Positions 1 to 23,172 of a stretch of DNA of 23,172 bases are shown one piece after another. Every line of letters begins with the position of its first letter. Positions within the stretch are counted from its first letter, which is position 1. The notes beneath the pieces are model-generated. The model saw nothing but the letters and a program-made list of their open reading frames with translations, ran no database searches and was not told the origin of the DNA. The DNA is from a virus. The DNA lies in the IMG/VR virus record IMGVR_UViG_3300027968_000051, positions 1 to 23,172 of that record; one strand, given 5' to 3'. The translations under genes and the position numbers were made by a program.

Positions 1-675
1 GGCGTCACGGCTGTTGAGCACGCTCCGTTCTACGTCACACTTCCGAAGTCCGTCATGGCCGCGCACAAGAGAGCCAAGAAGGAGTACGTCCTCGAGCATC
101 CGACAATGGAGAAGATCGAGGTCACATCCGCAGGAGCCATGCTGTCGTACCTCCGACGCATGTGTTCGTGGCCGCCGACGCAAGAGCAGCCGAAGTGGAA
201 GGTTCTCAAGGACCTTCTCCTCGAGAACGGCGACGAGCAGATTATCGTCTTCTGCTGGTTCCACGACACGGTTGACGGACTCGTCGAGCGCATACGTCAA
301 GAGGTTCGCGGCACACGTCCAGTCGAAGTCGTCACGGGCAGCTTCAGTGCCGTGCAGAAGGACGAAGCCATTCGACGTCACCGACTCTCGTCCAACGGCA
401 TTCTCATCGCCAACATCGCGGCCTGCAACGAGGGAGTCAACCTCCAGACCGGTCACATCGTCGTCTTCTACGAGCAGGACTACCTGCGTACGGCCAACGA
501 GCAAGCCATCGCTCGCTGCAAGCGAATGGGACAGGAACAAGTCGTGCAGGTCTACAACATCGTTGCTCGCAAGACGGTAGAGGAGGCGGTGTATCGCACG
601 CAGCTCGGTCACAAGAGAGTCATCCACCAGCCGATTCGGCAGCTCATGCACGAGCTGTACGCTATCCCGGACTGA
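1..675 (+). CDS. SNF2-family DNA helicase, C-terminal part (5' truncated by window)
   Basis: The reading frame is open from the first base, so the gene begins left of the window. The visible part is a helicase C-terminal RecA-like domain. It has a motif IV-type strand (IIVFCWFHDTVDGL), motif V (ILIANIAACNEGVNLQ) and motif VI (QAIARCKRMGQ), the last matching the SNF2/Rad54 pattern Q-x-x-x-R-x-x-R-x-GQ. After motif VI comes the usual 'VYNIVARKTVEEAVY' helix. Phage members of this family probably remodel DNA or protein-DNA complexes during replication or recombination. ATP-binding motifs I-III would lie upstream and cannot be checked. The stop at 673-675 is immediately followed by a long stem-loop, which suggests the end of a transcription unit. 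Confidence 0.85.
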   Translation, partial: GVTAVEHAPFYVTLPKSVMAAHKRAKKEYVLEHPTMEKIEVTSAGAMLSYLRRMCSWPPTQEQPKWKVLKDLLLENGDEQIIVFCWFHDTVDGLVERIRQEVRGTRPVEVVTGSFSAVQKDEAIRRHRLSSNGILIANIAACNEGVNLQTGHIVVFYEQDYLRTANEQAIARCKRMGQEQVVQVYNIVARKTVEEAVYRTQLGHKRVIHQPIRQLMHELYAIPD

Positions 676-736
676 CTAGTGGGCCGCCGGCACACTCCTT
701 TCCGAGTGTACCTCTACAAGCCGGCGGCCCACTAGT
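675..736 (+). terminator. Long nested stem-loop, probable terminator or structured RNA
   Basis: A perfect 17-bp inverted repeat (675-691 with 720-736, arms beginning ACTAGTGGGCCGCC) starts on the last base of the helicase stop codon. Its 28-nt loop contains a second perfect 6-bp hairpin (ACACTC 692-697 with GAGTGT 704-709). The GC-rich outer stem ends before 'TCGTTCGAG', so there is no U-run as in a classical intrinsic terminator. It lies between the helicase and the next ribosome binding site at about 745-755. Terminator is the simplest reading; an RNA processing site or regulatory RNA is possible. Confidence 0.5.
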
Positions 737-755
737 TCGTTCGAGAGGAGGGAGG

Positions 756-992
756 ATGCCGAGTTTCCGTGTATCGGACGGTCGGAGACCACGAAAGAAG
801 CGGTGGCACGCACGAGCCAAGAGAGGTGTAATCGAGTGGAGTCTCGGTTACTTCACAACGAGGGAGGAAGCACTTGAGCGAGAAAGAGGGTTCAACGAGC
901 ACTGGCCGAGGCACAAGCTCGGCCACGAAGGGCGGAACCAAAGAGACGCTGTGTCAGGAAGCGGATCGACTGATTCACAGCGTCAAAGCTGA
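756..992 (+). CDS. Small AP2-like DNA-binding domain protein
   Basis: This 78-aa protein starts at ATG 756 behind a very strong ribosome binding site (GAGGAGGGAGG, ending next to the start). Residues about 14-54 resemble an AP2 domain: basic strands (KKRWHARAKRGVIEWSLGYF) followed by a helix with the typical 'TTREEALERE' pattern. AP2 domains in phages usually occur in homing endonucleases or small DNA-binding proteins. No HNH catalytic domain follows, so this may be a stand-alone binder or a remnant. The last 24 or so residues look unstructured and share 119 bp with the next gene in another frame. The domain call rests on pattern only. Confidence 0.5.
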   Translation: MPSFRVSDGRRPRKKRWHARAKRGVIEWSLGYFTTREEALERERGFNEHWPRHKLGHEGRNQRDAVSGSGSTDSQRQS

Positions 993-1218
993 GGAGTACG
1001 GTCACCCGAAGGACAACTTCCGACGTCTCGCGGTCCTGTGGACGGAGTATCTCAAACAGAAGTACCCGTCCGTCCAAGTAGTCGTGGATGAGGACGACGT
1101 CATCAACATGTTCATCCTCCACAAGGTCGCTCGATCCATGCAGGTTCCGACGAGAGACACGTACGTAGATGTGGCTGGATATGCCGGTTGCTGGGCTCGC
1201 ATCCACGAAGGAGAGTGA
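874..1218 (+). CDS. DUF6378-like phage protein
   Basis: A 114-aa product starts at TTG 874 behind AGGGAGGAAG. No other start codon lies between this and the conserved part, so the overlap with the AP2-like gene looks real. From about residue 24 the sequence follows the DUF6378 layout: 'EADRLIHSVKAEEYGHPKDNF', then 'LWTEYL', then an acidic 'EDDVINMFILHKVAR', then 'DTYVDVAGYAGC'. The family is common in phages and has no established function known to me. The helical pattern with acidic residues is reminiscent of all-alpha NTP pyrophosphatases, but I would not assign that activity. It is followed after 2 nt by the next ORF. Confidence 0.65.
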   Translation: MSEKEGSTSTGRGTSSATKGGTKETLCQEADRLIHSVKAEEYGHPKDNFRRLAVLWTEYLKQKYPSVQVVVDEDDVINMFILHKVARSMQVPTRDTYVDVAGYAGCWARIHEGE

Positions 1219-1220
1219 CT

Positions 1221-1394
1221 ATGCTGCTAGCCACATTCATTCGCCAGCTCCAAGTTCTGGCCGAGACAGATAACGTCGGTCCGGCCGCTCACGTCTTCTT
1301 CGAGCCCGCACAGAACTGGACGGAGGTTCAGAGTACGGGTTGGAGCGGACAGATCGGTGGAGTCATCCTGACGTCTAGACCGATTGCGAGCTGA
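1221..1394 (+). CDS. Small hypothetical protein
   Basis: This 57-aa ORF starts at ATG 1221, two bases after the stop of the DUF6378-like gene, with GAAGGAGAG upstream. It ends three bases before the nuclease gene, so it fills the gap exactly and is probably real. A short N-terminal helix (FIRQLQVLAE) is followed by strands rich in Val and Phe ('AAHVFFEPAQNWTEV', 'IGGVILTSR'), suggesting a small alpha/beta fold. I do not recognise a family. Upstream in-frame starts exist but would overlap the previous gene. Confidence 0.5.
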   Translation: MLLATFIRQLQVLAETDNVGPAAHVFFEPAQNWTEVQSTGWSGQIGGVILTSRPIAS

Positions 1395-1397
1395 ACC

Positions 1398-2504
1398 ATG
1401 CCGATCACGACCGTCACTACAATGCAAGCCTTCCTACGTTGTCGTCGAGCCTGGTGGCTACAGTCTCCAACTGGACTTGGTCTCGAGCCGGACCGCCCAC
1501 CCGCACTCGCTCTCAGCTTCGGTACGGCTGTCCACGCCGGTCTGGAAGCCAACGCTCGAGGTGAGGACTGGAGACGAGCGCTTGACGAGGTCCTCGTCCA
1601 CCAGCGACAAGAGGTCTACGAGGCCTATTACAACAAGGTCGGAGCTCCAATGGCACCGGAAGAGGCGCTCAAGCTGAAGGACTCGGAGAAGCTAGCCGTG
1701 TCCGTCCTCGAGCACTACTTCGAGAGGTACTCGGAGGACCACCCACTCGGACAGACATGGGAGTACATCCAACCGGAAGTCGGCTTCGAGATTCCGCTCG
1801 ACTACCTCGGTGAGGCAGCAGAAGGTTGGCTTCTGCGTGGCTCCATCGACGGTTTGGCCGAACACAAGAAGACGGGAGCCATCGGCGGTGTCGAGCACAA
1901 GACGTACTCGCAGAAGACGAACGAGGCTGCTCTCCAGATGGACGACCAGCTGACGGGCTACTTCTTCGCCGTCTGGAAGCTCTTCGGTGTCTTTCCCGAG
2001 TCGTTCCTCTACGACGGCATTGCCAAGAAGCTGCCGATCGAGCCGAGACTGCTTCAGAGCGGCAAGTTGTCGAAGGAGTGGATCGACACGACGGAAGGAG
2101 TGTATCGGCGCACGTTGGCCAAGCACGGTCTCGATGCGGCAGACTACGCGGACATCTTGGCCCGCCTAGCCGCTCGAGACAAGGAGCCGCAGACGCCGTT
2201 CTTTACGCGCTACCGCATCTACGTCCCGGAGCACAGTGTGAGACTGTGGGAACGCAACCTCTACTGGCGCATTCGCGACATGGACGAGGTCGTCTTCACG
2301 AACGGTGAGACGGCCTATCCCAACGTACCCTGGACCGGTTGCTGGGATTGCGGAGTGCAGGACCTGTGCAAGGCCATCCAGTTCGACGAGGACGTTCACG
2401 GCATTATTTCGCAGTTCTACCGCGAGAACCACGTCGGTCACGCCTCCTACACGCGAGAGGCTTCGCGACCGGGTGAGGTGACTCTGAGGCGAAAGAATCC
2501 TTGA
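1398..2504 (+). CDS. PD-(D/E)XK nuclease, Cas4/AddB-like with Fe-S cysteines
   Basis: This 368-aa protein belongs to the RecB-like/Cas4-like exonuclease group of the PD-(D/E)XK superfamily. Catalytic motifs are visible: D151 in 'GSIDGL', and E166-x-K168 in 'GVEHKTYS', followed by the downstream Q/Y-containing helix ('MDDQLTGYFFAV'). One N-terminal cysteine (C15, in FLRCRRAW) and three C-terminal ones (C315, C318, C324 as C-x2-C-x5-C) match the 4Fe-4S arrangement of AddB and Cas4 proteins. Such phage nucleases usually sit beside Sak4-type recombinases, as here, and process DNA ends for recombination or replication. ATG 1398 follows the preceding stop by 3 nt; its ribosome binding site is weak. 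Confidence 0.85.
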   Translation: MPITTVTTMQAFLRCRRAWWLQSPTGLGLEPDRPPALALSFGTAVHAGLEANARGEDWRRALDEVLVHQRQEVYEAYYNKVGAPMAPEEALKLKDSEKLAVSVLEHYFERYSEDHPLGQTWEYIQPEVGFEIPLDYLGEAAEGWLLRGSIDGLAEHKKTGAIGGVEHKTYSQKTNEAALQMDDQLTGYFFAVWKLFGVFPESFLYDGIAKKLPIEPRLLQSGKLSKEWIDTTEGVYRRTLAKHGLDAADYADILARLAARDKEPQTPFFTRYRIYVPEHSVRLWERNLYWRIRDMDEVVFTNGETAYPNVPWTGCWDCGVQDLCKAIQFDEDVHGIISQFYRENHVGHASYTREASRPGEVTLRRKNP

Positions 2505-2511
2505 AAACCTC

Positions 2512-2540
2512 TTGTGAGTTTCGGGTAACTTCACTATAAT
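2512..2540 (+). promoter_or_regulatory. Sigma70-type promoter P1
   Basis: TTGTGA (2512-2517) and a perfect TATAAT (2535-2540) are separated by 17 nt, just after the nuclease stop and upstream of the Sak4-like gene. The -10 context TTCACTATAAT and the leader CAAGAGG five bases after it recur at 13301-13329, which supports function. It probably drives the recombination and modification genes that follow. Confidence 0.8.
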
Positions 2541-2568
2541 CTCAACAAGAGGAGAAGGAGGAAACGCC

Positions 2569-3312
2569 GTGGCAGACATCTCTGACCGCTTCCTTCGCGC
2601 GTCGGATGTATCCGACAAGTGGGGACTCAATGTCGTACTCTTCGGTCCGAACGGTGCTGGGAAGACGACGCTAGCGTCCACTGCGCAGGATTCGGAGTTC
2701 GGACGAGACGTCATCTTCTGTGACGTCGAAGGCGGTACGCGGTCGATCGCCGACCGAGAGGACATTCAGGTCTTCGTCCCGGACCGGTGGAGCGAGATCG
2801 CGGACTTCTACGCCTTTCTCGCCGGTCAACAGCACCCGTACCGCACTATCGTGCTCGACTCGCTGGCGGAGCTCTACCACTACGCCATCAAGGACGTCAT
2901 GGGTGGAGCGTCCGGGGCACCTCAACTTCAGCACTACGGAGAAGCCAACGACCGTCTGGCAACGCTCGTTCGCAACTTCAAGCGGTTCTCACGAGAACTC
3001 GGATGGAACGTCATCTTCACGGCTCCGGCCGTCGAAGTCAAGGACGACATCACCGGGATGGTCCTCACGCGCGTCGACCTGACGCCGGGAGCGGCCAAGA
3101 GTGTCTTCCAGATCGTCGATACGATGGCGTACCTGGGAGTCGAAAGCAAGAGAGAGGGAGGAACCCTCCAGACGCGGAGATACCTGCAGATCGGACCGAC
3201 GGGCAACATCACGGCAAAGCACAGGCAGCCGCGATCGGGTAACCCGCTACCGACGCGCATCACAGACCCGTCTCTGGTGAGCATCCTCGCACAGAGGAAG
3301 GAGAGCAAGTGA
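2569..3312 (+). CDS. Sak4-like RecA-type ATPase (single-strand annealing/recombination)
   Basis: This 247-aa protein has a RecA-fold core: Walker A GPNGAGKT at residues 26-33, a conserved acidic strand (IFCDVEGGTRS), Walker B with D97 in 'TIVLDSL', and a later strand 'NVIFTAPAVEVKDD'. Length and order fit the Sak4 group of phage ATPases, which cooperate with an ssDNA-binding protein in annealing and recombination. The start is GTG 2569, seven bases after GGAGAAGGAGG. It is the first gene after promoter P1 and overlaps the DUF669-like gene by 4 bp (GTGA), the usual partner in such operons. Confidence 0.82.
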   Translation: MADISDRFLRASDVSDKWGLNVVLFGPNGAGKTTLASTAQDSEFGRDVIFCDVEGGTRSIADREDIQVFVPDRWSEIADFYAFLAGQQHPYRTIVLDSLAELYHYAIKDVMGGASGAPQLQHYGEANDRLATLVRNFKRFSRELGWNVIFTAPAVEVKDDITGMVLTRVDLTPGAAKSVFQIVDTMAYLGVESKREGGTLQTRRYLQIGPTGNITAKHRQPRSGNPLPTRITDPSLVSILAQRKESK

Positions 3313-3710
3313 GTCCAGTAACTCTCGACTTCAGCAACGTCGAGGACAGTCAGTTCAAGCAGCTGCCATCCGGTGACTACGAGTGCACCATCTTCGCGAT
3401 CAACACGAAGAAGGCGAAGGGAGACGGGTCCGAGTACCTCGAGTTCGTCTTCAAGCTCGCAGACTCCGAGCAGCGGTTGTGGAGAAACTACTCTCTGAAG
3501 CCGCAGGCTCTGTGGGCGCTCAAGCAGCTCCTCATCCGTCTCGGCTTCAGCGAGGACGAGGTCGGCGGACAGTTTCAGTTCAACGAGCAGGAACTCCTCG
3601 GTACGAAGGTCATCTGCCGCGTGAAGGAGACCGAGTACCAGGGTCGTCCGAGCAACGAGGTCATCGACGTCTTCACGCCGGAGGTCGGTGGGGAAGGCGG
3701 TTGGAGCTGA
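3309..3710 (+). CDS. DUF669-like protein, partner of Sak4
   Basis: This 133-aa protein begins at GTG 3309 inside the stop of the ATPase gene, indicating translational coupling. The opening 'LDFSNVEDSQFKQLPSGDYECTI' and the later 'SLKPQALWALKQLLIRLG' and 'GTKVICRVKETEYQGRPSNEV' follow the layout of DUF669 and related phage proteins found next to Sak4 ATPases. By position and predicted beta-barrel character they are often treated as ssDNA-binding-like. The acidic/Gly C-terminus (PEVGGEGGWS) resembles the acidic tails of SSB-type proteins. Function is inferred from family and neighbourhood. About 110 bp without a clear gene follow. Confidence 0.72.
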   Translation: MSPVTLDFSNVEDSQFKQLPSGDYECTIFAINTKKAKGDGSEYLEFVFKLADSEQRLWRNYSLKPQALWALKQLLIRLGFSEDEVGGQFQFNEQELLGTKVICRVKETEYQGRPSNEVIDVFTPEVGGEGGWS

Positions 3711-3819
3711 CACAGTCGCTGGGAACGTCGCCGGTGAGTCCTCCTCGGACGAACAAAGCCCAGACGTGACAGCCGGGAGAGACCGGCCGCACGATCACAA
3801 CAACGAGTAAGGGAGCGAA

Positions 3820-4251
3820 ATGGGACTGTTTGAAGACCTGGAAAAGCGACTCGGGTGGGTTCGCCACGATCTGACGGAGGCAGAAGCTCTTCTGCACTCG
3901 CGAATCGCTGAGGAGATCCTCGGCTGTGCGCAGACGGTGCTGAGCATCCTGCCGAATCCGCTCGGTCGCGAGGCTGCACTGGTCATCACGAAGATGGAGG
4001 AGGCGGCTCAGTGGGCTCACAAGGCTCTGTCGCTCGCGGACTCCGTCGCGACGACCGTCGAGCACGCTCCGACAGCGCCGCATCCGACGGAAGCGGCACC
4101 AACGGAGACGGCACCGGCGTCAGTGGCATCAGCAGCAGCATCGGCTGCGGCAGCGGACCCTACGGCGGCGGCAAGCCAGAGCCCCGCAGGCACTGGTGGG
4201 ACCGCTACCACCACGGACACGACCGCGGCTAGCTCGACGCCTACGGCTTAG
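3820..4251 (+). CDS. Acb2/Tad1-hairpin-like small protein with low-complexity tail
   Basis: ATG 3820 follows AAGGGAG by a few bases and gives 143 aa. Residues about 20-74 form two predicted helices with the pattern 'ILPNPLGREAALVITKMEEA' then W65-A-x-x-A-L. That resembles the phage Acb2/Tad1 helical-hairpin family, whose characterised members bind cyclic nucleotides and block CBASS or Thoeris signalling. From about residue 75 the protein is almost only Ala, Thr, Pro and Ser. The same DNA is also open in the -1 frame to 4232, reading a Gly-rich stretch and then 'KPEPRRHWWDRYHHGHDRG', with more C-ending codons than the Ala-rich frame, so the true C-terminus is uncertain. It ends 2 bp before the resolvase. 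The family call is by pattern only. Confidence 0.55.
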   Translation: MGLFEDLEKRLGWVRHDLTEAEALLHSRIAEEILGCAQTVLSILPNPLGREAALVITKMEEAAQWAHKALSLADSVATTVEHAPTAPHPTEAAPTETAPASVASAAASAAAADPTAAASQSPAGTGGTATTTDTTAASSTPTA

Positions 4252-4253
4252 TC

Positions 4254-4724
4254 GTGACCGCATCCACCGTGATCGGCGTTGATCCCGGACAGACGACTGG
4301 TCTGGCTATGATCAGCACCGACGCGGGGGATCTTCTCGACGCGAAGACGGCGAAGTCAGCTGAAGAGGTAGTAGAAACGCTTCAAAGCTGGCTTCGCCGT
4401 CGACCGCCAGGATTCCTCGTGGTCATTGAGGACTACGTCGGTGGAGGATGGAGAGACAAGGACTCGGTCTACACGCTCAAGATGATCGGCCTCGTCCAAG
4501 GTTTCCTCTGCCATGCAGTCGAGGGTAAGAACTGGGCAGACGTCGTCGTCCAGGTCCCGCAGAAGAGACAACGATACCTCGAACCCGCTCGAGAGCTCAT
4601 TGCTCGAACGACGCTCGAGGAACGAACGGCCGACTTGCGTAGTCCGCACGTTCGAGACGCACTCGCACACGCACTATCGAGGAGGACAGATGCCGGAGAG
4701 CACGGAAGAGCCCTCGCAACCTGA
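4254..4724 (+). CDS. RuvC-like Holliday junction resolvase
   Basis: This 156-aa protein has the RNase H-fold signature of RuvC-type resolvases: D10 in 'VIGVDPGQTTGLA', E59 in 'FLVVIEDYVGGG' and a C-terminal 'SPHVRDALAHAL' with H132 and D135. These are the acidic metal ligands expected for cutting branched DNA. Phages use such enzymes to resolve recombination or replication intermediates before packaging, which fits the neighbouring Sak4 and nuclease genes. The start is GTG 4254, two bases after the previous stop. The last 35 bp overlap the next gene. Confidence 0.82.
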   Translation: MTASTVIGVDPGQTTGLAMISTDAGDLLDAKTAKSAEEVVETLQSWLRRRPPGFLVVIEDYVGGGWRDKDSVYTLKMIGLVQGFLCHAVEGKNWADVVVQVPQKRQRYLEPARELIARTTLEERTADLRSPHVRDALAHALSRRTDAGEHGRALAT

Positions 4725-4995
4725 GTCGGAACCAGAGGTCGAAGACATCCTGATGGAGCCGTGCTTCATTCTCCTGGCGACCGATGCGTACGCAGCAACA
4801 GCCGTGCTTCGGTGGGCTGATCGGATGGAGAAGGCCGAGCACAGGCCGGACGTTGCGGACGCAGCTCGAGCCTACGCACTGAAGATGCAACAGTTCGGTC
4901 GCGAGCACGGAACGAAGGTCTTGACGGAGATTCCGGAGATGGAGGTGCCGCACGAGCCTCCGGCCAAGCCCGTTCGGCGAGCCGTCCATGGGTGA
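4690..4995 (+). CDS. Hypothetical acidic phage protein
   Basis: ATG 4690, preceded by GAGGAGGAC, gives 101 aa and overlaps the resolvase by 35 bp and the QueE gene by 8 bp. The N-terminus is acidic and Pro/Ser-rich (about residues 1-20). A predicted helical core follows ('FILLATDAYAATAVLRWADR', 'DVADAARAYALKMQQFGREH'), then a Pro-rich basic tail. I do not recognise a domain. The open frame extends further upstream, but the strong ribosome binding site supports 4690. Confidence 0.6.
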   Translation: MPESTEEPSQPESEPEVEDILMEPCFILLATDAYAATAVLRWADRMEKAEHRPDVADAARAYALKMQQFGREHGTKVLTEIPEMEVPHEPPAKPVRRAVHG

Positions 4996-5710
4996 AATCG
5001 TCATCAACGAGATCTACGGACCGGTCCTGCAGGGAGAAGGAGCCACACGCGGTCGGCCAGCAGCGTTCGTGCGTCTCGGTCGGTGCAACCTTGCGTGCAA
5101 GTGGTGTGACACGCCGTACACGTGGGACTGGAAAGGAGCCAACGGGCAGGCTTACACACCGGCCAAAGAGCTCAAGCGCATGAGCGTCGAGGACGTAGTC
5201 GAGATCGTCCAAGGTATTCGAGCAGATCGCGTCATCATCAGTGGTGGCGAACCGATGCTGCAGCAGAAGGCCTTAGCCGAGTTTATCCTTTGTTTGCCGA
5301 CACACTCGTTCGAGATCGAGACGGCCGGAACGAGAATGCCGACACCGCTCTTTCTCGGAACACGAGCCACGGTGATAGGTCGGAAGATCTCCTACAACGT
5401 CTCACCGAAACTCGAGAATAGCGGCAACAAGAAGCTGACACGCTACAAGCCGGCCGTTCTCAAAGCACTTCGTGACCGAGGTGCAAGGTTCAAGTTCGTC
5501 GTCAACGACAAGGTGGACCTTGAAGAGGTCGACGAGATCGTCAAGGAGATCGCTATCGAACGGAGTCGTATCTGGATCATGCCTGAAGGTGTACACGTCG
5601 AGGAAGTCATCGCAAGAGCCCGACTGATCGAACCAGCCGTTCTCGACCGCGGATGGAATCTGACGCTTCGAGATCACGTATTGCTGCACGGAGACAGGAG
5701 GGGAGTGTGA
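4988..5710 (+). CDS. queE: 7-carboxy-7-deazaguanine synthase (radical SAM, QueE)
   Basis: QueE converts 6-carboxy-5,6,7,8-tetrahydropterin to 7-carboxy-7-deazaguanine, the third step towards preQ0. The 240-aa sequence opens with the family hallmark 'INEIYGPVLQGEG', followed by the radical SAM cluster motif C33-x3-C37-x2-C40 (CNLACKWC) and the 'DTPYTWDW' segment. The SAM-binding 'IISGGEP' is at about residues 83-89, with 'FEIETAGT' further on. ATG 4988 overlaps the previous gene by 8 bp, and the stop overlaps the FolE start (GTGTGA). It is the first biosynthetic gene of the cluster and probably shares its transcript. Confidence 0.93.
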   Translation: MGEIVINEIYGPVLQGEGATRGRPAAFVRLGRCNLACKWCDTPYTWDWKGANGQAYTPAKELKRMSVEDVVEIVQGIRADRVIISGGEPMLQQKALAEFILCLPTHSFEIETAGTRMPTPLFLGTRATVIGRKISYNVSPKLENSGNKKLTRYKPAVLKALRDRGARFKFVVNDKVDLEEVDEIVKEIAIERSRIWIMPEGVHVEEVIARARLIEPAVLDRGWNLTLRDHVLLHGDRRGV

Positions 5711-6282
5711 ATACAGCCGTCGAGAACGCGGTTTACGAAATGCTCGACGCAGCCGGAGTTGACTGGCAAGACGACAACTTTGCGGACACGCCAAAGAGGT
5801 TCGCTACGTGGGTCAAGCCACTTGCAGTACCGGTGGATCAGGTAACTGTCAAGGACATCCTGTCGGCCAAGTTCTCGGAAGAGCACAAGGAGATGGTAGC
5901 CGTCACGAACATTCGTGTACACGCTGCCTGTGCACATCACCTCCTACCGTTTACCGGAGTCGCGCATGTCGGGTACCTGCCTGGCAAGTACGTCGTTGGT
6001 ATCAGTAAGCTAGCGAGACTAGCCCAGTACATCGCGAACCGCTTCACGCTGCAAGAGCGCGTTACGACGCAGATCGCAGATGCGCTGATGACGCATTTGG
6101 AGGCGGACGGAGCCATCGTCGTCGTCAAAGCCGTCCACAACTGCATGGCCGTTCGCGGAGTGAGAGAGCCCTACGCAGAGACGGTAACGAGTGCAACGCG
6201 TGGACTCTTTCGAGAGAACGCCAACGGTTGCAAGACAGAGTTTCTGTCGCTCATCCCATCGACGATTGGAGGGTCGTTGTGA
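5707..6282 (+). CDS. folE: GTP cyclohydrolase I
   Basis: FolE makes 7,8-dihydroneopterin triphosphate from GTP, the entry step for 7-deazaguanine synthesis. I chose GTG 5707 because ACAGGAGGGG lies just before it and it overlaps the QueE stop by 4 bp; this gives 191 aa. Family features are clear: 'DTPKRFA', zinc ligands C75 and H78 in 'CAHHLLPFTGVAHVGYLP', 'VVGISKLARL', and the later 'NCMAVRGV' carrying the third zinc ligand. A start at 5653 is possible but lies deep inside queE. A phage copy beside queE, queC, queD and dpdA points to DNA modification, not folate supply. Confidence 0.93.
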   Translation: MNTAVENAVYEMLDAAGVDWQDDNFADTPKRFATWVKPLAVPVDQVTVKDILSAKFSEEHKEMVAVTNIRVHAACAHHLLPFTGVAHVGYLPGKYVVGISKLARLAQYIANRFTLQERVTTQIADALMTHLEADGAIVVVKAVHNCMAVRGVREPYAETVTSATRGLFRENANGCKTEFLSLIPSTIGGSL

Positions 6283-6824
6283 CTGACGAGGCGGTCGATC
6301 CGCAAGGAATGAGGCAGTACGCACCGTTCCCACACGAGCTTGCGGAGTTGGTCGAGAGACTCCGCTACCGTCCGGGCTGGACGTTCAAGCTGGCCGATAT
6401 CGAACGAGATCCCGCGGACACGCACAGTGGCAGTGCGGGCGGATTGACCTTCATCGGTCTCACTGGCGACTGGGTACGGACACCTCAAGGCGGTCGACGC
6501 TACGTTGGAGCTGAGGACGCCTACCATCCAGGTACGCCTCGCCCAGTCTACTTCTACTTCCCGGTACCTGCTGCAACTTACGACAGACAGAGCTGGCGCC
6601 GCTGGCTGTTCGACTGTCTGCTACTCGTCGAGAAGCACGAGGCCATGGAGCACTTCGCCTTCGTTACGCACGAAGACTACGAGAACGGTTTGACTGACGA
6701 GGAGTTGCCCGTCGAGCGACCGTACTCACCGACACACGGTCCGGGACGCACACCGTACATCATCTTCGAGGTGACGACGGAGGAGAACAAGCGCACCAGT
6801 TTCCGCGGGGAGGTCAACGAATGA
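6279..6824 (+). CDS. Hypothetical conserved phage protein
   Basis: GTG 6279 overlaps the FolE stop (GTGA) and has TTGGAGGG upstream; an ATG at 6309 is the alternative. The product is about 181 aa. It has a recognisable alpha/beta make-up: 'LAELVERLRYRPGWTFKLAD', 'LTFIGLTGDWVRTPQGGRRY', 'PVYFYFPVPA', then a helix 'WRRWLFDCLLLVEKHEAMEH' ending in acidic and aromatic residues. I recall similar uncharacterised proteins in actinophages, but I know of no function. Being embedded between folE and the endonuclease/dpdA pair, it could belong to the modification pathway or simply be a passenger. Confidence 0.7.
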   Translation: MTDEAVDPQGMRQYAPFPHELAELVERLRYRPGWTFKLADIERDPADTHSGSAGGLTFIGLTGDWVRTPQGGRRYVGAEDAYHPGTPRPVYFYFPVPAATYDRQSWRRWLFDCLLLVEKHEAMEHFAFVTHEDYENGLTDEELPVERPYSPTHGPGRTPYIIFEVTTEENKRTSFRGEVNE

Positions 6825-7294
6825 AGCTCGCACAACGACAATGGTTATCGGAGACTCGACGAGGTCCCGGTAATCCGATGTGGGGTCGGAAGCGCATCTT
6901 CTCTCCGGAGCATCGAGAGAAGTTGCGACAGGCTCGACTTGCACGACCGGACAGATCGGCACTTGCTCGTGCGGCTGTAGCCGCTCAACAGAGTCGCATG
7001 ACTCAAGCCGAGAAGGATGAGTGCGGGCGGCGAATGCTCCGGGCACAAGTGGCGGTCGAGACCGCTCCCGAGCGAGTTGTGCGCTTTCTGCTAGAGGCAT
7101 CTGGACGGAGATTCGAGAGGCAAAAGCCGATCGGACCGTGGCGAGTCGACTTCTACGTCTCAAGCTGCAATCTCGTCATTGAGGTCGATGGTTGGTGGCA
7201 TCAGAACACAACCGAGGTTCAAGCTCGAGACAAACGCAAAAACGCTGACCTATTGGCCCGAGGATTCAACGTCCTCCGAGTGGAGGTGGACTGA
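6821..7294 (+). CDS. NUMOD3 plus Vsr/DUF559-type endonuclease (homing-like)
   Basis: ATG 6821 overlaps the previous stop by 4 bp (ATGA). The 157-aa protein has an N-terminal NUMOD3-like DNA-binding repeat (about residues 15-42, 'GNPMWGRKRIFSPEHREKLR'). A C-terminal domain of the Vsr/DUF559 group in the PD-(D/E)XK superfamily follows: 'RVDFYVSSCNLVIEVDGWWH', then 'KRKNADLLARGFNVLRVEVD'. The acidic residues in 'VDF' and 'IEVDG' would be catalytic. NUMOD motifs mark free-standing homing endonucleases, so this is probably a mobile gene that landed in the modification operon. Its stop lies directly against the DpdA-like coding start, which may explain why that gene lacks a normal start codon. Confidence 0.72.
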   Translation: MKLAQRQWLSETRRGPGNPMWGRKRIFSPEHREKLRQARLARPDRSALARAAVAAQQSRMTQAEKDECGRRMLRAQVAVETAPERVVRFLLEASGRRFERQKPIGPWRVDFYVSSCNLVIEVDGWWHQNTTEVQARDKRKNADLLARGFNVLRVEVD

Positions 7295-7295
7295 C

Positions 7296-8120
7296 ATCAA
7301 GCTTGCCAACATCGTTCCGATTCCGCTACTCGATCGACTCCTGACGGAGGAAGACGACTACCACCTCGTCCTAGGCGATCTCATCGTCGAGAGCAAGGTG
7401 TATGCGGACTTCTACGCCGAGCGCGTCAAGCGTGGTGACTACGTCATTCTCGACACGATGGAAGCTGAGCGTCCAGGTGTCGGTACGCCGATGTCGACAA
7501 TGCAGGAGGCGATTCGGACTCTGCAACCGAGCGAGGTCGTACTTCCCGACGTCAGTGACGATGGAGAGGCTACCATCCGCCGTGCACAGGAGGGTATCGA
7601 AGCCTTTCGCGAGATCGGGTATACCGGTCCGTTCATGGCCGTTCCACACGGAGCGTCCTTCCGCGAGTACATCACCTGTGCCAAGGTTCTGTCGCAGCTT
7701 CCGGGTGTTGAGTGCCTCGGAGTCTACGAGCAGATCCAGCGCAACTTCAGCATCTCTCGTCGCGCGATGGTGTGGAGACTGTACGGTCTCTTGACCGATA
7801 CGGGAAAGCACTACACGCAGATTCACCTTCTCGGTGGAGACGAAGACTGTGAGACGCTCGTCAAGACGACACTGAGAAACATCGTCCGAGGTCAAGACTC
7901 GGCCAAGCTCACCGTGTGGGGTCTGTCCGGACAGATCGTCACTCGAACGCACATTCCGCCCTACCCTGGACGCCGATTCTTCGGTGGAGAGAAGTACTTC
8001 TACGTGCGGGAGGGGAACCTCGCGGCTGGATCGATGGATGGAGTCGAAGTAGTTCCATCGACCTACGTGGAAATAGCAAAGCAGAACATCGCCTACTGGA
8101 GGAGGTACGTAGCAGCATGA
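7296..8120 (+). CDS. dpdA: DpdA/TGT-like DNA 7-deazaguanine transglycosylase (start codon unclear)
   Basis: This protein resembles phage DpdA, relatives of tRNA-guanine transglycosylase that swap guanine in DNA for a 7-deazaguanine base. Residues below count from 7296: N-terminal 'KLANIVPIP', D53 in 'YVILDTMEAE' (position of the substrate-binding Asp), D85 in 'VVLPDVSDD', H118 in 'MAVPHGASF', and 'IHLLGGDED' at about 176-184. Homology starts at the codon ATC 7296, six bases after GGAGGTGG (7282-7289), where an ATG would be expected. The nearest normal in-frame starts are TTG 7179 and ATG 7188, over 100 bp inside the endonuclease gene. Either ATC initiates or the protein has an extended N-terminus. 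QueC, QueD, QueE and FolE nearby support the role. Confidence 0.75.
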   Translation: MKLANIVPIPLLDRLLTEEDDYHLVLGDLIVESKVYADFYAERVKRGDYVILDTMEAERPGVGTPMSTMQEAIRTLQPSEVVLPDVSDDGEATIRRAQEGIEAFREIGYTGPFMAVPHGASFREYITCAKVLSQLPGVECLGVYEQIQRNFSISRRAMVWRLYGLLTDTGKHYTQIHLLGGDEDCETLVKTTLRNIVRGQDSAKLTVWGLSGQIVTRTHIPPYPGRRFFGGEKYFYVREGNLAAGSMDGVEVVPSTYVEIAKQNIAYWRRYVAA

Positions 8121-8344
8121 GCACCGAACCGCTTGATATCCGACCTGGACGACGGACCAAGACGACGGAACAGACGGAGCCGAAGCAGATCCTGACGATC
8201 ACGGTCTTCGTGGGGATGTACGACTGGGTCAAGAAGCACGTCAAGGCGAGCCCGGAGTACCGGTCCGTCGCTGACTACATCCGACAGCTCATTCAGAAGG
8301 ACCGTGAGCGAGTCGAGCGTGAGGAGGCCAAGAAGAGTGCTTGA
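8117..8344 (+). CDS. Ribbon-helix-helix DNA-binding protein
   Basis: ATG 8117 overlaps the DpdA-like stop by 4 bp and follows GGAGGTACG, giving 75 aa. A disordered N-terminus is followed by a strand 'ILTITVFVGMYDWVKKHV' and two helices 'YRSVADYIRQLIQKDRERVE', the order of a MetJ/Arc/CopG ribbon-helix-helix repressor. The C-terminus is a charged helix. Such proteins act as dimers on palindromic operators. Its place inside the modification operon suggests autoregulation or control of late expression, but I could not identify an operator. Other small helical functions remain possible. Confidence 0.55.
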   Translation: MSTEPLDIRPGRRTKTTEQTEPKQILTITVFVGMYDWVKKHVKASPEYRSVADYIRQLIQKDRERVEREEAKKSA

Positions 8345-9491
8345 GCGCACGCCTCTGACGTTTGACATCCCACGCATTGTCGACCGTGGGACGGACGCTG
8401 GTCAGCTGTTTGCTGGAAACGGAGTGCAGTACTACGACCTGTGCTGTGGAACGGGTTGCACTGGACTCGATGGCATTCTCCTCGAGGAGATCTTCGCACA
8501 GGTTGCAGAGATGCCGCTCAACACGTACGCCTACGAGACGGAGTTTCGAGACGAGGCCGAGGACGAGTTGCGACTCATGTATCCCGGTTACGCTTTCGCC
8601 TTCTTCTCGGGAGGTGCCGAGTGTGTCGAGGCAGCTCTGCGCGTAGCAGACGTCCTTGTCAGCCCTCTTCGACCACCAGTCACGTTGTCGTTCACGGGAG
8701 CCTTCCACGGAAAGACGTTCCGAGCGGGCCGTCTTGGAGACATGCGCCATCACGGCAAACACTTCCTTGTCGCCAACTACGAACGTCCGACCCTGCCTTC
8801 GCCGTACCACGAGCCGGCACCAGGAGGAGAGACGGGAGCTCTCATCGCACCGACGACCATCATCTTCGAGCCGATGCAAACGCGAAACGGCGTTCGTCCG
8901 ATGAGTCAGACGCAGATGGACGAGCTCTTCGCATACGCCATGCAGTGCGGCTCAATCGTCATTGCGGACGAGATCAGCACGACGATTCGGAGTGGCTATC
9001 CGTTGCTCTCCTGTGCAAATGTGACGGGATACAAGCCCGACATCATCTGCGTTGGCAAGAACATCGGTCAAGGCATTCCGGTTGCCGTTCTCGGCGTTCG
9101 AGCCGACCACGTCGACGCCGCAGAGAGAGTCTCGCTGACGAGTGGCTTCGGAGGCAACGCTCTTGCGTGTGTAGCCGTCGAGCGGACGCTGCACCACATT
9201 CGAGTCAACAACATCCTCGAGAAGATCCAGAAGCGGGGTGTGGAGTTTCTCAACGCTTTGACGGCGGAAGTCTCCGACCTGGTCCACCAAGTCGTCGGAG
9301 TCGGCTTCTGGTTCGGTCTCGAGCTCAAGGTCGAGGCTATTCCGGTTGCTCGAGCGCTTGCTCATCGTCACTGGATCGTCAGTCCAGCAGGACCGATGTC
9401 GATTCGGTTGTCGCCACCGTTCGAGCTGCAGGATGCGATCTGGTTCGAGTTCTTGAGCGACCTACGGGAGGTTCTCAGTGCCGAGAACTAG
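8337..9491 (+). CDS. PLP-dependent class III aminotransferase
   Basis: This is a complete 384-aa fold-type I, class III enzyme (ornithine/GABA/lysine aminotransferase group). Visible features are 'FAFFSGGAECVEAALRVA' (phosphate loop), 'FTGAFHGKTFRAGR' (ring-stacking segment), D211 in 'IVIADEIST' (pyridine nitrogen) and K241 in 'PDIICVGKNIGQGIP' (Schiff-base lysine). 'TSGFGGNALACVAVERTL' follows. I chose GTG 8337, nine bases after GAGGAGG, rather than GTG 8304 or 8319, which overlap the previous gene more. These enzymes move amino groups between amino acids or omega-amines and keto acids. A phage copy inside a preQ0 cluster is unusual; the likely substrate is an amine or amino acid used for, or attached to, the 7-deazaguanine side chain (inference). 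Confidence 0.88.
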   Translation: MLERTPLTFDIPRIVDRGTDAGQLFAGNGVQYYDLCCGTGCTGLDGILLEEIFAQVAEMPLNTYAYETEFRDEAEDELRLMYPGYAFAFFSGGAECVEAALRVADVLVSPLRPPVTLSFTGAFHGKTFRAGRLGDMRHHGKHFLVANYERPTLPSPYHEPAPGGETGALIAPTTIIFEPMQTRNGVRPMSQTQMDELFAYAMQCGSIVIADEISTTIRSGYPLLSCANVTGYKPDIICVGKNIGQGIPVAVLGVRADHVDAAERVSLTSGFGGNALACVAVERTLHHIRVNNILEKIQKRGVEFLNALTAEVSDLVHQVVGVGFWFGLELKVEAIPVARALAHRHWIVSPAGPMSIRLSPPFELQDAIWFEFLSDLREVLSAEN

Positions 9492-10224
9492 ACCGTCAGG
9501 TCCGCGCTTTCCAGCGGTAATCATCAACGACGACGGTGTCGAAGCTCTACCGTTTCTCCTGAAGGCTCTCTATCACCTTCGAGGCTTGGTGACACCGATC
9601 GCCTTCTTCTTGCCGGATCGAGATCGGTCAGGATGCGGAGGATACATTCGAACTCGTGGAGAGCCGATTCCGTTTCATGAGGTGGACACGCCATTGACGA
9701 ACGTTCCGGTCTACGTCGTAGATGGCTATCCGGCTGAGATCGCCTACCTCGTCAAGGTGCGGTACAAGCCCACTCGAGCGCGCGTCGTCTCCATCAACCG
9801 CGGCCACAACTTCGGAACGTTCATCTTCAACAGCGGTTGCGTCATGGGAGCGGTTCAAGCCAACTGGCTCGGCTTTGCCTCACTGGCACTCAACTGGCCG
9901 GAGAAGGAGATGCCCGGACCGGCAGACGGAGCCGTACTCGCATCGCTCGTGACAAGACTGTGGACGAGTCCGGAAGAGGACATGCGCAGCTCTCTGTGGT
10001 GCGTCAACTTCCCGACCAAGTATTCCACTCCGCAGCGATTGGTACAAGTGGGTCTCAGCCGGGTTCTGCCGGTGACGTATACTAAAGTACAGATGGGTGA
10101 GTTTCGCCTTATGGATAGGTCGCTCGAGATCGGTCCCGGAGATGCTCACGACGTTCTCGAGCGGGGTGTCGCGACCGCGGTCCCGCTCAACTCCGCAACC
10201 TTCACGATGCAAGGGAGCTACTGA
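9478..10224 (+). CDS. surE-like: SurE-like nucleotidase/phosphatase
   Basis: This 248-aa protein matches the SurE 5'/3'-nucleotidase fold. It has N17-D18-D19-G20-V21 (metal-binding NDDG), S51 in 'DRDRSGCGG', and N107 in 'VVSINRGHNFG', followed by 'NSGCVMGAVQANWLGFASLA', the counterpart of the SurE 'YSGTV-AA' helix. All usual metal ligands appear present, so it should be an active phosphomonoesterase on nucleotides or similar substrates. GTG 9478 follows ACGGGAGG and overlaps the aminotransferase by 14 bp. It could remove phosphate from a pathway intermediate or alter the dGMP pool; neither is shown. The C-terminal 70 residues diverge from standard SurE. Confidence 0.82.
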   Translation: MPRTRPSGPRFPAVIINDDGVEALPFLLKALYHLRGLVTPIAFFLPDRDRSGCGGYIRTRGEPIPFHEVDTPLTNVPVYVVDGYPAEIAYLVKVRYKPTRARVVSINRGHNFGTFIFNSGCVMGAVQANWLGFASLALNWPEKEMPGPADGAVLASLVTRLWTSPEEDMRSSLWCVNFPTKYSTPQRLVQVGLSRVLPVTYTKVQMGEFRLMDRSLEIGPGDAHDVLERGVATAVPLNSATFTMQGSY

Positions 10225-10898
10225 TGTACACGTACTGGAAGGGCGAGGACCCGATGATGTTGGCGAACCTCGAGTTCGACGGAGCCAACAGCGTCATTCT
10301 CAACACGTACACGCCGAGAACTCGCGTCGCGCTATTGACGGTTTGCTCGTGGGCTAAGCCGTACAGTCAGTCGCACATCCACAGAGCCATTCGGCAGGAC
10401 CTCATGACGACTGGTCCGAAGGGCGGTCTTCTGAACCAGATCGACTACATCCACCTGTCGAGCGCAGGAGTCATTCCACACGCATGCGAGAAGTGGTACC
10501 CGTTCACGGCCTACGACTGGAACAATGCACGCGTCGATACAGAGGCTCTGACGGAGGCTCTGGAGGTGTACATTGCCGAGCGGTTGATGCGATTCGTCAA
10601 GCGGTTCGAGTCCCACTATAGCCACTGGGTGACCTACTTCCGTGGAAACTCCACGACGTCGAAAGCCATTCTCCGCGTTCAGGAGCAGCTTCCACTGACG
10701 CGCTCACAGCCGTACATCGGTTCACCGGCAGAGGTCATCTGGCGAAACGTCTTCGTCTCATCACGCATCTCAGCCGATATGACCGTCCGTGAGAGTCTCC
10801 TATCCGGCTACTGCGACCCAGACGTTGCGCTAACCCTACCCGTCAATCTGGATCAGCTCCAGGCAACCCTGAAGGAGGTACTTGATGTACAAGAGTAG
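10224..10898 (+). CDS. ArcS-like (archaeosine synthase core, DUF5591-type) protein
   Basis: This 224-aa protein contains 'LLTVCSWAKPYSQSHIHRAI', with C41, K45-P46-Y47, S50 and H53. It matches the archaeosine synthase signature C-x3-KPY-x2-S-x2-H exactly. In Archaea, ArcS is a larger multidomain protein that adds lysine to the nitrile of preQ0 in tRNA. Only the catalytic core is present here, without PUA or TGT-like domains. A 'YIHLSSAGVIPHACEKWYPF' segment follows, typical of the core. ATG 10224 shares one base with the SurE stop (TGATG), and the end overlaps queC. Its place between dpdA and queC suggests it acts on preQ0, free or in DNA, to make an amidine-type or amino-acid adduct (inference). 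Confidence 0.72.
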   Translation: MYTYWKGEDPMMLANLEFDGANSVILNTYTPRTRVALLTVCSWAKPYSQSHIHRAIRQDLMTTGPKGGLLNQIDYIHLSSAGVIPHACEKWYPFTAYDWNNARVDTEALTEALEVYIAERLMRFVKRFESHYSHWVTYFRGNSTTSKAILRVQEQLPLTRSQPYIGSPAEVIWRNVFVSSRISADMTVRESLLSGYCDPDVALTLPVNLDQLQATLKEVLDVQE

Positions 10899-11577
10899 CG
10901 TCGTCATTTGCAGTGGCGGGATGGACTCCGTCACGCTGGCGTATGAAGAGGCTCGACGAGGGAAAATCCAGCTTCTCTCGTTTGACTACGGTCAGAGACA
11001 CAAGAAGGAGCTCGAGTGTGCGCGGATGTGCGCTGAGGACCTCAACGTTCCGTGGGAAGTTGTTGACTTGACGTCGCTTGGTCGTTTGCTTCACGGCTCG
11101 TCGCTATCCGATCGTCGAGTAGACGTACCGGACGGACACTACTCCGCACAATCGATGAAGCTGACGATCGTACCGAACCGCAACTCGATTATGCTCAACT
11201 GTGCGGTTGGGGTCGCTATCGGAACCGGGGCGGAAGTCGTCTACACGGCAGTGCACAGTGGAGATAGAGCCATTTATCCCGACTGTCGAGAAGAGTTTGT
11301 TCGAGCGCTCAATCAACTCATTCGCGTCGCGACTGAAACGAGCGTTCGCGTGGAGGCTCCCTTCGTAAACGTGACGAAGGCGGATATCGCCTCGATCGGC
11401 AACAGATTGGGAGTCGACTGGACGAGAACGTGGTCCTGCTACAAAGGCGGAGAGATCCACTGCGGACGTTGCGGCACGTGTACCGAGAGACAAGAGGCGT
11501 TCCATCTGGCCGGGGTTGAGGATCCCACTCCGTACGAGGATGCAGAGTTCTGGAAGACCGCAGAGGCGAACGCATGA
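10885..11577 (+). CDS. queC: 7-cyano-7-deazaguanine synthase (QueC)
   Basis: QueC uses ATP and ammonia to turn 7-carboxy-7-deazaguanine into preQ0. The 230-aa sequence has the PP-loop 'SGGMDS' at residues 10-15, 'LSFDYGQRHKKELECA', 'VPNRNSIMLNCA' and 'HSGDRAIYPDCREEF'. The zinc site is C185-x7-C193-x2-C196-x2-C199, as in bacterial QueC. No glutamine amidotransferase domain is fused, so it is not the Gat-QueC form that makes archaeosine precursors. ATG 10885 is preceded by GAAGGAGG; TTG 10882 is an alternative. It overlaps the ArcS-like gene by 14 bp, showing translational coupling. Confidence 0.95.
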   Translation: MYKSSVVICSGGMDSVTLAYEEARRGKIQLLSFDYGQRHKKELECARMCAEDLNVPWEVVDLTSLGRLLHGSSLSDRRVDVPDGHYSAQSMKLTIVPNRNSIMLNCAVGVAIGTGAEVVYTAVHSGDRAIYPDCREEFVRALNQLIRVATETSVRVEAPFVNVTKADIASIGNRLGVDWTRTWSCYKGGEIHCGRCGTCTERQEAFHLAGVEDPTPYEDAEFWKTAEANA

Positions 11578-11903
11578 AGTTGCGATCGGGATTCTGCCAG
11601 AATCCAGAGTGTCGCTGGCTCGGTGAGTGTCCGGTCTTGCTACCGGAACACATGATTCCGAAATGGCACTTCAAAGCCGGACTCGCTAAGGGTGATCCGA
11701 CAGATCCGTCTAACATTGAGTGGTGGTGTCCGACTTGTGCGCGGATCAAGACTCGCGCTGAGCAGCGTACGGACGAGTATCGAGAGTACGTTCGGACCTG
11801 GGGTACCGGCAGGAGACACCACGCGGACTCGATCGAGAAGGTAAGAGCATCGGCTCTTGCAAGGGAGGCTCGGTGGAGAGTATCTGGAGTTCGACATGAC
11901 TGA
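11574..11903 (+). CDS. HNH endonuclease 1
   Basis: ATG 11574 overlaps the queC stop (ATGA) and gives 109 aa. The HNH fold is visible as 'CQNPEC', then 'EHMIPKWHFKAGLAKGDP', 'DPSNIEWWCPTCARIKT', with paired Cys residues for structural zinc and the central His/Asn. A basic C-terminal stretch ('GRRHHADSIEKVRASAL') resembles a shortened NUMOD-type DNA-binding tail. It is clearly related to the endonuclease at 12564-12959: both read '(H)xxPxWxFKxGLxxGDPTDPxN'. It is probably a free-standing homing endonuclease in the modification operon. Confidence 0.78.
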   Translation: MKLRSGFCQNPECRWLGECPVLLPEHMIPKWHFKAGLAKGDPTDPSNIEWWCPTCARIKTRAEQRTDEYREYVRTWGTGRRHHADSIEKVRASALAREARWRVSGVRHD

Positions 11904-12267
11904 GAGGTTGAGCGAGCAGCTGCCGGTCCAGCCGTCTGAGACACACAAGTGGGCGGCTTGGTGCTCACAGCACACAAGTCACCCGATCGACTGCTTCTGG
12001 GAGCATCACCCGGAGGTGTGCGAGGAACACCACAAACTACAATGTGAGGAGTGTCATGGAATCCGAATCCGAGTCCCAACCGCAGTCGAGCGACACGAAC
12101 GAATTCAAGCGCAACGCGAGACCGCTAGTGTCGATCAGCAAGGAAGTGGAGTTCGATGCGGGACATCGAGTTCCGGCACACAAGAGCAAGTGTCGGAACC
12201 CACACGGCCATCGCTACCGGGTTCGGGTCCTGTGCGAGGGAGTGATCCAACCGACAGATGCGGGTAG
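11896..12267 (+). CDS. Possible small Cys/His-rich protein overlapping queD
   Basis: ATG 11896 is six bases after GGAG (11886-11889), overlaps HNH 1 by 8 bp, and opens a frame that fills the otherwise empty gap before queD. The first 55 residues have a zinc-site look: 'WAAWCSQHTSH', 'DCFWEHHPEVCEEHH', 'LQCEECHG'. The frame continues 212 bp into queD and there looks like a shadow of it (Ser/Gly/Arg-rich). Either a real gene runs on inside queD or the expressed product is different from the open frame. I do not recognise it. Confidence 0.4.
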   Translation: MTERLSEQLPVQPSETHKWAAWCSQHTSHPIDCFWEHHPEVCEEHHKLQCEECHGIRIRVPTAVERHERIQAQRETASVDQQGSGVRCGTSSSGTQEQVSEPTRPSLPGSGPVRGSDPTDRCG

Positions 12268-12571
12268 CACAGGTGGCATGCTCGTCGACTTCGGAGACCT
12301 GAAGTACTTCCTCCAGACGCTGGCTGGACTACTCGACCACGCCATGATCATCTGGAAGGGTGATGACGAGCTGCTCGAAGCCTTTAGAGGTCACGACTGG
12401 AACACGGCCGTCTTCGAATACGTGCCAACGGCCGAGAACATCGCTCGCTGGTTCTACGACGAGTTGTCAAGAAGCGTCAACGCTCGCTACGTCAACGACT
12501 TGCGCGTCTCCGGTGTCAGTGTGTGGGAGACGCCGACGAGCTGTGCGCACTATCGAGGCGATCGTGGCTGA
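12056..12571 (+). CDS. queD: 6-carboxy-5,6,7,8-tetrahydropterin synthase (QueD)
   Basis: QueD turns dihydroneopterin triphosphate (the FolE product) into 6-carboxytetrahydropterin, the QueE substrate. In the 171-aa protein the zinc histidines are H37 in 'FDAGHRV' and H50/H52 in 'CRNPHGHRYRV', with catalytic C46. 'GMLVDFGDLK', 'LLDHAMII' and 'PTAENIARWFYDEL' follow in the family order. ATG 12056 has GAGGA five bases upstream; GTG 12044 is an alternative. The first 24 residues are Ser/Glu-rich and outside the family core. With FolE, QueE and QueC this completes the preQ0 pathway in about 7.6 kb. Confidence 0.93.
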   Translation: MESESESQPQSSDTNEFKRNARPLVSISKEVEFDAGHRVPAHKSKCRNPHGHRYRVRVLCEGVIQPTDAGSTGGMLVDFGDLKYFLQTLAGLLDHAMIIWKGDDELLEAFRGHDWNTAVFEYVPTAENIARWFYDELSRSVNARYVNDLRVSGVSVWETPTSCAHYRGDRG

Positions 12572-12959
12572 CCACACGATCTCCGGTGACTGTGCAATCT
12601 GCGGCATCTACCGGTACTCGCTCCACAGAGATCACATCGTACCGAGATGGAAGTTCAAGTACGGTCTGGTTGAGGGAGACCCGACAGACCCGGCGAACTT
12701 CCAGTACCTGTGTGCCAACTGCCACGAAGACAAGACCCGAGAGGAGTTCTTGTCTGACGAGTACCGAAGAATCGCGGTCGCTCGAGTCGGTCTCTACACG
12801 GATGAGTACCGAGAGCGACAGCGTCAGGACCGTCTCGGAAAACAACACACGTCGGAAGCAAGAGCCAAGATCGGTGCGTATGCACGCAACCGTCCACCGG
12901 AAGTTCGAGAGAAGTTGCGGCAAGGTGCACTCAAACAACATCGAGGAGGGATCGTATGA
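12564..12959 (+). CDS. HNH endonuclease 2 with NUMOD3-like tail
   Basis: GTG 12564, five bases after GAGG, overlaps queD by 8 bp and yields 131 aa; GTG 12543 is possible. The HNH part has 'CAICGIYRYSLHRDHIVPRW' (D-H pair), 'GDPTDPANFQYLCANCHEDK' and zinc cysteine pairs. The C-terminus carries NUMOD3-like repeats ('GKQHTSEARAKIGAYARN', 'PEVREKLRQGALKQH'), a homing-endonuclease DNA-binding element. It is a paralogue of HNH 1 about 1 kb upstream, so the two flank the Cys/His ORF and queD. Probably a mobile gene that does not take part in the pathway. Confidence 0.78.
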   Translation: MADHTISGDCAICGIYRYSLHRDHIVPRWKFKYGLVEGDPTDPANFQYLCANCHEDKTREEFLSDEYRRIAVARVGLYTDEYRERQRQDRLGKQHTSEARAKIGAYARNRPPEVREKLRQGALKQHRGGIV

Positions 12960-12986
12960 TAGCGCACTACTATGGAGGTACTCGTC

Positions 12987-13292
12987 TTGACTGATCTCGG
13001 CATCCACCAAGTCCAACCGGGCGAGCAACCCGGACCATTCTCGACCGAGATGACCGTTGTGACGTTGATGACGGACGAAGGACCAATGCACGTCGTCAAG
13101 TTCACCATCATCGCGCTACAGGGTCGAATGACGATCTACCCAGTTGGCAAGGTTGCCAAGCAACTCGGACAGCAGTTTATGCAGAAGTCGCGGGAGTGTC
13201 TTACCGGTCTCATCTTGCCGGCGGGTTCGGCCAGTGCCAATGGTGACCATCCAGGTGAGACTGGTGAGGAAGAAAGTCAAGAAAGCACTTGA
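12987..13292 (+). CDS. Hypothetical protein
   Basis: TTG 12987 lies eight bases after GGAGG (12974-12978); ATG 12972 in the same frame is the alternative. The 101-aa product starts with beta-rich segments ('STEMTVVTLMTDEGPMHVVK', 'IIALQGRMTIYPVG'), continues with a short helix, and ends in an acidic low-complexity tail (TGEEESQEST). No family recognised. Its stop codon at 13290-13292 lies within the -35 box of promoter P2, so it is the last gene of the transcription unit. Confidence 0.6.
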   Translation: MTDLGIHQVQPGEQPGPFSTEMTVVTLMTDEGPMHVVKFTIIALQGRMTIYPVGKVAKQLGQQFMQKSRECLTGLILPAGSASANGDHPGETGEEESQEST

Positions 13293-13317
13293 TTTCGTGG
13301 GTGCGTTTCACTATAAT
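13289..13317 (+). promoter_or_regulatory. Sigma70-type promoter P2
   Basis: TTGATT (13289-13294), a 17-nt spacer and TATAAT (13312-13317) overlap the stop of the preceding gene. The -10 flank TTCACTATAAT and the CAAGAGG leader five bases later match P1 at the same offsets. It should drive the small genes and the DNA polymerase downstream. Confidence 0.82.
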
Positions 13318-13356
13318 ATAAGCAAGAGGTACAAACAAACGGAAGGGAGAGCAGCA

Positions 13357-13575
13357 GTGGCAACTACGAACGACAACGACATCCGCCACCCGGAGATCAC
13401 GCTGAAGCTCGTCGGAGAGGACGGCAACGCGTTCTTTATCATCAGTCGAGCTCGTCAGGCCATGCGCCGAGCCGGACTGCCGACGGCGGAGATCGAGGAG
13501 TTCTCGCGAGAAGCCACGTCGGGGGACTACGACAACGTCCTCGCCACCTGCATGAAGTGGTTCGACGTCGAATGA
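13357..13575 (+). CDS. Small conserved protein (LxGxDGNAF family)
   Basis: GTG 13357, shortly after GGAAGGGAG, gives 72 aa and is the first gene after promoter P2. The sequence 'LKLVGEDGNAFFIISRARQA', 'GLPTAEIEEFSREATSGDYD' and 'MKWFDVE' matches a small protein I recall from many phages and mobile elements, with no known function. It is predicted to be helical after one strand pair. Its stop overlaps the next ATG by 4 bp (ATGA). Confidence 0.7.
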   Translation: MATTNDNDIRHPEITLKLVGEDGNAFFIISRARQAMRRAGLPTAEIEEFSREATSGDYDNVLATCMKWFDVE

Positions 13576-13727
13576 AGAGCGTCTACGGCTTCAGCAAGGT
13601 GCGCGAGACGAAGAACAAGGTCGTCTACCGCTGCGAGAGAATCGAGACCGATCTCTACATGCCCAAGGACGAGTTCCCGGAAGGCATTCCAGAGTCGCTC
13701 GAAGTCACGATCGAGGAGGGCAAGTGA
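13572..13727 (+). CDS. Small hypothetical protein, 51 aa
   Basis: ATG 13572 overlaps the previous stop (ATGA) and the gene ends inside the next start (GTGA), so it is coupled at both ends. The product begins MKSVYGFSKVRETKNKVVYR, continues with 'CERIETDLYMPKDEFPEG' and ends 'LEVTIEEGK'. Alternating hydrophobic residues suggest a small beta fold. No family recognised. Tight overlaps and the absence of a gap if it is included support its reality. Confidence 0.65.
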   Translation: MKSVYGFSKVRETKNKVVYRCERIETDLYMPKDEFPEGIPESLEVTIEEGK

Positions 13728-13996
13728 GTCAGTGCAACACGTGTGGAGCCAAGATCGAGTGGGGCTTCGCAGCGGGGAGATACGTACCACTCGAGCCCGT
13801 CGCGACGGATGAGGACTTGCCGAAGTCGTTCGTGACGACGGATGGTGCGTTCCGAGCGGACCATCGCGAGCGTCATCACGCAGGAGCGATCGAGGTCACG
13901 AGACTTCGAGTCAAGATTCCTCCGACGCGAGTAGCTCACCTGTTCGATCAGGACGACATGACCTGTGGCAACCCAGCGGATCCGTACGAGAGTTGA
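13724..13996 (+). CDS. Small zinc-ribbon-like protein
   Basis: GTG 13724 follows GAGGAGGGC and overlaps the previous stop. The 90-aa product starts 'MSQCNTCGAKIEWGFAAGRY', a C-x2-C knuckle followed by an aromatic Gly segment as in phage zinc ribbons. A second metal site may be in 'RADHRERHHAG' (several His), and a lone Cys occurs near the end (MTCGNPADPYES). It is immediately followed by, and overlaps, the polymerase start. It may be a DNA-binding accessory protein; the sequence shows no more than that. Confidence 0.65.
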   Translation: MSQCNTCGAKIEWGFAAGRYVPLEPVATDEDLPKSFVTTDGAFRADHRERHHAGAIEVTRLRVKIPPTRVAHLFDQDDMTCGNPADPYES

Positions 13997-16455
13997 GAGC
14001 CGTGACCGAACGAGACGATCTGTGCAGTCTTCTCGACTGTGAGAACTGCTCTCTCGTCGACGTCCATGCCGTCCAACCTCCCGTCTTCGGAGACGGACCG
14101 TTCGAGGCACCACTCGTCTTCGTTGGAGAGGCTCCCGGTCGCACAGAGGCTCAGCAAGGGAAACCGTTCGTTGGACGAGCCGGTCAACTTCTGAACGCCA
14201 CGCTGACCGAGTGCGGTATGCGACGAGAGGACGTCTACATCACCAACGTCGTTGCGTGCCGACCAACGGTCAACGGTGTCGATGCTCCACCGGACGAGCG
14301 AGCCAGACGAGCCTGTTACGATCGTCTCATCGCCGAGATCTCGTGGCGAGACCCGAAGATCATCGTTGCTCTCGGAGGCACGGCTGCACAGGTGATGTGC
14401 AACACGGATCAGCCCATCAGCAAGATCGCTGGTGCACCGTACTACAACGGGACACTGGACTGCTTCGTCATTCCGACGTATCACCCAGCGGCCGTCCTTC
14501 ACGGCAACCTCGGGATGTTCACAGACATTCTCGACGTCGTCAAGCGAGCCTGCATGATCGTCCGCGGAGAGTTGCCGGCACCGAGGCAGGAGTTCGAAGT
14601 TCCGTACGAGTTGTGCGAGACGGCCGGTCAAGTCGAGCGGACGTTGAACGAGCTGCTCCACTACGCAGGTGTAGCTCGGCGGTTGCACCCGAACCGTGGA
14701 CCACTGCAACTCGCACTCGACACGGAGTCTACCGGACTGACATGGGTGCAACATCCGCTCCTCTCGGTGCAGATCTCCGATGGCGAACACCAGTGGGTTC
14801 TCGTCGGTGACGCACTTCTCCAGGAGGTGAACCGACTCAAGTTCAAGGCTCTCCTCCGACATCCGGACGTCGAGTGGATTCTCCACAACATGAAGTACGA
14901 CTTCAAGGTCCTCTACCACCAGTTCGGACAGGTACCGAAGGTCGCGGTTGACACGATGTGTCTGGCTCTCGGTACGACGGAGAGACAGCAAGCGGTTGGT
15001 CTCAAGTACCTGGCTCACGCCTACATGAACGCTCCGCTCTACGAGGAGAAGCTCGTACCGCACATGGGCAAGGAGCCGGAGCCGTTCAAGAACATTCCGC
15101 TCGACGTTCTGGCCGAGTACGGTGCGGCAGACGCCTACAACACGTGGCACCTCCGACCGATTCTCGACACGATGGTCGAGCGCGAGGGAGCGACGAAGCT
15201 GTGCTACGAGCTTCTCATGCCAGCACAGAGAGCCTTCGCTCAGATCGAGTACCACGGCATTCTCATCGACACGGACTACGTCGAGGAGCTCGAGCGAGAG
15301 TGGCTACCACTTCTGGCAGAGGATGAGAAGTGGATGCAGGACTACGCCAAGGTGCGAGGGTTCACACCGACGCAGGTCCTGAAGGGAGCTAAGCCGGGCG
15401 ATCCGCTCAACCCAGGGTCTCCGCAGCAACTCATGCACCTGTGCTTCGACATTCTCAACCTCAAGAAGCCGCAAGGACGACGCACGACGGATGCTGAGTT
15501 CCTCTCGGCTAACAAGAACCACGAGTTCGTCGAGAAGCTGTCGCACTACCGCAAAGCCAAGCACATGATGAGCACGTACGTCTACGGCTTCGTCGACGAC
15601 ATTCACCCACGAGACGGTCGAGTCCATCCGGACATGCTTCTCTTCGGGACGGTGACGGGACGCCTCTCGATTCGCAATCCACCGATGCAGACGATCCCGC
15701 GCGAAGACACGATCGAGACAGGCTTCGGTTCGTGCAAGAGGCTCTTCATTGCCGGTCCCGGATACACGTTCGTCCATGCTGACTACTCGCAGCTGGAGCT
15801 TCGCATTGCCTGGCACTTGACCGGCACAGAGGGTATCGGTCAAGCCATGCGATCGGGTGACTTCCATCGTGCAGCCGCGGCCAAGATCTTCGGCAAGAGA
15901 CCGGAGGAAGTCACGTCGCACGAGCGAGAGGTCAGCAAGTTCGTGACCTACGGCATTGCCTACGGTCGAGGTCCGTGGTCACTGGAAGAGGAGCACGGTT
16001 GGGCTCCAGGTCAGGGTCAGGCCTACATCAACGAGTTCTGGTCCGGCTTCCCGCTCTATCACGAGTGGTACCGCCGGGCACAGTGGCAAGCCGTCCACAC
16101 AGGCTTCGTCACGACGCCGTTCGGACGCAAGCGGCGATGGAACCTCATCACGGACCTGACGAGAGGCACAATCGAGAGACAAGCCGTCAACGCACCGATT
16201 CAGGCAACGGCATCCGATCTCTGTCTCAGTTCGCTCATTCGGCTAACGGACGAGCTTCGAGAGCGTGATCTCGGTTGGCCATTGTCAACGGTGCACGACT
16301 CGATCGAGTTCGAGGTTCGCAGCGAGCGTCTGGAAGAAGCCATCGAACTCATCACAAGCATCATGACGACGCCACCGTTCGAGACGACGGCAGAGTTCAC
16401 GGTCGACATCGGCTACGGTCGGAGTTGGGGGGATCTGACCAAGTGGAGCCGGTAA
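13993..16455 (+). CDS. polA-like: Uracil-DNA glycosylase (family 4/5-like) fused to family A DNA polymerase
   Basis: This 820-aa fusion is the replicative-type polymerase of the phage. Residues about 8-185 are a UDG domain: cysteines C16, C19, C89 and C108 in the Fe-S positions, 'GEAPGRTEAQQGKPFVGRAG' at 45-64, 'TNVVACRP', and H164-P-A-A. A 3'-5' exonuclease domain follows with D243/E245 (LALDTESTGL), H298-N and D303 (HNMKYDF), and D380 (YGAADA), so proofreading looks intact. The polymerase domain has motif A D597 (DYSQLELR), motif B R645/K649/Y653 (O-helix) and motif C H768-D769. Tyr at the O-helix selectivity position is as in T7 polymerase. TTG 13993 overlaps the previous stop; GTG 14002 is equally possible. 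Confidence 0.93.
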   Translation: MRAVTERDDLCSLLDCENCSLVDVHAVQPPVFGDGPFEAPLVFVGEAPGRTEAQQGKPFVGRAGQLLNATLTECGMRREDVYITNVVACRPTVNGVDAPPDERARRACYDRLIAEISWRDPKIIVALGGTAAQVMCNTDQPISKIAGAPYYNGTLDCFVIPTYHPAAVLHGNLGMFTDILDVVKRACMIVRGELPAPRQEFEVPYELCETAGQVERTLNELLHYAGVARRLHPNRGPLQLALDTESTGLTWVQHPLLSVQISDGEHQWVLVGDALLQEVNRLKFKALLRHPDVEWILHNMKYDFKVLYHQFGQVPKVAVDTMCLALGTTERQQAVGLKYLAHAYMNAPLYEEKLVPHMGKEPEPFKNIPLDVLAEYGAADAYNTWHLRPILDTMVEREGATKLCYELLMPAQRAFAQIEYHGILIDTDYVEELEREWLPLLAEDEKWMQDYAKVRGFTPTQVLKGAKPGDPLNPGSPQQLMHLCFDILNLKKPQGRRTTDAEFLSANKNHEFVEKLSHYRKAKHMMSTYVYGFVDDIHPRDGRVHPDMLLFGTVTGRLSIRNPPMQTIPREDTIETGFGSCKRLFIAGPGYTFVHADYSQLELRIAWHLTGTEGIGQAMRSGDFHRAAAAKIFGKRPEEVTSHEREVSKFVTYGIAYGRGPWSLEEEHGWAPGQGQAYINEFWSGFPLYHEWYRRAQWQAVHTGFVTTPFGRKRRWNLITDLTRGTIERQAVNAPIQATASDLCLSSLIRLTDELRERDLGWPLSTVHDSIEFEVRSERLEEAIELITSIMTTPPFETTAEFTVDIGYGRSWGDLTKWSR

Positions 16456-16658
16456 GTTCTGGCGATAGGGAGGAGCGTCACGTAGAGGCTACGCGCTCCG
16501 GTAACGGAGACAGCGACGCGGGCGGTGGTTAGGAAACCGTTCGTAAGACAGACGCGGGCGACGCAGATGGGAAGGAGTGGATCGATCCGGTGAGGGTGCA
16601 CTAGTAGCCGGGGAGAGGTACCAATCGTCAGACTCGCAACAACAAAGAGAGGAAGACA
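16456..16658 (+). other. 203-bp gap with a hairpin; no convincing gene
   Basis: Between the polymerase stop and the next start there is no ORF I trust. A GTG at 16443 opens a 29-aa frame (to 16532) behind a G-rich stretch, but it has no recognisable features. A hairpin (16472-16499) follows the polymerase stop. Purine-rich ribosome-binding-like patches (GGGAGGAG 16468-16475, GGGAAGGAG near 16570) have no suitable start after them. The far end carries the ribosome binding site of the next gene (AGAGAGGAAG). No promoter with both boxes was found. Confidence 0.5.
16472..16499 (+). terminator. Hairpin after the polymerase gene
   Basis: GGAGCG (16472-16477) pairs with CGCTCC (16494-16499), and CGTAG (16481-16485) pairs with CTACG (16489-16493) around a 3-nt loop. 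A TCA bulge interrupts the left arm. The 11-bp GC-rich stem sits 16 bp after the polymerase stop. There is no U-run after it, so it may be a terminator, an mRNA 3'-end stabiliser or a chance structure. Confidence 0.4.
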
Positions 16659-17126
16659 GTGGGAGCAACAGACCGCAAGAAGCTCATCAAGACGGGGGAG
16701 AAACTTCTCTCGGGACCGACGCCGACGGATCGAGCGGGCATGCTCAGCCTATGCGAGGATCTTCTCAACACGGCACAGGAGATCGTTGACGACTTCGAAG
16801 AGCAACGAGACAACTTCGGTACAGCGTCCGGTCTTCTCGAGTCGTGGGAGGAGAACTACGGTTGTCAGCAAGACGGTTGGGACTCCGCCGTTGTGAGTCT
16901 CGACGACATCAAGTCTCGTCTTGAGGAGGCGGAAGAGACGCAAATGGTGCGGTGCACACTGTGTGGTGGGGAGGGCACGCTCGAGACAACACTCGAGACT
17001 GATGAAGAACCGACGGAGTGCACACAGTGCGGAGGCACGGGTGAGATCGAAGAGGAGGTCGAGTTCGACCCGCACGTAGCCTTCGAGGAGATCGAGTCCG
17101 CCTGGCAAGAGGGAGTGACACAATAG
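16659..17126 (+). CDS. Acidic protein with DnaJ-like double zinc motif
   Basis: GTG 16659 follows AGAGAGGAAG and gives 155 aa. The first half is helical and acidic ('LLNTAQEIVDDFEEQRDNF'). The second half has two CxxCGGxG knuckles: C99-x2-C102-GGEG and C121-x2-C124-GGTG, 19 residues apart, as in the zinc-binding repeats of DnaJ and related RNA- or protein-binding modules. A strongly acidic C-terminus (EIEEEVEFD) follows. The lack of a J-domain means it is not DnaJ itself. The stop shares one base with the next start (TAGTG). Role unknown. Confidence 0.68.
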   Translation: MGATDRKKLIKTGEKLLSGPTPTDRAGMLSLCEDLLNTAQEIVDDFEEQRDNFGTASGLLESWEENYGCQQDGWDSAVVSLDDIKSRLEEAEETQMVRCTLCGGEGTLETTLETDEEPTECTQCGGTGEIEEEVEFDPHVAFEEIESAWQEGVTQ

Positions 17127-17887
17127 TGGACGAGGACTATCTCAAGTCGCTCATCGACCGCGTACGTCCGCACACGATGGTGTGGCCGGCCTCACTGCAC
17201 TCGCTAGCCCATCTCGTCGAGTACGTCCTCGATCACGACATACCCGGAGACTTCGTTGAGTGCGGAACGTGGAAGGGCGGTTGCTCGTTTCTCATTGCAG
17301 ACATCCTCAAGCACCGGGGAGTGGAACCGAAGGAGCGATTGGTCTGGATGTTCGACTCGTTCGAGGGTATGCCGGCACCAACGCCAGTAGACGGCGAGCG
17401 AGCTCAGCGATTCGTGCGTGAGACGGACAGTCCGCGTTACTACGACAACTACAAGGCCGAGATCGGAGAGGTAGTCGCCGCAGCTCGAGCACTCGGTCTG
17501 CGACTGTGGCTCCTTCCGGTCAAGGGCTGGTTCAACGAGACGCTTCCGAACTGGAGTGAACGCACGGCAAATCGACCGATCGCTCTTCTACGTGTCGACT
17601 GCGACTGGTACGAGAGTGTCTCCTGTGCACTGTCGAACTTGCGCGGCTTCGTTGCTCCCGGTGGCTTCATCGTCCTTGACGACTACTACTGGTTCGAGGG
17701 AGCTCGAAAGGCCTTTGAGGACTTCCGTCCGTGGACGGGTTGGTCTGGTGTGCACAGTGTCTACTCGGCGTCAGCTAGTAGTCTCACGGCAGAGAGCGCG
17801 TGGATTCAGCGAGTCAAGGAGACACCGAGGGACTTCGACCCGCGCACGTCGATTTACGTAGAGCCCCAGGAAAAAGTCGAGTTATAA
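17126..17887 (+). CDS. TylF/macrocin O-methyltransferase-like SAM methyltransferase
   Basis: This 253-aa protein follows the TylF (macrocin O-methyltransferase) layout of class I SAM enzymes: 'PGDFVECGTWKGGCSFLIAD' at 40-59 (SAM loop), 'VWMFDSFEGMPAPTP', 'VKGWFNETLP', D158-C-D160 in 'LLRVDCDWYES', and 'GGFIVLDDYYWFEGARKAFE' with D185/D186 as likely metal ligands. Characterised members methylate sugar hydroxyls. In a phage the target could be a glycan, a nucleotide sugar or a modified base; the sequence does not decide. GTG 17126 overlaps the preceding stop by one base. It ends the rightward block before a probable new promoter. Confidence 0.8.
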   Translation: MDEDYLKSLIDRVRPHTMVWPASLHSLAHLVEYVLDHDIPGDFVECGTWKGGCSFLIADILKHRGVEPKERLVWMFDSFEGMPAPTPVDGERAQRFVRETDSPRYYDNYKAEIGEVVAAARALGLRLWLLPVKGWFNETLPNWSERTANRPIALLRVDCDWYESVSCALSNLRGFVAPGGFIVLDDYYWFEGARKAFEDFRPWTGWSGVHSVYSASASSLTAESAWIQRVKETPRDFDPRTSIYVEPQEKVEL

Positions 17888-17892
17888 AGTAG

Positions 17893-17926
17893 TTGACGAC
17901 ATTCGATCGTCGGCATAGCCTAGGAT
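17893..17926 (+). promoter_or_regulatory. Possible promoter upstream of the cysteine peptidase gene
   Basis: TTGACG (17893-17898) lies just after the methyltransferase stop. A TAGCCT at 17916-17921 is 17 nt downstream, and a better TAGGAT (17921-17926) is 22 nt downstream. Neither pairing is ideal, and the -10 flank does not match P1/P2, so this would be a different promoter class. The 88-bp gap before the peptidase gene makes a promoter here reasonable. Confidence 0.4.
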
Positions 17927-17945
17927 TTGCCTATCAATAAATCCT
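17922..17945 (+). other. 7-bp inverted repeat in the peptidase gene leader
   Basis: AGGATTT (17922-17928) and AAATCCT (17939-17945) form a perfect stem around a 10-nt loop, overlapping the possible -10 box and lying 30 bp before the peptidase start. After one mismatch two more pairs (CC with GG) extend it. It could be an operator, a leader hairpin or part of a terminator for the upstream unit. Confidence 0.4.
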
Positions 17946-17975
17946 CGGCGGCCGGCCTTCTCGAGAGGACCAAAA

Positions 17976-18632
17976 ATGGGTCACATTGCCGTAGAAGAGT
18001 GCGTAGTGCCGCAGGCTGACTTCTGGTTCTGCGGATCCGGACAGGACTCAGCGGATTGGACTCCGGGAGACTTCCTCCTCGTGCGCAATCCGCAGTTCGT
18101 TGGCAAGCTGATTCGCTTCGGTGAGCGCATCGACTACCACGGCAAGACACCCGAGAGAGGTGGCATCGACCTCGCGGCCTACGCCTACTGGAATCACGCC
18201 GTTGCTGTCTACGACGAGACCGGTACGCTCGTGCAGGCCACTCCGAGAGGCATCGTCAAGAACGCACCCGGGACGTACAAGCCGACAAACTACGTCTACG
18301 TCCACCTAGACGTTGGTCACGACAACAACGGTCGCTTTCACGGTACACCCGGTCCGCAGATCTCGCGCCTGCGAGCTCGAGAGTACCTCGACTACCATGT
18401 CGGAGACGAGTACGGCTGGTTGACGGTCGCAGTCGGTATCCCGATCAACCTGCTCACGGACGGACATCTCACGCTCGGCGTAGCACAGAGTGAGATCTGC
18501 TCCGGACTAGTCGCGCAGATGACGGAGAGGTACGGCTGCCTCTATCCGGAGAGTGCCGGGATGATTATGCCCGCTGACCTCGCGTACATATTCGACATCC
18601 CGGCACCTCCAGGGTGGATCGCTCAGAAGTGA
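17976..18632 (+). CDS. Permuted papain-fold (YiiX/NlpC-P60-like) cysteine peptidase, candidate endolysin
   Basis: This 218-aa protein begins at ATG 17976 behind GAGAGGACC. It has the circularly permuted NlpC/P60 (YiiX-type) order: 'WTPGDFLLVRNPQFVGKLIR' at 28-47, the catalytic His H74 in 'AYWNHAVAVYD', 'GTLVQATPRGIV', and the nucleophile C175 in 'AQSEICSGLVAQM' near the end. Such enzymes cut amide bonds in peptidoglycan peptides or lipids, and a lysis role is plausible at the end of an arm. There is no signal peptide. It is the last rightward gene and converges on the leftward arm with 10 bp of overlap. Confidence 0.7.
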   Translation: MGHIAVEECVVPQADFWFCGSGQDSADWTPGDFLLVRNPQFVGKLIRFGERIDYHGKTPERGGIDLAAYAYWNHAVAVYDETGTLVQATPRGIVKNAPGTYKPTNYVYVHLDVGHDNNGRFHGTPGPQISRLRAREYLDYHVGDEYGWLTVAVGIPINLLTDGHLTLGVAQSEICSGLVAQMTERYGCLYPESAGMIMPADLAYIFDIPAPPGWIAQK

Positions 18633-18784
18633 ACTAGCGTCGAGCTAGTCGCAGCGAACGTCAGAATGAAGCCGAGGACGAACAGTAGCAACGCTACCAC
18701 CGTCAACGAGATCGGCTTCGTGACGATCTGAACGACGAGGACAATGGCTGCCGCAAGGCAGAAGATGAAGCCCCAGATGTCCAC
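18623..18784 (-). CDS. Small two-helix membrane protein
   Basis: On the minus strand, GTG 18784 has AAGGAG six bases before it and gives 53 aa; an ATG at 18808 in the same frame is weaker. Two hydrophobic segments are clear: 'FIFCLAAAIVLVVQIV' (about 6-21) and 'LTVVALLLFVLGFILTFAAT' (about 27-46), separated by a short 'TKPIS' turn. Size and topology are compatible with a class II holin, and a candidate lysin gene converges on it, but many phage membrane proteins look like this. The stop lies inside the peptidase coding end. Confidence 0.6.
   Translation of the reverse strand: MDIWGFIFCLAAAIVLVVQIVTKPISLTVVALLLFVLGFILTFAATSSTLVHF
18633..18649. other. Short stem-loop at the convergent junction
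   Basis: ACTAGC (18633-18638) and GCTAGT (18644-18649) form a perfect 6-bp stem with a 5-nt loop, starting at the base after the peptidase stop. It lies inside the 3' end of the leftward membrane-protein gene. Its location suggests a weak bidirectional terminator, but it lacks U-runs and is short. Confidence 0.3.
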
Positions 18785-18809
18785 AGTGCTCTCCTTTCGT
18801 CCCTCCACC

Positions 18810-19166
18810 TCACGCTGGTACCCAGCGACCTGTACGAATGAATCCGTGACTCGGACACCGACCGCACCTCAGTGACGGTGCAATCGTCAGCGGCTCGACT
18901 TGGACGAGCTCGTGTTTGCTCTCCGGATGGGAGCCTTGGACGTTTTTGAAGCCGACCCAGCCACCGCACCAGATGTCGCCTTCGCGGTGCGACTCGTGGA
19001 TGCCGATGAAGATCGCTTTCGGGTCTGCGGGCTTCTCGCCGGCTGGGTACCCGATGATGCGCCCTGTGCTGAGCTTGTATGTTCGCTTGAAGTAGTGTGT
19101 TCCGCCGAGGTCCTCTCCGGCGCGGATCCACTCGTCCCAGTCGAACGGCTCCTGTTCATCAGCCAC
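18810..19166 (-). CDS. DUF6527-like protein
   Basis: The 118-aa product starts at GTG 19166 behind GAGGG on the minus strand. It has 'GYPAGEKPADPKAIFIGIHE', 'DIWCGGWVGFKNVQG', then the hallmark end 'LVQVEPLTIAPSLRCGRCPS' followed by HGFIRTGRWVPA. That combination of 'LTIxPSLxC..C' and 'HGFIxxGxW' matches the DUF6527 pattern I know from actinophages, where the cysteines probably bind zinc. Function is unknown. The gene lies entirely or mostly within the downstream part of the larger reading frame from 19474, in a different frame. Confidence 0.6.
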   Translation of the reverse strand: MADEQEPFDWDEWIRAGEDLGGTHYFKRTYKLSTGRIIGYPAGEKPADPKAIFIGIHESHREGDIWCGGWVGFKNVQGSHPESKHELVQVEPLTIAPSLRCGRCPSHGFIRTGRWVPA

Positions 19167-19474
19167 GTCTCAGCCCTCCTGTGCTCACTGTGGATGTGTT
19201 CAACCGTTGCGCCGGCTGTCGGAACAGTCGGATGATGCTTGCGACAAGTCTTGTACGGCGTTCCCTCAACTGTGTACTTGGCGATTCTAGCACAGCCCTT
19301 GACATGGCAGTTGTGCGTGCGGTACAGTGAGATGACTCCACCGAGAAGAGCGACTTCACCGATGTCTGAGCCGAAACCGCTCCAGAAGTTGTAGTAGGTG
19401 CTATAGGCACCTGTCTTGATGTGCGTACCCGTGTGGACCTCAATCCACCACCAGACGAGTCTCAACCAGTGCAT
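18887..19474 (-). CDS. Membrane-region Cys/His protein (WNFWSGFGSD type), C-terminal end uncertain
   Basis: ATG 19474 follows a strong AGGAGGG on the minus strand. The first 80 or so residues look conserved: 'MHWLRLVWWWIEVHTGTH', 'YYNFWSGFGSDIGEVALLGG', 'SLYRTHNCHVKGCARIAKYT', 'CRKHHPTVP'. This pattern (a short hydrophobic segment, then Cys-His pairs) occurs in uncharacterised actinophage proteins. No stop occurs until 18887, so on paper the protein has 195 aa and overlaps the DUF6527-like gene by 280 bp. The distal part (Ser/Thr/Arg-rich) looks like a shadow of that gene. A missing or mis-sequenced stop near 19170 is one explanation. Confidence 0.55.
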   Translation of the reverse strand: MHWLRLVWWWIEVHTGTHIKTGAYSTYYNFWSGFGSDIGEVALLGGVISLYRTHNCHVKGCARIAKYTVEGTPYKTCRKHHPTVPTAGATVEHIHSEHRRAETWLMNRSRSTGTSGSAPERTSAEHTTSSEHTSSAQGASSGTQPARSPQTRKRSSSASTSRTAKATSGAVAGSASKTSKAPIRRANTSSSKSSR

Positions 19475-19485
19475 TTCGAACCCTC

Positions 19486-19785
19486 CTAGTGACCGTTGCC
19501 AACCGAGCAGTGCACAGCCGTGCAGATGTCGTCCATCTCGTGAAGGACGTGCTCGATTAGCGGCTTCGTCTCGTTCTGGAACTTCTTCGTCACTTGCGCT
19601 TCCCGTTGCATGACTTTGTTGCGTTGGAGGGTGGCGGCATGAACTTGGTCCTCGAGGTGGGTGAGGTGCTCCGCATCGATCAGAATGAAGAACGGAGCCG
19701 TCACAGCCCACGCAATGACGAGCACCAGGGCGACATACGCCGCCCAGACTAGTAGCCGACGAACGCGGTTAGTCAACTCTCTCAT
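19486..19785 (-). CDS. One-pass membrane protein with coiled coil
   Basis: ATG 19785, preceded by GGAAGGAAGAGAG on the minus strand, gives 99 aa. A basic start (MRELTNRVRR) is followed by a 25-residue hydrophobic segment ('LLVWAAYVALVLVIAWAVTA'). A predicted helix then contains heptad-like charge ('LEDQVHAATLQRNKVMQREA') and two Cys near the end. The N-in/C-out anchor with an outer coiled coil fits a spanin- or holin-associated lysis protein, but this is topology only. It overlaps the upstream gene by 4 bp. Confidence 0.6.
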   Translation of the reverse strand: MRELTNRVRRLLVWAAYVALVLVIAWAVTAPFFILIDAEHLTHLEDQVHAATLQRNKVMQREAQVTKKFQNETKPLIEHVLHEMDDICTAVHCSVGNGH

Positions 19786-20138
19786 GGCACTCTCTTCCTT
19801 CCCATCTCGTAGCCAGTGTGCCAGCCCAGATGACCGTCAACGATTTGGCTGAGACCGGAGACCCGCTCCGAGAGGTGCTCGAAGTCTGCAGCTACTTCGT
19901 TGAGCTTCGTCTCGAGACGCACAAGTGCGTCTCCGGCTCTAACTCCGTCACCGTTCTTCCCGACAGGTGAGACTTCGTCCGTGACCTCTTTGATCTGCCG
20001 TCGGAGGAACGTTCGACCGAACCGAGCGAATACGCCCACGGCGGTTACACCAGCCGCAATACCACCCATGATGACGGCGACACTTACGGCCGTACCGAGA
20101 CTCGTACCACTTGCCGCACTGATGAGAGCGTAGATCAC
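19782..20138 (-). CDS. Membrane-anchored coiled-coil protein
   Basis: GTG 20138 gives 118 aa; the ribosome binding site is weak. An N-terminal Gly/Ala-rich hydrophobic segment ('SVAVIMGGIAAGVTAVGVFA', about 19-38) is followed by a basic patch 'RFGRTFLRRQ' and a long amphipathic helix ('LVRLETKLNEVAADFEHLSE') predicted to be coiled-coil. It ends 'GYEMGRKRVP'. With the adjacent membrane protein and the lysin-like gene upstream it may form a lysis cassette on this strand. No specific family recognised. Confidence 0.6.
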   Translation of the reverse strand: MIYALISAASGTSLGTAVSVAVIMGGIAAGVTAVGVFARFGRTFLRRQIKEVTDEVSPVGKNGDGVRAGDALVRLETKLNEVAADFEHLSERVSGLSQIVDGHLGWHTGYEMGRKRVP

Positions 20139-20208
20139 TGTTTCTCGAATCCCTGGATTTTAGGTGAAACTCTTCGGATACGTGTAGATTAGGTTGACGA
20201 CAGATCAG

Positions 20209-20234
20209 CTCGGGCATCCCGTGAAATGCCCGAG
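20209..20234 (-). terminator. Stem-loop downstream of the DUF1906 gene
   Basis: CTCGGGCAT (20209-20217) and ATGCCCGAG (20226-20234) form a perfect 9-bp stem with an 8-nt loop, 29 bp after the stop of the leftward DUF1906 gene and before the next leftward start at 20138. No U-run follows. The rest of the 124-bp gap holds no gene and no clear leftward promoter. Confidence 0.5.
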
Positions 20235-20262
20235 TGGGCCCAGCAAGCTAATCCGGATGATC

Positions 20263-21225
20263 CTACGTAAGCGACCTAGCCGTGTACGTGACGAACTGCG
20301 GTGCGTTTGGCTCTCCAACACGCTCGAGTTGCCTCAACTGATCAGCCGACATGATCTGGACCGGAGCGTTTGTTGCGACTGTCCAGACGTAGACCTTCTG
20401 ACCGTTCTGCAAAGCAGTCAGAGCCTCGTCAAGAGTCGTCGTTGGCACGAATACGGCTGATCGCGGAACGCGAACTCGCGGTGTAGGTGCTCGAAGATAC
20501 GTCGGAGCTCGCACAGGTGCCTGCACCGGAGGCTTTGTGACCGTCACCTTCGGCGGCAGAACCGTCGGCACAGGTGCCTTTGCTGCGTACCACAGCGGAA
20601 TCGGCTTGAGGACGACATCCTCGTCGTAGGACGCTCCAGGAATCGTCAGCACAGGTCGGACTCTCTGGTAGAGCGCGGTCAAGCCGTTGATCTCCGACCC
20701 GGAGACTCCGTTGTCGTCCATGGCGTTCTGCCAGTACAGCCCGCTCAGCTGACTACCGATCTGCTGAATGGCGTAGTTGGTCGCGTACGGACCGGGAGTG
20801 AACAGTCCGTCAAGAGCTGCGATGAGTGCTCGTCCGTACTCGATCAGTGCAGAGATCTGAACCGCACCCGGCTGAAAGTCTGCCAGTGCGAACGGAAGGT
20901 ACGTTCCGCTTGGAGCACCGAGAGCGAGCATCTGTTCCTTGGCCGTCGTCCCGTCCTCCGTACCTGCGGGAGCTCCGCCGAGTGGACGAGTTGCAGCGGC
21001 TTCGAAGATGCCACCCCACCCGATACCGGACGAGAGGTAGTCCTCGACCTGTGCCTTGGTCGTCGCTCGCAAGTACGTTAGAACACCGGCGTAGCCTGCG
21101 GCTTTGATCTCGCTTCCGGATGGCGGGTAGAGCGCGTCGATGACACCGTAGGCGTGATCGCCTCCGTGTCCCTCGAGCATGAGGCAGTGCCAACCTTCCG
21201 GGAAAACGTACGTGCATGGAGTCAT
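20263..21225 (-). CDS. DUF1906 (Rv2525c-like glycoside-hydrolase-like) protein, candidate lysin
   Basis: This 320-aa protein starts at ATG 21225, overlapping the upstream stop by one base (TAATG). The first 25 residues have a small Cys/His motif ('CTYVFPEGWHCLMLEGHGGD'). Residues about 26-200 resemble the Rv2525c-like TIM-barrel glycoside-hydrolase domain: 'GVIDALYPPSGSEIKAAGYA', 'GVLTYLRATTK', 'IGWGGIFEAAAT', 'LPFALADFQPG', 'GPYATNYAIQQIG', 'GLYWQNAMDDNGVSG'. A Pro/Val/Arg-rich linker (about 220-262) leads to a short C-terminal domain of unknown type. Phage members are usually called endolysins or tail-associated lysins. Catalytic residues are not certain. Confidence 0.72.
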   Translation of the reverse strand: MTPCTYVFPEGWHCLMLEGHGGDHAYGVIDALYPPSGSEIKAAGYAGVLTYLRATTKAQVEDYLSSGIGWGGIFEAAATRPLGGAPAGTEDGTTAKEQMLALGAPSGTYLPFALADFQPGAVQISALIEYGRALIAALDGLFTPGPYATNYAIQQIGSQLSGLYWQNAMDDNGVSGSEINGLTALYQRVRPVLTIPGASYDEDVVLKPIPLWYAAKAPVPTVLPPKVTVTKPPVQAPVRAPTYLRAPTPRVRVPRSAVFVPTTTLDEALTALQNGQKVYVWTVATNAPVQIMSADQLRQLERVGEPNAPQFVTYTARSLT

Positions 21226-21497
21226 TACAGGGATCCTTTCTTCGCAATCTTGGCAACGATGAAGTGAGACGTGCCCTCGATCATGACGACAACGTGATCT
21301 GTGACGACGAGAGCAAGTCCGGTAGCGAACATAGCTCGCACAGACCCGTGATCGCCGATAAGTCGAACTGTCGCGAACGGTGGTGTTGTTGTCGGAGCGT
21401 AGGCCGTAACGACACCCGGGAACGAACGGTGCTTGTTGATGTGCCGCATGACGAAGCGCTCGAGCTCCCTCTGCAACTGGTTCGGTAGCGATATCAC
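21225..21497 (-). CDS. Small tail-region hypothetical protein
   Basis: ATG 21497 gives 90 aa, overlapping the tail gene upstream by 4 bp and the DUF1906 gene by 1 bp. The N-terminus is a helix ('NQLQRELERFVMRHINKH'). The rest is beta-rich ('GVVTAYAPTTTPPFATVRLI', 'ALVVTDHVVVMIEGTSHFIV'), in the style of small OB-fold or baseplate-spike proteins often found between tail and lysis genes. No family recognised with confidence. Confidence 0.65.
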   Translation of the reverse strand: MISLPNQLQRELERFVMRHINKHRSFPGVVTAYAPTTTPPFATVRLIGDHGSVRAMFATGLALVVTDHVVVMIEGTSHFIVAKIAKKGSL

Positions 21498-22696
21498 AGC
21501 GGCGTACCTCCCCAGCGAGCTGTGACCTTCATCATCGAGCTTGTTCCTGTTAGCGGAAGCGTGATCTTCTCAGCGAAGTAGTTGCCGTTGATGCCGATTC
21601 GAGGTCGGTAGACGTGGAGAAGATCCTCAACGTCGAGAGCTGGGTTACGAGCTACTGTCATCGAAAGGTAGTCGATACGACCGAGACTCATCAGGAGGTT
21701 CTGCTTCGCAATCGTCTCGACCTGAATCTGCGTCGTAGCTCCCGTCGCCGTATCAACCGTTGCCATGTCACCGTACGGTCCGTTGACGTACGTTGGTGAG
21801 TTCGGGTTGGTGTCCTTCACGCGGAAGACCGGACCCGTGGCCTTGTAGTTCGGTGTCTGTGTTGTCGAGTAGAGCGTCATGTTGTTCGTCTCGCCGGCGA
21901 CTTTCCAGTCGTTGTAGGCGGGACCAGCAACCGTCAGCTTTCGCGAAACCTTGTAGAAGCCGGGCTGACCTTGCGTCAGTGTCCAGACAACCGGGAGAAT
22001 CTGTTTGTACGGTGGTGTCAGTGTGATCGGCGACTGCTGCATTCGAAGGACGGCCGTTCCGTTGACGTCGAAGAAGACCTCCGCACCCATTGCCGTTGCG
22101 ATCATCGTCACGACTGTTGCGTGCGTCGTCTGACTCGTGATGCTGAACGGTGCTCCCGTCACCGTTAGCGAAGACGGCAGCATCAACTGCATCTTGCCGT
22201 TCTTTGGTGGTGTGTGCAAGTACGGCTGAATGGCCGTAATCAATGTCGTCCCCGTTGGCCACGACACGCCTGTCACGAGCTGTGCAAGACCGAGCCACGA
22301 GAAGAAGTCTGTGCCCTTGATCGAGATGACGACGTTGTTACCTGTGTCTGTCCACTGTGCTGTCGTGATGATGAACGTTCCGCACGGTACAAGGTACTCC
22401 GAACCTGTTGGGTAGCGAAAGCCAGCCCACACCTTGATCGTGTTGCGGAAGTACGGCAGCAGAAATGTGGACGAACCGATCGGCGGAGGAGTCAAAGCAC
22501 CCGTCGGATCGAAGCACGTAATCGACAGCGTCCGTCGCGGATTCTGCAGGCAGGAGATCTGGATTGTGCCCGACAGGATTGTGAGTGTGGCGGATCGAAG
22601 CGTACCTGTGACTGTGCGGTAGATCGTCGCCTTGCGAATGAACTGCGTCGTACCGCTCGCGAGTGCTGGATACCACTTCGATGTGACGGTCTGCAT
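21494..22696 (-). CDS. Minor tail / baseplate-like protein (DUF5047-like)
   Basis: This 400-aa protein starts at ATG 22696, directly after the upstream stop. It is rich in Thr, Val, Ser and Pro and mostly beta by pattern: 'ISCLQNPRRTLSITCFDPTG', 'YLVPCGTFIITTAQWTD', 'VVISIKGTDFFSWLG', 'AMGAEVFFDVNGTAVLRMQQ', 'LSMTVARNPALDVEDLLHVY'. That order matches tail-associated proteins (DUF5047 or endopeptidase-tail type) of actinophages, which lie at the tail tip. The position next to a second structural gene and a lysin-like gene agrees. The family assignment is by pattern and context. Confidence 0.65.
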   Translation of the reverse strand: MQTVTSKWYPALASGTTQFIRKATIYRTVTGTLRSATLTILSGTIQISCLQNPRRTLSITCFDPTGALTPPPIGSSTFLLPYFRNTIKVWAGFRYPTGSEYLVPCGTFIITTAQWTDTGNNVVISIKGTDFFSWLGLAQLVTGVSWPTGTTLITAIQPYLHTPPKNGKMQLMLPSSLTVTGAPFSITSQTTHATVVTMIATAMGAEVFFDVNGTAVLRMQQSPITLTPPYKQILPVVWTLTQGQPGFYKVSRKLTVAGPAYNDWKVAGETNNMTLYSTTQTPNYKATGPVFRVKDTNPNSPTYVNGPYGDMATVDTATGATTQIQVETIAKQNLLMSLGRIDYLSMTVARNPALDVEDLLHVYRPRIGINGNYFAEKITLPLTGTSSMMKVTARWGGTPL

Positions 22697-23172
22697 CTAC
22701 GGAGCCTTCGCTTGACTCATCTGCGTCGTGATCTTGAAGACCGGCGGGAACGTCCGCATGACGGAGTAGGACGCTTTCGGACCGAGAATGACGTAGAGCT
22801 TCATGTTGAGGTACCCGAACTGCAAGCACAGGGCTGCGTTGATAGCCCACAGCTTCTCCCATGCCGAGATCGTTGTGAGACCTGTGTTGCCCTTGATCCA
22901 GAACGACAATGTGAACACCGGACCACGCTGGACGTCGTACATGGCATCGTAGTCGGAACTGCCGAGAGGCGCTTCGACCGTCATAGCCTTCGTCTTGCTG
23001 TACTGGAACTGATTCTGTGTTCCTGTCGTGTTGATGCGAACGGCCGTTCCGGCTATTGTCTTCGGTGTGAACAGCCAGCACTCGCCGTTTGTGACTTTGC
23101 GTGTTACCGGAGCGGATGTCTTCGACGTGACGGTCTTTGTCGTTGTGATCGTCGATGCGTACGCTTTGTAGT
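22697..23172 (-). CDS. Tail protein, C-terminal part (5' truncated by window)
   Basis: The frame is open from the right edge of the window to TAG at 22697-22699, so the start lies outside; the ATG at 22984 is internal. The visible 158 codons begin with a Thr/Lys-rich stretch ('STITTTKTVTSKTSAPVTRK'), then 'CWLFTPKTIAGTAVRINTTG', 'GPVFTLSFWIKGNTGLTTIS' and 'LCLQFGYLNMKLYVILGP'. The beta-rich, Thr-rich composition and coupling to the downstream minor tail gene suggest a structural tail component. No specific family recognised. Confidence 0.6.
   Translation of the reverse strand, partial: YKAYASTITTTKTVTSKTSAPVTRKVTNGECWLFTPKTIAGTAVRINTTGTQNQFQYSKTKAMTVEAPLGSSDYDAMYDVQRGPVFTLSFWIKGNTGLTTISAWEKLWAINAALCLQFGYLNMKLYVILGPKASYSVMRTFPPVFKITTQMSQAKAP

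Follow-up and report, generated by a model that had tools for sequence, protein, structure and literature searches.

A phage cluster for 7-deazaguanine DNA modification and its module predicted to add an amine to DNA-bound preQ0

The stretch of DNA analyzed here (the window, a 23 kb virus fragment) probably encodes a phage 7-deazaguanine DNA-modification cluster joined to a tailoring module that puts an amine on preQ0 in DNA (dPreQ0), a reading of the chemistry that we place at a probability of about 0.58. Specifically, it is roughly an even bet that an ArcS core joins an amine made by the phage, likely an amino-polyol derived from a phosphorylated triose or sugar, to preQ0 in DNA, that the resulting dPreQ0-amidine (an N-substituted 7-formamidino-7-deazaguanine) is a base not yet described, and that this module has been put together on at least two occasions, each with a different aminotransferase and phosphatase. 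The preQ0/DpdA gene set is already known; new here is the recognition that an add-on aminotransferase, phosphatase and ArcS core form a recurring module.

All features lie on the plus strand. The window encodes QueE (7-carboxy-7-deazaguanine synthase, a radical SAM enzyme; 4988..5710; PHROG 2076, E 3.9e-50; CNLACKWC), FolE (GTP cyclohydrolase I; 5653..6282; Pfam, 4.9e-56; CAHH and HNCM), QueC (preQ0 synthase without a Gat domain; 10882..11577; Pfam, 2.9e-62; SGGMDS and four Cys) and QueD (6-carboxytetrahydropterin synthase; 12044..12571; PTPS, 3.6e-32; CRNPHGH), with the catalytic motifs kept in all four, as is characteristic of phage 7-deazaguanine DNA-modification clusters. A DpdA of the TGT fold, likewise with its motif residues intact, completes the set. 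The interval from dpdA to queC holds three more enzymes: a class III aminotransferase, a phosphatase of the SurE family and an ArcS core (DUF5591) that stands alone. Most neighboring genes of the cluster overlap. The original prediction had named the five preQ0 and DpdA-like enzymes with intact motifs and had placed the three further enzymes, overlapping or closely spaced, between dpdA and queC; family matches and a motif check bear out both statements. The cluster thereby resembles the known phage 7-deazaguanine systems of 9g, CAjan, Rosebush and nt-1 (PMC6884629) in combining a complete preQ0 pathway with a TGT-fold DpdA, but it adds the aminotransferase, phosphatase and ArcS core and has neither QueF nor Gat-QueC.

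The DpdA-like DNA guanine transglycosylase, whose conserved domain spans 7305..8120, has no Pfam match above cut-off and was recognized through its relatives and its fold. By tblastn it matches proteins of Cellulophaga phage phiST (4e-8) and Weizmannia phage Youna2 (1e-14), both located inside preQ0 clusters, and relatives of the Youna2 protein carry the annotation DNA guanine transglycosylase. The best PDB matches of its AlphaFold model, which has a modest pLDDT of 61.5, are tRNA-guanine transglycosylases (E 8.8e-5), and the candidate active-site aspartates D50 and D198 (numbered from the segment starting at 7305) are both invariant. Its start codon is uncertain, as the reading frame is open from 7179 and contains no ATG, GTG or TTG from 7188 to the start of the conserved domain. 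Window-related DpdA proteins with 27-30% identity occur in preQ0 clusters of phiST and of Youna2 and Bacillus phage BSTP12, which differ from the window in having no class III aminotransferase and, in the regions examined, no gene annotated as an ArcS core or SurE. A scan with this type of DpdA recovered two further DpdA phages (L038 and L039), and the stretches examined there hold no recognizable aminotransferase or ArcS core, which indicates that the module is not bound to the DpdA subfamily of the window.

The three enzymes of the module each carry the signatures of their families. The class III (PLP) aminotransferase (8304..9491; Aminotran_3, 1.4e-35) retains the PLP lysine Lys252, Asp222 and intact FHGK, ADE, GK and RLSP motifs, and the SurE-family phosphatase (a nucleotidase; 9478..10224; SurE, 4.6e-18) retains the metal-site motifs NDDG, PDRDRSG and INRG, with its catalytic motifs located in an alignment to 2wqk. 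The ArcS core (10224..10898; DUF5591, 6.1e-11; NCBIfam ArcS, 2.4e-8), a predicted amidine-forming amine transferase on dPreQ0, has the invariant residues C41, KPY, G82, P85, AYDW, R120 and Y132 in common with archaeal ArcS, and the nearest structure to its predicted model is AF0587. At 224 aa it comprises the core only, whereas its archaeal relatives have about 415-460 aa with a TGT-like N-terminal part and the core toward the C-terminal side; its score with the NCBIfam ArcS model is 33 bits, where the cut-off is 440. Because the N-terminal part is missing, the substrate could be DNA or the free base. An end product of plain dPreQ0 (or dADG), with the ArcS core a relic and the aminotransferase and SurE unrelated auxiliary genes, would match phages in which only preQ0 genes and DpdA are present and dPreQ0 is found (PMC6884629), but it is improbable given that all three proteins keep their catalytic or invariant residues across distantly related phages. 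Among known phages, CAjan has dPreQ0 in its DNA (PMC6884629).

Neighboring genes were also assessed. A 75 aa protein (8117..8344), originally counted as a ribbon-helix-helix protein among four extra genes, has this identity by appearance only: it is without HMM support, was not seen in related clusters and is probably incidental and outside the module. The gene at 6228-6824 (PHROG 1540) was rejected as a partner since its relatives among phage records are all from Mycobacterium phages and no link to DpdA was seen. Family membership alone suggests that a DUF559/Vsr-like gene (6821-7294) and the HNH genes are endonuclease insertions.

The combination of aminotransferase, phosphatase and ArcS core recurs in five other phage records representing four distinct lineages, namely Synechococcus phages Ssp-JY38 and Yong-L2-223 and the IMG/VR contigs L003, L004 and L005. 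In all five, a class III aminotransferase adjoins a fusion of a HAD phosphatase with an ArcS core, and QueE, QueC, QueD, FolE and DpdA are also encoded; in the three contigs, which came from alignment-based scans and beyond which later scans recovered nothing further, the aminotransferase and fusion genes sit between queC and queD, with overlaps. The fusion places both steps in one pathway. Compared with these relatives, the window has SurE instead of a HAD phosphatase, a different aminotransferase lineage and a different DpdA subfamily, which means that the same combination recurs from different parts. The window aminotransferase falls outside the clade (support 100/99) of the other phage aminotransferases, and a test for a recent common origin of the two types found none, though the window branch is long and does not place the protein beside any exact kin. 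When viral contigs were scanned with the ArcS core, aminotransferase and SurE of the window as single sequences, nothing was returned, so these scans yielded no near relative of the cluster as a whole. In a search of 50,697 phage records, the window SurE had no match, and the Ssp-JY38 aminotransferase had close relatives in the two Synechococcus phages only; its other matches have at most about 31% identity, and many bear the names of bacterial genes or sequences. None of five comparison records that encode DpdA or an ArcS core (nt-1, STSV1, phiST, Youna2 and BSTP12) has a class III aminotransferase. Vibrio phage nt-1, with a stand-alone ArcS core alongside preQ0 genes, and Sulfolobus virus STSV1, with one beside a TGT-like gene, are similar to the window in the core but differ in lacking this enzyme. 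No good ArcS-core match was found on plasmids, and among the papers searched none describes a function of ArcS in phages and none names Ssp-JY38 or Yong-L2-223.

Known routes beyond dPreQ0 are not visible in the window, an absence that holds for this fragment and that the original prediction had noted for QueF, Gat-QueC and a RaSEA lyase. QueE is its sole radical SAM protein, there is no match to QueF (QueF or QueF-L being what dPreQ1 requires), and its QueC aligns to positions 144-370 of 418 in PHROG 1550, the QueC part only, without the Gat domain of the Gat-QueC type dG+ phages. In the complete genomes of Ssp-JY38 and Yong-L2-223, QueE is likewise the only radical SAM protein and no RaSEA or QueF was found, so the RaSEA route to archaeosine is not encoded; weak QueF matches in the relatives were all under the cut-off and, wherever coordinates were compared, fell on FolE. 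The phage proteins thus share with the archaeal ArcS/RaSEA pathway a homologous core with all invariant residues kept, but the core stands alone or fused to a HAD phosphatase, there is no RaSEA, and DNA is the presumed substrate, with a different amine.

The archaeal enzymes provide the chemical precedent for several outcomes. ArcS of T. kodakarensis attaches lysine to preQ0 when the base is part of a nucleoside but does not act on free preQ0, and the lysine adduct prevents reverse base exchange (PMC11298593). It is accordingly conceivable, if rather doubtful, that lysine, or a different amino acid, is what the phage core attaches and that the aminotransferase replaces RaSEA on the bound adduct to give dG+ or a trimmed adduct, the more so as archaeosine release in genomes without RaSEA would need another enzyme; such a scheme leaves the ever-present phosphatase without a role, and the FHGK motif of both aminotransferase lineages, where acetylornithine and GABA aminotransferases have FHGR or YHGR, speaks weakly against an ornithine- or lysine-like substrate. 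M. jannaschii ArcS, as cited in PMC11298593, reportedly takes ammonium, Gln or Asn directly, which means that an ArcS core need not accept a substituted amine. Ordinary deoxyarchaeosine (dG+) made from ammonia, Gln or Asn, with the aminotransferase and phosphatase serving nitrogen supply or host metabolism, would fit this precedent as well as phage nt-1, which has an ArcS core without the aminotransferase and is reported to contain a small amount of dG+ (PMC6884629). It is nevertheless unlikely, as it explains neither the recurrence of aminotransferase and phosphatase with the ArcS core in two differently built assemblies nor the fusion of phosphatase to core.

In the favored amine-transfer reading, FolE, QueD, QueE and QueC would make preQ0, which DpdA would put in place of guanine in phage DNA, as is established for this gene set. 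Recurrence and gene fusion suggest that the aminotransferase turns a phosphorylated ketone or aldehyde into the amine, the amino group probably coming from glutamate, and that the phosphatase (SurE here, HAD in the relatives) strips the phosphate before or after coupling. By analogy with archaeal ArcS, the core would then add the primary amine to the nitrile group of preQ0 in the DNA, forming a positively charged N-substituted formamidine, and without RaSEA this adduct would not be trimmed to archaeosine and would be the final base. The original prediction of preQ0 carrying an amine or amino-acid group that is further processed is strengthened in its first part, given that the set recurs in five records and that the two complete relatives have no RaSEA or QueF, while the processing of a lysine or ornithine adduct appears less likely. 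It is more likely that aminotransferase and phosphatase make or unmask the amine, because FHGK replaces FHGR/YHGR (a weak argument) and a phosphatase is always present. The substrate cannot be fixed from the aminotransferase sequence. Serinol from dihydroxyacetone phosphate would be the most precedented small amino-polyol, a guess with only a minor chance of being right: RtxA converts dihydroxyacetone phosphate to serinol (PMC3222319), and for the C. jejuni capsule (Cj1437, Cj1438, Cj1435) dihydroxyacetone phosphate is transaminated, coupled and then dephosphorylated by a HAD phosphatase (PMC11800397). The likeness is an analogy in working logic, and the C. jejuni coupling differs in being ATP-driven, to a carboxylate, with a sugar acceptor. 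RpiB, encoded beside the module in both Synechococcus phages, may point instead to a pentose phosphate.

A module product that is a diffusible preQ0-based small molecule, with no DNA modification, is very improbable. A bacterial cluster (L030) does combine an ArcS core and preQ0 genes with a carbamoyltransferase, a glycosyltransferase, a methyltransferase and a de-N-acetylase and resembles a natural-product cluster, but no DpdA was recognized in it, whereas all of the phage clusters found with the module have one.

In the known phage 7-deazaguanines, the group at position 7 is small: cyano, amido, carboxy, aminomethyl and its derivatives, and formamidine. The prediction made here is directly testable, because two phages with the module have a recorded Synechococcus host, which for Yong-L2-223 is strain PCC 7002. 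If it is true, a bulky, charged and hydroxylated guanine side chain would represent a new level of DNA hypermodification, ArcS-type amidine chemistry would gain a role on DNA with a different amine, and the module would provide an enzyme set for putting chosen amines on DNA.

Positions 4988 to 12571 of the window hold a plus-strand gene cluster, most of whose members overlap, with helicase, nuclease and polymerase genes beside it. It encodes, in order, QueE, FolE, a PHROG 1540 protein, a DUF559/Vsr-like endonuclease, DpdA, a 75 aa protein, a class III aminotransferase, a SurE phosphatase, a stand-alone ArcS core (DUF5591), QueC, an HNH protein and QueD. Profile searches and motif reading find catalytic motifs and family scores intact across the cluster, as the original prediction had claimed for FolE, QueD, QueE, QueC and the DpdA-like enzyme; the class III aminotransferase, SurE-like and ArcS-core genes indeed lie between dpdA and queC, and the small 75 aa reading frame is present, though its assignment as a ribbon-helix-helix protein found no support. 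Judged by gene content, the cluster is of the phage 7-deazaguanine DNA-modification kind. Separately, a TylF-family O-methyltransferase is encoded at 17126-17887 (Pfam 1.8e-38), 3' of the polymerase gene; that it could modify a hydroxylated adduct is purely speculative.

Pfam does not recognize the window DpdA, which matches proteins in the preQ0 clusters of Cellulophaga phage phiST and Weizmannia phage Youna2; Flavobacterium phage relatives of the Youna2 protein are annotated as DNA guanine transglycosylase. The best solved matches to its predicted structure, a modest model (pLDDT 61.5) with low confidence over its last third, are tRNA-guanine transglycosylases, and two Asp are invariant in its alignment. 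It has no BLAST match at E 1e-3 to the DpdA of the other phages carrying the module (aminotransferase, phosphatase and ArcS core beside preQ0 genes). In several phages a family A DNA polymerase gene lies directly 3' of a window-type dpdA (L037:4947-7731, L049:7001-9797, L038:9992-12484). At window 6821-7400 the DpdA reading frame overlaps more than 100 bases of the DUF559 gene, with no ATG, GTG or TTG close to the conserved domain start; a non-standard start, coupling or a frameshift may be used.

Against 50,697 phage records, the window ArcS core has two matches, in Synechococcus phages Ssp-JY38 and Yong-L2-223, both of which encode QueE, QueC, QueD, FolE and DpdA. Slightly downstream, past a polymerase gene, a class III aminotransferase gene adjoins one for a fusion protein with HAD motifs in its N-terminal part and the ArcS core C-terminally; as aminotransferases and cores are identical, the two count as one lineage. 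The fusion (L001:8497-9486 in Ssp-JY38) is an "acid phosphatase" there in GenBank and a "hypothetical protein" in Yong-L2-223, its ArcS half being unannotated in both. An RpiB-like sugar-phosphate isomerase gene follows, overlapping it (L001:9486-9929; L036:9501-9944 in Yong-L2-223), which may feed the aminotransferase or be a separate metabolic gene. An alignment-based IMG/VR scan added three contigs (L003, L004, L005) with the order QueE-QueC-aminotransferase-[HAD/ArcS core]-QueD-FolE-DpdA, where most junctions of the aminotransferase and fusion genes are overlaps. The HAD motifs DxDGT, S/T, Lys and Asp are kept in 4/4 aligned fusions, and the domain's top solved matches are weak, among them a capsule biosynthesis protein (E 0.002).

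A class III aminotransferase is present in 6/6 module records, window included, and in none of five comparison records with DpdA or an ArcS core (nt-1, STSV1, phiST, Youna2, BSTP12). The parts themselves differ: the phosphatase is SurE in the window and HAD elsewhere, the other cores share 31-36% identity with the window core, and the other aminotransferases share 23-26% with that of the window. In a tree, these aminotransferases form a clade (100/99 support) with the window enzyme outside, and BLAST places the latter nearer to E. coli PatA/GabT/ArgD; its independent recruitment is likely but, given its long branch, not proven. Close relatives of the Ssp-JY38 aminotransferase occur in 2 of 50,697 phage records, the remaining 29 matches reaching at most about 31% identity and many bearing bacterial gene or sequence names. 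A chance neighbourhood would not produce such a recurring set with differing parts, which ties the aminotransferase and phosphatase to the ArcS-core step.

The predicted absence of QueF, Gat-QueC and RaSEA was borne out in the window, a 23,172-base fragment for which these absences hold. QueE is the only radical SAM protein in the window or in either complete Synechococcus phage genome, so none of the three encodes RaSEA; QueF is likewise absent, weak sub-threshold matches in the relatives falling on FolE wherever positions were compared, and profile comparison finds no Gat domain on the window QueC. These genes account for no known end product. The window cluster does not belong to the ArcS/RaSEA archaeosine pathway: its core is homologous to archaeal ArcS but does not share the archaeal architecture, and no RaSEA is encoded. 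In a tree, archaeal cores and that of STSV1 group at 85/96, with module-type phage cores and one bacterial core outside.

Related loci occur elsewhere. In the archaeal Sulfolobus virus STSV1 (L034:3064-4405), a TGT-like ORF18 overlaps ORF19, a DUF5591 ArcS core (E 1.6e-20), and a class III aminotransferase is absent. At one of 23 archaeal loci, in a Thermofilaceae archaeon (L018:4448-7211), a class III aminotransferase gene lies directly 3' of an ArcS-like gene. ORF392 of Vibrio phage nt-1 (L033:10513-11121), directly 3' of QueC, begins MCGLF and has no Pfam match at E 0.01; it resembles a class II glutamine amidotransferase and may represent a split Gat-QueC. A Defluviitaleaceae MAG (WRGD01000084.1; L030:1048-11811) combines a stand-alone ArcS core with QueC, QueD, QueE, FolE, a branched-polyamine-synthase-like protein, carbamoyltransferase, glycosyltransferase, methyltransferase, PIG-L de-N-acetylase and ABC transporter; it resembles a natural-product cluster built on preQ0, where an amine could be joined to this base.

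In archaea, ArcS attaches lysine to the nitrile group of tRNA-borne preQ0; it accepts the nucleoside, and better still its 5'-phosphate, does not use the free base, and yields an adduct that transglycosylase cannot exchange back (PMC11298593). In module phages, four enzymes would make preQ0 and DpdA would put it in DNA, a gene set seen here whose chemistry is known from elsewhere. By analogy, the phage core would then act on DNA-bound preQ0, giving an N-substituted amidine; it retains every position that is invariant across the phage and archaeal proteins, among them a Cys (C41) that might act through a thioimidate. The amine would come from the aminotransferase, and the presence of a phosphatase suggests phosphorylation of that amine or of its precursor. 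Both aminotransferase lineages carry FHGK, as does putrescine aminotransferase; the acetylornithine, succinylornithine and GABA enzymes have FHGR/YHGR instead, which argues weakly against a substrate resembling ornithine. A conserved late Arg (R368) fits glutamate as amino donor. The Campylobacter jejuni capsule route offers a worked precedent for this logic: transamination of dihydroxyacetone phosphate gives serinol phosphate, which is joined through an amide before a HAD enzyme takes off the phosphate (PMC11800397). From the same starting compound, RtxA too produces serinol (PMC3222319). Pentose phosphate is an alternative source, given the RpiB gene adjoining the Synechococcus phage module, and with several sources possible, serinol is a candidate only. 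On this reading the module works in the manner of ArcS, probably with a different amine.

Follow-up and report, generated by a model that had tools for sequence, protein, structure and literature searches.

An aminotransferase linked to an ArcS-like protein in phage 7-deazaguanine gene clusters may mark a new branch of DNA modification

To our knowledge, the 7-deazaguanine bases described so far in phage DNA carry small groups (cyano, amide, amidine, aminomethyl and simple derivatives). Four further phage 7-deazaguanines were reportedly described by Cui et al. in 2023, together with a decarboxylase (DpdL), a methyltransferase (DpdM) and a formyltransferase (DpdN), and with no aminotransferase among the enzymes. 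A literature search with incomplete coverage found no aminotransferase in a phage 7-deazaguanine pathway. ArcS of T. kodakarensis couples lysine to preQ0, the free preQ0 nucleoside included, and depends for its activity on a complex with the radical SAM enzyme RaSEA, which goes on to cleave the adduct (PMC11298593). The function of the phage ArcS homologues was called unclear by Hutinet et al. (PMC6884629). The DNA of Vibrio phage nt-1, which has a stand-alone ArcS homologue, contains mainly dPreQ0 (PMC6884629), so an ArcS homologue alone is no guarantee of an amidine.

The 7-deazaguanine gene cluster of the window

The window, that is, the whole stretch of DNA analyzed here, is a virus record of 23,172 bases (a 23 kb fragment). 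A Pfam profile search of its open reading frames located a que cluster extending from 4988 to 12571, with all genes on the plus strand (Table 1).

Table 1. Genes of the 7-deazaguanine cluster of the window
Feature	Coordinates	Strand	Evidence
QueE-like radical SAM protein, 7-carboxy-7-deazaguanine synthase	4988..5710	+	Pfam Radical_SAM 1e-9
FolE, GTP cyclohydrolase I	5653..6282	+	Pfam 4.9e-56
DpdA-like candidate transglycosylase	7179..8120	+	homologues adjoin preQ0 genes in other phages
Class III PLP aminotransferase (AT)	8337..9491	+	Pfam Aminotran_3 1.2e-35; fold Z 33; residues
SurE-type phosphatase/nucleotidase	9478..10224	+	Pfam SurE 4.6e-18; junction with AT
ArcS-like protein (DUF5591), motif CSWAKPYSQSHIH	10224..10898	+	Pfam DUF5591 6.1e-11; motif; tree
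Plain QueC, without Gat domain	10885..11577	+	Pfam QueC 2.9e-62; junction
QueD-like 6-pyruvoyl-tetrahydropterin synthase homologue	12044..12571	+	Pfam PTPS 3.6e-32

The real start of FolE is probably a bit downstream of the one listed. The candidate transglycosylase reached no Pfam family above its cut-off and no curated family, and we call it DpdA-like because its homologues belong to preQ0 clusters elsewhere among phages, adjoining the preQ0 genes of Weizmannia, Bacillus and Cellulophaga phages. QueC (231 aa) covers only positions 144 to 370 of phrog_1550 and has no fused glutamine amidotransferase (Gat) domain. The aminotransferase (AT) of 384 aa opens with a GTG preceded by GAGGAGG, a plausible ribosome-binding site, and an alternative in-frame GTG is found at 8304. 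The SurE gene stands between those of the AT and the ArcS-like protein, and overlaps of 14 nt (AT/SurE), 1 nt (SurE/ArcS-like) and 14 nt (ArcS-like/QueC) chain the four genes together, so that they are probably co-translated. Apart from QueE, no radical SAM enzyme, and hence none of the RaSEA type, was found in the window or in the records of four AT-bearing relatives (see below); all of these may be incomplete except that of Synechococcus phage Ssp-JY38, deposited as complete.

Dispersed in the que cluster are nuclease-like ORFs recognized by eye as DUF559-like or HNH-like (6821-7294, 11574-11903 and 12523-12959), which frequently overlap the adjoining genes. A TylF/macrocin-type O-methyltransferase (Pfam TylF 1.8e-38) is encoded at 17126-17887, 3' of the DNA polymerase gene. 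Enzymes of the TylF type put methyl groups on sugar hydroxyls, and the target of this one could be a modified base or a virion glycan.

The aminotransferase and its active site

The initial annotation had recognized a class III aminotransferase within a 7-deazaguanine cluster, and Pfam, fold, residues and que neighbors agree with it. The match to Aminotran_3 (PF00202) spans the whole protein (123 bits against a cut-off of 30.5), and an AlphaFold model of moderate confidence (pLDDT 69.6) gave Z scores of 32 to 33 over about 350 residues to acetylornithine and putrescine aminotransferases. The SGGAE loop, FHGKT (the [FY]HG motif), D211 (the PLP-pyridine Asp) and K241 (the Schiff-base Lys) are all there, D211 and K241 being invariant in a seven-sequence alignment, and the EP Glu is also retained. 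The claim that every PLP-binding position is intact holds for these four elements and is a slight overstatement at the position of GabT T297, a Thr that binds the PLP phosphate across the dimer from the neighboring subunit. Gly stands there in the window AT, Thr in the other four phage ATs and Ser in bacterial ATs of the L017 type; the residue is thus variable in the class III family, and it is accessory, not strictly defining.

In the general picture of class III aminotransferases, GabT R398 binds the glutamate carboxylate, R141 is the distal-carboxylate Arg and E211 is the switch Glu. The R398 equivalent is retained, which makes glutamate the likely amino donor. In all five phage ATs the position of R141 is Lys, and that of E211 is Arg in the window AT and Leu or Trp in the other four; E. 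coli ArgD, AstC and GabT have Arg and Glu at these positions, and PatA, the putrescine aminotransferase, has Lys and Glu. The best NCBIfam subfamily for the window AT was argD, with 127.8 bits against a cut-off of 410, and no subfamily or equivalog cut-off was reached. Together, the replaced residues and the low scores make an acetylornithine-, ornithine- or GABA-type semialdehyde an unlikely acceptor, against the earlier suggestion of an ornithine-, lysine- or GABA-type substrate. The ATs of the other four phages (JY38 type) form one clade (100/100) in the AT tree. The window AT is only 20 to 23% identical to them and falls on a long branch of uncertain placement, so that a common substrate should not be taken for granted.

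The aminotransferase HpnO converts ribosylhopane to aminobacteriohopanetriol (aminotriol) (PMC12583986). ArgD-like and HpnO-like profiles give the phage ATs about equal scores, and a specific origin of the window AT from HpnO was rejected because HpnO scores no better than ArgD. A bacterial relative (L022) has an AT with Lys at 141 and no Glu at 211, with hpnH 3.4 kb downstream.

Recurrence of the linkage in other phages

A tblastn search with the ArcS-like protein of the window led to two Synechococcus phages, Ssp-JY38 (recorded host Synechococcus sp.) and Yong-L2-223 (Synechococcus sp. PCC 7002), which are identical over the cassette proteins. The cassette lies within about 8 kb of queE, queC, queD, folE and a TGT/DpdA gene. 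It includes a 347-aa class III AT (2.1e-33), annotated as "hypothetical protein" in Ssp-JY38 and as "acetylornithine aminotransferase" in the other phage, the gene of which overlaps that of an "acid phosphatase" whose C-terminal half is DUF5591. An RpiB-like isomerase gene, which among the AT-bearing phages occurs in the JY38 lineage only, comes next and overlaps by 1 base. Queried singly, the AT, SurE and ArcS-like proteins of the window had no matches in IMG/VR, and alignment queries were required; these yielded three further contigs, each with the order queE-queC-AT-[phosphatase-ArcS]-queD-folE-dpdA-pol III beta. The AT is thus found directly upstream of an ArcS-like domain in the preQ0/DpdA clusters of Ssp-JY38 and the three IMG/VR phages, the pair sitting exactly between queC and queD in 3 of these 4 loci. 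The initial annotation had staked its proposal on a conserved linkage among related phages. Far from missing, the linkage recurs, with the AT adjoining an ArcS-like domain in five distinct phages, counting the window; the exact AT-SurE-ArcS order is found in the window only, and in the other four the ArcS domain is fused to a HAD phosphatase that takes the place of SurE.

These data bear on one alternative, namely that the AT is an auxiliary gene for host amino acid or polyamine metabolism that lies in the cluster by chance. Class III aminotransferases are indeed common in bacteria, and argD is the top-scoring subfamily. The tblastn search of named phages with the window AT returned mostly bacterial-looking sequence in phage entries (the JY38 AT being missed at E 1e-5), and the other class III matches in phage records resemble bacterial sequence or host loci acquired by transduction, the bio locus for example. 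Recurrence of the AT beside the same type of ArcS-like domain across five distinct phages, the bacterial or transduced look of those other matches, the subfamily scores far under the cut-offs and the changed specificity residues all weigh against a chance neighbor, which we regard as most improbable. Membership of the AT in a phage DNA modification pathway is very probable.

Both proteins used as seeds for the linkage were AT-linked, and a second survey was therefore seeded only with the JY38-type DpdA. The best 80 of its 317 relatives plus JY38 gave 81 loci, which were scanned with profiles and in which the AT and the KPY-motif ArcS co-occurred in exactly the same four, a frequency to be taken as a rough figure. 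Gat-QueC, judged by the position of the QueC motif, was found in 49 of the 81 loci, none of them with an AT. All AT loci have plain QueC (4 of the 25 plain-QueC loci; hypergeometric P of 0.011, with relatedness ignored). Seven more loci combine plain QueC with a small protein bearing a QueF-like CPVN..LPD motif (recognized by eye), one (L085) has a stand-alone ArcS, 13 have plain QueC without AT, ArcS or QueF-like protein, and 7 could be assigned to no class. The slot between queC and queD thus holds other apparent nitrile-processing modules in relatives, namely the stand-alone ArcS of L085 and the QueF-like small protein of seven loci. A scan with the DpdA of the window lineage returned two loci, neither with an AT.

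Other contents of the slot were also recorded. The QueF-like protein (FCPVN.LPD ... MEDVA) lies between queC and queD in L030, L071, L074, L076, L077, L084 and L099, paired with a small membrane-protein-like ORF, where other phages have ArcS or AT-ArcS; the two members scanned had no Pfam match. Two DpdA phages (L080, 6829-7308; L106, 7965-8450) have there a membrane protein that resembles YhhQ/VUT by eye, a possible preQ0 transporter. Small, mutually similar proteins (L002/L006, 9161-9709 and 9743-10378) have relatives that adjoin queE in nearly all JY38-type DpdA phages.

The ArcS-like protein of the window matches the DUF5591 core (42.8 bits against a Pfam cut-off of 26) and not the full-length ArcS equivalog NF040592 (33 bits against 440), i.e., it is a core only. 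Its motif CSWAKPYSQSHIH fits Cys-x3-KPY-x2-S-x2-H, which we take to be the ArcS motif. CSxAKPYSxSxIH is common to the five AT-linked domains, Cys included, and these cluster together in the tree (85/93). The C-KPY-S-H residues are also present in archaeal AF0587, to which the C-terminal half of the HAD-ArcS fusion model aligns with a Z of 10.7. The ArcS proteins of Vibrio phage nt-1 and L085, which have no AT, read CTxxRPYxxSRKW instead. No relatives turned up when GTDB genomes were scanned for the ArcS family. ORF19 of Sulfolobus virus STSV1 (L117, 5971-6534) is a strong DUF5591 match (1.6e-20) with an intact C..KPY..S..H motif and no neighbor named as aminotransferase or que, most of its neighbors being unannotated.

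The Cys-containing motif kept in all five AT-linked proteins points to nitrile chemistry and counts against a substituted preQ1- or amide-type base, which would arise if the AT acted on an aldehyde-bearing deazaguanine, or if the amine were joined as an amide and not as an ArcS-type amidine. Such a product would be in keeping with an AT active site without the usual distal-carboxylate Arg and with the diversity of phage 7-deazaguanine side chains (PMC6884629). As no enzyme for 7-formyl-deazaguanine was seen either, we consider it very unlikely.

The window lineage and the JY38 type differ in their DpdA-like protein and in their phosphatase, and their ArcS domains are related; the cassette would have been either assembled twice or had its parts swapped, two histories that are both compatible with the data. 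The SurE of the window (66 bits against a Pfam cut-off of 22.1) was found neither in the other AT-bearing phage records nor, as a relative, among named phages. The JY38-type phosphatase is of the HAD type by fold and makes up the N-terminal half of the fusion with the ArcS-like (DUF5591) domain. This half matches 3mc1 (Z 8.9), AfhF of phage HY126 (Z 8.7) and BT0820 (Z 7.5); Foldseek alone found no confident match with the fusion model, and structural realignment was what gave these. Low to moderate confidence in the model (pLDDT 62.8) makes them supporting and not decisive. SurE and HAD phosphatases are nonhomologous, and each stands beside an AT and an ArcS, which suggests that dephosphorylation belongs to the job of the cassette.

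A phosphatase could also serve nucleotide recycling, with the amine being a polyamine or derived from lysine, as first proposed for this locus. SurE proteins carry the annotation 5'/3'-nucleotidase, putrescine aminotransferase too has Lys in place of R141, and lysine is what T. kodakarensis ArcS uses (PMC11298593). Nevertheless, the host already has lysine and putrescine and no AT would be needed to supply them, and the fusion of the HAD domain to the ArcS-like domain implies a direct part in the reaction. A lysine- or polyamine-derived amine is thus distinctly unlikely.

A putative pathway and its closest relatives

Given the AT-ArcS linkage in preQ0/DpdA clusters, the best reading is that the AT makes the amine donor of ArcS, as the initial annotation had ventured. 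From the observed gene identities, operon overlaps, conserved co-occurrence, mutual exclusion with Gat-QueC and conserved motifs, we infer the following pathway, its step order, substrate, product, amine, final base and protective role included. PreQ0 (7-cyano-7-deazaguanine) would be made by FolE, QueD, QueE and QueC and exchanged for guanine in DNA by the DpdA-like protein. The AT, with glutamate as its likely donor, would aminate a host metabolite at its carbonyl group; this metabolite would be phosphorylated, most likely a small sugar phosphate, and its phosphate would be stripped by SurE in the window or by the HAD domain in the other phages. Through its Cys, the ArcS-like protein would then activate the preQ0 nitrile and join the amine to it, in the way that archaeal ArcS joins lysine, to give an N-substituted amidine. 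Since no RaSEA-type enzyme is encoded, the side chain would remain on the base, and the simplest product would be the uncleaved N-substituted amidine, an archaeosine-like base. We put this mechanism, with the amine left unspecified, at slightly better than even (about 0.55).

That the amine derives from a sugar is a more tentative proposal. The hints are the phosphatases, the RpiB isomerase of the JY38 cassette, the resemblance of the HAD half to AfhF and the HpnO precedent, this last a weak one since ArgD-like and HpnO-like profiles score about the same with the phage ATs. Taken as a whole, the fullest version, in which guanine gives way to a 7-deazaguanine with an aminoalditol (sugar-derived) side chain on the amidine, made by an AT-phosphatase-ArcS cassette that was assembled or reshuffled in two phage lineages, is speculative and would be a new class of DNA hypermodification chemistry.

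The same absence of RaSEA can be read in another way, with the product being ordinary dG+. In that case the ArcS-like protein would add an amine-bearing metabolite and the AT and the phosphatase would make the adduct fall apart, with the AT replacing RaSEA. These records encode no RaSEA, and still dG+ is the product predicted most often for the relatives (49 Gat-QueC loci); the cassette also occupies the same slot and never occurs with Gat-QueC, as expected of a functional replacement. However, a phosphatase has no evident role in the cleavage of a lysine adduct, two unrelated ones have been recruited, and release by transamination of an amidine-bound side chain would be new chemistry. We consider dG+ an unlikely product.

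The recurrent linkage likely means that 7-deazaguanine modification of phage DNA has a new branch, and the trio recurring in unrelated phages probably reflects a DNA decoration of a kind not yet described. If the preferred mechanism, in which the amine stays on the base, is true, the cassette would make its own amine and couple it to the preQ0 nitrile, giving a larger DNA side chain than those described, which would bear on the evasion of restriction and CRISPR. Phages that keep an ArcS homologue without its radical SAM partner would be accounted for as well.

Among described proteins, AfhF of phage HY126 (D-arabinose-1,5-diphosphate phosphatase, PDB 9iqw) is likewise a phage HAD-type phosphatase; it differs in being a chain of 123 to 134 residues without an ArcS domain, and its sequence resemblance to the HAD half is weak (E 0.044). 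With ArgD, GabT, PatA and HpnO the phage ATs share the fold, the PLP residues and the Arg for the glutamate carboxylate, but they have Lys for R141 (as in PatA) and Arg, Leu or Trp for E211, are 19 to 29% identical to the cellular relatives compared and fall under all NCBIfam subfamily cut-offs. The ArcS-like proteins resemble euryarchaeal ArcS of the tRNA G+ pathway in their DUF5591 core, the C-x3-KPY-x2-S-x2-H motif and the predicted nitrile-amine chemistry on preQ0. Unlike archaeal ArcS, they consist of the core domain only, have no RaSEA partner and would act on DNA instead of tRNA, and in place of free lysine they have an aminotransferase and a phosphatase alongside. The preQ0 cluster of Vibrio phage nt-1 also encodes a stand-alone DUF5591 protein, but of a different subgroup (CTTTRPYENSRKW, without KPY and without the H) and with no nearby gene annotated as an aminotransferase. 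A further close relative is the phage dG+ pathway (Gat-QueC plus DpdA, Enterobacteria phage 9g type), since most JY38-type relatives have Gat-QueC in the same operon order. Unlike these, the cassette phages have plain QueC, and the role of the Gat domain appears to have been taken over by the AT and the HAD-ArcS fusion or, in the window, by the AT, SurE and ArcS.

Follow-up and report, generated by a model that had tools for sequence, protein, structure and literature searches.

A preQ0 cassette with an aminotransferase, a phosphatase and an ArcS core

The window analyzed here is an entire IMG/VR record (IMGVR_UViG_3300027968_000051), a 23,172-base virus contig that is probably a fragment. This one record holds a full preQ0 gene set together with a DpdA of the TGT fold, and between DpdA and QueC it carries a class III aminotransferase, a SurE-like phosphatase and a stand-alone ArcS core (Table 1). 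The open reading frames of the last three genes and QueC overlap in series. For instance, the SurE stop codon and the ArcS start codon have one base in common (TGATG at 10222-10226), and the QueC ATG (10885) lies inside the ArcS frame, which ends at 10898. The initial annotation had placed the ArcS core in a phage modification operon, overlapping queC and a SurE-like gene; the overlaps are as it described, and the setting is an operon with preQ0 genes and DpdA. No terminator-like sites were found at the junctions from the aminotransferase through SurE and ArcS to QueC. The sole weak plus-strand match is at 9588, within SurE, and shuffled sequence gives more such matches.

Table 1. Genes of the preQ0 cassette and the partners of ArcS in the window
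Feature	Position	Strand	Basis
QueE (7-carboxy-7-deazaguanine synthase)	4988..5710	+	phrog_2076, E 3.9e-50
FolE (GTP cyclohydrolase I)	5653..6282	+	PF01227, E 4.9e-56
DpdA-type DNA guanine transglycosylase (predicted)	7194..8120	+	Fold match to TGT; que/PolA neighborhoods of relatives
Class III aminotransferase, ArgD-like, 395 aa	8304..9491	+	PF00202, E 1.4e-35
SurE-like phosphatase, 248 aa	9478..10224	+	PF01975, E 4.6e-18
Stand-alone ArcS catalytic core (DUF5591)	10224..10898	+	224 aa, frame uninterrupted
QueC (preQ0 synthase)	10885..11577	+	PF06508, E 2.9e-62
QueD (6-carboxy-tetrahydropterin synthase)	12044..12571	+	PF01242, E 3.6e-32

The window also contains several other frames. A DUF559/Vsr-like endonuclease frame (6821-7294; PF04480, E 1.2e-12) overlaps the start of the DpdA frame and is perhaps a homing-type endonuclease inserted into the cassette. 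Two similar HNH-like frames, recognized by eye at 11574-11903 and about 12560-12959, lie on either side of QueD; both have a His-Ile/Met-Val/Ile-Pro-Arg/Lys-Trp-x-Phe-Lys stretch, and the pair suggests homing endonucleases inside the cassette. Downstream of PolA, a TylF-type O-methyltransferase (17126-17887; PF05711, E 1.8e-38) could methylate a hydroxylated base side chain, or could be unrelated.

The 224-aa protein is an ArcS core

The protein matches PF17884 (DUF5591) at E 6.1e-11, scoring 42.8 bits where the curated cut-off is 26. Its residues 41-53 read CSWAKPYSQSHIH, fitting C41-x3-K45-P-Y-x2-S50-x2-H53. This motif occurs once in all six frames of the window; for seven fixed residues and a uniform composition, our own arithmetic gives a chance expectation of about 4e-5 occurrences. 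Across 26 aligned cores, C41, K45, P46, Y47, G82, P85, F94, A96-W99, R120 and Y132 are invariant and the motif Ser is nearly so. The profile of these cores gave one good match among solved structures, 2q07 (AF0587; E 6.8e-13). The wider PF17884 and 2q07 profile matches do not depend on the motif.

The AlphaFold model of the protein (pTM 0.78) superposes on 2q07 with a Z score of 16.4 (rmsd 2.7 over 139 residues), the next-best row having a Z of 7.5, and Foldseek returned the same structure with an E of 2e-6. UDG-like and cutinase-like folds appeared in the structure search only at Z under 8. The NCBIfam ArcS equivalog scored 33 bits, far below its cut-off of 440, and its match is confined to the core region, so the window protein corresponds to the ArcS core and not to a full archaeosine synthase. 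We are almost certain of the identification as an ArcS core. The initial annotation had proposed as much from an exact ArcS signature, with the rest of the archaeal protein missing, and the family search and structural superposition that it called for both bear this out.

The aminotransferase and phosphatase of the window

The aminotransferase scores well above the PF00202 cut-off (123 against 30.5 bits) and most closely resembles argD (E 4.3e-37); the families nearest to it, argD and putrescine aminotransferase, act on terminal amines. Its PLP-binding residues Asp222 and Lys252 are retained, and they are invariant across five aligned phage aminotransferases. The SurE-like protein exceeds the PF01975 cut-off (66.1 against 22.1 bits), matches SurE structures in the PDB at 2e-8 and retains NDDG (17-20), Ser51 of DRSG and Asn107 of INRG. 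A tblastn search of the phage collection returned no relatives of this SurE.

DpdA

Pfam and NCBIfam gave no family name for the DpdA frame. Its AlphaFold model, built on 16 sequences, has a pTM of 0.82, and the best PDB matches of the model are TGT (Foldseek E about 2e-8, Z about 18), with the preQ1 and preQ0 complexes of TGT at the top of the fold search. The true start is probably near 7290; the model is unreliable over its first 32 residues. D87, D119 and D235 are invariant in 16 relatives. Relatives were found in Cellulophaga phage phiST, in Weizmannia phage Youna2 and at 16 IMG/VR loci, mostly as neighbors of QueD, QueE, FolE, QueC and PolA. The modeled TGT fold with its catalytic Asp and the que-gene context point to a DNA transglycosylase.

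Neither ArcS nor a window-type aminotransferase was found at any of the 16 other loci bearing a window-type DpdA, so the trio of aminotransferase, phosphatase and ArcS is an extension of an otherwise ordinary preQ0 cassette. At two loci, L036:8848-10290 and L038:10027-12042, QueC matches beside a window-type DpdA lie within much longer frames (480 and 671 aa). These may be Gat-QueC-like proteins, which would produce dG+.

The same module in other phages

Single-sequence scans of IMG/VR with ArcS, the aminotransferase and DpdA gave no matches, and alignment-based scans were required. Six phage lineages carry the canonical ArcS motif: the window, the Synechococcus phages Ssp-JY38 and Yong-L2-223 (L001/L002), L006, L007, L008 and L055. 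In all six lineages the gene immediately upstream of ArcS encodes a PLP enzyme (in the window, with SurE in between), and in five of them the ArcS gene either adjoins or includes a phosphatase belonging to one of two unrelated families; this is a small sample, in which the window and three IMG/VR relatives are probably fragments and the closely related L001 and L006-L008 are not fully independent cases. DpdA is present in all six. A scan of a plasmid collection turned up only a haloarchaeal ArcS.

The partners themselves differ. The phosphatase is SurE in the window, whereas in L001 and L006-L008 it is a HAD domain that forms the N-terminal part of a fusion with ArcS, and no SurE was found in the contigs of L006-L008 and L055. 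The PLP enzyme is a class III aminotransferase or, in L055, an unrelated enzyme of the HisC/CobD type. The initial annotation did not contain this partnership of aminotransferase and phosphatase with swapped partners, which we regard as the informative feature of the locus.

Ssp-JY38 and Yong-L2-223 both carry the ArcS core (40% over 115 residues). In Ssp-JY38 a class III aminotransferase, the HAD-ArcS fusion and an RpiB-type isomerase directly adjoin in that order; in Yong-L2-223 the annotated ArcS gene start is 24 codons later. The isomerase (L001:15486-15929; PF02502, E 1e-39) is of the RpiB/LacAB sugar-phosphate type and might supply a sugar phosphate to the aminotransferase. The order in L006, L007 and L008, all from IMG/VR, is QueE, QueC, aminotransferase, HAD-ArcS fusion, QueD, FolE and DpdA. 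Aligned across the four lineages, the N-terminal domain of the fusion retains DxDGT, S/T, K and D, and its similarity to HAD proteins is weak (2obb, E 0.0024; phrog_1238, E 2e-11). A reading of the N-terminus of the Synechococcus fusion as SurE was rejected on these HAD motifs and matches.

In L055 the order is QueC, HisC/CobD-type PLP enzyme, ArcS, a dNMP kinase-like gene, a window-type DpdA, a dUTPase-like gene and PolA, and a HAD phosphatase sits 5 kb from ArcS, beyond PolA. The kinase gene (L055:8534-9148) is dTMP-kinase/dNK-like. Away from the que genes, the same contig carries glycosyltransferases, a sugar aminotransferase, an epimerase and a radical SAM protein (L056:11442-18460; named by eye). 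This second radical SAM protein was not counted as RaSEA, given its place among sugar-type genes.

An alignment of window-type and Synechococcus-type DpdA with hhalign gave no confident match (probability 0.6%), so the TGT fold was settled by the fold search instead.

The six phage cores have a C-terminal motif, D-P/I-D-x2-L-x4-N-L-x2-L (DPDVALTLPVNLDQL in the window), that is missing from archaeal cores. In the tree the six cluster together (support 94/67, recovered in 95% of bootstrap trees), although the window branch is long. The ArcS of Vibrio phage nt-1, in which Arg replaces Lys45 and Trp replaces His53, was placed outside this group.

A further stand-alone core, with the motif His changed to Gly, occurs on a Defluviitaleaceae MAG contig (L031:3816-11811). 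By eye, its neighbors are a carbamoyltransferase, a glycosyltransferase, a methyltransferase, a PIG-L deacetylase and an ABC exporter, followed by QueC, QueD, QueE and FolE. The block is possibly a 7-deazaguanine natural-product cluster.

A proposed pathway to a decorated 7-deazaguanine

The repetition of the grouping with unrelated partners suggests that a small amine is built and then attached to a modified guanine in DNA. Serine and histidinol are both made by a PLP transaminase and then a phosphatase, and the known relatives of the HisC/CobD-type enzyme of L055 use phosphorylated substrates. These two points lead us to propose that ArcS attaches an amine synthesized by its partners.

ArcS of T. 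kodakarensis joins lysine to the preQ0 nitrile in tRNA and in preQ0 nucleotides but does not modify the free base; good activity requires a 5'-phosphate, as in preQ0 nucleoside 5'-monophosphate (PMC11298593). Archaeosine is formed from the lysine adduct by RaSEA, and TGT cannot exchange the adduct back (PMC11298593). The first of these results disfavors a route through free preQ0, which the initial annotation had offered as one of two substrates. Its more general suggestion, that the core attaches an amine to preQ0, is still the best guess, and we consider amine-to-nitrile chemistry by the phage ArcS likely. Given the phage context with DpdA, the window protein probably acts on DNA, unlike archaeal ArcS.

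In the scheme that we favor, FolE, QueD, QueE and QueC would make preQ0, and the TGT-fold DpdA would swap DNA guanine for it. The aminotransferase would transaminate a phosphorylated aldehyde or ketone, and SurE (or HAD) would strip the phosphate to leave a free amine. The ArcS core would then add this amine to the preQ0 nitrile, probably once the base is in DNA, to yield an N-substituted amidine. We found no RaSEA-like enzyme either in the window, a probable fragment, or in the two complete Synechococcus phages. A Radical_SAM scan recovered QueE as the only radical SAM protein in all three, so the amidine adduct would probably be retained as the final base.

The scheme builds on the enzyme identities, folds, gene coupling and module conservation that we observe, and from these we infer in what order the reactions run, what sort of amine is made, that ArcS acts at the DNA level and what base results. 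We judge the full scheme, in which a phage-made amine is joined to preQ0 to give decorated 7-deazaguanine DNA, to be evenly poised. The product would be a new class of DNA base, a 7-deazaguanine N-substituted amidine whose amine (an amino alcohol, amino polyol or amino acid) is phage-made by interchangeable PLP enzymes and phosphatases; we hold this class tentatively, at slightly less than even weight.

Several points count against the scheme. ArcS of T. kodakarensis depends on its RaSEA partner for activity, so a stand-alone core may likewise require a partner of some other kind. SurE enzymes are known best as nucleotidases, so the phosphatase may target nucleotides instead, and the usual substrates of ArgD-like enzymes are unphosphorylated semialdehydes. 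Further, the HAD phosphatase of L055 is not beside ArcS, and nt-1 has an ArcS with neither partner nearby.

Alternative explanations

The ArcS core may just make archaeosine (dG+) in DNA from host lysine, glutamine or ammonia, with the aminotransferase and phosphatase boosting the amino-acid supply. An archaeosine route for ArcS-bearing phages was proposed in 2019, and the DNA of nt-1, which has an ArcS homologue, contains dPreQ0, dADG and dG+ (PMC6884629). M. jannaschii ArcS has been reported to use ammonia, Gln or Asn, in which case a custom amine would be unnecessary, and an ArgD-like aminotransferase could yield an ornithine- or lysine-like amine. However, nt-1 is a poor guide because its ArcS has lost the motif Lys and His, and the window and the complete Synechococcus phages yielded no candidate for RaSEA. 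The archaeosine route also leaves unexplained both the HAD-ArcS fusion and the recurrence of a PLP enzyme and a phosphatase from unrelated families, and we consider it unlikely.

Alternatively, the base could be built on a mononucleotide, with ArcS acting on a 5'-phosphorylated preQ0 nucleotide and SurE or HAD, together with the dNMP kinase of L055, controlling phosphorylation. SurE belongs to a 5'/3'-nucleotidase family, the L055 kinase gene lies between ArcS and DpdA, and T. kodakarensis ArcS is good on preQ0 nucleoside 5'-monophosphate (PMC11298593), although the reported nucleotide Km is high (433 uM). With DpdA in all six lineages a nucleotide route is unnecessary, and the PLP enzyme is left without a role, which makes this reading quite improbable.

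It is very doubtful that ArcS adds lysine or a diamine whose far end the aminotransferase then reworks on DNA, the phosphatase being separate: lysine is a substrate of T. kodakarensis ArcS and the aminotransferase is nearest to terminal-amine families, but the HisC/CobD-type enzyme of L055 is better suited to small phosphorylated substrates than to a side chain on DNA, and the phosphatase has no role.

Construction of an amine by the partners and its attachment by ArcS is thus the reading that we prefer. The module occurs in two sequenced Synechococcus phages, one of which has a named host strain (PCC 7002), and this allows a direct check of the prediction by mass spectrometry.

Comparison with known systems

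Archaeal ArcS (T. kodakarensis, H. volcanii and M. jannaschii) shares with the window protein the DUF5591 core, the C-x3-K-P-Y-x2-S-x2-H motif, the AF0587 (2q07) core fold and an association with preQ0 and a TGT-family enzyme. The window protein is shorter (224 aa, compared with about 430 aa or more) and is missing the other domains, including the TGT-like one at the N-terminus; it also differs in its own C-terminal motif, in its coupling to a PLP enzyme and a phosphatase, and in that a RaSEA partner was not found.

Stand-alone phage ArcS is already known from nt-1, where its role was called unclear in 2019 (PMC6884629). The nt-1 protein (226 aa) is likewise a stand-alone core and adjoins QueD and FolE. 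It is only 25% identical to the window core, carries the Lys-to-Arg and His-to-Trp changes, and has no recognized aminotransferase or phosphatase near it. What looks new here is the company of ArcS, that is, the aminotransferase-phosphatase-ArcS module; we found no literature on this module or on these Synechococcus phages, within an incomplete coverage. If the proposal is true, it gives phage ArcS homologues a testable function, and an enzyme that forms amidines from amines and nitriles would be useful as a catalyst.

The cassettes of phiST, Youna2 and similar phages (FolE-QueD-QueE-(QueC)-DpdA-PolA) resemble the window in DpdA family, preQ0 genes and PolA neighborhood, but none has ArcS with an aminotransferase and a phosphatase. 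The SerC-SerB and HisC-histidinol phosphatase pathways likewise pass from PLP transamination of a phosphorylated carbonyl to a phosphatase. This is an analogy of pathway logic only, because the class III aminotransferase and SurE belong to other families.

To our knowledge, phage 7-deazaguanine bases so far carry only small groups (cyano, amide, aminomethyl, formamidine or carboxy) or none. In the thymine hypermodifications of phages such as ViI, M6 and SP-10, phage-made amine side chains are placed on a modified DNA base after replication; the base is different and the enzymes are unrelated to those of the window. If our proposal is true, the module would give rise to DNA bases that are bulkier and tunable, a family on a par with these thymine hypermodifications.
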